50,274 bases of DNA from Clostridiales bacterium (lineage in GTDB: Bacteria > Bacillota > Clostridia > Lachnospirales > Lachnospiraceae). Positions within the stretch are counted from its first letter, which is position 1. Each line of letters begins with the position of its first letter. Below, piece after piece: positions 1 to 50,274 of the stretch. The position numbers and the translations under genes are program-made. The notes below the pieces were generated by a model. The model searched no databases. It was not told the DNA's origin and was given only the letters and a program-made list of their open reading frames with translations. The DNA lies in NCBI GenBank assembly GCA_029227635.1, contig JAQYAH010000080.1, positions 1-50,274 of the forward strand, written 5' to 3'.

Positions 1-192
1 ATTAGCCCGCTGAAAAATGCCGATTTGCTCAACTGCGTTGGGAATGAGGAGGGCAAGAAAGCCGGAGTCACATATCTGGATTCTGATTTTAAAAAGAAAA
101 ACGGATACAAACGCTCAATTGAACTTTCGGCTATACACAATCTCTATCGGCAGAATTATTGCGGTTGTATTTTTTCAAAAAGAGATAATTGA
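1..192 (+). CDS. queH: epoxyqueuosine reductase QueH, C-terminal fragment
   Basis: This is the last 63 codons of a gene that begins before the window, read in frame 1 to the TGA at 190-192. The ending has the QueH (former DUF208) pattern: a Gly-Tyr-Lys-Arg-Ser-Ile-Glu-Leu segment, then a Leu-Tyr-Arg-Gln segment and the Tyr-Cys-Gly-Cys-Ile-Phe-Ser motif, whose cysteines belong to the family's conserved metal-ligand set. QueH reduces epoxyqueuosine to queuosine in tRNA and is the non-B12 alternative to QueG. The argH ribosome binding site starts two bases after the stop, so the two genes are probably co-transcribed. Only the fragment is visible, so completeness cannot be judged. Confidence 0.85.
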
Positions 193-206
193 CAGGAGGT
201 AAGAAA

Positions 207-1595
207 ATGGCACAGCTCTGGGGAGGCCGTTTTACAAAAGAGACTAACAAGCTGGTTAAGGAATTCAACGATTCTCTTCCTTTTGACAAAAACCTTATCG
301 AGGAGGATATCGAGGGAAGCATTGCCCATGCATCCATGTTGGGAAAGCAGGAAATTATTCCTTTGGCAGATTCAGAAAAGATCGTAGCCGAGCTTAAGGC
401 TATTCTTGAGGAAGTGAGAGAGGGAAGTTTCGAGATCAAGGAAGGGTATGAGGATGTACACAGCCTGATCGAAGCAACACTTATTGACCGAATCGGTGAA
501 ACCGGCAAAAGACTTCACACAGGCCGCAGCAGAAACGATCAGGTTGCCCTGGATATGAAGCTTTACACCAGAAAGAAGGTAAAAGAGACCTCAGACCTTC
601 TCCTTGACCTTCAAAAAGTGCTCCTGGAGATCATGGAGGAGAATAAAGAGACTATTATGCCCGGATTTACTCACCTTCAGAAGGCACAGCCGGTGACATT
701 GGCGCACCATGTTGGAGCATATTTTGAAATGTTTGTCAGGGATCGCTCTAGGCTCACAGATCTGTATCGTCGAATGAATCTTTGTCCCCTTGGTTCAGGC
801 GCGCTTGCCGGTACCACTTATCCACTCGACAGGGATTATGTGTCGGAGCTTCTGGGTTTTGACGGACCTACCAGAAACAGCATGGATTCAGTTTCTGACA
901 GAGATTATATAGTAGACTATCTCTCTGCACTGTCCCTTGTCATGATGCATCTCAGCCGTTTTTCAGAGGAGATAATCATTTGGAACTCCAACGAGTACAG
1001 ATTTATCGAGCTGGATGATTCCTACAGCACAGGCAGCAGTATAATGCCCCAGAAAAAGAATCCTGATATTGCAGAACTGGTAAGAGGCAAGACCGGAAGA
1101 GTCTACGGCTCACTTATGAGTATTCTTACCACCTTAAAGGGAATACCTCTTGCATATAACAAGGATATGCAGGAGGATAAAGAGCCTGTCTTTGATACGG
1201 TGATCACTGTTAATCGCTCCATTGAACTTTTTGCGGGAATGCTTTCTACCATGAAGGTGAATAAGGATGTGATGCACAATAGTGCCGGAAAAGGATTCAC
1301 AAATGCAACAGATGCAGCAGACTATCTGGTAAATAAAGGTGTACCTTTCAGAGATGCTCACTCAATTATCGGACGTCTGGTACTCATTTGTATTGAGAAG
1401 GGCATCTCCATGGATGAACTTGAACTCTCCGAATACCGCAAGATATCAGATGTTTTTGAGGAGGACATCTACGAGGCCATTGCGTTAAAGACCTGTGTAG
1501 ATAAGAGAAATACCAAAGGTGCACCGGGATCTGAGGCTATTCAGGAAGAGATTGATTTTTGCAGAAATTATATTGCCGAAGAGTGTGCAAAATAA
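207..1595 (+). CDS. argH: argininosuccinate lyase
   Basis: ArgH cleaves argininosuccinate to arginine and fumarate, the last step of arginine synthesis. The 462-residue length is normal for the family. The fumarase/aspartase superfamily signature is present as [12 protein letters not shown] from residue 276, and the catalytic serine lies in it. The N-terminus Met-Ala-Gln-Leu-Trp-Gly-Gly-Arg-Phe is typical of ArgH. ATG 207 was chosen because AGGAGGT at 194-200 sits at ideal distance; an in-frame TTG at 189 lies upstream of that site. The gene follows queH by 14 bases. No terminator is visible after it, but asd has its own promoter downstream. Confidence 0.97.
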
Positions 1596-1606
1596 CGAAA
1601 AAAAGG

Positions 1607-1635
1607 TTGCAATTTAAGTGAAAGTGCTGTATTAT
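1607..1635 (+). promoter_or_regulatory. predicted sigma-A promoter of asd
   Basis: TTGCAA at 1607-1612 and TATTAT at 1630-1635 are separated by exactly 17 bases and lie about 60 bases before the asd start. The TTGCAA form of the -35 box recurs at other promoters in this window. Confidence 0.6.
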
Positions 1636-1696
1636 TGTCACTGTTACGGACAAATGTACGTCTCATAAAGACAAATAATTATAGAAGGTGAATGAA

Positions 1697-2782
1697 ATGG
1701 AAAAGAAATTGAAAGTCGGAATTTTAGGTGGAACAGGAATGGTTGGTCAGAGATTTATCTCCCTCCTCGATAATCACCCCTGGTTTGAAGTAGTAACCAT
1801 TGCTGCCAGCCCCAGATCTGCGGGAAAGACATATGCAGAGGCTGTAGGTGATCGCTGGAAGATTGAGAAGCCTATGCCTGAGGCTGTAAAGAACATTGTA
1901 GTTAAGAATGTTCATGAAGTAGAAGAAGTTGCTGCTTCTGTTGACTTCCTTTTCAGTGCTGTCGACATGTCGAAGGATGAGATTAAGGCAATCGAAGAAG
2001 AGTATGCTAAGACAGAGACCCCTGTCGTGTCCAACAACAGCGCACACAGATGGACTCCTGATGTCCCCATGGTAATTCCTGAAATCAACCCTCAGCACTT
2101 TGAGGTTATTGAAGATCAGAAGAAGCGTCTTGGAACAAAGAGAGGATTTATTGCGGTTAAGCCTAATTGTTCTATCCAGAGCTACACTCCCTGCATTGCA
2201 GCATGGAAAGAGTTCGAGCCTGAAGAACTTGTGGTTACCACTTATCAGGCAATCTCCGGTGCCGGAAAGACTTTCAAAGATTGGCCTGAGATGGTAGAGA
2301 ATATTATCCCTTACATTGGCGGAGAGGAAGCTAAGAGTGAGGATGAGCCTCTCAAGGTTTTCGGTAAGGTAGAGAATGGTGAGATAGTCAAGGCGAACGG
2401 TCCCAGAATCACATGTCAGTGTGTGAGAGTACCTGTACTTAATGGTCACACAGCTGCTGTATTTATCCGTTTCGGAAAGAAACCTACAAAGGAACAGCTC
2501 GTTGAGAAGCTTGTTAACTTTAAGGGAGCTCCTCAGGAACTTGATCTTCCCAGCGCTCCTAAGCAGTTCATCCAGTATCTTGAAGATGATAACCGCCCTC
2601 AGGTTAAGCTTGATGTTGACTATGAGAATGGAATGGGAGTAAGCGTTGGCCGTCTCCGTGAAGACACTATCTATGATTTCAAGTTCATTGGTCTCTCTCA
2701 CAATACTCTCAGAGGAGCGGCCGGTGGAGCAGTTCTCTGTGCAGAGACTCTTGTTGCAAAGGGTTACATCTCAGCAAAATAA
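1697..2782 (+). CDS. asd: aspartate-semialdehyde dehydrogenase, archaeal/fungal-type
   Basis: Asd reduces aspartyl-4-phosphate to aspartate semialdehyde, the branch point for lysine, threonine, methionine and peptidoglycan diaminopimelate. The 361-residue protein opens with a Rossmann motif, Gly-Gly-Thr-Gly-Met-Val-Gly-Gln at residues 11-18, and has the catalytic cysteine C158 in Lys-Pro-Asn-Cys-Ser. Its length and sequence style fit the archaeal/yeast HOM2-like subgroup rather than the classical Bacillus/E. coli form. ATG 1697 was chosen because AGAAGG at 1683-1688 is spaced for it; a GTG at 1688 is in frame but touches that site. It is flanked by its own promoter and by a strong terminator, so it is probably monocistronic. 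Confidence 0.95.
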   Translation: MEKKLKVGILGGTGMVGQRFISLLDNHPWFEVVTIAASPRSAGKTYAEAVGDRWKIEKPMPEAVKNIVVKNVHEVEEVAASVDFLFSAVDMSKDEIKAIEEEYAKTETPVVSNNSAHRWTPDVPMVIPEINPQHFEVIEDQKKRLGTKRGFIAVKPNCSIQSYTPCIAAWKEFEPEELVVTTYQAISGAGKTFKDWPEMVENIIPYIGGEEAKSEDEPLKVFGKVENGEIVKANGPRITCQCVRVPVLNGHTAAVFIRFGKKPTKEQLVEKLVNFKGAPQELDLPSAPKQFIQYLEDDNRPQVKLDVDYENGMGVSVGRLREDTIYDFKFIGLSHNTLRGAAGGAVLCAETLVAKGYISAK

Positions 2783-2826
2783 ATACTGAATCACATATTG
2801 TTTTATGTAATAAAAAGTGATATCAT

Positions 2827-2854
2827 AGAGGCGAATCAGATTCGCCTCTTTTTT
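2827..2854 (+). terminator. Rho-independent terminator of asd
   Basis: A perfect 10-bp stem (2827-2836 with 2840-2849) with a three-base loop is followed by a run of T to 2854. Confidence 0.9.
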
Positions 2855-2856
2855 AC

Positions 2857-2885
2857 TTGACACATTATATGAAAATAAGTAATAT
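2857..2885 (+). promoter_or_regulatory. predicted promoter of recA
   Basis: TTGACA at 2857-2862, a 17-base spacer and TAATAT at 2880-2885. The -35 starts two bases after the upstream terminator's T-run. The LexA box lies just downstream, around the expected start of transcription. Confidence 0.8.
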
Positions 2886-2897
2886 TAAACTATAAAA

Positions 2898-2911
2898 CGA
2901 ACATATGTTTG
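2898..2911 (+). promoter_or_regulatory. LexA (DinR-type) SOS box of recA
   Basis: CGAACATATGTTTG matches the Gram-positive LexA consensus CGAAC-N4-GTTCG at all but one position. The central AACATATGTT is a perfect palindrome. It lies 12 bases after the -10 box and 15 bases before the start codon, where bound LexA would block transcription. Confidence 0.88.
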
Positions 2912-2926
2912 CTAAAGGAGATTCAG

Positions 2927-3979
2927 ATGAGCAATACTAAAGATCAGGCAGAGAAACTTAAGGCACTAGACGCAGCCATTTCCAAGATAGAGAAAGATTT
3001 TGGCAAGGGCGCTATAATGAAGATGGGTGATCCCAGATTTAACATAGATGTTGAAGCAACCCCCACAGGTTCGTTGAGCCTGGATGTGGCTCTTGGAATC
3101 GGAGGTATTCCCAAGGGAAGAATTATTGAGATTTACGGACCTGAGTCTAGTGGTAAGACAACAGTAGCTCTCCATATGGTTGCAGAGGTTCAGAAGCGTG
3201 GCGGAATTGCTGGTTTCGTTGACGCAGAGCATGCTCTTGATCCGGTGTATGCAAAGAATATTGGTGTTAAGATCGAAGACCTTTACATTTCCCAGCCTGA
3301 CAGCGGTGAGCAGGCATTGGAGATCACAGAGACAATGGTAAGATCCGGTGCTATGGATATAATCATTGTGGACTCGGTTGCAGCCCTTGTTACCAAGGCT
3401 GAGATTGATGGCGATATGGGTGATGCCCACGTGGGACAGCAGGCACGACTTATGTCCCAGGCTATGAGGAAGCTTACTCCGGCTATCAGTAAGAGCAACT
3501 GTTCAGTTATTTTCATCAATCAGCTCAGAGAGAAGGTTGGTGTAATGTACGGAAATCCTGAAACCACCACGGGAGGTCGGGCTCTGAAATTCTATTCCTC
3601 GGTGCGAATTGACATCCGTAAGATCGAAGCACTTAAGAAGAATGGAGAGGTATATGGAAACAGAGTAAGAGCCAAGATCGTTAAGAACAAGGTGGCTCCT
3701 CCTTTTAAAGAGGCAGAGTTTGATATCCTTTTTGGCAGGGGAATCTCAAGAATGGCTGATATAGTAGATCTCGCAGCCAATATTGATGTTATTCATAAGA
3801 GTGGTTCCTGGTATGCCTATAACGGTGACAAGATCGGACAAGGCAGGGATAATGCCAAGGAATACCTTGAGAATAATCCTCAGATCGCTGCAGCGGTAGA
3901 GACTGCTGTAAGAGAGCATTATGGCCTTTCCCCGGATGTGCCCGTGGATAATGACTCCCTTGAGTTTGTGGAGATTTAA
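2927..3979 (+). CDS. recA: recombinase RecA
   Basis: RecA forms filaments on single-stranded DNA, catalyses strand exchange and triggers LexA self-cleavage. The 350-residue length is typical. The Walker A motif Gly-Pro-Glu-Ser-Ser-Gly-Lys-Thr-Thr starts at residue 71 with K77, and the Asp-Gly-Asp-Met-Gly-Asp and Asn-Gln-Leu-Arg core segments are present. ATG 2927 follows AAAGGAG at 2914-2920; a TTG at 2909 is in frame but lies within the SOS box. The promoter-LexA box layout predicts DNA-damage induction. recX follows by seven bases, as in many Firmicutes. Confidence 0.98.
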
Positions 3980-3986
3980 ATAGTAT

Positions 3987-4607
3987 ATGGAGCGAGTAGT
4001 AACTGCTATCACACCTATTAATACAAGTAAATCTAGAGTGTTTATAAATGATGAATTCGCCTTTATTCTTTACAAAGGCGAATTGCGTCGTTTCAGAGTC
4101 ACTCAAGGAGAACCTTTGGAGGATGCCGTTTATGAACGAATCTGTAATGAAGTCATCCCCCAGAGGGCTAAGCAGAGAATGCTTAATCTGGTAACAGAGC
4201 GAGACCGTACAGAGTATCAGCTCAGAGAGAAACTCCAGATGGGAGAGTATCCGGAAAGCGTTATTGATGAGGTGGTGAAGCTTGCGAAGCAGCACGGATT
4301 TATTAATGATCGCAGATATGCGGAGAATTACATTTATTCAAAGAAGGATAAGAAGAGTATCAGAGAGATTCAAATGGATCTGAGAAAACGGGGAGTAGAT
4401 CCGGATGTCATAGATCAGATGTTTGAGAATCAGAATATCGTGGATGAGGAGGCTTCAGTTCTCAGAATTCTTGAGAAGAAATACTCATTGAATGAATATC
4501 CGGACTATAGCACGAAACAGAAGATTTTTGCATATTTTGCACGAAAAGGGTACTCCTTTGATGCTATTTCATCGGCAATAAGCAAGTATCTTGACAATAA
4601 ACACTAA
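3987..4607 (+). CDS. recX: regulatory protein RecX
   Basis: RecX binds RecA filaments and modulates or inhibits strand exchange. This 206-residue protein has the family's helical three-fold repeats, with motifs such as Arg-Thr-Glu-Tyr-Gln-Leu-Arg-Glu-Lys-Leu and Gly-Phe-Ile-Asn-Asp-Arg-Arg-Tyr-Ala near residues 70-110. It starts seven bases after recA with only a weak ribosome binding site, so translation is probably coupled to recA and expression rises with the SOS response. A promoter for rny is embedded in its last codons. Confidence 0.9.
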   Translation: MERVVTAITPINTSKSRVFINDEFAFILYKGELRRFRVTQGEPLEDAVYERICNEVIPQRAKQRMLNLVTERDRTEYQLREKLQMGEYPESVIDEVVKLAKQHGFINDRRYAENYIYSKKDKKSIREIQMDLRKRGVDPDVIDQMFENQNIVDEEASVLRILEKKYSLNEYPDYSTKQKIFAYFARKGYSFDAISSAISKYLDNKH

Positions 4608-4619
4608 ACAGTATAATAT
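4591..4619 (+). promoter_or_regulatory. predicted promoter of rny, inside the recX 3' end
   Basis: TTGACA at 4591-4596, 17 bases, then TAATAT at 4614-4619. An overlapping TATAAT at 4612-4617 would give a 15-base spacer. It would let rny be transcribed independently of the SOS-controlled recA-recX unit. Confidence 0.65.
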
Positions 4620-4669
4620 AATAATGTTGTAAATTTTGTACAATGAAAACTAAATAAGGAGGAACTCCA

Positions 4670-6226
4670 GTGCCCAATATTATAGGTTACGTGGCAGCGG
4701 TGGTTCTTACATTAGTAATAGCTGTACCTATATCTTGTTTTGTCGCTGTTGCCCAGCGAAAGAAGAAAGTCGAGGCTAAGATCGGCTCAGCTGAGGAGAA
4801 GGCAAGAGAGATTATTGATGAAGCTATGAAGACTGCAGAGAGCAAGAAACGCGAAGCTTTGCTTGAAGCCAAGGAGGAGAATCTCAAGGCAAGAAATGAA
4901 CTTGAGAAGGAGACCAGAGAGCGAAGAGCAGAGATTAAGAAGTATGAGAGTCGTGTTGTTGCCAAGGAAGAGTCTCTTGATAAGAAGACAGTGTCTATCG
5001 AACACAGAGAATCAGTCCTTTCTGCAAAAGAATCCGCCCTTGCTAAACGCGAGCAGGAAGTTCGCGAACTGCATGATAAGAGAGTACAGGAACTGGAGCG
5101 AATCTCAGGATTAACTTCCGAACAGGCAAAGGAATACCTGTTAAAAGCTGTTGAAGATGATGTCAAACGTGATACCGCAAAACTTGTAAAAGAGCTTGAG
5201 ACTCAGGCCAAGGAAGAGGCTGCTAAGAAAGCGAAGGAGTATGTTGTAGGTGCAATACAGAAATGTGCTGTAGACCATGTTGCAGAGTCGACAATTACTG
5301 TTGTGCCCCTTCCTAACGACGAGATGAAGGGCCGCATCATTGGACGAGAGGGTCGAAACATTCGCACTCTCGAGACAATGACCGGAGTTGAACTCATTAT
5401 AGACGATACTCCCGAGGCGGTCGTACTTTCAGGATTTGATCCGATAAGACGTGAAGTTGCAAGAATTGCTCTTGAGAAGCTTATCTTAGATGGACGTATC
5501 CATCCTGCCAGAATCGAAGAGATGATCGAGAAGGCAAGAAGAGAAGTAGAGACAACTATCCGAGAGGAAGGTGAGGCTGCCGTAATTGAGGTTGGCATTA
5601 CCGGACTCCACCCCGAACTTATTAGACTTTTAGGAAGAATGAAGTATCGTACCAGCTACGGTCAGAATGCTCTCAAGCATTCCATTGAAGTAGCTCAGCT
5701 TACCGGTGCACTTGCAGGAGAGATCGGACTTGATGTTCGTACTGCTAAACGTGCCGGATTTCTCCATGATATTGGTAAATCAATCGACCACGAAGTGGAA
5801 GGTTCACATATTCAGATCGGCGCAGATCTTTGTAGAAAGTACAAAGAGTCTCCGCTTATCATTAATGCTGTTGAGGCTCATCATGGTGATGTTGAACCTA
5901 CAAGCCTTATTGCATGTTTGGTTCAGGCTGCAGATGCGGTTAGTGCGGCCCGTCCCGGTGCAAGAAGAGAAACATTAGAGACATATACAAACAGACTTAA
6001 ACAGTTAGAGGAAATCGCAGACGCTTACAATGGCGTTGAGAAGTCATTTGCTATACAGGCAGGTAGAGAGATTCGTGTAATGGTAGTTCCTGAGCAGGTT
6101 ACTGACTCAGACATGGTTCTCATGGCTAGAGATATTGCAAAGCAGATTGAATTTGAATTAGAATATCCCGGTCAGATAAAGGTAAATGTTATCAGAGAAT
6201 CAAGAGTAACAGATTACGCTAAGTAG
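4670..6226 (+). CDS. rny: ribonuclease Y
   Basis: RNase Y is a membrane-anchored endonuclease that starts mRNA decay in many Firmicutes. The 518 residues show the full family order: one N-terminal transmembrane helix (about 3-27), a long charged coiled coil (about 30-200), a KH domain with [10 protein letters not shown] from residue 221, and an HD phosphohydrolase domain with His366-Asp367 in His-Asp-Ile-Gly-Lys. The start is GTG 4670, preceded by AAGGAGG at 4657-4663. It ends in its own terminator. Confidence 0.97.
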
Positions 6227-6237
6227 TTAATTGATTT

Positions 6238-6274
6238 GACGCAATACTGACAATTGTCGGTATTGCGTCTTTTT
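6238..6274 (+). terminator. Rho-independent terminator of rny
   Basis: A 14-bp stem (6238-6251 with 6256-6269, one G-T pair) with loop AATT is followed by five T. Confidence 0.92.
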
Positions 6275-6280
6275 CATTTA

Positions 6281-6331
6281 AAAAATCTTTGCCCCTGTCG
6301 AGCACAGAACTTGTGTTGGACAGAGGCAAAG
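6281..6331 (-). terminator. terminator of the minus-strand DAHP synthase gene
   Basis: Arms 6287-6299 and 6319-6331 pair over 13 positions with one mismatch, and an inner CACA/TGTG stem continues the hairpin. On the minus strand it is followed by a T-run (A-run at 6280-6285). It is back to back with the rny terminator. Confidence 0.82.
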
Positions 6332-6361
6332 AATCCTTTGCATAATTATTCTAATTTGATT

Positions 6362-7390
6362 TTAGCAGGTTTCAGCAATCTCAAGGATAAGATCCTCTGT
6401 AGCATTCCATCCAAGGCAGGGATCAGTAATTGATTTACCGTAAACACCTTCACCGATCTTCTGGGAGCCTGATTCGATGTAGCTTTCAATCATAAAACCT
6501 TTGACCATCTTATGAATAACAGGAGAGAGCTGTCTGTTTAGAAGTACTTCTCTTGCGATTCGAATCTGTTCCATGTATTTCTTTCCGGAGTTAGCGTGAT
6601 TGGTATCAACAATAACCGCGGGGTTCTTATAGTCGCCATTCATATAGAGGGTGGAGAGGAATTCAAGATCCTCATAGTGATAATTGGGAATGTTATTACC
6701 GTGTTTGTTTACTTCACCACGCATGATTACATGGGCAAGAGGGTTACCGCTGCTCTGCACATCCCAACCTCTGAAGATGAAACGGTGTCCGTTCTGAGCC
6801 GCATGAATAGCATTGAGCATGATCTTGAGATCTCCGCTGGTGGGATTCTTCATACCCATGGGAACATCGAGGCAGCTTGCAACAAGTCTGTGCTGTTGAT
6901 CCTCAACACTTCTTGCACCTACGGCACAGTAGGAGAGAACATCTGAGAGATACCACCAGTTCTCCGGATAGAGCATCTCATCGGCAGTTCCAAGGCCGGA
7001 GACTTCAATAGCTCTTGTGTGAAGTCGGCGGGTAGCCACTATTCCCTCAAAAAGATCAGGAGCCGATTCGGGGTCCGGCTGGTGAAGAAGTCCTTTGTAG
7101 CCGTCACCGGTAGTTCTGGGCTTATTGGTATAGATTCTGGGGATAAGTACCAGCTTATCGCTGACTTTCTCCTGAACGTCTCTGAGTCGAGATACGTAAT
7201 CCAGCACCGCATCTTCGTTGTCTGCGGAGCATGGGCCTATAACAAGAACCAGCTTGTCGGATTCTCCGGTGAATACATCCTTGATGAGTGCATCTTGTTT
7301 TGCTTTAGCTTCAATAATGTTATCAGAAAGAGGGTACATCTCTTTAAGAGTTTTCGGTACCGGCAGCTTTCTGTAGAATTCAATAGCCAT
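6362..7390 (-). CDS. 3-deoxy-7-phosphoheptulonate (DAHP) synthase, class I
   Basis: DAHP synthase condenses phosphoenolpyruvate with erythrose-4-phosphate, the first step of aromatic amino acid synthesis. The 342-residue protein has class I AroF/G/H hallmarks: Gly-Pro-Cys-Ser-Ala in the metal/PEP site, Lys-Pro-Arg-Thr, Gly-Ala-Arg-Ser-Val-Glu and Asp-Thr-Asn-His-Ala-Asn-Ser-Gly-Lys. The start at 7390 was chosen because GGAGGAAG sits just upstream; an in-frame start 36 bases earlier would add residues not expected in the family. The isozyme letter cannot be assigned from sequence alone. It is transcribed away from the iron-sulfur operon. Confidence 0.95.
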   Translation of the reverse strand: MAIEFYRKLPVPKTLKEMYPLSDNIIEAKAKQDALIKDVFTGESDKLVLVIGPCSADNEDAVLDYVSRLRDVQEKVSDKLVLIPRIYTNKPRTTGDGYKGLLHQPDPESAPDLFEGIVATRRLHTRAIEVSGLGTADEMLYPENWWYLSDVLSYCAVGARSVEDQQHRLVASCLDVPMGMKNPTSGDLKIMLNAIHAAQNGHRFIFRGWDVQSSGNPLAHVIMRGEVNKHGNNIPNYHYEDLEFLSTLYMNGDYKNPAVIVDTNHANSGKKYMEQIRIAREVLLNRQLSPVIHKMVKGFMIESYIESGSQKIGEGVYGKSITDPCLGWNATEDLILEIAETC

Positions 7391-7421
7391 AATTCTTCCT
7401 CCAAAAACAAAAATCAATGAT

Positions 7422-7450
7422 ATCATAATACATTTAACGCTTTAATGCAA
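7422..7450 (-). promoter_or_regulatory. predicted promoter of the DAHP synthase gene
   Basis: Read on the minus strand: TTGCAT (7450-7445), a 17-base spacer, then TATGAT (7427-7422), about 32 bases before the start codon. Confidence 0.65.
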
Positions 7451-7479
7451 TAAAGTTTTTGGGAAAAGTTTATCAGATA

Positions 7480-7508
7480 TTGACACCTATTTTTGCCGGT
7501 GTTATTCT
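7480..7508 (+). promoter_or_regulatory. predicted promoter of the iscR-iscS-nifU-mnmA operon
   Basis: TTGACA at 7480-7485, 17 bases, then TATTCT at 7503-7508. A palindrome lies immediately downstream. Confidence 0.75.
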
Positions 7509-7510
7509 TT

Positions 7511-7526
7511 ACTAGGAAATCCTAGT
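7511..7526 (+). promoter_or_regulatory. palindromic operator candidate, probably for the Rrf2 regulator
   Basis: ACTAGG-AAAT-CCTAGT is a perfect 6+4+6 inverted repeat starting two bases after the -10 box, so it covers the likely transcription start. A related half-motif (ACTACTGGGAAT) follows at about 7529-7540. Its position just ahead of an IscR-like gene suggests autorepression; this is inference from placement. Confidence 0.6.
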
Positions 7527-7564
7527 GAACTACTGGGAATTAAAGAAATAGAAGGTGAATTGAA

Positions 7565-8038
7565 TTGAAGCTATCGACAAGAGGCAGGTACGGGCTTCGG
7601 GCAATGATCGATATTGCACAGTATTCAGGCATTCAGACAGTATCAATTTCTGACATTTGCAAGAGGCAGAGTATTTCGGAAAGCTATCTTGAACAGATAA
7701 TAGCTGTTTTGAAGAAATCAGGGCTTCTCGTGAGCAAGAGAGGTGCCGGGGGTGGTTATCTTCTGACAAGACCCATGGAAGAAATCTCTGTAGGAGATAT
7801 TCTCAGGGCACTGGAAGGAGGACTTGAGCCGGTTGAATGTCCGGCTCTTAAAGAGGAGTCCGGCTGCCGAAGTGCGGATACATGTGTGACGAAATATGTC
7901 TGGAAGAGGATCAATGACAGTATCAATGACACAGTGGATAAGATTATGCTCTCGGAACTGGTTGATACAAGTATAAAAGTTTCCGATAACAGGAATGAAT
8001 CAAATTCAGACAGAGAGTGCTGTAAGAAACAGAGTTAG
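7565..8038 (+). CDS. iscR: Rrf2-family transcriptional regulator, IscR-like
   Basis: The 157-residue protein has the Rrf2 winged helix at its N-terminus (Met-Lys-Leu-Ser-Thr-Arg-Gly-Arg-Tyr-Gly-Leu-Arg-Ala, with Ser-Glu-Ser-Tyr-Leu-Glu-Gln-Ile as recognition helix). Three cysteines, C92, C101 and C107, sit where IscR holds its [2Fe-2S] cluster, though the first spacing is longer than in E. coli (92, 98, 104). The start is TTG 7565 with AGAAGG upstream; nearby alternatives are out of frame or stopped. It leads an operon with cysteine desulfurase, scaffold and mnmA, so it most likely senses Fe-S status and represses its own operon. CymR-like cysteine control is less likely given the cysteines. 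Confidence 0.85.
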   Translation: MKLSTRGRYGLRAMIDIAQYSGIQTVSISDICKRQSISESYLEQIIAVLKKSGLLVSKRGAGGGYLLTRPMEEISVGDILRALEGGLEPVECPALKEESGCRSADTCVTKYVWKRINDSINDTVDKIMLSELVDTSIKVSDNRNESNSDRECCKKQS

Positions 8039-8083
8039 TTAATAATCACAGTGAAATATATTTATCAGAAAGAAGGCATTAGA

Positions 8084-9274
8084 GTGAATAAAGTAATTTA
8101 TCTTGACAATGCGGCGACAACTAAACCGGCACCGGAAGTTGTGGAGGCGATGCTTCCTTACTACACAGAACATTATGGAAATCCTTCGGCTATCTACTCC
8201 ATTGCGGCCGAGTGTAAGGAGGCTGTAAATAGCAGCAGAGATACAATAGCCCGGGTCCTGGGGGCTAAATCAAATGAAATCTACTTCACCGCCGGCGGTA
8301 CCGAGTCTGACAACTGGGCTCTAAAGGCGGCCTATGAAGCATATTCCTCAAAGGGAAACCATATAATAACAACAAAGATCGAACATCATGCAATTCTCCA
8401 CACCTGTGATTATCTTGAATCCAAGGGCTGCGAGGTCACATACCTGGATGTAGACGAGTATGGAGTAGTTGATCTTGAACAGCTTAAAGCAGCAATAAGG
8501 CCGGAGACTATACTCATCAGCATTATGTTTGGAAACAATGAGATAGGAACGATTGAACCTATCAAGGAAATCGGCCGTATCGCCCACGAGAACGGAATAG
8601 TATTCCACACTGATGCAGTTCAGGCTTTCGGTCAGGTACCTATTAATGTGGATGAGATGAATATCGATATGCTCAGCGCCAGCGGCCACAAGCTGAACGG
8701 TCCTAAAGGAATAGGATTTTTGTACATCCGTAAAGGCTTGAAACTTCGCTCGTTTATTCACGGAGGAGCTCAGGAGAGAAAACGACGGGCAGGCACGGAA
8801 AATGTTCCCGGAATAGTAGGTCTTGGCAAAGCGGTGGAGAGAGCGGATCGAACAATGAAAGAGCGTACCGCAAGAGAAGCTGAACTCAGAGATTACTTAA
8901 TAAAGAGAGTGACCGAGGAGATTCCTTTTACCAGATTGAATGGTCACCCTGAGAACAGACTTCCCAATAACGCAAATTTCTGCTTCAGATTCATTGAAGG
9001 TGAATCAATGCTTATCATGCTGGACATGAAGGGTATCTGTGGTTCAAGCGGATCTGCCTGCACAAGCGGATCTCTGGATCCTTCCCATGTTTTGCTTGCC
9101 ATTGGCCTTCCACATGAGATAGCTCATGGCTCGTTAAGACTCACGCTTAGTGAGGAAACAACCAGAGATGAGATAGATTTTGTTGTGGATAATCTAAAAG
9201 AAATCATAGCAAAACTCAGAAGTATGTCACCACTTTATGAGGATTATATTGCAAAGCACCCGGAAGAAGCTTAA
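8084..9274 (+). CDS. iscS: cysteine desulfurase, NifS/IscS family
   Basis: This PLP enzyme takes sulfur from cysteine as an enzyme-bound persulfide for Fe-S clusters and tRNA thiolation. Key residues are visible: the N-terminal Tyr-Leu-Asp-Asn-Ala-Ala-Thr-Thr, the PLP lysine K203 in Ser-Gly-His-Lys-Leu-Asn-Gly-Pro-Lys-Gly, and the persulfide cysteine C326 in Gly-Ser-Ser-Gly-Ser-Ala-Cys-Thr-Ser-Gly. GTG 8084 was chosen because AGAAGG at 8069-8074 is correctly spaced; an upstream GTG at 8051 would add eleven unlikely residues. Its neighbours are the scaffold gene and mnmA, both sulfur acceptors. Confidence 0.95.
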   Translation: MNKVIYLDNAATTKPAPEVVEAMLPYYTEHYGNPSAIYSIAAECKEAVNSSRDTIARVLGAKSNEIYFTAGGTESDNWALKAAYEAYSSKGNHIITTKIEHHAILHTCDYLESKGCEVTYLDVDEYGVVDLEQLKAAIRPETILISIMFGNNEIGTIEPIKEIGRIAHENGIVFHTDAVQAFGQVPINVDEMNIDMLSASGHKLNGPKGIGFLYIRKGLKLRSFIHGGAQERKRRAGTENVPGIVGLGKAVERADRTMKERTAREAELRDYLIKRVTEEIPFTRLNGHPENRLPNNANFCFRFIEGESMLIMLDMKGICGSSGSACTSGSLDPSHVLLAIGLPHEIAHGSLRLTLSEETTRDEIDFVVDNLKEIIAKLRSMSPLYEDYIAKHPEEA

Positions 9275-9294
9275 ATAGGAAAGGATAGATAGAT

Positions 9295-9732
9295 ATGTAT
9301 AGCGAGAAAGTAATGGATCATTTTCAGCACCCCAGAAATGTAGGAGAAATTGAAAATGCAAGTGGTGTGGGCACAGTAGGAAACGCCAAGTGCGGAGATA
9401 TCATGAGAATGTATCTTGATATCGATGACAACGGAATCATCACCGATTGCAAGTTCAAGACTTTTGGCTGCGGTGCAGCCGTGGCAACCAGCAGTATGGC
9501 AACAGAGCTTGTTAAAGGCAAGACCATAGAGGAAGCTCTCAAGGTTACAAATAAGGCTGTTATGGAGGCTCTTGATGGACTGCCTCCCGTAAAGGTGCAT
9601 TGTTCCCTCCTTGCTGAGGAAGCAATCCATGCAGCTCTCTGGGACTACGCAGAGAAGAACGGAATCAAGATTGAGGGACTTTCAAAACCTAAGTCTGACA
9701 TCAGTGAAGACGAGGAAGAGGAAGAGTACTAA
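9295..9732 (+). CDS. iscU: Fe-S cluster scaffold protein, IscU/NifU N-terminal type
   Basis: The 145-residue protein is the platform on which IscS and iron build Fe-S clusters. The three ligand cysteines are C33 (Ala-Lys-Cys-Gly-Asp), C59 (Phe-Gly-Cys-Gly-Ala) and C103 (Val-His-Cys-Ser-Leu-Leu), with the conserved aspartate D35. It lacks the C-terminal domains of full NifU. The last residues form a very acidic tail (Asp-Glu-Asp-Glu-Glu-Glu-Glu-Glu-Tyr), an add-on not needed for scaffold chemistry. It lies 20 bases after iscS; its 3' end supplies a GAGGAAGAG ribosome binding site for mnmA. Confidence 0.93.
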   Translation: MYSEKVMDHFQHPRNVGEIENASGVGTVGNAKCGDIMRMYLDIDDNGIITDCKFKTFGCGAAVATSSMATELVKGKTIEEALKVTNKAVMEALDGLPPVKVHCSLLAEEAIHAALWDYAEKNGIKIEGLSKPKSDISEDEEEEEY

Positions 9733-9733
9733 A

Positions 9734-10816
9734 ATGGATAAGCCCGAAGGAAAAAGGGTCATTGTAGGAATGTCAGGCGGAGTTGATTCTTCAGTGGCGG
9801 CCTACCTTTTGAAAGAGGAAGGCTATGAAGTCATTGGGGTGACAATGGAGATCTGGCCGGAGAAGAGTGACGAAAAACAATCGGAAGAAGGGGGATGCTG
9901 CGGTCTGTCTGCAGCAGAAGATGCCGCCCGGGTCGCACGAAAGCTCGGGATACCTCATTATGTAATGAATTTTCGAAGAGAATTCGAGAATAAAGTGATC
10001 CGTTACTTCGTAGAAGAGTATGAGAAGGGGCATACTCCGAATCCGTGTATCGCCTGCAACAGACATCTCAAGTGGGGCGCCCTTATGCAAAAGGGATTGG
10101 CTCTGGGGGCGGACTACATAGCAACAGGGCATTATGCCGAAGTAGTGTGCCTCCCAAATGGCAGATATGCATTCAGAGAATCTGTGGATGATAGTAAAGA
10201 TCAGACTTACGCACTCTATAATTTAACGCAGGAACAGTTGGGCCACACGCTTATGCCCCTGGGGGCATACAAAAAGAGTGAAGTCAGGAAGATCGCTGAG
10301 AACCTGGGGCTTGTTAATGCAAAAAAGCCGGATAGTCAGGATATATGCTTTGTGGAGAACAATGATTACGCCTCATTTGTAGAAGAGTACACAGGAAAGC
10401 CCTCTATTCTGGGAGATTTCGTTGATCTTGACGGTAGACGACTGGGTACACACAAAGGTATAATCCACTATACCGTCGGTCAGAGGAAGGGACTTGGAAT
10501 CGCTTTTGGTAAGCCCATGTATGTGGTTAAGATTGATCCGGAGAGAAATGAAGTAGTCCTTGGTACTAATGATGATTTGATGGTACGGGAGGTTTTAGCT
10601 AAAGATGTTAATCTCATGGCTGTGGATCGTATAGAAGAACCTTTAAGAGCAATAGCAAAGATCAGGTATAATCACCGTGGGGCACCTTGTACTGTAACTC
10701 TGGTGGACGGAGTTCTCAAGGTTGTATTTGATGAGCCGCAAAGAGCTCCTACTAAAGGACAAGCTCTTGTATTTTATAAGGACGAAGTGATGTTTGGAGG
10801 AGGAACTATCATATGA
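9734..10816 (+). CDS. mnmA: tRNA-specific 2-thiouridylase MnmA
   Basis: MnmA adds sulfur to U34 of Lys, Glu and Gln tRNAs, using persulfide sulfur that starts at a cysteine desulfurase. The 360-residue protein has the PP-loop Ser-Gly-Gly-Val-Asp-Ser-Ser near residues 14-20, and the two catalytic cysteines C105 (Asn-Pro-Cys-Ile-Ala-Cys) and C205 (Asp-Ile-Cys-Phe-Val). ATG 9734 begins one base after the scaffold gene's stop, and longer in-frame extensions run through that gene and are rejected. Its place after iscS and iscU matches its sulfur source. Confidence 0.96.
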   Translation: MDKPEGKRVIVGMSGGVDSSVAAYLLKEEGYEVIGVTMEIWPEKSDEKQSEEGGCCGLSAAEDAARVARKLGIPHYVMNFRREFENKVIRYFVEEYEKGHTPNPCIACNRHLKWGALMQKGLALGADYIATGHYAEVVCLPNGRYAFRESVDDSKDQTYALYNLTQEQLGHTLMPLGAYKKSEVRKIAENLGLVNAKKPDSQDICFVENNDYASFVEEYTGKPSILGDFVDLDGRRLGTHKGIIHYTVGQRKGLGIAFGKPMYVVKIDPERNEVVLGTNDDLMVREVLAKDVNLMAVDRIEEPLRAIAKIRYNHRGAPCTVTLVDGVLKVVFDEPQRAPTKGQALVFYKDEVMFGGGTII

Positions 10817-11625
10817 TATTGGCAGATTGTCACACCCATACAACCTTTTCCTTTGATGCCAGGGACAATGAGCATAGTGACCCGGAGAATATGATCAGAA
10901 CGGCCATTGCCAAGGGCTTAAAGTATTACAGTATTACTGACCATGAGGACGGACCCAGAGACGACATCGATTACCATTTCGATTCTGATGAGTATTTTAA
11001 GGTGCTGACAGCACTGAAGAACAAATATAGTAATCAGATAGAGGTGGGTGTAGGAATCGAGATAGGTCTGGATCCGAAGTATACAGATTACAGCAATAGG
11101 ATTGTTGCGAGTAAGCCATTTGATATTGTGGTAGGATCAGTGCATTATGTATACGGTATTGATCCCTATTATCCTGAGTACTTCCGGGACAGAACCTTTG
11201 ACGAAGGTTACCGCAGAGCTTTTGAATACACACTGGAATGCCTTAATTCCGGTGCGGACTTTGATATACTGGGACACATTGATTATGTTGCAAGATATGG
11301 TGACCGTAACAACGGGGATGGATTTTACTCCCGTTTTGGGGACATTCTTGATGAAATACTGACGAAGGTGATACAGGAAGGAAAAGGAATCGAGGTAAAT
11401 ACCGCAGGGCTTAAGTACAAAATGCCCTATCCGAATCCGTCTAAAGAGATCGTAAAGAGATATCGTGAACTCGGAGGGGAGATCATTACTGTATCCTCGG
11501 ATGCTCACAGACCGGAACATATTGCGTATGATTTCGGTGGGATGTCTGATTTTTTGACAGACTGCGGATTCAAGTACTACACAATATTCAACAATCGTAA
11601 AAAAACTTTCATAAATGTATGTTAA
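10813..11625 (+). CDS. PHP-family phosphatase, histidinol-phosphatase (HisJ/HisK)-like
   Basis: The 270-residue protein has polymerase-and-histidinol-phosphatase (PHP) metal-site motifs: Asp-Cys-His-Thr-His-Thr at residues 5-10, Thr-Asp-His-Glu near 42, Gly-Ser-Val-His-Tyr-Val near 112, Gly-His-Ile-Asp-Tyr and Ser-Asp-Ala-His-Arg. Its closest style is Gram-positive HisJ/HisK, which removes phosphate from histidinol-phosphate. It overlaps mnmA by four bases (ATGA), so translation is coupled. The other histidine genes in the window (hisH, hisF) are 15 kb away, so a different phosphoester substrate is possible. Confidence 0.78.
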   Translation: MILADCHTHTTFSFDARDNEHSDPENMIRTAIAKGLKYYSITDHEDGPRDDIDYHFDSDEYFKVLTALKNKYSNQIEVGVGIEIGLDPKYTDYSNRIVASKPFDIVVGSVHYVYGIDPYYPEYFRDRTFDEGYRRAFEYTLECLNSGADFDILGHIDYVARYGDRNNGDGFYSRFGDILDEILTKVIQEGKGIEVNTAGLKYKMPYPNPSKEIVKRYRELGGEIITVSSDAHRPEHIAYDFGGMSDFLTDCGFKYYTIFNNRKKTFINVC

Positions 11626-11629
11626 ATAT

Positions 11630-11658
11630 TTGACATTCTTTTTCTGTTTGAGTAAAAT
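11630..11658 (+). promoter_or_regulatory. predicted promoter of gap
   Basis: TTGACA at 11630-11635, 17 bases, TAAAAT at 11653-11658. A perfect 10-base palindrome, TTACTAGTAA (11671-11680), lies about 12 bases downstream and could be an operator. Confidence 0.75.
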
Positions 11659-11713
11659 AAGGATGTTGGATTACTAGTAAGTAATAAGTTAATAGACATA
11701 GGAGGGGTAAACA

Positions 11714-12724
11714 ATGTCTGTAAGAGTTGCAATTAATGGATTTGGTCGTATCGGTCGTCTTGCATTTCGCCAGATGTTCCAGGCACCTGGATACGAAGTA
11801 GTAGCTATCAACGATTTAACAAGCCCTAAGATGCTTGCACATCTTCTCAAGTATGATTCATCACAGGGAAGATACGCATTAGCAGATAAGGTTACATCAG
11901 GTGAGGATTCTATCACTGTTGACGGAACAGAGATCAAGATCTACAAAGAGCCCGATGCAAATAACTGCCCTTGGGGAGACCTTGATGTAGACGTAGTTCT
12001 TGAGTGCTCCGGTTTCTATACCTCAAAGGCTAAGGCTCAGGCACACATCAATGCCGGTGCTAAGAAGGTAGTTATTTCTGCACCTGCTGGAAATGACCTT
12101 CCCACAATTGTATACAATGTTAACCATGAAGTACTCACAGCTGATGACAAGATCATCTCTGCTGCATCTTGCACAACAAACTGTCTTGCACCCATGACAA
12201 AGGCTCTCAATGACCTTGCTGCAATCAAGTCAGGTATCATGTGCACAATTCACGCTTACACAGGTGATCAGATGACTCTTGACGGTCCTCAGAGAAAGGG
12301 TGACCTCAGAAGATCACGTGCAGCTGCTGTAAACATCGTTCCTAACAGCACAGGTGCTGCAAAGGCTATCGGTCTTGTTATCCCTGAGCTTTCAGGTAAG
12401 CTCATCGGTGCTGCTCAGCGTGTACCTACACCTACAGGTTCAACAACAATCCTCAATGCTGTTGTTGAAGGCAATGTAACAGTAGACGAGATCAACGCAG
12501 CTATGAAGGCTGCTGCTAACGAGTCCTTCGGTTACAACGACGAAGAGATCGTATCATCTGATATCATCGGAATGACATTTGGTTCACTTTTCGATGCTAC
12601 ACAGACAATGGTTCTTCCTCTTGACAACGGAACAACTCAGGTTCAGGTAGTTTCATGGTATGACAACGAAAACTCATACACAAGCCAGATGGTAAGAACA
12701 ATCAAGTACTTCGCAGAAATCTAA
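11714..12724 (+). CDS. gap: glyceraldehyde-3-phosphate dehydrogenase, type I
   Basis: GAPDH oxidises glyceraldehyde-3-phosphate to 1,3-bisphosphoglycerate with NAD. The 336-residue protein has the Rossmann motif Asn-Gly-Phe-Gly-Arg-Ile-Gly-Arg at 8-15 and the catalytic cysteine C153 in Ala-Ser-Cys-Thr-Thr-Asn. A strong AGGAGGGG ribosome binding site precedes ATG 11714. It has its own promoter and terminator, so it can be expressed separately from pgk-tpiA just downstream. Confidence 0.98.
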
Positions 12725-12749
12725 TATCAGTTAGAATATGCCGATCCAA

Positions 12750-12785
12750 CGGGGTCCGCTCTTAAAGGGCCGGACCTCGTTTTTT
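12750..12785 (+). terminator. Rho-independent terminator of gap
   Basis: Arms 12750-12758 and 12771-12779 pair over nine positions (one G-T), followed by six T to 12785. Confidence 0.85.
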
Positions 12786-12793
12786 GTAACAAC

Positions 12794-12875
12794 GACGAGC
12801 CAAGGTCCGGGCATGGCATGGACTTTGGCGACCGCATACAATCTCAAAATGTGCCATAGGCACTTTTGGTGATTG
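12794..12875 (+). repeat. structured intergenic repeat, copy 1 (before pgk)
   Basis: It begins GACGAGCCAAGG and contains two hairpins. Hairpin A (12800-12828) pairs CCAAGGTCCG with its partner ending CTTTGG. Hairpin B (12839-12875) runs from CAATC to GATTG with an inner GTGCC/GGCAC stem. The linker ACCGCATACAATC is shared with copy 3. It starts eight bases after the gap terminator T-run and ends 16 bases before the pgk start. Substitutions relative to copies 2 and 3 mostly keep pairing. Confidence 0.85.
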
Positions 12876-12891
12876 TAATAGGAGATATAAT

Positions 12892-14088
12892 ATGTTAAAC
12901 AAAGTATCAATTGATGATATTCAGGTCAAAGGCAAGAGAGTGCTTTGCCGCTGTGATTTCAACGTGCCTCTTATTGATGGCAAGATCACAGACGAGAACA
13001 GACTTGTAGCATCTCTTCCCACTATTAATAAGCTTATTGGAGACGGAGCGAAGGTTATACTTTGCTCACATCTTGGCAAACCCAAAGGAGAGCCTAAACC
13101 TGAGCTTTCACTTGCACCTGTAGCAGTAAGACTTAGTGAGCTTCTCAATAAAGAGGTTATTTTTGCTGCAGATCCTGAAGTTGTTGGACCTAATGCCAAA
13201 GCGGCTGTTGAGGCTATGAATGACGGTGACGTAGTTCTTCTTGAGAATACCCGCTACAGAGCTGAGGAGACAAAGAATGGAGAAGCTTTCAGCAAAGAGC
13301 TTGCATCTCTTTGTGATATCTATGTAAATGATGCTTTTGGAACTGCTCACCGAGCTCACTGCTCAAGCTGTGGCGTTGCTTCTTATGTTGAGACTGCAGC
13401 AGTGGGTTACCTTATGCAGAAGGAAATCGATTTCCTTGGCAATGCGGTAAACAACCCTAAGAGACCTTTTGCAGCAATTCTTGGCGGAGCTAAAGTATCC
13501 AGCAAGATTGCAGTAATCGAGAACCTCCTGGACAAGGTTGATATTCTTATTGTAGGCGGTGGAATGGCTTACACATTCATGAAGGCTCAGGGCAAAGCAG
13601 TAGGTGACTCACTTCTTGAGGCTGACTACTGTGATTATTGCCTTAAGATGATCGAGAAGGCAGAGAAGAAGGGAGTTAAGCTCCTTCTTCCTGTGGACAA
13701 TATCATTGCTGATGCGTTTTCTAATGATGCCAATACCAAGATCTGTCTCAAGGGAGAAGATATTCCTGAGGGTTGGATGGGTCTTGACATCGGACCTGCT
13801 TCCGAGAAGCTTTTTGCGGATGCACTTAAAGATGCCAAGACTGTTGTTTGGAACGGACCTATGGGTGCTTTTGAGATGCCCAGTTTCGCATCAGGTACCG
13901 TTGCAGTAGCAAAAGCACTTGCAGATATTGATGCAATTACCATCATCGGCGGCGGTGACTCTGCAGCTGCTGTAAATCAGCTCGGTTATGGCGATAAGAT
14001 GACTCATATTTCAACAGGCGGCGGAGCTTCCTTAGAGTTCCTTGAAGGAAAAGAACTCCCGGGTGTTGCAGCTTGTACAGATAAATAG
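12892..14088 (+). CDS. pgk: phosphoglycerate kinase
   Basis: Pgk transfers phosphate from 1,3-bisphosphoglycerate to ADP, the first ATP-yielding step of lower glycolysis. The 398-residue length is standard. Family motifs include Arg-Cys-Asp-Phe-Asn-Val-Pro near residue 20, the His-Leu-Gly-Lys-Pro loop near 62 and the nucleotide-site Gly-Gly-Gly-Asp-Ser near 350. ATG 12892 follows ATAGGAG at 12878-12884. No standard promoter is seen between the gap terminator and this gene, so expression may depend on read-through or on the repeat element that fills the leader. tpiA follows by 21 bases. Confidence 0.98.
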
Positions 14089-14109
14089 TACGAAAAAGAG
14101 GTAAAGAAG

Positions 14110-14859
14110 ATGGCTAGAAGAAAAATCGTTGCCGGAAACTGGAAGATGAACAAGACTCCCAGTGAGGCGGTAGAACTTATCAACACACTCCTTCCTTTAG
14201 TAAAGTCAGATGACGTGGATGTTGTTTTTTGCGTACCTGCGATTGACATTATCCCTGCAGTGAATGCAGTCAAAGGATCTAATGTAAAGATCGGTGCAGA
14301 GAACATGTATTATGAGGAGAAGGGTGCTTTTACCGGTGAGATCGCTCCCAACATGCTCACTGATGCCGGTGTTGAATATGTGATCATCGGACACTCCGAA
14401 AGAAGAGAGTACTTTGCCGAGACAGATGCTACCGTGAACGCAAAGGTTAAGAAGGCTTTCGAACATGGCCTTACACCTATTGTTTGCTGCGGTGAGACAC
14501 TCACTCAGAGAGAGCAGGGAGTTACAATCGACTTTATCCGTCAGCAGATTAAAATTGCTTTTCTTGATGTTACAGCTGATCAGGCTAAGACCGCAGTAAT
14601 TGCATATGAGCCCATCTGGGCTATCGGAACCGGTAAGGTTGCAACTAAAGAGCAGGCTCAGGAAGTATGTCATGCAATTCGTGAATGTGTGGCAGAAATC
14701 TATGATGAAGCAACTGCTGAGGCAATCAGAATTCAGTACGGCGGATCTGTTTCTGCATCTTCAGCTCCCGAGCTTTTCGCTCAGCCTGACATCGACGGTG
14801 GTCTTGTAGGTGGTGCTTCTCTTAAGGCTGATTTCGGTCAGATCGTAAACTACAAATAA
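14110..14859 (+). CDS. tpiA: triosephosphate isomerase
   Basis: TpiA interconverts dihydroxyacetone phosphate and glyceraldehyde-3-phosphate. The 249-residue protein has the N-terminal Ala-Gly-Asn-Trp-Lys-Met-Asn, catalytic H95 in Gly-His-Ser-Glu-Arg-Arg and catalytic base E167 in Ala-Tyr-Glu-Pro-Ile-Trp-Ala-Ile-Gly. It is probably co-transcribed with pgk; AAAAGAGG precedes the ATG. No clear terminator follows; a 22-bp inverted repeat lies between it and gpmI. Confidence 0.98.
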
Positions 14860-14881
14860 TTGATTTTTTTCAAATGAATAT

Positions 14882-14910
14882 TTGATTTTGTGGATACTGT
14901 TTAGTATTAT
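14882..14910 (+). promoter_or_regulatory. predicted promoter of gpmI, inside an inverted repeat
   Basis: TTGATT at 14882-14887, 17 bases, TATTAT at 14905-14910. The -10 box lies in the left arm of the inverted repeat at 14892-14942. Confidence 0.5.
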
Positions 14911-14942
14911 GTGATTGATGCACAAAATGCTAAGCAGTATTC
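14892..14942 (+). repeat. 22-bp inverted repeat between tpiA and gpmI
   Basis: The left arm (14892-14913) and right arm (14921-14942) pair at 21 of 22 positions, counting three G-T pairs, around a seven-base loop. No T-run follows, so it is not a standard terminator. It spans the predicted gpmI -10 box and transcription start, and may be an operator, an mRNA-processing hairpin of the tpiA transcript or a small insertion. Confidence 0.75.
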
Positions 14943-14969
14943 GTATGTTATTTTGAAAGGATTTTAGAT

Positions 14970-16508
14970 ATGAGTAAGAAACCCACAGTATTAATGATTC
15001 TTGATGGATATGGTTTAAGTGACAGAACTGAAGGCAATGCTATAGCCCTTGCCAACACCCCTGTGGTTGACGGCCTTATGAAGGAGTATCCTTTTGTAAA
15101 AGGAAATGCCAGTGGCCTGGCTGTTGGACTTCCCGACGGGCAGATGGGTAACTCAGAAGTTGGTCATATGAATATGGGTGCCGGACGAATCGTATATCAG
15201 GAACTCACCAGAATCACCAAAGAGATCAATGACGGGGTTTTCTTTGAGAATGAAGAGCTTCTCAAGGCATGTGCTAATGCCAGAGAGAACGGAACAGCTC
15301 TCCATCTCTATGGACTCCTTTCAGATGGCGGTGTTCACAGCCATAATACACACCTTTATGCTCTCCTGGAACTTGCAAAGAGACAGGGCCTTGAAAATGT
15401 CTATGTCCACTGCTTCCTTGACGGTAGAGATACGCCTCCTGCATCAGGTAAAGATTATGTGCAGCAGTTGGTTGACAAGATGACAGAGATTGGCGTAGGT
15501 AAGGTGGCTTCCATCCACGGAAGATACTATGCTATGGACAGAGATAACAGATGGGATAGAGTGGAGAAGGCTTATCGTGCTCTTACTGCAGGTGAGGGAA
15601 ACAGAGCTTCTGATCCTGTTCAGGCGGTTGCGGATTCTTACGCTGAGGGAGTTACCGATGAGTTTGTAGTTCCCGTAGTAATTGAGGAGAACGGAGAGCC
15701 TATCGGTAAGATCAAAACCGGAGATTCAATCATTTTCTTCAATTTCAGACCCGACAGAGCAAGAGAGATTACAAGAGCTTTCTGTGCAGATGAGTTTAAT
15801 GGTTTTGACAGAGGAGAGAGAGTTGCAACTACTTATGTGTGCTTCACAGAGTATGATGTTACTATTCCCAACAAGTCAATCGCTTTCAAGAAGGTGGAAC
15901 TCACAAATACTTTTGGAGAATTCCTTGCAGCTCACAATATGACTCAGGCAAGAATAGCTGAGACTGAGAAGTATGCCCATGTTACATTCTTCTTTAACGG
16001 AGGGGTTGAGGAGCCTAATCCCGGCGAGGACAGAGTACTTGTAAATTCACCTAAGGTTGCAACTTATGATCTCAAGCCCGAGATGAGCGCTTATGAGGTT
16101 TGCGACAAGCTCTGCGAGGCCATCAGATCAGCTAAATATGATGTTATCATTTGTAACTTTGCTAATCCCGACATGGTTGGCCATACCGGTGTTTTAGAGG
16201 CTGCAATTAAGGCCTGTGAAGCAGTTGATGAATGTGTGGGCAAGGTTGTGGAAGCAATCAAGGAGACTGACGGACAGATGTTTATCTGTGCGGATCACGG
16301 AAACTCCGAGCAGCTTATCGATCCCGAGACCGGAGATACATTTACAGCACATACTGTAAATCCTGTTCCTTTTATTCTTGTAAATGCAGATCCTGCTTAT
16401 AAGCTCAGAGAGGGCGGCTGCCTTGCAGATATCATTCCTACACTCATTGAGCTTATGGGAATGGAGAAGCCGGCTGAGATGACAGGTGAGTCTCTCCTTG
16501 TGAAATAG
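14970..16508 (+). CDS. gpmI: 2,3-bisphosphoglycerate-independent phosphoglycerate mutase
   Basis: GpmI converts 3-phosphoglycerate to 2-phosphoglycerate through a phosphoserine enzyme and needs manganese. The 512-residue protein has Leu-Asp-Gly-Tyr-Gly near the N-terminus, the nucleophile S62 in Met-Gly-Asn-Ser-Glu-Val-Gly-His, and alkaline-phosphatase-superfamily metal motifs such as Asp-His-Gly-Asn-Ser and Thr-Ala-His-Thr toward the C-terminus. The start has GAAAGGA about nine bases upstream. It completes the run gap-pgk-tpiA-gpmI; enolase is not in the window. Confidence 0.97.
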   Translation: MSKKPTVLMILDGYGLSDRTEGNAIALANTPVVDGLMKEYPFVKGNASGLAVGLPDGQMGNSEVGHMNMGAGRIVYQELTRITKEINDGVFFENEELLKACANARENGTALHLYGLLSDGGVHSHNTHLYALLELAKRQGLENVYVHCFLDGRDTPPASGKDYVQQLVDKMTEIGVGKVASIHGRYYAMDRDNRWDRVEKAYRALTAGEGNRASDPVQAVADSYAEGVTDEFVVPVVIEENGEPIGKIKTGDSIIFFNFRPDRAREITRAFCADEFNGFDRGERVATTYVCFTEYDVTIPNKSIAFKKVELTNTFGEFLAAHNMTQARIAETEKYAHVTFFFNGGVEEPNPGEDRVLVNSPKVATYDLKPEMSAYEVCDKLCEAIRSAKYDVIICNFANPDMVGHTGVLEAAIKACEAVDECVGKVVEAIKETDGQMFICADHGNSEQLIDPETGDTFTAHTVNPVPFILVNADPAYKLREGGCLADIIPTLIELMGMEKPAEMTGESLLVK

Positions 16509-16531
16509 TCTCATAAAAACTAAGTTATTGC

Positions 16532-16560
16532 TTGAACACGTGCCCTTAGTGTGGTAAGAT
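16532..16560 (+). promoter_or_regulatory. predicted promoter of secG
   Basis: TTGAAC at 16532-16537, 17 bases, TAAGAT at 16555-16560. Confidence 0.6.
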
Positions 16561-16593
16561 ATATGGCGACTCGTGATTTGGAGGTTTTTGTCA

Positions 16594-16836
16594 ATGTCGG
16601 TTTTACTTGCAATTTTGAAAATTTTATTTGTAATAGATTGTATCGCGCTTGTTGTACTTGTTCTTCTTCAGGAGGGCAAGGGAAGAGGTCTTGGAACTAT
16701 CAGTGGAACATCTGAGAGTTACTGGTCTCAGAACAAGGGTCGTTCAAGAGAAGGCGCTTTGGTTAAGATTACCAAGATTCTTGCGGTTGCTTTTCTTGCA
16801 CTTGCAATTGTGTTAAATCTTGGAGTATTTAATTAA
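16594..16836 (+). CDS. secG: protein translocase subunit SecG
   Basis: SecG is a small membrane subunit of the SecYEG channel. The 80 residues show two membrane helices (about 4-24 and 56-78) joined by a loop carrying the family feature Leu-Leu-Gln-Glu-Gly-Lys-Gly-Arg-Gly-Leu, followed by Gly-Thr-Ile-Ser-Gly. ATG 16594 was chosen because GGAGG at 16580-16584 is well spaced; a codon seven residues upstream is in frame but has no site. The secG-smpB-ssrA neighbourhood is common in Firmicutes, often with rnr between, which is absent here. Confidence 0.93.
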   Translation: MSVLLAILKILFVIDCIALVVLVLLQEGKGRGLGTISGTSESYWSQNKGRSREGALVKITKILAVAFLALAIVLNLGVFN

Positions 16837-16845
16837 TAAGTTTGC

Positions 16846-16882
16846 GAAACACTCTTTACGTTCCTAAAGAGTGTTTCTTTTT
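16846..16882 (+). terminator. Rho-independent terminator of secG
   Basis: A perfect 13-bp stem (16846-16858 with 16865-16877), a six-base loop and five T. Confidence 0.93.
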
Positions 16883-16890
16883 GTATAAGT

Positions 16891-16974
16891 GACGAGCCAA
16901 GGTCAGGGCAGAACCTAGACTTTGGCAACCACATACAATCTCAGAACGTGCCTGTCGGGCACTTCTGACGATTG
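16891..16974 (+). repeat. structured intergenic repeat, copy 2 (before smpB)
   Basis: Same two-hairpin layout as copies 1 and 3: CCAAGGTCAGG pairs with CCTAGACTTTGG allowing one mismatch, and CAATC-TCAGAA-GTGCC pairs with GGCAC-TTCTGA-GATTG. It starts eight bases after the secG terminator T-run. A second copy of AGTGACGAGCCAA occurs exactly 90 bases later (16978-16990), as if a second unit began and was cut short. Confidence 0.85.
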
Positions 16975-17005
16975 CGTAGTGACGAGCCAAAGGCATTAGG
17001 ATAGT

Positions 17006-17473
17006 ATGGGTAAAGATTCGATTAAACTGATAGCGAACAACAAGAAAGCATATCATGACTTCTTTGTGGATGAGACTTTTGAGGCCGGAATCTCTCTCAC
17101 GGGAACAGAGGTTAAATCCCTTAGAATGGGACACGGAAGTATCAAGGAAGCGTTCATTCGTATCGAGAACGCAGAAGTGATCCTCTATGGATTTCACATC
17201 AGTCCATATGAGAAGGGTAATATTTTTAACCGGGATCCTAAGCGCCCGAGAAAGCTCCTTTTGCATAAGAGGGAAATCTTAAAACTTCTTGGCAAAGTTA
17301 AGGAGAAAGGGCATACTATAGTTCCTCTTAAGGTATACTTTAAGGGAAGTTTTGTTAAAGTGGAGATCGCACTGTGCAGAGGTAAGAAGCTGTATGACAA
17401 GAGACATGATATCGCAGAGAAGGATCAGAAGAGAGAGGCGATGAGAGATTTCAAGATCAGAAATCTAGATTAG
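17006..17473 (+). CDS. smpB: SsrA-binding protein SmpB
   Basis: SmpB delivers tmRNA to stalled ribosomes in trans-translation. The 155-residue protein has the conserved start Asn-Lys-Lys-Ala-Tyr-His-Asp-Phe, the Gly-Thr-Glu-Val-Lys-Ser-Leu-Arg segment, and the basic tail Lys-Lys-Leu-Tyr-Asp-Lys-Arg through Asp-Phe-Lys-Ile-Arg-Asn. The ribosome binding site is weak (TTAGGAT at 16996-17002). It lies directly upstream of ssrA. A structured repeat occupies its leader. Confidence 0.97.
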
Positions 17474-17484
17474 TTAACTTTGAT

Positions 17485-17506
17485 CCTAAGCATTTTAATG
17501 CTTGGG
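17485..17506 (+). other. hairpin between smpB and ssrA
   Basis: CCTAAGCATT (17485-17494) pairs with AATGCTTGGG (17497-17506), with the loop opening the innermost pairs. Only a short T-containing stretch follows, so it may be a weak terminator of smpB or a processing site ahead of tmRNA. No clear separate ssrA promoter was found. Confidence 0.45.
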
Positions 17507-17514
17507 TCTTATAA

Positions 17515-17860
17515 GGGCTTGTACTGGTTTCGACGGGGGTTTTGAAGGTCGAGCAGCCATCCGTAGCGGGACACTACGTTAAAAGTTCCATCTAAAATTA
17601 AACGCTGAAGATAATTTAGCATACGCTGCCTAGTTGCGGCCGTCTTCTCCTGAATCGCTCATCGTTTGGGATGTAAGGCGTCGAATCAGATGAGGCACTT
17701 CGTATCCAAAGCTTTGAGGATATGGAAGAATTTATGAAGCTACCAAGGGAAGGAGCTTGTCAGTAGGCGCCTTTTTGAGGGAATGACAAAGTATTGACTG
17801 TGATGGGAGACACTCGATTGAATAGGCTTTCGGACGCGGGTTCGATTCCCGCCAGGTCCA
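17515..17860 (+). ncRNA. ssrA: transfer-messenger RNA (tmRNA)
   Basis: tmRNA frees stalled ribosomes and tags the nascent chain for proteolysis. The 5' end GGGCTTG pairs with CAGGTCC at 17853-17859 as the acceptor stem, with two G-T pairs. The diagnostic TGGTTTCGACGGGGG block follows the 5' strand, and the T arm reads GCGGGTTCGATTCCCGC. The tag frame ends Asn-Ala-Glu-Asp-Asn-Leu-Ala-Tyr-Ala-Ala (17601-17630) and TAG at 17631. The exact resume codon a few codons earlier is not settled. CCA is not encoded after the discriminator A at 17860. Confidence 0.95.
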
Positions 17861-17870
17861 CTTGCAAAGA

Positions 17871-17901
17871 AAGATCCGAACTTGATGAGTTCGGATCTTT
17901 T
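17871..17901 (+). terminator. terminator of ssrA
   Basis: A perfect 11-bp stem (17871-17881 with 17889-17899) is followed by TT after a T-rich arm. Confidence 0.85.
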
Positions 17902-17922
17902 GCGTATTATACATAACACTGG

Positions 17923-17956
17923 CACGATGGTTTTGTAAGCTATCGTGTATTTTTTT
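17923..17956 (+). terminator. second, tandem terminator after ssrA
   Basis: CACGATGG (17923-17930) pairs with CTATCGTG (17940-17947, one G-T), followed by a run of seven T at 17950-17956. With the first terminator it insulates ssrA from the pilus genes. Confidence 0.7.
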
Positions 17957-18027
17957 GTAAAACTTAAGTAATTTTTAAGTTTTTAGGTACAGATTCCATG
18001 AAGTAATATGTACTCAAAATATGTTTA

Positions 18028-18036
18028 TGGTATAAT
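18028..18036 (+). promoter_or_regulatory. extended -10 promoter of the pilus operon
   Basis: TGG-TATAAT at 18028-18036 is an extended -10 element with no good -35 box at the usual distance, 37 bases before the lepB start. Lack of a -35 suggests a regulated or weak promoter. Confidence 0.45.
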
Positions 18037-18072
18037 TAATTAAATTGAGTCTCAATTATGGGGAGGCAATTG

Positions 18073-18663
18073 ATGAAAAATGACGTAAGACTCCAAAGCG
18101 GGCGCCCAACCACTGAGCAGCTATCTGCGGAGCTTGACAGAGTCAGATACAAAAGAAAATATAATCGGGTCCTGAAAAGTACGATCTACACTCTAATAGT
18201 GGTTGCGGCGATTTCAGTACTCGTTGCCACTACCTGGATGCCTGCGCTTCAAATATATGGAGAATCCATGACTCCAACCCTGGATGAGGGTGATATTGTT
18301 GTGTCAGTTAAAGGGTCAGATTTTGCAGCTGGAGACTTGATAGCGTTTTATATGGGCAACAAGATACTGGTCAAACGATGCATTGCCGGTCCCGGACAGT
18401 GGGTAAACATAGATAAGAATGGAAATGTTTATGTGGATGGAAAACTCCTTGAGGAACCATATCTCACAGAGAAGGCGTTGGGAGACTATGATATTGAGTT
18501 TCCATACCAGGTGCCGGACAATCGATATTTTTGTCTGGGAGACCACCGATCTACTTCTGTTGATTCCAGAAGCACTACGATAGGATGTATAGCTGAAGAA
18601 CAAATAGTAGGCAAAATTGTTTTCAGGGTCTGGCCTTTCCCGGACTTTGGTTTTTTGAGATAA
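18073..18663 (+). CDS. lepB: signal peptidase I, pilus-locus associated
   Basis: Type I signal peptidase cleaves secretion signals on the outer face of the membrane. The 196-residue protein has one N-terminal membrane helix (about 32-55), catalytic S65 in Tyr-Gly-Glu-Ser-Met-Thr-Pro-Thr, catalytic K101 in Ile-Leu-Val-Lys-Arg-Cys-Ile-Ala-Gly, and the Gly-Asp-His-Arg-Ser-Thr-Ser-Val-Asp-Ser-Arg box. GGGGAGG (18060-18066) places the start at ATG 18073. Being first in a pilin-adhesin-sortase cluster suggests it is dedicated to the pilus subunits, as SipA/LepB-type enzymes are in streptococcal pilus islands. A general housekeeping role cannot be excluded. Confidence 0.93.
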   Translation: MKNDVRLQSGRPTTEQLSAELDRVRYKRKYNRVLKSTIYTLIVVAAISVLVATTWMPALQIYGESMTPTLDEGDIVVSVKGSDFAAGDLIAFYMGNKILVKRCIAGPGQWVNIDKNGNVYVDGKLLEEPYLTEKALGDYDIEFPYQVPDNRYFCLGDHRSTSVDSRSTTIGCIAEEQIVGKIVFRVWPFPDFGFLR

Positions 18664-18682
18664 AAATGCAGGAGATAAATGT

Positions 18683-21600
18683 ATGAAGCAGGATACACTG
18701 CAGAGCGCTGAAAAGTTTAATAAGGAGCGTCAGAAAAAGAAAAGACGAAATAGAATTCTAAGTATTTTTGGCGGTGTGGTAGCACTATGCACTTTTTACA
18801 TGCTGATCCTTCCAGCTATTACTATGGAGAAAGAGGGATCTTGTAAGATTCCTGAGCATATCCATTCGGAAGCTTGCTACACTCAGGTGACCTCTGTGGA
18901 AAAGACCGAACTTATCTGTGCGGAGAGCCACCAGCATACTGAAGCCTGCTACGAGACTGTATATGAGCCGGTAGATACCGAGAATCTGACCTGTGGCCTA
19001 TCAGAAGGATCGGGTCATACTCATGGGCCGCTTTGCTATGGTACCTGGGAACTGACCTGTGGCATGGAAGAGCATACTCACAGTCTTGAATGTCAGCCGG
19101 TTGTTGATAGCGGAAGTGATGGTAGTGAGACAGCTATTGATGCCGACAGCCAGGAGAGCAAGGTTGAAGAGCTGACAGGCGAGGACAAGGAAAGAGTAGA
19201 GGGTGTAATCAAAAGGATCGATGAGCTTTCCTCTTCCGATGAAATAGAAGGGTTACTTTCAACCTATGAATCGTCTTTAGATGAAGCCACTTACGAGGAT
19301 TATTTTCGGGAGATTTACTTACAGGTTCTTACGGTCTACGCTTACTTTGAAGATCTGGGTCCTGAACTTCAGGAATATGTAACCAACCAGGATAAACTCA
19401 TGGATCTTTCCTGGCTGTGGTCGGCTAAAGATTTGGCAATTACAGATATCATCACCGTTTATCAGATCAATCAGTATTCCAAGTCGGTGGCAACTTTAGT
19501 CTACGGGGGATCCGTAGGCGAGAAGCTGGGCCGAGGCATGAGTTATACATACTGGGACGTATTAGTTGTAGAAAAAAACAGCAGCGGAGAACTCTATGTT
19601 TCCCAGTACATAACTGCAGACGGTGATAAACGGGATTACAAAGCGACTACTGCTGATGGCTTTGTGCTGCTTGTGTATGATCAATCCCTCAATGTAAACG
19701 CCGATGATTTGGTTACAGTAAGCTTTGACTATAAAACCACCGGTGACTATAACAGTGCAGGTTACGGCAGTGTGAGTTTTGGGTCTGTCTCCGGAATCAA
19801 ACCGGATAAAGACAACAGCGGCAAACTCACCATCGTTCAGGGAGCAGATACAAAAGAGCTAATAGAGGTCAATCTGTATGACTACGACAGCAGAATAAAT
19901 GAATTGTATAGGGACAACAATAAGTATCCGGGCTTTCAGCAGGATAATGGATCCACCTCTGTTGGCAGTACCCTAAACCGTTTCCAGAGTTTCAATTTTG
20001 GTAACAATATCACTGAGGATCTGGCAGCAGGAATTGCGAGTGTTACCAATAAAGGAGGTGCCATCAATGCTACAGCAAATGGTGCCAACAGCCCCATTAG
20101 CGGAGCGATACAAAACACTCTGGGAAGTGATGGTAAGCCGGCCCTGGCGGATGGAACGAGCCTTGGCTATCTCTTCAGCAACAGCGACTATGCAAAGAAA
20201 AAGAACACTGAGAGTATAAACGGTCTTTTCCGGTACAATGAGACTACAGGGGCTTATACTTTCAACAGCCGGGAAAACCATGCACAGTTTAATCAGGGTA
20301 CCAACACTTTTACATTATATGATCAGATTATAAGCTCCAACTTTATGATGTATCCTTTCGGCAATTTCCTGCCGTTCAATGACATCGTAAATAAGAGTGC
20401 CCAGACAAGTACCATTGACAGGGAGTATCTGAAGACAATTGCCGCAAGTGCCCAGTTCAAAAGCAACCAGGGCGCAGGAGCAGAGTATGGCACTCTTGCT
20501 GCACAGCTCAATCAGTTTATCAATCTCATGGATAATGAGTTTGGAACAAGCTGGACAGCAGTAGATGCCATGAATAAGTATTTTGCATTGAGTGGTATCC
20601 CCAGGGTGTTTGATCCTAATGAACAGCTGCTTAAAGATATCTACTCCATAGACTATGATGAGCCCACAGATTTCTTTTTTGGAATGGAAATGAAGATGAA
20701 CTTCATTCAGCCAAAGAACGGAGTAACCGGTCCGTCAAATGATCAGGACATGGTTTTCTACTTCACCGGCGACGACGATGTGTGGGTTTACATTGATGGC
20801 GTTCTGTTCCTGGATCTCTCCGGTATTCACCGACATGTCGGTGGTGAGATCGACTTCGTGAGAGGCGAAGTCAAATACTACGACTTGGATGTGTCTACCG
20901 GTGATGTCAGTACGACACCTTCAAAGACAGTCAAATTCTCGGAGCTGGTTAACGCGGGACTTAACAGCTCGGGAACTTTCAAGGATTATTCTACCCACAC
21001 CTTTAACTTCTATTATATGGAGAGAGGTGCCGGTTCCGGTGTCTGCCGAATGAACTTTAACTTCCCGCTGCTGCGCCAGAACACGATCTCGGTGACAAAG
21101 GAACTGAGTGTAGACGAAGAAGGAAAGTTGGATAGTCTGGGTAATCCCGATTTCCGTTTCCAGATCTTAAAAGCAAATTCTACCGATCCTTTTATTACTG
21201 AAGGCGTTACATACGATATTCTGGACACGGCAGGAAACAAGATCGGTTCCGGAACTACGGGTCAAAGCGGTGTCTTTACTCTGAAGGCAAATCAGACTGC
21301 GGTATTTAGCGGAATAAAAGAGAATTCCGGAAAATACTATGTCAGGGAACTTCTGGAGCCGGATGCTTTCAGGCAGTACGGCAATATTACAGTGGATGGA
21401 AGTACAGTAACCACAGAGACGGACAGCGATGTGGTCATCGGTTCTGATACCTTTAAGGGAGTTGACAGCCCGATAAAGGATATGTCAGACGGAAGTACGG
21501 CTTTTCACTTTGATAATGAGCTCATATTCAATAAGCTGGGGCGTCTTGAGATAACCAAAAAGCTGGAGAACGTTACAAAGACCCGGGAAACCCAGGAATA

Positions 21601-22837
21601 CAGATTTTTGGTAACCTTGGATAATAGTCCACTTCCTGTTGGCACCAAATACATGGTGGGAACCGTGGAAAAGACAGTAACTGAGGCGGGGATTGTTTCT
21701 CTTCCTCCGGATGAGATGGCGGTGATTTCCAATATCATTGCCGGTAGCCGGTTTACCGTACAGGAAACAGGAGAGTCGGCTTCCGGATACACGGTTACTT
21801 ATACCGGACAAGATCTGAAGCAGGAAACTAATGAAACCGGTGCGTATGTTTCGGGTGTCATTAAAACTAATACTTCCGTGGCAATAACAGCCATCAATAC
21901 AGAACGGGGGGCAGTTGTTGCTATTCCCGGAGTGAAGATCCTGGAGAATCCCGACAAGAAGGCGCATAGTTTTTCCTTTAGGTTGGAGCAGGTGAGTGAT
22001 GCTTCAGGTAATAATGTGGTAGAAGGGGGAGTCACCCAGACAGTAACGGTGGATTTTGCCGGAGATGATGAAGCTGGTTCTGCAGATTTTCAATTCCTGC
22101 TGAGTTATCTTGAAAAAGACATGAAGGAGCTTCCGACATTTTTCTACTATAAGATCACAGAGGTGGCGGGGGAATCGAATTATGTGAAGTATGATCCCAG
22201 CGTTTATGTTGCAAAAGTAACTGTAGTACGTGAAAGTGATGAGCTCAAAGCAACCCTTACAGATCTTTGGAAGAACGGCGCGGCGATTACAGATACCGAA
22301 GTCTCATTCACAAATGTTCTGATCGGGGACCTTACGATTGGAAAGCAGGTAGTAGGCGATGCTCCAGCGGACACAGAATTTAGCTTTGAAGTTATTCTGA
22401 AACAAGGTGATATTCCCCTTGGAGGCACCTTCAACGGAGTAAGGGCTAACGGCTCAGGTGAATCTTCTGAAGAAGTGGTGATAGATTTTGATTCAGAAGG
22501 CAAATCTAACATTTCACTTAAGGATGGTGAGACCTTAAAGCTTACCGGTATCCCTGTTGGAACAGCCTTTAGTGTTGCAGAGTTAGATGCAGCCGGCTAT
22601 CGGGTAAGCTATCAGATAGGTTCAGCTGCCGAGGAAGATGGAAAGAAAGGTACAGGAACAATTGAAGGAACCGGATCTTCCATCACTTTTTTCAATGCCG
22701 TCGGATATGAGCTTCCCGACACCGGGGGAGCAGGTGCCGTGCCCTATACTGCAGGAGGTATGCTCATTTCAGGAATAGCAATACTTCTGTTGTTGATAGA
22801 GAGAAAACGCAGAAGGGGGGATTATAAGGCTTCCTGA
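18683..22837 (+). CDS. LPDTG-anchored pilus tip or surface adhesin with fibro-slime-like domain
   Basis: This 1384-residue protein is probably the large minor subunit or tip adhesin of a sortase-built pilus. It has a basic N-terminus and membrane segment (about 25-47) ending Leu-Pro-Ala-Ile-Thr-Met-Glu. Four Cys-His-x-His-Cys units follow between residues 54 and 137. A PA14/fibro-slime-like region spans roughly 570-795 and holds Gly-Asp-Asp-Asp-Val-Trp-Val-Tyr-Ile-Asp-Gly near residue 697. About four Cna-B-type beta domains fill 795-1340. The sorting signal is Leu-Pro-Asp-Thr-Gly at 1344-1348, then a hydrophobic helix and a Lys/Arg tail. AGGAG lies about ten bases before ATG 18683. The ligand is unknown. 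Confidence 0.88.
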   Translation: MKQDTLQSAEKFNKERQKKKRRNRILSIFGGVVALCTFYMLILPAITMEKEGSCKIPEHIHSEACYTQVTSVEKTELICAESHQHTEACYETVYEPVDTENLTCGLSEGSGHTHGPLCYGTWELTCGMEEHTHSLECQPVVDSGSDGSETAIDADSQESKVEELTGEDKERVEGVIKRIDELSSSDEIEGLLSTYESSLDEATYEDYFREIYLQVLTVYAYFEDLGPELQEYVTNQDKLMDLSWLWSAKDLAITDIITVYQINQYSKSVATLVYGGSVGEKLGRGMSYTYWDVLVVEKNSSGELYVSQYITADGDKRDYKATTADGFVLLVYDQSLNVNADDLVTVSFDYKTTGDYNSAGYGSVSFGSVSGIKPDKDNSGKLTIVQGADTKELIEVNLYDYDSRINELYRDNNKYPGFQQDNGSTSVGSTLNRFQSFNFGNNITEDLAAGIASVTNKGGAINATANGANSPISGAIQNTLGSDGKPALADGTSLGYLFSNSDYAKKKNTESINGLFRYNETTGAYTFNSRENHAQFNQGTNTFTLYDQIISSNFMMYPFGNFLPFNDIVNKSAQTSTIDREYLKTIAASAQFKSNQGAGAEYGTLAAQLNQFINLMDNEFGTSWTAVDAMNKYFALSGIPRVFDPNEQLLKDIYSIDYDEPTDFFFGMEMKMNFIQPKNGVTGPSNDQDMVFYFTGDDDVWVYIDGVLFLDLSGIHRHVGGEIDFVRGEVKYYDLDVSTGDVSTTPSKTVKFSELVNAGLNSSGTFKDYSTHTFNFYYMERGAGSGVCRMNFNFPLLRQNTISVTKELSVDEEGKLDSLGNPDFRFQILKANSTDPFITEGVTYDILDTAGNKIGSGTTGQSGVFTLKANQTAVFSGIKENSGKYYVRELLEPDAFRQYGNITVDGSTVTTETDSDVVIGSDTFKGVDSPIKDMSDGSTAFHFDNELIFNKLGRLEITKKLENVTKTRETQEYRFLVTLDNSPLPVGTKYMVGTVEKTVTEAGIVSLPPDEMAVISNIIAGSRFTVQETGESASGYTVTYTGQDLKQETNETGAYVSGVIKTNTSVAITAINTERGAVVAIPGVKILENPDKKAHSFSFRLEQVSDASGNNVVEGGVTQTVTVDFAGDDEAGSADFQFLLSYLEKDMKELPTFFYYKITEVAGESNYVKYDPSVYVAKVTVVRESDELKATLTDLWKNGAAITDTEVSFTNVLIGDLTIGKQVVGDAPADTEFSFEVILKQGDIPLGGTFNGVRANGSGESSEEVVIDFDSEGKSNISLKDGETLKLTGIPVGTAFSVAELDAAGYRVSYQIGSAAEEDGKKGTGTIEGTGSSITFFNAVGYELPDTGGAGAVPYTAGGMLISGIAILLLLIERKRRRGDYKAS

Positions 22838-22898
22838 TGCATAGGTTAGAACTTATTTTTTTAACAATAATAATCAAGAGAGGAAGGTTCAAAAAGAA

Positions 22899-24389
22899 AT
22901 GAAACACGCAAAAAGATTTACCAGCTTTTTGCTGGCCCTGGTAATGGTTCTTGCAATGACCATTACAGTGTCCGCGGCACAAGAGGGAACTCTTGATGGC
23001 GGTTCCATCACCATTAACGATGCAGTTCCAGGACAAAATTACAGCATCTATCAGATTCTTTATCTGGAGAGCTATTCTCACACTACTTCAGGCGAGGCAA
23101 CCGGTGCTTATGCATACAAGGCCAACAGCGCATGGAAAACCTTTGTTAACAGCAGTGCCATCAAAGGTGTGTATCTGAACGTAGACAGCCAGGGTTATGT
23201 GACCTGGAAAGATGGCGCCAGTGTAGCTGATTTTGCAAAGCTGGCACAGGCGGAAGCGGCAACAAAGTCTGTTGATGGAACAGCAACTGCTCCTGCTGCA
23301 GCGGAGGGAAGTACTACTTCAAAAGTATCCTTTAGCAACCTGAAGCTTGGTTACTATCTGGTAGACACTACTCTTGGTACACTTTGCTCTCTGGACACCA
23401 CCAATCCCAGCGTTGTCATGGAGGAGAAAAATGAGGTTCCCACAAGTGACAAGAAGGTTGAGGAAGACTCCAAAGTTGGAGTGGACGGTGTAGATGCCTG
23501 GGGTGAGAAGAATGATGCCGACATCGGACAGACTGTAAACTTCAAGAGTACTTTAACTGCTCAGGCAGGTGCTGAAAACTATATATTTCATGATACAATG
23601 TCTGCTGGTCTTACCTACAAAAACGTTACAGGTGTAACCTTAAACGGAAATACGGTAGATGATTCTAAATACACTGTGGTTACCGAGGCACTTAGCGACG
23701 GCTGCACTTTTGAAGTTAGATTCACTCAGGCCTTCTGCGATACTCTGAAGGCAAACGACATAATTGTAATCAGTTACTCTGCAGTCTTAAATGAGAACGC
23801 AGTGATCGCAGGAGACGGTAACCCGAATGAATGCAAACTCAGCTATGGTGACAGCAGCAACATTAAGACCACTACTGTCAGCACAACCACTACTTATACC
23901 TGGAAAGTCGATGTGTATAAGTACACAATGGAAGGTGAGAATGAAAAGGCACTTGCCGATGCAACCTTCACTCTGAGCAAGAATTCAGATGGTACTAACC
24001 CTATTGCTCTGATTTCTCTTGGAAACAATGTATATAGGGTTGCAAAACCCGATGAAAGCGGTTCAGTGACCAGTATCACAACTGACAAAACCGGTAAGTT
24101 TACAATCAACGGATTGGATTCAGACACCTATTATTTGACAGAGACAGCTGCACCTGACGGATATAATAAGCTTTCCGGTCCTGTGACAGTCGTAATAGGA
24201 GAAGATGGAATCATTAACAAAACTAATGAGGCTCCTAATGGTGTAGACGAAGTGAGGATCTTAAACCAGTCCGGCGCAGAGATGCCCTCCACCGGTGGAA
24301 TGGGTACCACTATTTTCTATGTCATCGGATCTATTCTGGTACTTGTGGCAGTAGTGTTGCTGGTTACCAAAAAGAGAATGAATAAATAA
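22899..24389 (+). CDS. major pilin, isopeptide-forming fimbrial subunit
   Basis: This 496-residue protein is probably the polymerised pilus backbone. It has a Sec signal peptide (about 1-27, ending Val-Ser-Ala-Ala), a Cna-B/isopeptide-type body, and an E-box Tyr-Tyr-Leu-Thr-Glu-Thr-Ala-Ala-Pro-Asp-Gly-Tyr at 411-422 whose E415 would promote a Lys-Asn isopeptide bond. The sorting signal is a variant, Met-Pro-Ser-Thr-Gly at 462-466, followed by a membrane helix and Lys-Lys-Arg tail. No canonical Tyr-Pro-Lys-Asn pilin motif was found; the Lys-rich segment around residue 187 (Ser-Asp-Lys-Lys-Val) is a possible linking lysine. The sortase gene follows. Confidence 0.88.
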   Translation: MKHAKRFTSFLLALVMVLAMTITVSAAQEGTLDGGSITINDAVPGQNYSIYQILYLESYSHTTSGEATGAYAYKANSAWKTFVNSSAIKGVYLNVDSQGYVTWKDGASVADFAKLAQAEAATKSVDGTATAPAAAEGSTTSKVSFSNLKLGYYLVDTTLGTLCSLDTTNPSVVMEEKNEVPTSDKKVEEDSKVGVDGVDAWGEKNDADIGQTVNFKSTLTAQAGAENYIFHDTMSAGLTYKNVTGVTLNGNTVDDSKYTVVTEALSDGCTFEVRFTQAFCDTLKANDIIVISYSAVLNENAVIAGDGNPNECKLSYGDSSNIKTTTVSTTTTYTWKVDVYKYTMEGENEKALADATFTLSKNSDGTNPIALISLGNNVYRVAKPDESGSVTSITTDKTGKFTINGLDSDTYYLTETAAPDGYNKLSGPVTVVIGEDGIINKTNEAPNGVDEVRILNQSGAEMPSTGGMGTTIFYVIGSILVLVAVVLLVTKKRMNK

Positions 24390-24397
24390 AGAATCCA

Positions 24398-24430
24398 CTT
24401 TTGGGCGGGAGGTTTCCTCCCGCCTAAAGG
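24398..24430 (+). promoter_or_regulatory. very stable hairpin between pilin and sortase genes
   Basis: Arms 24398-24412 and 24416-24430 pair at all 15 positions (two G-T) around a three-T loop, with nine mostly GC inner pairs. There is no T-run after it, so it is not a typical terminator. It ends just before the sortase ribosome binding site at 24433. It may protect the 3' end of pilin mRNA or reduce sortase translation. Confidence 0.75.
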
Positions 24431-24447
24431 CACAAGGAGAACCCTGA

Positions 24448-25278
24448 ATGAAGAAGAAAAAAGGCAATTTTATCACGGTATTATTGGTACTTATACTTCT
24501 GGCAGGGCTCTTTTTGCTTTTGTACCCTTTTGTCAGCGACTATTGGAACTCACTTCACCAGACGAAGGCCATAGTAGCCTATTCTCAGGAAGTGGAAGAA
24601 CTCAGCAATGAAGAATACGAGGAGATGATGTCTGCTGCAAAAGATTACAACAAAACCCTTACTAACAGAAATGTTGGTTACAGGCTCAATGATTCTCAAA
24701 AAAAAGAATATGAGAGCCTCTTAAATGTTGGAAATCTTGGTATCATGGGATACATAGAGATCCCTTCCATTGATTGCTCCCTTCCGATATACCACGGAAC
24801 AGATGAAACAGTGCTTCAGACTGCCCTTGGACATTTGGAATGGTCCAGTCTTCCTGTTGGAGGTGTGGGGTCCCACTGTGTGATATCCGGGCACCGGGGA
24901 CTGCCAAGCGCTAAGCTTTTCACTGATCTTGACAAGCTTCAGGCCGGAGATGTGTTTATGCTCAGGGTTCTGGATGAGGTACTGACCTACGAGGTGGACC
25001 AGATTCTAATTGTAGAACCTCAGGAGATGGGGGCTCTTCGGATCGAGGAAGGAAAAGATTACTGTACTTTAGTGACCTGTACACCCTATGGAATAAATAC
25101 TCATAGACTTCTGGTTCGGGGACACAGGATTGACAATCTAAAAGGAGCGAGAATCGTGAGTGTTACGGCAGATGCTATTCAGATAGATCCGCTGCTTGTG
25201 GCACCTATACTTTCTATTCCTGTTTTGCTTCTTCTTCTTGTTTTGCTCCTTTTTCCCGGAAAATCCAAAAAGAAGTGA
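24448..25278 (+). CDS. class C (pilus-assembling) sortase
   Basis: This transpeptidase probably links pilin subunits through their sorting signals. The 276-residue protein has an N-terminal membrane helix (about 8-30), a sortase core with catalytic H149 in Ile-Ser-Gly-His-Arg-Gly, C211 in Leu-Val-Thr-Cys-Thr-Pro-Tyr-Gly and R220 in Thr-His-Arg-Leu, and a second C-terminal membrane helix (about 252-270). The C-terminal anchor is typical of class C. The classic Asp-Pro-Phe/Trp lid motif was not found; the segment near residue 75-90 reads Tyr-Arg-Leu-Asn-Asp-Ser instead. AAGGAG at 24433-24438 supports ATG 24448. Confidence 0.92.
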   Translation: MKKKKGNFITVLLVLILLAGLFLLLYPFVSDYWNSLHQTKAIVAYSQEVEELSNEEYEEMMSAAKDYNKTLTNRNVGYRLNDSQKKEYESLLNVGNLGIMGYIEIPSIDCSLPIYHGTDETVLQTALGHLEWSSLPVGGVGSHCVISGHRGLPSAKLFTDLDKLQAGDVFMLRVLDEVLTYEVDQILIVEPQEMGALRIEEGKDYCTLVTCTPYGINTHRLLVRGHRIDNLKGARIVSVTADAIQIDPLLVAPILSIPVLLLLLVLLLFPGKSKKK

Positions 25279-25343
25279 TTGAGACCTCCTGAAAGAAGGA
25301 TTCCGTTTATTATTGAGAAATAATTATCAATCAATTCGAATAA

Positions 25344-25372
25344 TTGACAGAATAGTTTTGAAAATGCATAAT
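25344..25372 (+). promoter_or_regulatory. predicted promoter of the SDR gene
   Basis: TTGACA at 25344-25349, 17 bases, CATAAT at 25367-25372. A TCAATT-CGAAT-AATTGA inverted repeat (25331-25347) overlaps the -35 box and could be an operator. Confidence 0.65.
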
Positions 25373-25404
25373 GGAATCATAAATATTTCATAAGGAGGGT
25401 TGAA

Positions 25405-26169
25405 ATGAGTAGATTAGAGGGAAAAATTGCAATTATCACCGGAGGAAATTCAGGATTAGGCTCTACCACAGCACAACTTTTTGCAAAAGAAGGGGCTTGT
25501 GTAGTGATTACCGCAAGACGTGAAGCACAGCTTTTAGAAGTGGCAGAGAAGATACGTGAGTCAGGCGGGGAGGTACTCCCGGTTGTAGCCGATATTTCAA
25601 GAAAAGGCGATGCTGATATGGTGGTTGCCAAAACCATTGAGGCTTATGGCAAGGTAGATATTCTTGTAAACTGTGCCGGAGTTCTGGAAGCCGGCTTAAA
25701 ACCTATTGACAGATTTACCGACGATGATCTGGACAGGATAGTGGATATCAACCAGAAGGGTACTATGTACTGCATCAGAGCCGCTGCAAAAGAAATGTCG
25801 AAAACCGGATACGGTTCTATTGTAAATGTGGCTTCAATAGCCGGTGTAATGGGATGCGGAGGTGCTGCCTACGTTTCATCCAAAGCAGCAGTTGTTGGTA
25901 TTACAAGGCATACCGGACTTCGTTTTGCCGGAACCAACATCCGATGCAATGCGGTTTGCCCTGGCACTATCGTTACCCCCATGGTGGCAACTACCGATCC
26001 GGCGACCCTGGATCCGGATATGATGGGACAAATGGCAAAACACAGCGACTTGAAGGTAAGGCCTTGTATGCCGGAAGATGTGGCAAACATTATACTGTTC
26101 CTTGCAAGCGATGAGTCCGCTGCAATTACCGGGCAGGCTCTTCATACCGATTTCGGTTCAACACTTTGA
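25405..26169 (+). CDS. SDR family NAD(P)-dependent oxidoreductase
   Basis: This is a classical short-chain dehydrogenase of 254 residues. It has the cofactor motif Thr-Gly-Gly-Asn-Ser-Gly-Leu-Gly near residues 10-17, Asn-Cys-Ala-Gly near 88, and the catalytic set S144, Y156 and K160 (Tyr-Val-Ser-Ser-Lys). The C-terminal Ala-Ile-Thr-Gly-Gln resembles FabG-like and sugar-alcohol or steroid dehydrogenases. The substrate cannot be told from sequence. AAGGAGG precedes ATG 25405. It has its own promoter and terminator. Confidence 0.9.
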   Translation: MSRLEGKIAIITGGNSGLGSTTAQLFAKEGACVVITARREAQLLEVAEKIRESGGEVLPVVADISRKGDADMVVAKTIEAYGKVDILVNCAGVLEAGLKPIDRFTDDDLDRIVDINQKGTMYCIRAAAKEMSKTGYGSIVNVASIAGVMGCGGAAYVSSKAAVVGITRHTGLRFAGTNIRCNAVCPGTIVTPMVATTDPATLDPDMMGQMAKHSDLKVRPCMPEDVANIILFLASDESAAITGQALHTDFGSTL

Positions 26170-26193
26170 GTACAGTCAGAATATCTTGAGATT

Positions 26194-26224
26194 AGCGAGG
26201 TTCGTGCTGCGGGCCTCGCTTTTT
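26194..26224 (+). terminator. terminator of the SDR gene
   Basis: AGCGAGG (26194-26200) pairs with CCTCGCT (26214-26220), followed by T to 26224. Confidence 0.8.
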
Positions 26225-26239
26225 AATTTACATAGGTAG

Positions 26240-26268
26240 TGGAACAATAAGCGGTTTTGTTATAAAAT
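26240..26268 (+). promoter_or_regulatory. weak predicted promoter of the zinc-ribbon membrane protein gene
   Basis: TGGAAC at 26240-26245, 17 bases, TAAAAT at 26263-26268. The -35 matches the consensus at only three of six positions. Confidence 0.35.
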
Positions 26269-26304
26269 GAACTCGTAGTTTTTTTTTCAAGGAGATATAG
26301 AGTT

Positions 26305-27054
26305 ATGAATACAAACAACAAGTTGTCAACCATGGGGCTAGTTGCCGCTGCTTTGGCAGGGGGGCTGACCCTTGTGAGTATTATCAATGAAATAATGCTT
26401 GTAGCCCACAGATTTTCCTATCAGTATTATGTTAGTGGGTCAGTGATCTTTTTGGGATTATTTACAATTGCTTATAGTGCAGTTATTGCGCTGGGTGTGT
26501 TCATGAAGAACAGTTCTCTGGTAACAGGTGGAATTGCCTTAAGAGCGTTTCTGTACGTAATTAATGTGCTAAGACTTATTCTCTACTTGATAAGGGGCTA
26601 TTACATAAATATGGGAGCTATGTTCTTTCTTAGAATCTTTATTCCCAGAATCCTTGATCTTTGTGGAGCTGTGCTCCTGCTTGGATTTGTAATTGTAGTT
26701 AACAGGAAGGATGATAAGAGCATAGGAGTTATCAAGCTGTGGTTTGTTCCCGGAGCAATTAATGCATTCGTATTAATCCTGGATTTCCTGTGCGGAAACA
26801 ATTATCTGGCAGGCTTTTCGGGATTTGTAAGTTTGGTTTCCTGGGCTCTTGAGATAGCTCTTGTATTTGTAATTTGCTATTATCTAATAGAAAAAGACTC
26901 CACAACAGCAAACATGACCATGAATAAGGGGGCTGATTCTTTTGCGAATCAGGGAAGTGCACCGGTGGCAGGAAGGAAGTTCTGTACACATTGCGGTAAA
27001 CCTTTTGGACCTGATGATAAATTCTGTTTTAACTGCGGTCAGAAGCGCGAGTAG
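26305..27054 (+). CDS. multi-span membrane protein with C-terminal zinc ribbon
   Basis: No named family is recognised with confidence. The 249 residues contain about six hydrophobic segments (roughly 10-33, 43-66, 75-98, 108-130, 143-163, 170-195), then a polar linker and a zinc ribbon with C227-x2-C230 and C241-x2-C244 ending Asn-Cys-Gly-Gln. Such zinc-ribbon membrane proteins are common in Clostridia with unknown roles; the ribbon probably faces the cytoplasm. AAGGAG precedes the start. hisH follows by 14 bases, so it is probably the first gene of a unit with hisH, hisF and ung. Confidence 0.8.
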   Translation: MNTNNKLSTMGLVAAALAGGLTLVSIINEIMLVAHRFSYQYYVSGSVIFLGLFTIAYSAVIALGVFMKNSSLVTGGIALRAFLYVINVLRLILYLIRGYYINMGAMFFLRIFIPRILDLCGAVLLLGFVIVVNRKDDKSIGVIKLWFVPGAINAFVLILDFLCGNNYLAGFSGFVSLVSWALEIALVFVICYYLIEKDSTTANMTMNKGADSFANQGSAPVAGRKFCTHCGKPFGPDDKFCFNCGQKRE

Positions 27055-27068
27055 TATAGGGTTATAAG

Positions 27069-27671
27069 ATGATTGCAATAATTGACTATGATGCCGGGAA
27101 TATCATGAGTGTCACAAAGGCTTTTGAGTATCTTGGGGAGAAGCCGGTGCTCACAAGAGATAAAGAGACACTACTTAAAGCGGATAAGGTAATTCTTCCG
27201 GGAGTAGGATCTTTCGGGGTTGCTATGGATAATCTGAATAAATATGATCTGGTTCCGGTGATACGTGAGATCTATGAGAGCGGTAAACCTCTTTTGGGAA
27301 TATGCCTGGGACTTCAGCTGCTTTTTGAGGGAAGCGAGGAGTCTTTCGGGGTTCCGGGTCTGGGATTTTTACCCGGAGTGATCAGACATTTTCCGGAAAG
27401 TGATATGAAGATTCCCCATATGGGTTGGAATTCCCTGAAACTCTCCGGTGACGGAAGATTGTTTAAAGGCTTGTCGGATGAGGAGTATGTTTATTTCGTC
27501 CACACCTATTACCTGGACTCCGCGAACAGAGACATTGTTAAGGCAACTTCAGACTATATCCTTGAGTTCGATGCTTCCATTGAGAAGGGAAACCTTTTTG
27601 CCTGTCAGTTCCACCCGGAGAAAAGCGGCAGAACCGGACTTAAGATATTAAAGAATTTTATTGATCTTTAG
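27069..27671 (+). CDS. hisH: imidazole glycerol phosphate synthase, glutaminase subunit HisH
   Basis: HisH hydrolyses glutamine and channels ammonia to HisF for imidazole glycerol phosphate synthesis in histidine formation. The 200-residue protein is a class I glutamine amidotransferase with nucleophile C79 in Gly-Ile-Cys-Leu-Gly-Leu-Gln and the His-Glu pair in Phe-His-Pro-Glu-Lys-Ser near residue 182. The N-terminus Ile-Asp-Tyr-Asp-Ala-Gly-Asn matches HisH. hisF follows by eight bases, matching the heterodimer. Confidence 0.97.
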
Positions 27672-27679
27672 GAGCAGTA

Positions 27680-28441
27680 ATGCATACGAAGCGAATTATT
27701 CCCTGTCTGGATGTAAAAAACGGGCGGGTAGTTAAAGGTGTACAGTTTCTGGGGCTCAGAGATGCCGGGGATCCGGTAGAGTGTGCCAAGATATATGATG
27801 CCGCCGGCGCGGATGAACTTGTATTTTTGGACATCACTGCAACCTCCGATGCCAGGAAAACTGTAGTAGATATGGTGAGATCTGTGGCGGAGCAGGTCTT
27901 CATTCCTTTCACCGTAGGTGGGGGAATAAGGACTGTTGAAGACTTTAGGGAGATATTAAGAGAGGGCGCCGACAAGATATCGGTAAACTCAGCAGCTATC
28001 AACAACCCGAGACTCATGTCAGATGCCGCAGATAAGTTTGGTAGTCAGTGTGTAGTGTTGGCTATTGATGCAAAAAGACGTCCAGATGGCAGTGGCTGGA
28101 CAGTCTATAAAAACGGCGGAAGAATAGATGTAGGACTTGATGCAGTCGAGTGGGCCATGGAAGGTGAGCGACTGGGTGCCGGTGAAATACTTCTCACCAG
28201 TATGGATTGTGACGGATCCAAGGATGGCTATGATCTGGAACTCACAGAGGCTATTTCACAGGCGGTAAAGATTCCGGTGATTGCATCAGGCGGCGCCGGC
28301 AAGCTGGAAGATTTTAAAGATGTTTTTGAGAAGACCTCGGCAGAGGCGGCTCTCGCGGCCTCTCTGTTTCATTATAAGAAACTGGAGATAATGCAGGTAA
28401 AAGAGTACCTGAGAAGTAACGGTATCTCTGTAAGGATCTAA
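27680..28441 (+). CDS. hisF: imidazole glycerol phosphate synthase, cyclase subunit HisF
   Basis: HisF is a beta/alpha barrel that uses HisH ammonia to split PRFAR into imidazole glycerol phosphate and AICAR. The 253-residue protein has both catalytic aspartates: D11 in Cys-Leu-Asp-Val-Lys-Asn-Gly-Arg and D130 in Leu-Ala-Ile-Asp-Ala-Lys. Phosphate-site motifs Gly-Gly-Gly-Ile-Arg and Ala-Ser-Gly-Gly-Ala-Gly are present. ung starts one base after its stop. Confidence 0.97.
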
Positions 28442-28442
28442 T

Positions 28443-29111
28443 ATGTCCGGAATTTCAAATGATTGGTTTCCTGTACTTAGGGAAGAGTTTAAGAAACCTT
28501 ATTATGCAAAATTATATAATACTGTTCGGGAAGAATACTCAAAAGGTCAGGTCTTTCCTCCCTCGGAAGAGATCTTTAATGCTTTTCACCTGACACCTCT
28601 TTCGGAGGTTAAGGTGGTGATTCTGGGGCAGGATCCTTATCACAATGATGGTCAGGCGGAGGGACTTTGCTTTTCGGTTCGTAAGGGAGTAGATATACCA
28701 CCCTCACTTCAGAATATATACAAAGAACTTCACGATGACCTGGGGTGCAGTATTCCGAACCACGGAAGTCTGCGAAAATGGGCAAAACAGGGAGTGTTGC
28801 TCCTCAATACCGTGCTTACGGTGAGAGCTCACGAGGCCAATTCTCATAAGGGCATTGGATGGGAAGAGTTTACGGACAAAGTAATAAGAGTTCTCAACGC
28901 TCAGAACCGCCCTATGGTCTTCATACTCTGGGGCAGGCCGGCTCAGGCGAAGAAGGCACTGATAACAAATCCTGATATCCTGATTCTTGAAGCACCCCAT
29001 CCTTCGCCTCTTGCAGCTTACAGGGGGTTCTTCGGGAGCAGACCTTTCAGTAAAACCAACAGCTATCTCATAAATAATGGTTATGAGCCAATAGATTGGC
29101 AGATAGACTAA
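28443..29111 (+). CDS. ung: uracil-DNA glycosylase, family 1
   Basis: Ung removes uracil from DNA and starts base excision repair. The 222-residue protein has the water-activating motif Gly-Gln-Asp-Pro-Tyr-His with D64 and the leucine-loop motif His-Pro-Ser-Pro-Leu with H186. It starts one base after the hisF stop, so it is translated within the histidine unit, which is an odd pairing with no obvious pathway link. A strong bidirectional terminator follows. Confidence 0.97.
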
Positions 29112-29154
29112 AAGCAAGGTATGTTCACTTTGTTGTGAAACATACCTTGCTTTT
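29110..29154. terminator. bidirectional terminator between ung and the dehydratase activator
   Basis: Arms 29110-29125 and 29139-29154 pair at 16 consecutive positions, with AAAA and TTTT at the outer ends. It can stop transcription from ung on the plus strand and from the convergent minus-strand gene. Confidence 0.9.
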
Positions 29155-29173
29155 ATGATTATTATAATGATTT

Positions 29174-32100
29174 CTAATCCAGCTGTTTTACCGCTGTGCT
29201 CAGCATCAGTTTGATTCGATTTAGCTGGTTTACTTCACTGGCACCGGGGTCAAAGTCGATCGCTACAATGTTGGAGTCGGGGTACTTCTTTCGAAGCTGC
29301 TTTATTACACCTTTTCCAACTATGTGGTTCGGGAGACATCCAAAAGGCTGGGTGCACACGATATTAGGGGTACCGCTTTTTATGAGCTCTAACATTTCTC
29401 CGGTGAGGAACCATCCTTCTCCGGTCTGGTTGCCAGGTGAAACGATATCAGAAGCCATTTCCGCCAGTTCATTTATTGGAGTAGGCGGCTCGAACCGTTT
29501 GCTCTCTATGAAAGCTTCCGTTGCCGGAGCTCTCAGCCACTCGACAGCCTTGATACCGATGTTGCCGATAAGTTTGCTTTTCTTGCTGAAGCCAAGTTTA
29601 TCCGTCTTAAAATTCTGGTTGTAGAAGCAGTACTGGAGGAAATCCAGAAGATCCGGAACAACAGCCTCGGCACCTTCTTTTTCCAAAAGTTCTACCAGAT
29701 AATTGTTTGCTATGGGCAGGAACTTTACCAGAATTTCTCCAACGACACCTACTCTGGGCTTTTTGATATCCAGAAGAGGGAGCTCATCAAAATCTTTGAT
29801 GATGGCTTTACAGAGTTTCTTGTATTTTCTTCTGGTGGGAAAGCCGGTGGAGACGAATTCCCTGGCAATACTATTCCACTTATCATAAAGTGCGTTTGCG
29901 GATCCGGGAACGGCCTCATAAGGACGCACTTTGTAAAGACATTTCATGAAAATATCGCCTATGGCAGCTCCATAAACGCCTCGCATGATCAACTGAGGTG
30001 TGAGTTTGAATCCGGGATTTTTCTCCAGACCGCTTAAGTTTATGGAGATTACCGGAATATTTTCGTATCCGGCCTTGGCCAGGGCTCTTCTGATAAAGCC
30101 AATATAGTTGGTGGCTCTGCATCCACCTCCGGTCTGAGAAATCATGATTGCGATTTTGTCCGGATCATATTTGCCGGATTCCAGTGCGTCCATGATCTGG
30201 CCCACAACAATGAGGGAGGGGTAGCAGGCATCATTGTTTACGTATTTAAGGCCCATATCGATGGAAGCCCGGTTGTCACTGTCCAGCACTTCCAGATTGT
30301 AACCGGAAGCATTAAATGCTGCCTCGATGACGTTAAAGTGAATGGGAGACATCTGGGGACAAAGTATCGTATAATTTTTTCGCATTTCCCGGGTGAAAGG
30401 TACCTTTTCAATGGAGGAGGGAACGATGCTTCGCTCCTTGCCACCTTCTTCTTCCCGGACACGAAGAGCGGACAGAAGTGAGCGCACCCGGATTCGGGCA
30501 GCTCCCAGGTTGTTTACCTCATCGATTTTTAGACAAGTGTAGATCTTGTCAGAATTATCCAAAATATCCCGCACGGCGTCGGTGGTTACAGCATCCAATC
30601 CGCAGCCAAAAGAATTCAGCTGGATCAGATCGAAATCCTCACGAAGCTTGACCATATTTGCGGCAGCATAGAGCCTTGAGTGGTACATCCACTGATCCAT
30701 TACTATTAGTGGCCTCTCTACGGGATTGATCTCAGAAATAGAGTCCTCGGTCAGAACTGCTACTCCGTAGGAGGTAATCAGCTCGGGGATTCCATGGTTG
30801 ATCTCGGGATCCACGTGATAAGGGCGTCCCGCAAGAACAATAGCATGTCTGTTGTTGTTTTCCACCCAGTTGATGACTTTTCTTCCCTGCTCGTACATAT
30901 CATTGCGGAAGGATGCCATCTCTTCCCAACCGTGGTGAATAGCCGCTTTGAGTTCTGCCTCATCAATGCCGAATTCTTTTGCGAAGCTGTCATTTAATCC
31001 GGTAAAGATGGTGGATTCGCTGGTTAATGCCACGAAGGGATTGTAAAGCTTAACCGTGTTGTTGGTAATGGCATCCACATTGTTTTTGATATTCTCCGCA
31101 TAGGAGGTGACAATAGGGCAGTTGTAGTGGTTGTCAGCTTTTGAAAACTCTTTGCGTTCAAAAGGAACACAAGGGTAAAAGATTTTCTCAATCCCCTCGT
31201 TGATAAGCCACTGAACATGTCCGTGTGCCAGCTTAGCCGGATAGCATTCCGATTCGCTCGGGATGGATTCAATTCCCAGTTCATAGATCTTCCGGGTGGA
31301 AGAAGGAGAGAGAATTACTGAAAAACCCAGTTCTGTGAGGAGCACGTGCCAGAAAGGATAGTTCTCGTACATGTTAAGTACTCTGGGCACTCCTATAACA
31401 CCCCGCTTTGCTTTTTCAGGTGCTAGGGGAGCGTAGTCAAAGAGCCGCTGGTTTTTATAAGCAAAAAGGTTGGGAATGTCCTTATTTGTTTTCTCCTTGC
31501 CGAGACCTTTTTCGCATCGGTTGCCGGATACAAATCGTCTTCCGTTGCCGAAATTGTTTATGGTCAGGCGGCAGTGGTTGTTGCATCCCTGGCAGCGGGT
31601 CATGCGGATCACAACATCCAGGTCATTGATCTCATCAATTGAGAGCATGGTAGTCTCAAGTCCTTCTTTGTAGTGAGATCGAGCGACAAGAGCTGCTCCG
31701 AAGGCCCCCATTATTCCGGCGATGTCGGGGCGAATTGCCTCACATTCCGCTATATTCTCAAAGCTTCGCAAAATCGCATTATTGTAGAACGTTCCGCCCT
31801 GAACAACGATATGTCTGCCAAGCTCAGAGGCCTTTGATACTTTTATTACTTTGTAAAGTGCGTTCTTGATTACCGAGTAGGCGAGACCGGCGGAGATGTC
31901 AGCCACAGACGCGCCCTCTTTCTGGGCCTGCTTTACTTTAGAATTCATGAACACAGTACATCTGGTTCCCAGATCAATAGGGTTTTGGGCAAAAAGGGCC
32001 TCCTTAGCGAAGTCCTCCACAGAGTAACCAAGGGATTTGGCAAAAGTCTCAATGAAAGAGCCGCATCCTGAGGAGCAGGCTTCGTTCAAAAGCACAGAGT

Positions 32101-33436
32101 CTACCGTTCCGTTTTTTATTTTGATACATTTCATATCCTGGCCGCCAATATCCAGAATGCAGTCCACTTCCGGATCAAAAAAAGCAGCAGCAAAATAGTG
32201 GGAGACGGTCTCAACCTCCCCTTCATCCAACTGAAAAGCGGATTTGATCAGCGCTTCTCCGTAGCCGGTTGAGCAGGAACGAACGATCTCTGCATCTTCG
32301 GGCAAAAGAGAAAAGATTTCATTCAGAGATCTGATGGAGGTCTTTAATGGATCTCCGTTGTTGCTGGAATAAAAGCTGTAGAGCAGGGTTCCGTCCTCAG
32401 CGATAACTGCTGTTTTGGTAGTGGTGGAACCCGCGTCGATTCCAAGGAAGCATTTGCCATGGTAGTTCTCAAGGTCACCTTTGACTACCACGTGGCGGTT
32501 ATGCCTGTCAATAAAGCTGTCATAATCGCTTCGGTTTGCAAACAGAGGTTCCATTCGAGCAACCTCAAAAGCCATTTTGATTTTGCCCTCAAGCCGCTTC
32601 TGAACTTCTGAGACGGAGACGATACACTCCTTGTCATAGTTCATAGCTGCACCCATAGCAGCAAAAAGATGGGAATTAACCGGAATTATTGCGTGTTCCT
32701 TATCAAGCTTTAAAGTTCTGATAAAGGCATTTCGAAGTTCTGAGAGGAAATGTAGAGGTCCGCCGAGGAAGGCAACGTGGCCTCTTATGGGTTTGCCGCA
32801 GGCAAGACCGCTTATTGTCTGGTTTACTACCGCCTGAAAAATAGAAGCAGCCAGATCTTCCTTGGCAGCACCATCGTTGATGAGGGGCTGTATGTCTGAT
32901 TTGGCAAATACTCCACATCTGGCGGCTATTGTATATAGAGCCTGATAGTCCTTTGCGTACTCATTAAGTCCTGTGGGATCGGTCTGAAGGAGAGAGGCCA
33001 TCTGATCGATAAAGGAGCCTGTACCGCCGGCGCAGATTCCATTCATTCGCTGTTCCACGTTGTTTCCTTCAAAATAGATGATTTTAGCATCCTCACCTCC
33101 AAGCTCTATAGCAACATCTGTCTGAGGTGCGACTGCACTTAAAGCAGAGGATACGGCTATAACTTCCTGGACAAAAGGAATACTCAGGTGATTTGCCAGA
33201 GTGAGGCCTCCCGAACCGGTTATTACCGGATGAACGTCGATGCTTCCGAATTTATCTATGATCTTACGGAGCAGATCTGAGAGTGTTTCCTGAATGTTGG
33301 CAAAATGACGCTGATAATCGGAAAAAAGCAGATCATTTCTATGATCCAGGAGTGCTACTTTAACTGTTGTGGAACCTATATCGATTCCTAGATAATAACT
33401 GTATGTTCCCAATTTTGTGATCGTGAGAAGACTCAC
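29174..33436 (-). CDS. acyl-CoA dehydratase activase-related fusion (BadF/BcrA ATPase x2 + DUF2229 + HgdB-like)
   Basis: The 1420-residue protein belongs to the large 2-hydroxyglutaryl-CoA dehydratase activator family. Order: a BadF/BcrA ATPase domain (about 14-285) with Gly-Ile-Asp-Ile-Gly-Ser-Thr-Thr and Cys-Ala-Gly-Gly-Thr-Gly-Ser; a second ATPase domain (about 328-590) with Gly-Ile-Asp-Ala-Gly-Ser-Thr-Thr; a cysteine cluster Cys-Gln-Gly-Cys-x3-Cys near 615 opening a DUF2229-like part; and a C-terminal HgdB/HgdC-like part (about 1050-1400). Activases inject an electron into dehydratases using ATP and a [4Fe-4S] cluster. No dehydratase gene is adjacent and the partner is unknown. GTG 33436 has GGAGG only three bases away; TTG 33412 is an alternative. 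Confidence 0.88.
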   Translation of the reverse strand: MSLLTITKLGTYSYYLGIDIGSTTVKVALLDHRNDLLFSDYQRHFANIQETLSDLLRKIIDKFGSIDVHPVITGSGGLTLANHLSIPFVQEVIAVSSALSAVAPQTDVAIELGGEDAKIIYFEGNNVEQRMNGICAGGTGSFIDQMASLLQTDPTGLNEYAKDYQALYTIAARCGVFAKSDIQPLINDGAAKEDLAASIFQAVVNQTISGLACGKPIRGHVAFLGGPLHFLSELRNAFIRTLKLDKEHAIIPVNSHLFAAMGAAMNYDKECIVSVSEVQKRLEGKIKMAFEVARMEPLFANRSDYDSFIDRHNRHVVVKGDLENYHGKCFLGIDAGSTTTKTAVIAEDGTLLYSFYSSNNGDPLKTSIRSLNEIFSLLPEDAEIVRSCSTGYGEALIKSAFQLDEGEVETVSHYFAAAFFDPEVDCILDIGGQDMKCIKIKNGTVDSVLLNEACSSGCGSFIETFAKSLGYSVEDFAKEALFAQNPIDLGTRCTVFMNSKVKQAQKEGASVADISAGLAYSVIKNALYKVIKVSKASELGRHIVVQGGTFYNNAILRSFENIAECEAIRPDIAGIMGAFGAALVARSHYKEGLETTMLSIDEINDLDVVIRMTRCQGCNNHCRLTINNFGNGRRFVSGNRCEKGLGKEKTNKDIPNLFAYKNQRLFDYAPLAPEKAKRGVIGVPRVLNMYENYPFWHVLLTELGFSVILSPSSTRKIYELGIESIPSESECYPAKLAHGHVQWLINEGIEKIFYPCVPFERKEFSKADNHYNCPIVTSYAENIKNNVDAITNNTVKLYNPFVALTSESTIFTGLNDSFAKEFGIDEAELKAAIHHGWEEMASFRNDMYEQGRKVINWVENNNRHAIVLAGRPYHVDPEINHGIPELITSYGVAVLTEDSISEINPVERPLIVMDQWMYHSRLYAAANMVKLREDFDLIQLNSFGCGLDAVTTDAVRDILDNSDKIYTCLKIDEVNNLGAARIRVRSLLSALRVREEEGGKERSIVPSSIEKVPFTREMRKNYTILCPQMSPIHFNVIEAAFNASGYNLEVLDSDNRASIDMGLKYVNNDACYPSLIVVGQIMDALESGKYDPDKIAIMISQTGGGCRATNYIGFIRRALAKAGYENIPVISINLSGLEKNPGFKLTPQLIMRGVYGAAIGDIFMKCLYKVRPYEAVPGSANALYDKWNSIAREFVSTGFPTRRKYKKLCKAIIKDFDELPLLDIKKPRVGVVGEILVKFLPIANNYLVELLEKEGAEAVVPDLLDFLQYCFYNQNFKTDKLGFSKKSKLIGNIGIKAVEWLRAPATEAFIESKRFEPPTPINELAEMASDIVSPGNQTGEGWFLTGEMLELIKSGTPNIVCTQPFGCLPNHIVGKGVIKQLRKKYPDSNIVAIDFDPGASEVNQLNRIKLMLSTAVKQLD

Positions 33437-33469
33437 TTTCCTCCATAAAAAATCCTACTTGAATAAAAT

Positions 33470-33498
33470 ATTATAATACTTTTCCTCTTTTTTTTCAA
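33470..33498 (-). promoter_or_regulatory. predicted promoter of the dehydratase activator gene
   Basis: On the minus strand: TTGAAA (33498-33493), 17 bases, TATAAT (33475-33470). Confidence 0.7.
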
Positions 33499-33514
33499 GA
33501 AATGAGCACCTTTG

Positions 33515-33543
33515 TTGACATGAGAGAGTCGTATATTTATAAT
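33515..33543 (+). promoter_or_regulatory. consensus promoter of the rhomboid-like gene
   Basis: TTGACA at 33515-33520, exactly 17 bases, TATAAT at 33538-33543. This is a perfect sigma-A consensus, divergent from the promoter at 33470-33498. Confidence 0.85.
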
Positions 33544-33582
33544 GTATAAGGTGTTTTTTCTGTAAGATTGGGAGATTATAGA

Positions 33583-34482
33583 ATGAAATTGATCGACAGA
33601 CTGGAGCGCAGGTTCGGAAGTTATGCGATTGCTGACCTGCCTCTTTGTATAGCAATAATGTATATTGCCGGATATCTGATATCTCTGGTGTCTCCGGGGT
33701 TCTATGATTCCTACCTGGCATTGGATGTAGGTATGCTCCTTAAGGGCCAGATATGGAGAATCATCACCTTTATCATACAGCCCCCCTCAACAGGGTTGTT
33801 TTACGTGATTCTGGCAGTGTATCTCTACTACATGATAAGCAAGATCCTCAATCAGTATTGGGGAGCTTTCCGGTTCAATCTCTATTTCTTTTCCGGTATA
33901 TTATTTCATGTATTAGGAGCAATTATTGCATATTTATTAACATGGGTTTTCTTCGGCGAGGGAATTAGTTTTCACCTGGGAATCAACTATCTGAATCTAT
34001 CCATGTTTTTTGCATTTGCTGCCATGTTTCCGGACATGCAGATGCTGTTGTTTTTTGTGATACCAATAAAGATGAAGTGGCTTGCCATTATTGACGCAGT
34101 TTTCTTCGGATATAGCATTGTCAGAGGATTTCTGCCTACCTTTATTACCGGGTATTCTACTGCAACAAGACTATATCTCATGAGTAATTCAATAGCAGCT
34201 TTGGTGTCACTGCTTAATTTCTTTATTTTCTTCATATCAATGAAGAAGCGTAACACGGTTTCTTTTGCCCAGGCGAAGAACAGACGTCGATTCCAACAGG
34301 CTGTCCGGAGAGAGTCATCCACGGTAGGAGGCGGAACCGAGGGAATCGTCAGACACCGATGCTGTATTTGCGGCAGGACTAACCTGACAGATCCGAACCT
34401 TGAATTTAGATTTTGCTCAAAATGCGCAGGTGGAAGAGAGTACTGCCAGGACCACTTATTCACCCACGAGCATGTTAAATAG
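33583..34482 (+). CDS. rhomboid-like multi-span membrane protein with C-terminal zinc finger
   Basis: The 299-residue protein has about six hydrophobic segments in the first 215 residues, with the Derlin/TMEM115-like rhomboid pattern of an N-terminal pair of helices, an Ile-Trp-Arg-Ile-Ile-Thr segment near 58 and a long C-terminal tail. No Gly-x-Ser-x-Gly serine-protease motif was found, so it is probably an inactive rhomboid relative. The tail ends in a candidate zinc site: C260-x2-C263, C278-x2-C281, C288, H291 and H295. ATG 33583 has GGGAG upstream. Function is unknown. The family call rests on layout and may be wrong. Confidence 0.7.
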   Translation: MKLIDRLERRFGSYAIADLPLCIAIMYIAGYLISLVSPGFYDSYLALDVGMLLKGQIWRIITFIIQPPSTGLFYVILAVYLYYMISKILNQYWGAFRFNLYFFSGILFHVLGAIIAYLLTWVFFGEGISFHLGINYLNLSMFFAFAAMFPDMQMLLFFVIPIKMKWLAIIDAVFFGYSIVRGFLPTFITGYSTATRLYLMSNSIAALVSLLNFFIFFISMKKRNTVSFAQAKNRRRFQQAVRRESSTVGGGTEGIVRHRCCICGRTNLTDPNLEFRFCSKCAGGREYCQDHLFTHEHVK

Positions 34483-34500
34483 AACGGAGGAAGATGATAA

Positions 34501-35796
34501 ATGAAGAAGATCCCTTTTGCAACAAAAGAAGAACTTGAAGCTATTGCAAAAGTTTACCCCACCCCTTTTCACATTTACGATGAGAAGGGAATCAGAGAGA
34601 ATGCCAAACGCGTGAATGAGGCTTTCTCATGGAACAAAGGATTTAAGGAGTACTTTGCGGTTAAGGCTACCCCTACCCCGGAACTGTTAAGAATCCTTTC
34701 AGAATACGGATGCGGATGCGACTGCTCCTCATTGACAGAGCTTATGTTATCGGAAGCCTGCGGAATCGACGGAGAGAATATCATGTTTTCCTCAAATGCA
34801 ACCCCGGCGGAAGAGTTTGTATATGCTAATAAGATTGGCGCAATTATCAACCTGGATGATTTTACCCATATCGATTTCCTTGAGAAGACTCTCGGATATC
34901 TTCCTGAGACTCTTTCATTAAGATTCAATCCCGGCGGAATGTTCGAGCTTAGCAACGGAATCATGGACAACCCCGGAGACGCCAAGTATGGACTGACCAA
35001 GGATCAGATCATCGAGGGCTACAGAATTCTCAAGGAGAAGGGGGTTAAACGTTTTGGTATTCATGCATTTCTTGCCAGCAACACTGTTACCAATGACTAC
35101 TATGCATCCCTTGCGGAAGTTCTCTTTAAGCTGGTAGTTGAGATCAAGGAGAAGGTGGGCGTTGAACTTTCCTTCGTCAATCTCTCCGGCGGTGTGGGTG
35201 TTGCTTATAAGCCGGACCAGAAACCCAATGACATCATGGTTATTGGAGATGAGGTAAGAAAGGTCTTTGAGAAGATCCTTGTGCCCAATGGTCTCGGAGA
35301 TATTGCAATCTTTACTGAGATGGGCAGATTCATGATGGGACCTTACGGCGCCCTTGTTACAAGAGCAATCCACCAGAAGCATATCTATAAAGAGTACATT
35401 GGATGTGATGCCTGTGCAGCAAATCTCATGAGACCTGCTATCTACGGTGCATATCACCACATTACCGTTTTAGGCAAAGAGGATGCCCCCTGTGATCATG
35501 TCTATGATGTTACCGGTTCGCTTTGCGAGAACAGCGATAAGTTTGCTATCGACAGAGAACTTCCCGAGATTGAGATCGGAGACCTCCTTTATATTCATGA
35601 TACAGGCGCTCATGGCTATTCCATGGGATACAACTATAATGGTAAGCTTCGTTCCGCGGAGATCCTTCTTCAGGAGGATCGCTCACCGAAACTCATAAGA
35701 AGAGCGGAGACGAAGATGGATTACTTTGCAACCTTTGATCAGGATCCTGTATTCGACAAGCTTAAGAGCATCGTCGAAGAAGAGGATTGCAAGTAG
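34501..35796 (+). CDS. lysA: diaminopimelate decarboxylase-like PLP enzyme
   Basis: LysA decarboxylates meso-diaminopimelate to lysine. The 431-residue fold III PLP enzyme has the PLP lysine K55 in Tyr-Phe-Ala-Val-Lys-Ala-Thr-Pro, the specificity-helix cysteine C305 in Cys-Asp-Ala-Cys-Ala, and the phosphate-binding Ser-Gly-Gly-Val-Gly stretch near 229. It diverges from classical LysA (for example Phe-Leu-Ala-Ser-Asn-Thr-Val where His-Ile-Gly-Ser is usual), matching the variant seen in Lachnospiraceae. Another carboxylated amino acid substrate is possible. It lies 18 bases after the rhomboid-like gene. Confidence 0.85.
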   Translation: MKKIPFATKEELEAIAKVYPTPFHIYDEKGIRENAKRVNEAFSWNKGFKEYFAVKATPTPELLRILSEYGCGCDCSSLTELMLSEACGIDGENIMFSSNATPAEEFVYANKIGAIINLDDFTHIDFLEKTLGYLPETLSLRFNPGGMFELSNGIMDNPGDAKYGLTKDQIIEGYRILKEKGVKRFGIHAFLASNTVTNDYYASLAEVLFKLVVEIKEKVGVELSFVNLSGGVGVAYKPDQKPNDIMVIGDEVRKVFEKILVPNGLGDIAIFTEMGRFMMGPYGALVTRAIHQKHIYKEYIGCDACAANLMRPAIYGAYHHITVLGKEDAPCDHVYDVTGSLCENSDKFAIDRELPEIEIGDLLYIHDTGAHGYSMGYNYNGKLRSAEILLQEDRSPKLIRRAETKMDYFATFDQDPVFDKLKSIVEEEDCK

Positions 35797-35815
35797 TATT
35801 CAACTGTGATAATAT
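35787..35815 (+). promoter_or_regulatory. predicted promoter of tRNA-Leu, overlapping the lysA 3' end
   Basis: TTGCAA at 35787-35792, 17 bases, TAATAT at 35810-35815. Transcription would start near 35822, inside a hairpin. Confidence 0.55.
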
Positions 35816-35819
35816 ACTT

Positions 35820-35844
35820 TTGTTCGTGAGCATTTCACGAACAA
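35820..35844 (+). other. hairpin just upstream of tRNA-Leu
   Basis: TTGTTCGTGA (35820-35829) pairs perfectly with TCACGAACAA (35835-35844); the loop is GCATT. It ends three bases before the tRNA. It may guide 5' processing of the tRNA precursor or act as a weak lysA terminator. Confidence 0.6.
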
Positions 35845-35847
35845 TCA

Positions 35848-35929
35848 GCCGGTGTGGCGGAATTGGCAGACGCACCGCACTCAAAATGCGGCGAAGCAAT
35901 TCGTGCCGGTTCGAATCCGGCCACCGGCA
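35848..35929 (+). tRNA. tRNA-Leu, anticodon CAA
   Basis: The acceptor stem GCCGGTG pairs with CACCGGC and the discriminator is A at 35929. The anticodon arm is CCGCA-CTCAAAA-TGCGG with anticodon CAA. The long variable arm (GCGAAGCAATTCGT) and T arm GCCGGTTCGAATCCGGC fit a class II leucine tRNA. CCA is not encoded. Confidence 0.96.
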
Positions 35930-35938
35930 GTTATTTTG

Positions 35939-35974
35939 GACCTCTTATGTTATTAGAACATAGGAGGTCTTTTT
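35939..35974 (+). terminator. terminator of tRNA-Leu
   Basis: A 13-bp stem (35939-35951 with 35957-35969, one G-T) is followed by five T. Confidence 0.92.
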
Positions 35975-36065
35975 ATATCGATGAGCTAAAATTCAATTTT
36001 TGTCTATTTCTCACAATTGTACTAATTTTTAAAATGAATTTTTGTCATTAACGACTTGCAAACTC

Positions 36066-36094
36066 TTGAAATGTGTCTGAATTTTCTGTATAAT
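36066..36094 (+). promoter_or_regulatory. predicted promoter of the 147-residue membrane protein gene
   Basis: TTGAAA at 36066-36071, 17 bases, TATAAT at 36089-36094. GAGGTGA precedes the start codon. Confidence 0.75.
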
Positions 36095-36129
36095 TACATA
36101 AACTTTGTGTAACCATTTTGAGGTGAGTT

Positions 36130-36573
36130 ATGGACGACAAGGATCAGCAGAATAACAATGCTCCCCTTATTGATCTGGTGGAAGATATCAGTGATCTGGT
36201 GGAGGATATCGGAGATATTGCAGTTGATGTTGCGGAAGGTCTTTTTGTAGAGAGTGATCTTCCCAAAGACAGTAAGCGTATTAAACATGAGCATCTGGTG
36301 ATGAATGTCCGAAACATCGTTGTTTTTATTGCGCTTATCTTGTTTTTAGTATCCTTGTTTACAGAATTCAAGGTTCACCTTCTCAGAGGAGTAGGGTATA
36401 TTCTGGGTGCCGTGGCTTATTTCCTGGAGATAGTACTTTTATCTGACTTTTTCAGAACACAGGTGCATCACAAAGAAATGTTCATGGCCTACTGTTTCGG
36501 TCCTTTATATGTGCTGATGGGAATTGCATACCTCAAGGAATATTTTGAGGAGATTCAGCACCTTTTCATGTAA
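36130..36573 (+). CDS. small membrane protein with acidic N-terminal heptad repeat
   Basis: No family is recognised. The 147 residues begin with a polar stretch, then three near-identical acidic seven-residue units from about residue 14 (Asp-Leu-Val-Glu-Asp-Ile-Ser, Asp-Leu-Val-Glu-Asp-Ile-Gly, Asp-Ile-Ala-Val-Asp-Val-Ala) that would make an amphipathic helix. Three membrane segments follow (about 62-82, 88-108, 116-134), and the protein ends shortly after. It is transcribed alone, with a good promoter and a terminator. Confidence 0.78.
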   Translation: MDDKDQQNNNAPLIDLVEDISDLVEDIGDIAVDVAEGLFVESDLPKDSKRIKHEHLVMNVRNIVVFIALILFLVSLFTEFKVHLLRGVGYILGAVAYFLEIVLLSDFFRTQVHHKEMFMAYCFGPLYVLMGIAYLKEYFEEIQHLFM

Positions 36574-36599
36574 CAACAGAACAAATAGTGAACACATTT

Positions 36600-36633
36600 A
36601 AGATAAGCAGAAGTTTTTTTGCTTATCTTTTTT
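36600..36633 (+). terminator. terminator of the small membrane protein gene
   Basis: AGATAAGC (36601-36608) pairs with GCTTATCT (36621-36628), extended one base on each side, followed by T to 36633. Confidence 0.85.
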
Positions 36634-36640
36634 GTTTAGC

Positions 36641-36724
36641 GACGAGCCAAGGTCCGGGCAGAATCCGGACTTTGGCGACCGCATACAATCTCAGAACGTG
36701 CCCATCGGGCACTTCTGATGATTG
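36641..36724 (+). repeat. structured intergenic repeat, copy 3 (before polA)
   Basis: This is the best-paired copy. Hairpin A (36647-36675) is an 11-bp stem of CCAAGGTCCGG with CCGGACTTTGG and a seven-base loop. Hairpin B (36687-36724) stacks CAATC/GATTG, TCAGAA/TTCTGA and GTGCCC/GGGCAC around loop ATC, with one unpaired base on each side. It starts seven bases after the preceding terminator T-run. The following stretch to polA (36725-36862) holds little except a weak promoter candidate. Confidence 0.88.
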
Positions 36725-36827
36725 ATTGTCTTTGAGTTGAATCAAGACATGTCGAAAACCTGGTGTCTTTTTCGATAAATGAATTTGGCTTATGGTACTT
36801 ATGATAGAATTTTTTGTGCCTTAGAGA

Positions 36828-36833
36828 TATAAT
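36828..36833 (+). promoter_or_regulatory. possible -10 box of polA
   Basis: TATAAT lies 29 bases before the polA start codon. The best -35 at 17 bases (TAGAAT, 36805-36810) is poor, so confidence is low. Confidence 0.3.
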
Positions 36834-36862
36834 AAACAGGAGATTTTTCAGAGAGGTATATT

Positions 36863-39484
36863 ATGTCAGCAAAACTCGTTTTAATCGATGGACACAGCAT
36901 TATTCACCGGGCATTTTATGGGATTCCGGATCTTACAAACAGCGAGGGGATCCATACTAATGCGGTGTATGGCTTTTTGAATATTCTTTTTAAGGTACTG
37001 GAGGAGGAGAAGCCGGACTATCTCACGGTTGCTTTTGATGTTCACGCACCTACTTTCAGACATGAAATGTTTAAGGAGTATAAGGGCACCAGAAAGCCCA
37101 TGCCGGAGGAATTAAGGGGGCAGGTTCCCCTACTCAAGGAAGTACTGATGGCGATGGGTATAACTGTGATTGAGAAGGCAGGTCTTGAGGCGGATGATCT
37201 TATTGGAACTCTTTCCCACAGATACAGTGAGATGGGGCTCAAGGTGACTGTAGTGTCCGGTGACAGGGACCTGCTTCAGCTCGCCACCGGAGATGTGCTC
37301 ATTCGAATTCCCAAGACTAAAGGGGGCAAGACTGTCATTGAGGACTACGATGACAAGGGTGTCATGGAACTCTACGGAGTCACCCCAAGGCAGTTCATTG
37401 ATGTTAAGGCGCTGATGGGAGATGCCTCCGATAATATTCCGGGAGTTCCGGGGATAGGAGAGAAAACAGCGGTTAAGATCATCACCGAGTTTGGAGACCT
37501 GGAAAATGCCATTGCAAATGTGGAACGGATCAAACCTCCCAGAGCTTCGAAGAACCTGGGGGAGAACATAGAACTTGCAAGACTCAGCAGGAAGCTTGCA
37601 GAAATCGAGATCAATGCTGATCTGTACCATGATCTTAAGAGTTCGGAGATAGGAAACATTTACACCCATGAAGCTTATGAAGTTTTTAAGCGTCTGGGAT
37701 TTAAGAATTTTCTGTCCAGATTTGATTTTAGTGCCGGGGACGTGACTCAGGACACGGAAATCGTGGTGATTTCCGGGGCTTCTGAGTTGAGAAGTATTCT
37801 GGCAGGAACCAATAAAGAAGCCGGATTTGTAATTCTTGGGGATGAGACCTGTGTGTGTCTTTCCATGGCTTTTGAGGACATCCGGGTATTTGCTGACTTG
37901 AGAGATGAGAAAAAGGCCGGAGAGATTCTCTCGGTATTATCAGAGGATCTAAAGACCCGTAGAAGCTATACTTTTGATCTTAAGGAACAGTTATTCTACT
38001 GTGATTTCTCTGAGGAGAACCTTCCCAATGATCTTATCATTGGGGCTTATCTGTGCAATCCTTTGAAGAGCGACTACTCAGCGGATGATATTTCTGTGGA
38101 GTATCTGAATAATTCAATGCCCTCATATAAAGAGCTTTTTAACAAGTTGTCTGTCAGGGAGGCTTTTGAAAAAGATCCGGATGATCTCAGAGCTTATGGG
38201 GTAAAGGCAGCGGAGTGTGCACTTTTAGCCGGAAACCCTGTTCTTAATAAGATTGATGAGCTGGGTATGGGAGAACTCTATAAAGAGATAGAGCTTCCGC
38301 TGGTTCCGGTATTGTTTAGAATGGAGAAGAGCGGAATCTATGTTGCCCGGGAGGAACTTAAGGAGTATGGAGAGAAGCTCTCTGAGGGAATAGATAAGCT
38401 GGAGCAGAGCATCTTCCTGCAGGCGGGAGAAGAGTTTAACATCAATTCTCCGAAGCAGTTGGGAGTTATCCTGTTCGAGAAGCTTGGAATGCCTTCCGGC
38501 AAAAAGACCAAAACCGGATACTCCACAGCGGCAGGAGTTCTGGAAAAGCTGGCGGAAGACTATCCTTTGGTAAATGACATCTTAAACTACAGACAGCTTA
38601 CCAAACTCAAGTCAACTTATGCCGACGGTCTCGCAGCCTTCATTAAAGCTGACGGCCGTATACACTGTAAGTTCCATCAGACCATCACTGCAACGGGACG
38701 GATAAGCAGCACTGAGCCAAACATGCAGAACATTCCAATCCGTATGGAGTTGGGACGGCTGATCCGCAAAGTATTTATTCCGCAGGAAGGATTTGTGTTT
38801 GTGGACGCAGACTACTCCCAGGCGGAACTTCGAATAATGGCTTCTATGTCCGGGGATGAGGAATTGATTTCAGCGTATAACACAGGAAAAGATATTCACC
38901 GGATCACAGCTTCTCAGGTCTTTGGCGTGCCTTTTGAGGAAGTTGATGACACTATGCGTCGAAATGCCAAAGCGGTAAACTTTGGAATTATCTACGGCCA
39001 GAGTAGTTTCGGGCTCAGCCAGGGCCTTAGTATCACAAGGAAAGAGGCAGATCAGTATATCAAGTCGTATTTCAAGACTTACCCTAAAGTCAAGGCTTAC
39101 CTGGATGAGACGGTGGCTTTTGCAAAGGAAAATGGTTATGTCAAGACTATGTTCGGACGTATAAGACCGATTCCTGAGCTTTCCTCCGGAAACTTTATGC
39201 AGAGATCATTTGGAGAGAGGGTTGCCATGAATTCCCCCATTCAGGGAACTGCCGCCGACATTATGAAGGTTGCAATGATAAAAGCCGACAAAATGATCAG
39301 GGAGAAAAACCTGAAATCCCGGATATTGCTTCAGGTTCATGATGAACTTCTGGTGGAGACTGCCAGGGATGAAGTGTATATTGTAAAAGATATCCTGGAG
39401 GAAGCCATGGGTAAGGCTGTAATCTTAAGAGTACCCCTTTTGGTGGATGCCCACGAAGGCGATAACTGGATGGAGGCCAAATAA
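36863..39484 (+). CDS. polA: DNA polymerase I
   Basis: Pol I fills gaps and removes primers in replication and repair. The 873-residue protein has an N-terminal 5'-3' exonuclease (about 1-290), a middle domain (about 300-470) and a family A polymerase (about 480-873). Motif A is Asp-Tyr-Ser-Gln-Ala-Glu-Leu-Arg with D650, motif B has K703 in Arg-Asn-Ala-Lys-Ala-Val-Asn-Phe-Gly, and motif C is His-Asp-Glu with D827. The Asp-x-Glu of the 3'-5' proofreading site is not found in the middle domain, so proofreading is probably lost, as in Bacillus. coaE overlaps its stop by one base. Confidence 0.97.
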   Translation: MSAKLVLIDGHSIIHRAFYGIPDLTNSEGIHTNAVYGFLNILFKVLEEEKPDYLTVAFDVHAPTFRHEMFKEYKGTRKPMPEELRGQVPLLKEVLMAMGITVIEKAGLEADDLIGTLSHRYSEMGLKVTVVSGDRDLLQLATGDVLIRIPKTKGGKTVIEDYDDKGVMELYGVTPRQFIDVKALMGDASDNIPGVPGIGEKTAVKIITEFGDLENAIANVERIKPPRASKNLGENIELARLSRKLAEIEINADLYHDLKSSEIGNIYTHEAYEVFKRLGFKNFLSRFDFSAGDVTQDTEIVVISGASELRSILAGTNKEAGFVILGDETCVCLSMAFEDIRVFADLRDEKKAGEILSVLSEDLKTRRSYTFDLKEQLFYCDFSEENLPNDLIIGAYLCNPLKSDYSADDISVEYLNNSMPSYKELFNKLSVREAFEKDPDDLRAYGVKAAECALLAGNPVLNKIDELGMGELYKEIELPLVPVLFRMEKSGIYVAREELKEYGEKLSEGIDKLEQSIFLQAGEEFNINSPKQLGVILFEKLGMPSGKKTKTGYSTAAGVLEKLAEDYPLVNDILNYRQLTKLKSTYADGLAAFIKADGRIHCKFHQTITATGRISSTEPNMQNIPIRMELGRLIRKVFIPQEGFVFVDADYSQAELRIMASMSGDEELISAYNTGKDIHRITASQVFGVPFEEVDDTMRRNAKAVNFGIIYGQSSFGLSQGLSITRKEADQYIKSYFKTYPKVKAYLDETVAFAKENGYVKTMFGRIRPIPELSSGNFMQRSFGERVAMNSPIQGTAADIMKVAMIKADKMIREKNLKSRILLQVHDELLVETARDEVYIVKDILEEAMGKAVILRVPLLVDAHEGDNWMEAK

Positions 39485-40083
39485 TGAAGGTCATTGGAAT
39501 CACTGGCGGTGTAGGCTGCGGCAAAAGCCTGGTCCTTGCACTTCTTCGGGAGAAATTCGGATTCATATGCGTGGAAGCGGATCTGGTAGCAAAAGAGATT
39601 CAGGAACCGGGAGGTTCCTGCTATGAAGAGAGTGTTAAGCTTCTTGGTCGGGACATACTGGAACCGGACGGAACCATATGTCGAAAGTTGATGGCAGAAC
39701 GGATATTTGGGGATGACGTTCTGAGAGAAAAAGTAAACAGCATTGTTCACCCCGGAGTGATCAGTGAAATTAAACGCAAAGTGGAGACCGCTGAAGTGAA
39801 TGGTGCCGAATTCATCTTCGTGGAGGCTGCATTATTGCTGGAATCAGGGCTATCCGGAATTTGTCAGGAAGTGTGGTATGTGAGCTGTGATTACGAAGTT
39901 AGAGTTAAAAGACTAATGGAGAACAGGGGTTATGAGAGATCAAAGACTGATGCCATAATACGCTCTCAGAAAAGTGATGCTTTTTTCAGAGAGAACTGTG
40001 ATGAAGTGATCGATAACAGCGGAAGCTATGAAGAGCTTGAGGAAGCTGTAACAGACAAAATCAGGAAGTTGAGAAACAGATAA
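39484..40083 (+). CDS. coaE: dephospho-CoA kinase
   Basis: CoaE phosphorylates dephospho-CoA, the last step of coenzyme A synthesis. The 199-residue protein has the P-loop Gly-Gly-Val-Gly-Cys-Gly-Lys-Ser at residues 8-15, Glu-Ala-Asp near 31 and Val-Glu-Ala-Ala-Leu-Leu-Leu-Glu-Ser-Gly. It starts inside the polA stop (TAATG), so translation is coupled. The polA-coaE pair is common in Firmicutes. Confidence 0.95.
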   Translation: MKVIGITGGVGCGKSLVLALLREKFGFICVEADLVAKEIQEPGGSCYEESVKLLGRDILEPDGTICRKLMAERIFGDDVLREKVNSIVHPGVISEIKRKVETAEVNGAEFIFVEAALLLESGLSGICQEVWYVSCDYEVRVKRLMENRGYERSKTDAIIRSQKSDAFFRENCDEVIDNSGSYEELEEAVTDKIRKLRNR

Positions 40084-40091
40084 GGAAAAAT

Positions 40092-40889
40092 ATGGAAATA
40101 TGTAGTATTGCCAGCGGCAGCAGCGGCAATTGTATTTATGTAGGAAATGACAACACCCACATTCTGGTGGATACGGGAATCAGTAAAAAGAGAGTGGTGG
40201 AAGGGCTTCATCAAATCGGAATCAAGCCGGAGGAGATAGATGCGGTACTGATTACCCATGAGCATTCTGACCACATTCAGGGCCTGGGAGTTTTTTGCAG
40301 AAAGTATGGAACAAAAGTATATGCCACAAAAGGAACTGCTTTTGCCATCGAAAACTGCAAAAGCCTTGGCAAACTTCCGGAGGGCCTCATAGAAACTGTG
40401 TCCTACGGAGAAGATTTTCTTGTAGGGGATATCAATGTACATCCAATTCAGATATCTCACGATGCGGCAGAGCCTACCGCCTACCGGTTTGAAAATGGAG
40501 ATCAGAAGACGGCGGTTATGACTGACCTGGGATATTTCGATGACAGGATAGTAAAAGAGCTTCAGAATCTGGATGGGATACTCCTTGAGGCTAACCACGA
40601 TGTGTGTATGCTTCAGGTTGGACCTTATCCATATCCTCTGAAACAACGTATTCTGGGTAATCGAGGGCATCTGTCCAATGAGAATTCGGGAAGACTTCTT
40701 GATCGGATCCTCCACGATAACATGAAGCAGATTATTCTCGGTCACCTGAGCAAGGAGAACAATCTGCCGGAGTTGGCTTTTGAGACAGTAAAGCTGGAAA
40801 TCACTCTGGGTAATTCAGAGTACAAGGGCACAGACTTTCCCATATCTGTAGCCAGAAGGGACACCTGTTCCCCGCTTGTCACATTATGA
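40092..40889 (+). CDS. MBL-fold metallo-hydrolase, WalJ/YycJ family
   Basis: The 265-residue protein is a metallo-beta-lactamase-fold enzyme with the metal motif His56-x-His58-x-Asp60-His61 and the N-terminal Ser-Gly-Ser-Ser-Gly-Asn-Cys typical of YycJ/WalJ. In low-GC Gram-positives WalJ is linked to coordinating DNA replication with cell-wall and division control and is usually beside walRK; here it is downstream of polA-coaE, so a DNA exonuclease-like role is a reasonable guess. It overlaps the convergent tmcAL gene by 11 bases. Confidence 0.88.
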   Translation: MEICSIASGSSGNCIYVGNDNTHILVDTGISKKRVVEGLHQIGIKPEEIDAVLITHEHSDHIQGLGVFCRKYGTKVYATKGTAFAIENCKSLGKLPEGLIETVSYGEDFLVGDINVHPIQISHDAAEPTAYRFENGDQKTAVMTDLGYFDDRIVKELQNLDGILLEANHDVCMLQVGPYPYPLKQRILGNRGHLSNENSGRLLDRILHDNMKQIILGHLSKENNLPELAFETVKLEITLGNSEYKGTDFPISVARRDTCSPLVTL

Positions 40890-42141
40890 TAGTCGGTTCA
40901 CTGAAATCGTGGACAAAGGGAATGTGGTATTTCTTTGACGAAATATTTTTATAAACTGATGAGGCATTCAGGGAGAGATCCAGGGATGCCTTTTCCTGTT
41001 CTGTGAGGGAGTCATAATCCCCACGCCCGGTAATAAGCTTAACAGCGGAACGGCGTTTTATCTCGGCAAAAAGAGGGACAGCGCTTTTTCTAAATCCCAG
41101 GACTCTGGGGGTTTTAAGAGCATTAAGCGCTTTATCCCGGCTCCCTTTAGGAGAATCCAGTCGGAATACATAATCTTTAGTTATACCGGTCAGAATGTGA
41201 ATCAGGCACCGGCTGATGCGATTTCTTGTGTAAGCTTTGTTTTTCAAAAGGTCAGTGAAAGCACTCACTGAGGTGAACTCGTTTCTGTTGTTGCAGATCC
41301 TACGGGCGAGATCCTCGTCGATCTCCGCATAAGCCATTAGATCAGAGTAATCACTGAACATGATCCGATCATGCAAAAGAGCTGAAAAGTCATCTGCTTC
41401 TACAGGCCAGGACACAGGATCCCTAAAGAGCAAAGGCTTTAACTTGCTCGGAATAAGCCCATCAAAGAGCTTCGGATCAGGTGCTGAACCTTCCCGGCTA
41501 TTGCAGTATATAAGCCTTCTGATGGCGGAGGCACTGGGATACTCTGAAGAGATACTGGTTTCGTTGTAGCCGTCGCCTATCCGGGTTATGGGAGAAGGTA
41601 TGATGGAAGAGTTGAAGTATTTGAGTGCTTTTATGTACTCGATTCCAAGAATATTGTTGGGTGCTCGAAGGAAAGAAGACACTTCTTGATCCTCAATAAG
41701 TTTAACAAGAGCCTGTTCTCTGGCAGCTGGAAAAGAAAGGCCTTTCCTGAGACCTTCGGAAAGCAAACGGGTATACTCCTTCGGCTCCTGAAGTAGCAAC
41801 TCAGATATTCTCTCAAACAGAGAAAGATTTGTGTCTTCGGCTCCGAAGACCAGGTTATCCACCACGTTAAGAGAATCAAGAAGGGCGACGCCTCCAAAAG
41901 CAAAGCCTTCTGCACTGGCGGTAGAATACTGTACCGGAAGCTCAAGAACCAGATCGGCACCGGCTATTAGGGCACACTCGGTGCGGATCCTCTTACTCAT
42001 GATTGCAGGCTCACCCCGCTGAACAAAGTCTCCGCTCATTACCACAATAACCTGATCATATTCATTTCGAACCTGCTCCATCAGGTATCCATGACCGTTA
42101 TGAAAGGGATTAAATTCAGCGATAACACCGCAGATCTTCAC
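40879..42141 (-). CDS. tmcAL: tRNA(Met) cytidine acetate ligase TmcAL
   Basis: TmcAL (YlbM) activates acetate with ATP and forms N4-acetylcytidine at the wobble base of elongator tRNA-Met. The 420-residue protein starts with the nucleotidyltransferase signature Glu-Phe-Asn-Pro-Phe-His-Asn-Gly-His (H14, H17), followed by Met-Ser-Gly-Asp-Phe-Val-Gln-Arg-Gly and Glu-Leu-Pro-Val-Gln-Tyr. GGAGGTGAAG precedes the ATG. It is divergent from acetate kinase, which fits its use of acetate. Confidence 0.94.
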   Translation of the reverse strand: MKICGVIAEFNPFHNGHGYLMEQVRNEYDQVIVVMSGDFVQRGEPAIMSKRIRTECALIAGADLVLELPVQYSTASAEGFAFGGVALLDSLNVVDNLVFGAEDTNLSLFERISELLLQEPKEYTRLLSEGLRKGLSFPAAREQALVKLIEDQEVSSFLRAPNNILGIEYIKALKYFNSSIIPSPITRIGDGYNETSISSEYPSASAIRRLIYCNSREGSAPDPKLFDGLIPSKLKPLLFRDPVSWPVEADDFSALLHDRIMFSDYSDLMAYAEIDEDLARRICNNRNEFTSVSAFTDLLKNKAYTRNRISRCLIHILTGITKDYVFRLDSPKGSRDKALNALKTPRVLGFRKSAVPLFAEIKRRSAVKLITGRGDYDSLTEQEKASLDLSLNASSVYKNISSKKYHIPFVHDFSEPTIIM

Positions 42142-42171
42142 CTCCGGTTCCTCCTATTCACAGTTTTGTAC

Positions 42172-42200
42172 ATAATATCATCCATTGAAATCCATTGCAA
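42172..42200 (-). promoter_or_regulatory. predicted promoter of tmcAL
   Basis: On the minus strand: TTGCAA (42200-42195), 17 bases, TATTAT (42177-42172). The -35 hexamer is its own reverse complement and is shared with the ackA promoter. Confidence 0.65.
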
Positions 42201-42223
42201 GAATGAGCATTTCGGATTATAAT
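42195..42223 (+). promoter_or_regulatory. predicted promoter of ackA
   Basis: TTGCAA at 42195-42200, 17 bases, TATAAT at 42218-42223, 47 bases before the start codon. It shares its -35 hexamer with tmcAL. Confidence 0.72.
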
Positions 42224-42270
42224 ATCAGTGGTTTTTTGTCAAATCAATATTCATTACAGGAGAGATCAAA

Positions 42271-43464
42271 GTGAAAGTATTAGTTCTGAACTGTGGAAGT
42301 TCATCATTAAAGTATCAGTTCCTCGACATGGAGAATGAAGAAGTATTAGCTAAGGGTCTTGTGGAGCGTATCGGTTTTGAAGGATCATGTCTGACTCACA
42401 AGAGACCTAATGCAGATAAGTACTATGTAGAGACTCCCATGGAGAATCACGAAGTGGCAGTTAAGCTCGTTATGGATGCACTCATGGATTCCGAACATGG
42501 TGTTATCAAAGATGTGAGCGAGATCTATGCAGTGGGCCACAGAGTAGTTCACGGTGGAAGCAAATTTGCAGATTCTGTTGTAGTTGATGAGGATGTTAAG
42601 GCATCCATCAGAGAGTGCTTTGACCTTGGACCTCTTCACAATCCTGCAAACCTTATGGGTATCGAGGCCTGTGAAGCTGCTATGCCCGGAGTTCCCAATG
42701 TGGCAGTGTTTGACACAGCTTTCGGTATGGGAATGAGTGAGGAAGCTTTCCTCTATGCAGTACCTTACGAGTACTATGAGAAGTATCAGCTTCGTCGTTA
42801 CGGCTTCCATGGAACCAGCCATAAATACGTATCCGGAAGAACTATTGAATTCGGAGAACTCCCTGAAGGCCACCGCAAGGTTATTGTTTGCCACCTGGGC
42901 AACGGTGCGAGTATTTCTGCTTCCATTGACGGCAAGTGCGTAGAGACAAGCATGGGCCTTACCCCTCTTGAAGGACTTGTAATGGGTACCCGAAGCGGCA
43001 ATGTTGATCCTGCGGTTGTACAGTTCATTGCTCATCACGAGAACATGAATGTGGATGAGGTACTCAACGTACTCAATAAGAAATCTGGTGTACTTGGTAT
43101 CTCAGGTATCTCCAATGATTTCAGAGATATTGAGATGGCTGAGGCTGAGGGCAACGCAAGAGCTAAGATGGCCAACGACGTATTCCACCACAGCGTAATC
43201 AAGACTATTGGCGGTTATGCAGCTATCATGAACGGCGTTGACGCTATTGCATTCACAGCCGGTGTAGGAGAGAATGGTCCTGAGACAAGAGAGAGAGTTT
43301 GTGCATCTCTCGGCTATCTGGGAGTTGAGATCGACAAGGAGAAGAACAAAGTTCGCGGCGTAGAGCGTCTCATCTCAACAGAAGATTCAAAGGTTAAAGT
43401 ATTTATCATCCCTACAAACGAAGAACTTGCCATCGCCAGGGAAACATTAGCTTTAGTAAAATAA
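42271..43464 (+). CDS. ackA: acetate kinase
   Basis: AckA makes ATP and acetate from acetyl phosphate, a main energy step in fermenting Clostridia. The 397-residue protein has the ASKHA phosphate motif Asn-Cys-Gly-Ser-Ser-Ser-Leu-Lys at residues 7-14, His-Arg-Val-Val-His-Gly-Gly near 91, Gly-Phe-His-Gly-Thr-Ser-His near 179, and Gly-Val-Gly-Glu-Asn near 330. The start is GTG 42271 after CAGGAGA. pta is not adjacent in this window. Confidence 0.97.
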
Positions 43465-43472
43465 ATTTTTTG

Positions 43473-43500
43473 TTGACAAATGAATTGCGCGTGATATAAT
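43473..43500 (+). promoter_or_regulatory. predicted promoter of rpmF
   Basis: TTGACA at 43473-43478, 16 bases, TATAAT at 43495-43500. A strong AAGGAGGTG site precedes the gene. Confidence 0.8.
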
Positions 43501-43534
43501 TAAAAAAGCGTGAAATTAAGGAGGTGTAAAGCTA

Positions 43535-43717
43535 ATGTCAATCTGTCCGAAGAACAAATCTTCTAAAGCCAGAAGAGACAGCCGCAGAGCAAACTGGAAG
43601 ATGTCGGCCCCGAACTTGGTAAAATGTTCCAAATGCGGAGAGCTGATGATGCCTCATAGAGTTTGCAAGGCATGTGGTTCATACAACAAGCGTGAAATCG
43701 TCGCTCAGGAGAACTAA
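43535..43717 (+). CDS. rpmF: 50S ribosomal protein L32
   Basis: L32 is a small large-subunit protein. The 60 residues include the zinc-finger cysteines C31-x2-C34 and C44-x2-C47, as in the zinc-binding form. The N-terminal Ile-Cys-Pro-Lys-Asn-Lys differs from the common Ala-Val-Pro-Lys. The DUF177 (YceD) gene that usually precedes rpmF is missing; only 70 bases separate it from ackA. A strong terminator follows, so plsX is not simply its operon partner. Confidence 0.95.
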   Translation: MSICPKNKSSKARRDSRRANWKMSAPNLVKCSKCGELMMPHRVCKACGSYNKREIVAQEN

Positions 43718-43741
43718 TTTAGTTTTATTGAGAATATTATC

Positions 43742-43774
43742 AAGGCAAGTAACATGTATGTTACTTGCCTTTTT
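43742..43774 (+). terminator. terminator of rpmF
   Basis: A perfect 13-bp stem (43742-43754 with 43759-43771) with loop TGTA and a T-run to 43774. Confidence 0.93.
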
Positions 43775-43783
43775 AACTAACAG

Positions 43784-43837
43784 TGACTAATTGCGAGCGT
43801 TCTTAGATATTGTTCGAAGAATGGTCGCAATCAGTCA
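43784..43837 (+). promoter_or_regulatory. imperfect inverted repeat in the plsX leader
   Basis: Left arm 43784-43804 and right arm 43817-43837 pair at 19 of 21 positions (one G-T) around a 12-base loop. It lies 26 bases before the plsX start. It does not resemble the known FapR or FabT operators. It may be an operator or a leader RNA structure. No clear plsX promoter was seen. Confidence 0.65.
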
Positions 43838-43863
43838 ATTCAATTCAGAAAGAGAGTTATCCT

Positions 43864-44892
43864 ATGGAAAACAGAATACGTATCTCATTAGACGCTATGG
43901 GTGGAGATAATGCTCCCGAAGAAATCGTCAACGGAGCTATAAACGCCCTCAATCTCAGAAACGACATAGAAGTTATTCTTGTTGGCTGCGAAGACAAGAT
44001 AAGAGCAAGTCTCAAAGCCAAATCCTATGACAACAACAGAATAAGTATCCGAAATACTACGGAGGTAATTGAAACCAGTGAGCACCCGGTGAAGGCGCTC
44101 AGAACTAAGAAGGATTCCTCTATGGTGGTAGGTCTCAAGATGGTTCGGGAGAAGGAAGCAGATGCCTTCGTGTCTGCTGGCAATTCCGGTGCAGTCCTTG
44201 CCGGAGGAATGCTCCTTGTGGGTAGAGTGAAAGGTGTGGAGAGACCTCCTTTTGCACCTCTTATTCCCACAGAGAAGGGAGTCTCTATCCTTCTTGACTG
44301 CGGTGCAAATCTTGATCCTAAACCCATCTCCATGGTTCAGTTTGCCCAGATGGGCTCCGTATATATGGAGAAGGTAGTGGGAATACCCAACCCCAGAGTT
44401 GCCATTGTAAATGTGGGAGCCGAGGAGGAGAAAGGTAATAAGAAGATTCAGGATGCGATTGAGCTTCTGAAGCAGTGCGATAACATCAACTTTATCGGAA
44501 ATATTGAGTCCCGGGAAATACTGAAGGGAGGAGCAGATGTAATAGTTACGGATGCTTTTACCGGTAATGTTATTCTCAAACTCATTGAGGGAGTTGCTTC
44601 TACCCTTATGTCCGAGATCAAAAAAGGACTTATGAGTACCTTGAGGAGCAAGATAGGAGCCCTTTTGATCAAGCCTGCCCTGAAAAAGACTTTGGTCAAA
44701 TTTGATGCCACTGAGTATGGCGGAGCTCCGGTATTGGGACTTAAGGGTCTTGTGGTAAAGACTCACGGAAATGCTACCAGAAAAGAGATCAGCAATGCGA
44801 TCCTTCAGTGTGTTACATTCCAGGAACAGAGAATCACAGAGATCATCGAGGATATGATGAGACCTGCCGAAGAGGTGAAGTCTGATGAATAG
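43864..44892 (+). CDS. plsX: phosphate acyltransferase PlsX
   Basis: PlsX converts acyl-ACP to acyl phosphate for phospholipid synthesis. The 342-residue protein has Leu-Asp-Ala-Met-Gly-Gly-Asp-Asn-Ala-Pro near the N-terminus and Asp-Cys-Gly-Ala-Asn-Leu-Asp and Ala-Glu-Glu-Glu-Lys-Gly-Asn segments typical of the family. ATG 43864 gives the conserved N-terminus, with a weak AGAGAG site; an upstream in-frame start at 43810 runs through the inverted repeat. It overlaps rnc by eight bases. acpP, which usually lies between plsX and rnc, is absent. Confidence 0.96.
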   Translation: MENRIRISLDAMGGDNAPEEIVNGAINALNLRNDIEVILVGCEDKIRASLKAKSYDNNRISIRNTTEVIETSEHPVKALRTKKDSSMVVGLKMVREKEADAFVSAGNSGAVLAGGMLLVGRVKGVERPPFAPLIPTEKGVSILLDCGANLDPKPISMVQFAQMGSVYMEKVVGIPNPRVAIVNVGAEEEKGNKKIQDAIELLKQCDNINFIGNIESREILKGGADVIVTDAFTGNVILKLIEGVASTLMSEIKKGLMSTLRSKIGALLIKPALKKTLVKFDATEYGGAPVLGLKGLVVKTHGNATRKEISNAILQCVTFQEQRITEIIEDMMRPAEEVKSDE

Positions 44893-45568
44893 AGATCTTT
44901 CAGTACTCGAGGCAGCTATAGGTTATTCTTTTAATAACAAGAGTCTATTAAAACACGCCCTCAAACACAGTTCATATACAAACGAGAAACACCAGCATAA
45001 GAACGAGAATAACGAGCGGCTGGAGTTCCTGGGGGATGCGGTTCTTGAGCTGGTATGCAGCCGATTTCTTTTTGAAAAGTATCCTAACAAGCCGGAAGGT
45101 GTGCTCACAAAGGAGCGTGCATCCATGGTGTGCGAACCGGCATTGGCATATTGTGCGGAGAAGATAGATCTGGGAAATTATCTGCTGCTTGGAAAAGGAG
45201 AGGAGATGACAGGGGGAAGATTCCGTGAATCTATAACCTCTGATGCCATGGAGGCTCTCATTGGGGCGATATTTATTGACGGTGGGTTTGAGAAGGCAAG
45301 CGCTTTTGTCCATATGCATGTATTGGAGCTCACAGATCAGAAGAGGATATTTTTTGACAGTAAAACTGTACTTCAGGAGATAGTTCAGTCTAAGGAAACG
45401 GAACCCCTGACCTACAAGGTTGTGGATGAGCAGGGCCCCGATCACAAGAAGACCTTTTTTGTGGAAGCCTATATCGGAGATGTGCTCTACGGTTCTGGCA
45501 AAGGAAGGACAAAAAAGGCGGCTGAACAGAAAGCAGCCTACGAGGCAATAAGGAAACTCAAAGGATAA
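44885..45568 (+). CDS. rnc: ribonuclease III
   Basis: RNase III cuts double-stranded RNA, including rRNA precursors. The 227-residue protein has the signature Glu-Arg-Leu-Glu-Phe-Leu-Gly-Asp-Ala-Val at residues 44-53 (metal ligands E47 and D51), Ser-Asp-Ala-Met-Glu-Ala near 120, and a C-terminal double-stranded RNA-binding domain (about 155-225) ending Lys-Lys-Ala-Ala-Glu-Gln-Lys-Ala-Ala. It is coupled to plsX by overlap and followed by smc after four bases. Confidence 0.97.
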   Translation: MNRDLSVLEAAIGYSFNNKSLLKHALKHSSYTNEKHQHKNENNERLEFLGDAVLELVCSRFLFEKYPNKPEGVLTKERASMVCEPALAYCAEKIDLGNYLLLGKGEEMTGGRFRESITSDAMEALIGAIFIDGGFEKASAFVHMHVLELTDQKRIFFDSKTVLQEIVQSKETEPLTYKVVDEQGPDHKKTFFVEAYIGDVLYGSGKGRTKKAAEQKAAYEAIRKLKG

Positions 45569-45572
45569 CAGT

Positions 45573-48500
45573 ATGTACCTTAAACGAATAGAAATACAGG
45601 GATTCAAGTCTTTTGCCAATAAGACGGTACTTGAGTTCGAAAACGGAATAACCGGCATTGTCGGTCCCAATGGAAGCGGCAAAAGCAACATTGCAGATGC
45701 TGTGAGATGGGTACTTGGAGAACAGAGAATAAAGCAGCTCCGAGGGGGAGTTATGCAGGACGTTATATTCTCGGGTACAGAGAATCGACGTCCTCTCAGC
45801 TATGCAATGGTAGCCATAACTCTGGACAACACCGATCATTCACTCCCCGCTGAATATGAGGAGATCACAGTTACCAGAAGACTGTATCGATCCGGTGAGA
45901 GTGAGTATCTTATCAACGGAACCCTTTGCCGTCTGAAGGATATCAGCGAGCTTTTTTACGACACCGGTATTGGTAAAGAGGGTTACTCCATCATCGGTCA
46001 GGGTCAGATCGAAAAGATCGTCAGCGGAAAACCGGAGGAGAAGCGAGAACTCTTTGATGAGGCGGCAGGAATAGTTAAGTACAAGAAAAGAAAAGCCCTC
46101 ACACAGAAGAAATTTGAAGCTGAGGACAGTAACCTTGTCAGAATCAATGACATTCTGTCTGAGTTGGAGAAGCAGTATGCTCCTTTGGAGAATCAGTCAA
46201 AGAAAGCAAAGACTTATCTAAATAAGAAGGAAGAACTGAAGAAATATGACATCAATATGTTTCTCATCGAGAATCAAAAGTATGAGGAACAGTTCAATGA
46301 GCTGAAGAAGGCAAAGAATATCGCCGACGCTCAGTATAAAGAATCCTCAGACTCTTTCCTTAAGGCCAAAGCTCTCTATGACGAAGTGGATGAGGAGCTG
46401 GAGGCAGTGGATTTTGAGATTGAGGATGCTTCCCGTAAGCTGAACCAGACAAACATTCTCACTAAGGAACTTGAGGGCCAGATCGCTCTTTTAAGAGAGC
46501 AGATCAATACCGCTAAGCTAAACGATGAGTTTACAAGGGAAAGATATTTTAGTCTCAAGGAAGAAATTGAGGCTAGATCTGTAGAGCTGGAAGGTGTTTT
46601 TAGGGATAAAATCAGCTTAGAAACGGAGCTGAGTGCTTCAAGCACCAGAATACAGGATATTTCAGGCAGAGAGAATGACCTGAGAAACGACATCACTTCA
46701 AGGGAGGAAGCTAAGGCGCAGGCTCAGGCAACCAGGATGTCCCTTGTGGAGAAACGGGCAGGAGACCAGGCTTCCCTTCAGAAGTGTGATCTGATACTTG
46801 AAAGCAATGCTCTTAGAATTGACACACTAACCGGAGAAATCCGTGACAGAGATGAAGAGGCCAAAACCCTTACTCTTAAGCTTCAGGAAGCCGGTAAGGA
46901 CCTTGGGGATGTGGTCACCGAAAAAGAAAGTAAGATAAGTGAACTGAGAGAACTTGAAGTCAGACTCCGGGAAATCAGGGAACAGATTAAGACCAATGAA
47001 ACAGGAATAAGAGAGCTGGAATCTCAGGTCAACAAAGAGAATTCCCGATTAGAATATCTGAAGGGTGTGGCAGAGAGATACGAGGGCTACGGAAACAGTA
47101 TCCGCCACGTCATGAATCGCAGAGATAAGGTAAAAGGAATCTATGGCGTAGTTGCAGATATTGTAAAAACTGACAAGAAATATGAACTTGCCATTGAGAC
47201 TGCACTTGGCGGAAGTATTCAGAATATCATTGTGGACACGGAAGCTACCGCGAAACAGCTGATTGGCTTTCTGAAAGAAAATCGATATGGAAGAGCAACA
47301 TTTTTGCCTTTGTCCGCAGCAAATTACGGTAAAGAATTTGACCGCAGAGGAATACTAGACGAGCGCGGAGTGATAGATCTCGCCTCAAATCTGGTTCGCT
47401 GTGACGAGATATTCTCAAACGTAGTCAGGAACCTTCTTGGCCGAATCGTTGTCACTGACAACATCGATAATGCAGTGGCGGTTGCAAGAAAGTATAAGTA
47501 CTCCTTTAGGATCGTAACCCTTGACGGGGAGTCCTTAAGTCCCGGCGGTTCCTTAACCGGCGGAGCTTTCAAAAATTCCTCAAATCTTCTGAGTAGACGA
47601 CGGGAGATTAAAGACCTTGAGGCAAGAGTAAATAATACTCTCGGTAAGCTTGACAGATTAAAAGAGGGTCAAAACCGGATCAGTGCCGAAAAAGACAGTA
47701 TTTCCACATCGATGGATGTTATCAGCGGCGAGATCCACGTACTGGATCTGAAGATCAACACATCCGAACTGGATATAAAGAATCTGGAGCGGATGAAGGA
47801 GTCGGCTCTTGAAGAGATTCGTGAGAGAAAATCTGAAATCGAAAAGCTTAAAGCCCAGAATCAGACTCTTAATGATACTAAGGCAGAGTATTTCCGACAG
47901 GTGGAAGGCTTTGAGAGAGAAGATGAGGCATCGACTCTGGAGATAGAAAGATTGGATGGGGAGATCTTAGAACTCAAGGCTGAGCTTGAGAGCGTGTCCG
48001 AAGTAGTGGGAGCAGCAAGGCTGGAACTCAATACTCTAAGCCAGAAGCAGATGTTTATGGAAGAGAATGAAGCCCGACTTAAGGCTGAGATCCAACGGCT
48101 TAACCAAGAGATATGTGAGATCGATCTTTCAAACTCACAGGCAGTAGATTCTGTCAAAGAAAAAGAGGCAGCCATTGCGGACTATATGGATGAGATCGCA
48201 GAATCCGGTGAGATCGTTGCCGAGTTGAAAGAGATAATAGACAGCGGAAACGCAAAAAAGGAAGAACTCAACCGGAAACACAGGAGTTTCATAACTCAAA
48301 GAGAGAATCTCCAGTCTACTATAAGTGAGTTGGAGAAAGAGCTTCTCAGGATTCAGAACCGCACCGAGAATGTGGAGGCGAATTACGATCGTCTTATCAC
48401 TTACATGTGGGAGGAATATGAGATTACTCCGGTACTTGCCTCAAAGCTTAAGGATGAGACTCTTACTAATCTCACTGAGATCAGGCAGGCGGTAAACCGA

Positions 48501-49157
48501 CTTCGAAAAGAAATCAAGGAATTGGGACATGTCAATGTGGATGCCATTGAGGAATTCCGTGCCCTTTCAGAGCGTTACAGATTTGTGAGCAAGCAGCGGG
48601 ATGATATAGTGGAGGCAAAAGACAAGCTGGAAGAGATCATCACCGAGCTGGATGAGGGAATGCGCCGGCAGTTTGAGACAAATTTCAAGGCTATTTCCCG
48701 GGAGTTCAACCGGGTGTTTGCAATACTTTTCGGCGGTGGAAAAGGTTCACTGGAGCTTGTGGATGAGGAGGACATTCTTGAATCCGGAATTGCCATCATC
48801 GCCCAGCCTCCGGGCAAAAAGCTTCAGAACATGATGCAGCTCTCCGGTGGAGAAAAGTCCCTGACGGCAATTGCTCTTCTAATGGCAATTCAGAACATGA
48901 AACCCTCGCCTTTTTGTCTGTTGGATGAGATCGAGGCAGCACTGGATGATGCCAATGTTAAGCGTTTTGCGGAGTATCTCAAGTTATTGACGGCTCACAC
49001 TCAGTTTATTATGATAACTCACAGAAGAGGAACCATGGCGGCCTGCGACCGTCTATACGGTATCACTATGCAGGAGAAAGGTATTTCCACCCTTGTATCC
49101 GTAGATTTCTCCGACAGTGATGAAGTGCTTTTTGGAAAAGAAGAGAGGAAGAATTAG
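45573..49157 (+). CDS. smc: chromosome segregation protein SMC
   Basis: SMC, with ScpA and ScpB, organises and segregates the chromosome. The 1194-residue protein has all the parts: Walker A Gly-Pro-Asn-Gly-Ser-Gly-Lys-Ser at 31-38, two long coiled coils (about 170-500 and 670-1020), a hinge (about 505-665) rich in glycines, the ABC signature Leu-Ser-Gly-Gly-Glu-Lys-Ser with S1091, and Walker B D1118-E1119 in Leu-Leu-Asp-Glu-Ile-Glu-Ala. It lies in the conserved rnc-smc-ftsY order; ftsY starts one base after its stop. Confidence 0.98.
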   Translation: MYLKRIEIQGFKSFANKTVLEFENGITGIVGPNGSGKSNIADAVRWVLGEQRIKQLRGGVMQDVIFSGTENRRPLSYAMVAITLDNTDHSLPAEYEEITVTRRLYRSGESEYLINGTLCRLKDISELFYDTGIGKEGYSIIGQGQIEKIVSGKPEEKRELFDEAAGIVKYKKRKALTQKKFEAEDSNLVRINDILSELEKQYAPLENQSKKAKTYLNKKEELKKYDINMFLIENQKYEEQFNELKKAKNIADAQYKESSDSFLKAKALYDEVDEELEAVDFEIEDASRKLNQTNILTKELEGQIALLREQINTAKLNDEFTRERYFSLKEEIEARSVELEGVFRDKISLETELSASSTRIQDISGRENDLRNDITSREEAKAQAQATRMSLVEKRAGDQASLQKCDLILESNALRIDTLTGEIRDRDEEAKTLTLKLQEAGKDLGDVVTEKESKISELRELEVRLREIREQIKTNETGIRELESQVNKENSRLEYLKGVAERYEGYGNSIRHVMNRRDKVKGIYGVVADIVKTDKKYELAIETALGGSIQNIIVDTEATAKQLIGFLKENRYGRATFLPLSAANYGKEFDRRGILDERGVIDLASNLVRCDEIFSNVVRNLLGRIVVTDNIDNAVAVARKYKYSFRIVTLDGESLSPGGSLTGGAFKNSSNLLSRRREIKDLEARVNNTLGKLDRLKEGQNRISAEKDSISTSMDVISGEIHVLDLKINTSELDIKNLERMKESALEEIRERKSEIEKLKAQNQTLNDTKAEYFRQVEGFEREDEASTLEIERLDGEILELKAELESVSEVVGAARLELNTLSQKQMFMEENEARLKAEIQRLNQEICEIDLSNSQAVDSVKEKEAAIADYMDEIAESGEIVAELKEIIDSGNAKKEELNRKHRSFITQRENLQSTISELEKELLRIQNRTENVEANYDRLITYMWEEYEITPVLASKLKDETLTNLTEIRQAVNRLRKEIKELGHVNVDAIEEFRALSERYRFVSKQRDDIVEAKDKLEEIITELDEGMRRQFETNFKAISREFNRVFAILFGGGKGSLELVDEEDILESGIAIIAQPPGKKLQNMMQLSGGEKSLTAIALLMAIQNMKPSPFCLLDEIEAALDDANVKRFAEYLKLLTAHTQFIMITHRRGTMAACDRLYGITMQEKGISTLVSVDFSDSDEVLFGKEERKN

Positions 49158-49158
49158 T

Positions 49159-50097
49159 ATGGCAGAAGAAAAACAGGGCTTTTTTGCGAGACTGGTCAGC
49201 GGTCTCACCAAAACCAGAAACAGTATTTCTTCCGGATTCAGCTCCATCTTCGGAAGCTATTCCGTAATTGACGAAGATTTTTATGAGGAATTGGAAGAAG
49301 TTCTCATAATGGCAGACATAGGTATTAAGACCACTACTGATATAATTGAGGCCTTAAGAGTCAAAGTCAGGGAGCAGAGAATCAAAGAGCCTGAGGAATG
49401 CCGGCAGGTGCTTATTGATGAGATCAAGGAGAAACTGAAGGTCAGCGATGCCGATTACGAATTTGAAAACCGTAAATCGGTAGTAATGCTTATAGGTGTT
49501 AACGGGGTTGGAAAGACAACTACCGTAGGTAAGCTCTCTTCCCTCTTAAAGAGCAATGGTAAGAAGGTCCTGATCGCTGCGGCAGATACCTTCAGAGCAG
49601 CCGCAGCCGAACAGCTTGAGGAGTGGTCTCACAGAGCCGGAGTTCCTATGGTAAGAGGTCAGGAAGGTGCGGATCCCGGATCTGTTATCTTCGATGCCGT
49701 ATCTTCCGCAAAAGCACATAATACAGACATTTTGATTTGCGACACGGCGGGAAGACTTCACAATAAGAAGAACCTCATGGCAGAGCTTCATAAGATCAAC
49801 ACGATCATTGAGAGAGAATATCCGGAAGCCTACAAAGAGACACTGATCGTGCTTGACGGAACAACCGGACAGAACGCACTTATTCAGGCCAGAGATTTTA
49901 AGGAGGCGATTCCTGAAATGTCAGGAATTGTACTCACTAAGCTGGACGGTACTGCAAAAGGCGGAATCGTTATTGCAATCCAGGCAGAACTGGGAATACC
50001 TGTGAAGTATATCGGAGTAGGTGAGAAGATCGAGGATCTTCAGAAATTTGACCCTGATAGCTTCGTAGATGCTTTATTTATGAAAGAGGGAGAGTAA
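49159..50097 (+). CDS. ftsY: signal recognition particle receptor FtsY
   Basis: FtsY is the SRP receptor GTPase that docks translating ribosomes at the membrane. The 312-residue protein has the NG domain with G1 motif Gly-Val-Asn-Gly-Val-Gly-Lys-Thr-Thr (K119), Asp-Thr-Phe-Arg-Ala-Ala-Ala, Asp-Thr-Ala-Gly-Arg and Thr-Lys-Leu-Asp-Gly-Thr-Ala-Lys-Gly-Gly. The acidic A domain of E. coli FtsY is nearly absent, as in many Firmicutes. ATG 49159 follows GAGAGGAAG inside the smc end; an upstream in-frame ATG lies within smc. Confidence 0.97.
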   Translation: MAEEKQGFFARLVSGLTKTRNSISSGFSSIFGSYSVIDEDFYEELEEVLIMADIGIKTTTDIIEALRVKVREQRIKEPEECRQVLIDEIKEKLKVSDADYEFENRKSVVMLIGVNGVGKTTTVGKLSSLLKSNGKKVLIAAADTFRAAAAEQLEEWSHRAGVPMVRGQEGADPGSVIFDAVSSAKAHNTDILICDTAGRLHNKKNLMAELHKINTIIEREYPEAYKETLIVLDGTTGQNALIQARDFKEAIPEMSGIVLTKLDGTAKGGIVIAIQAELGIPVKYIGVGEKIEDLQKFDPDSFVDALFMKEGE

Positions 50098-50274
50098 ATG
50101 TTAGATCTGGAAAAATTCGAAGAAGCTTCCGAAATAGTCTCAAGAGTCACTTCAGAGACAAAGCTTATTTACAGTCAGTACCTTAGTGCCATTGGAGGCA
50201 ACAAAGTATATATTAAGCCTGAGAATATGCAGTATACCGGAGCCTACAAGCTTCGAGGCGCTTATTATAAGATC
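50098..50274 (+). CDS. threonine ammonia-lyase, N-terminal fragment
   Basis: The first 59 codons of a gene cut by the window end. The visible part is a fold II PLP enzyme with the PLP lysine K51 in Tyr-Thr-Gly-Ala-Tyr-Lys-Leu-Arg-Gly-Ala, typical of threonine dehydratases (IlvA/TdcB), although a serine racemase-like enzyme cannot be ruled out. ATG 50098 is directly after the ftsY stop, and the ribosome binding site GAGGGAGAG lies in the ftsY end. Confidence 0.85.
   Translation, partial: MLDLEKFEEASEIVSRVTSETKLIYSQYLSAIGGNKVYIKPENMQYTGAYKLRGAYYKI

Follow-up and report, generated by a model that had tools for sequence, protein, structure and literature searches.

Terminator-associated ~90-nt structured repeats of Lachnospiraceae as probable non-autonomous mobile elements

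Three copies and the sites behind which they lie

The window analysed here is a stretch of 50,274 nucleotides from a Clostridiales bacterium of the Lachnospiraceae (assembly GCA_029227635.1, contig JAQYAH010000080.1). Within it lie three copies of a short intergenic repeat, upstream of pgk, smpB and polA; the gene upstream of the first copy is gap. A sequence-only reading had reported three copies at these places, ahead of these same genes and each after a terminator, and our data bear this out. The repeat family (D1) comprises exactly three copies in the window; each contains two strong hairpins (folding, z -5.1 to -8.0); and a covariance model (R2) built from other genera only recovers all three, with E values from 1.5e-10 to 8e-8, and nothing else at E<=1. 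Each copy starts at the end of an intrinsic terminator's T-run, and hairpin and T-run are genuine in all three cases. The features are as follows, with the evidence for each in brackets.

12748..12785, + strand: intrinsic terminator after gap, targeted by copy 1 (sequence; fold -21.7 kcal/mol, z -5.5)
12786..12874, + strand: element copy 1, type A, upstream of pgk (repeat family, fold, R2)
16846..16882, + strand: intrinsic terminator targeted by copy 2 (fold -16.6 kcal/mol, z -6.2)
16883..16973, + strand: element copy 2, type A, upstream of smpB (repeat family, fold, R2)
16976..16993, + strand: remnant of another copy, left end only, in tandem immediately after copy 2, GTAGTGACGAGCCAAAGG (sequence)
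36600..36633, + strand: intrinsic terminator targeted by copy 3 (fold -13.6 kcal/mol, z -5.2)
36634..36723, + strand: element copy 3, type A, upstream of polA (repeat family, fold, R2)
36646..36676, + strand: helix P2 of copy 3, GCCAA..TTGGC, with GACGA before and GACC after as conserved internal loop (fold, covariation)
36687..36723, + strand: helix P3 of copy 3, terminal hairpin AATC..T..GATT with one bulged T (fold, covariation)

Over 84 nt copy 3 is identical to two further copies elsewhere in its own genome. The tandem remnant behind copy 2 overlaps the smpB leader.

The extent of the unit is defined by base counts at the junctions: the TT just before the element is nearly invariant, the bases after its final GATT are close to random, and no T-run is conserved after the last helix. 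The element is ~90 nt long, with its first base directly after the T-run (G-Y-R-N-N-R-G-C) and GATT as its last bases. On the strength of these counts the G seen to follow every T-run, although present as reported, is not separate from the element but is its first base. For the same reason the gap of 7-8 bases proposed to separate terminator and element proves to be the element's own 5' arm of helix P1; copy 3 therefore runs from 36634 to 36723.

Three helices make up the fold. P1 pairs GYR..GC with GC..YRC (in subtype B, CGCG-a-GC with GC-CGCG); P2 (GCCAA..TTGGC) is flanked by a conserved internal loop, NACGA/GACY, and is frequently capped by CUUG; P3 is a terminal hairpin in which a single bulged T sets off the last four pairs and whose 3' end is GATT or AGTT. 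The two ends of the element, GTATAGGCGACG.. and ..TTCCGGTGATT, are not inverted repeats of one another. Two subtypes can be distinguished: type A, found in the genome studied here, Mediterraneibacter and Mordavella, and type B, found in Coprococcus catus, Ruminococcus faecis, Blautia and others. Type B copies in C. catus and in one further genome, G162, carry an extra hairpin domain of ~53 nt between P2 and the 3' arm of P1 (L189, L237, L249, L284, L296; L112).

Both subtypes show covariation. Standard pairs occupy 93.0% of cells in 25 type A sequences and 93.6% in 26 type B sequences, and compensatory changes affect 12 pairs in type A (shuffled mean 4.4) and 20 pairs in type B (shuffled mean 8.9), values reached by none of 500 shuffles in either subtype. 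The signal is lost when the pairing partner is slid, a control that leans toward the proposed structures because these were drawn from single alignment members. G.T and A.C pairs, counted as a guide to the folding strand, stand at 26 against 9 in type A and at 27 against 26 in type B and do not single out one strand. Model R1, made from decayed copies and keeping only 8 pairs, was replaced by R2 and R3.

Copy number, landing and empty sites

The genome from which the window comes (1.75 Mb, 87% complete) contains about 40 copies at E<=1e-3, ranging from 100% identical to badly decayed; the decayed copies inspected also sit mostly right behind terminators. Mediterraneibacter glycyrrhizinilyticus has at least 40 copies with 94-100% identity to the consensus, a recent burst; R. 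torques and genome G288 contain many older, diverged copies. With a type B DNA query at least 45 of the 299 genomes of the family gave matches at E<=1e-6, a floor, given that the best three candidates per genome were scored. Across 295 genomes of the order R2 found matches in 18, five of these outside the bacterial family of the genome studied here, and in those inspected P1 and P2 are kept while P3 changes freely. The element family is thus widespread in Lachnospiraceae and reaches neighbouring families. The sequence-only reading had named two outcomes that would tell against it – the lack of further copies, or copies bearing no relation to terminators and showing no conserved pairing; what emerged were many further copies, behind terminators and with conserved pairing.

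Plasmid records searched with both subtypes yielded none, and a pattern scan of IMG/VR gave 62 exact matches, none with the architecture of the element: these are chance matches. Type B matches to 'phage' records were rejected as phage-borne copies, since the five records inspected are bacterial chromosome contigs with housekeeping genes. The GenBank 'Bacteriophage sp.' records in question (MT835472, MT835784, MT835501, MT835682 and MT835488; L417-L421) resemble chromosome contigs and hold bacterial housekeeping genes.

A hairpin with a T-rich tail lies directly upstream of 20 of the 24 full-length copies in the own genome, as against 2.1% of background window positions. Among the four exceptions one (L008) lies behind the 3' end of a tRNA followed by T's, and another (L027) behind what appears by eye to be a T-box terminator with a long loop. 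A hairpin stands just upstream of 71/78 type A and 40/48 type B copies. That the copies share the orientation of the next gene, as had been suggested, is true of the window but does not generalise: in the named genomes the downstream gene is co-oriented for 52/92 copies, compared with 82/91 for the upstream gene. Orientation of the element follows the terminator and the upstream gene, not the gene downstream. Copies also occur directly behind T-box terminators, in L197 266-600 (by Rfam) as well as in L027. Tandem copies are found as two pairs in the own genome and further afield in L102, L115, L276, L292, L294 and L295; they show that the element's own P3 plus TT can act as a target.

Sites lacking the element are seen in relatives. 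In M. glycyrrhizinilyticus the element separates thrS from the T-box terminator (Rfam) ahead of it, and in Faecalimonas and R. intestinipullorum the same terminator and thrS are present with no element between them; at ispG, too, R. intestinipullorum is without the element. The most telling case is hydF of M. glycyrrhizinilyticus, where the element lies inside the coding sequence, antisense and in frame. The product is HydF by both Pfam and NCBIfam, with its tetramerisation domain split into two stretches, and the insertion point falls among codons that are uninterrupted in eight aligned relatives. Read on the antisense strand, these codons form a hairpin that runs into T's, AGCTCCG..CGGAGCTCTTTTT, with CCGGAT..ATCCGGATATCTTTT in one relative. 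Species-level comparisons are the basis for the exact breakpoints and for the choice of gain over loss, and the T-run at the junction masks short target site duplications.

The HydF concerned (L251 6294-7733) is an [FeFe]-hydrogenase maturase with ~30-40 extra residues that come from the element's antisense strand, the frame being kept.

Three options had been offered for the constant position behind terminators: an RNA module that works with the terminator, a read-through control, and a mobile element that targets terminators. The first two find no support in our data. A cis-acting module cooperating with the terminator, whether through backup termination, 3'-end protection or control of read-through, could draw on the constant position directly behind terminators, on the strong folds with their covariation and on the copies in T-box leaders. 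Yet no T-run or other downstream sequence is conserved, the orientation of the next gene is ignored, near-identical bursts stand beside many decayed copies, and the element is absent from orthologous terminators of relatives. Nor does terminator function appear to be what is recognised, for the landing signal is hairpin plus T-run: copies lie within hydF, antisense, behind the element's own 3' hairpin and behind a tRNA 3' end. The hydF copy speaks directly against a joint role with a gene's terminator, because such a role would not place the element there. We consider a cis-acting role very improbable.

The third option, by contrast, is well supported by empty orthologous sites, the hydF insertion, tandem stacking, copy bursts and a random right flank. 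We conclude with considerable confidence that the repeats belong to a family of structured, non-autonomous mobile elements, ~90 nt long, which occur in Lachnospiraceae and related bacteria and insert in one orientation directly 3' of a hairpin with a T-rich tail. Usually the target is an intrinsic terminator, which may be that of a T-box. Our data establish the copy number and its lineage-specific bursts, a fold supported by compensatory changes, sites without the element, context-independent landing, tandem landing and the decay of old copies. Most copies are probably neutral, since little harm comes from landing immediately after a terminator. As a counterpoint, purifying selection against other insertions could sharpen the position behind terminators; distance and polarity, both fixed, together with the hydF insertion lead us to favour targeting over selection alone.

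How the element may move

As the agent of movement we envisage an enzyme acting in trans that would recognise a folded single strand, either ssDNA or RNA, probably by way of P1-P2 with its NACGA/GACY loop and of P3 with its bulged T; this candidate protein or RNP would then attach the element by its 5' end to the T-tail of the target hairpin. The element's own 3' end, a P3 hairpin ending in GATT or AGTT, resembles such a target, which would account for the tandem copies.

Searches for the enzyme, covering Y1, maturase and reverse transcriptase genes, found neither a cognate enzyme nor an autonomous relative among carriers, a result to be read with the fact that draft genomes may lose multicopy genes. 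Y1_Tnp, sought in 36 genomes, is absent from the own genome, from G190, G255 and G288, and from the burst genome G323, which has at least 40 copies at 94-100% identity. Neither the own genome nor ten further carriers have the group II maturase domain (GIIM; 29 genomes), and RVT_1 (8 genomes) is missing from the own genome and G162. Since drafts lose multicopy genes and short contigs, such absences carry much weight only in G255 and G288, which are single contigs. Long internal inserts of the kind expected in an autonomous form were also sought, with only the extra 53-nt C. catus hairpin and truncated copies to be seen. RAYT or IS200 proteins (36 genomes), group II maturases (29 genomes) and reverse transcriptases (8 genomes) were each rejected as a universal partner. 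One reverse transcriptase is worthy of record: in M. glycyrrhizinilyticus L410 1333-2532 encodes a retron St85-like enzyme with a C-terminal part resembling a 4Fe-4S ferredoxin.

Of the possible mechanisms for this mobility, one is transposition of single-stranded DNA by a Y1/HUH transposase of IS200/IS605 or RAYT type, which would act on bulged-T hairpins close to the ends of an element that has no terminal inverted repeats, and would insert it 3' of a T-rich motif. Each end of the element has a hairpin close by, the bulged T of P3 is constant, TT precedes the left end and GATT/AGTT stands at the right end, and tandem copies run head to tail; Y1 genes, moreover, are present in many carriers. 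Set against this are the carriers without Y1_Tnp, single-contig and burst genomes among them, and the character of the RAYT-like Y1 genes in other Lachnospiraceae (L321, L323, L332, L333), which have REP-like flanking hairpins of their own, GGGGACGT..ACGTCCCC, unlike the element. Among 61 Y1, maturase and reverse transcriptase loci there was one clear copy close by and one weak match. The clear copy lies about 200 nt from an IS200 locus of Ruminococcus faecis; in L402 1300-2300 of that species an IS200-type element is found about 60 nt downstream of an intact type B copy, with ends unlike those of the repeat. We regard the Y1/HUH route as possible, but hold it only tentatively.

A second route runs through RNA. 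Here the transcribed element would be copied, in the manner of a SINE, by a reverse transcriptase or group IIC intron RNP into sites consisting of hairpin and T-run. For the group IIC intron of E. rectale the target is a DNA stem, a spacer and a T-rich IBS1, followed by insertion (PMC10190682), a geometry that the element's target shares; the element inserts where transcripts end, and the conserved fold, the frequent CUUG loop and the tandem G-A beside P2 are features typical of RNA. The carriers lacking GIIM maturase or RVT_1 weigh against it, as does the fact that the reverse transcriptases of other carriers are of different kinds; we think it unlikely. Compared with this group IIC-like target logic the HUH reading is at least as possible, but its enzyme is absent in complete genomes. 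More speculative, and in our judgement rather unlikely, is that the element is a SINE-like RNA parasite of ~90 nt, copied into the genome at transcript 3' ends by a machinery that reads hairpin and T-run and is unrelated to both REP/RAYT and group II intron systems.

Place among known elements

Comparison with known systems places the element beside several while identifying it with none. Group IIC introns, such as the E. rectale intron with MarathonRT, likewise insert in one orientation behind a DNA stem-loop and T-rich stretch, occur in the same bacterial family and depend on single-strand structure of the target (PMC10190682). The element differs in its size (~90 nt), in having neither ribozyme domains (domain V and others) nor a reading frame, in matching nothing in Rfam and in its presence in genomes without any GIIM maturase. 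The resemblance is a likeness in working and not membership, for the element lacks a ribozyme and maturase is missing from many of its carriers. REP/BIME sequences moved by RAYT (Y1) proteins are also short, multicopy, non-autonomous and intergenic, with bulged imperfect hairpins and sometimes in tandem. Unlike these, the element lands strictly behind hairpin and T-run and has a three-helix core with a conserved internal loop; the RAYT genes of these bacteria carry other hairpins, and several carriers of the element have no Y1 genes. MITEs of DDE transposons and BOX/RUP-type repeats share small size, multiple copies, lack of coding capacity, intergenic location and apparent movement in trans, but the element has no terminal inverted repeats and its target is structural in place of a short sequence. 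Like integron attC sites it folds as a single strand, with extrahelical bases, and usually follows a co-oriented gene; in contrast to them, no attC core motifs are seen in the element, there are no cassette arrays, and insertions are scattered over the chromosome.

No named family had been recognised in the sequence-only reading, and Rfam 15, searched at gathering and relaxed thresholds, likewise holds no match. The literature that we searched, a partial coverage and hence weak evidence, contains no description of the sequence, of terminator-targeting repeats or of SINE-like bacterial elements. In kind the element belongs with the small mobile repeats, and it targets terminators: it is real, widespread and without description in Rfam or the literature searched.

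By this reading another kind of mobile element, besides group IIC introns, would use the hairpin and T-tail of terminators for landing, one for which there is no Rfam family and which is abundant in major human gut bacteria. A copy behind a T-box terminator joins a tRNA-regulated leader upon read-through; with copies in T-box leaders and inside HydF, the element can therefore alter both regulation and proteins. The species with fresh bursts offer a direct way toward the enzyme that mobilises it.
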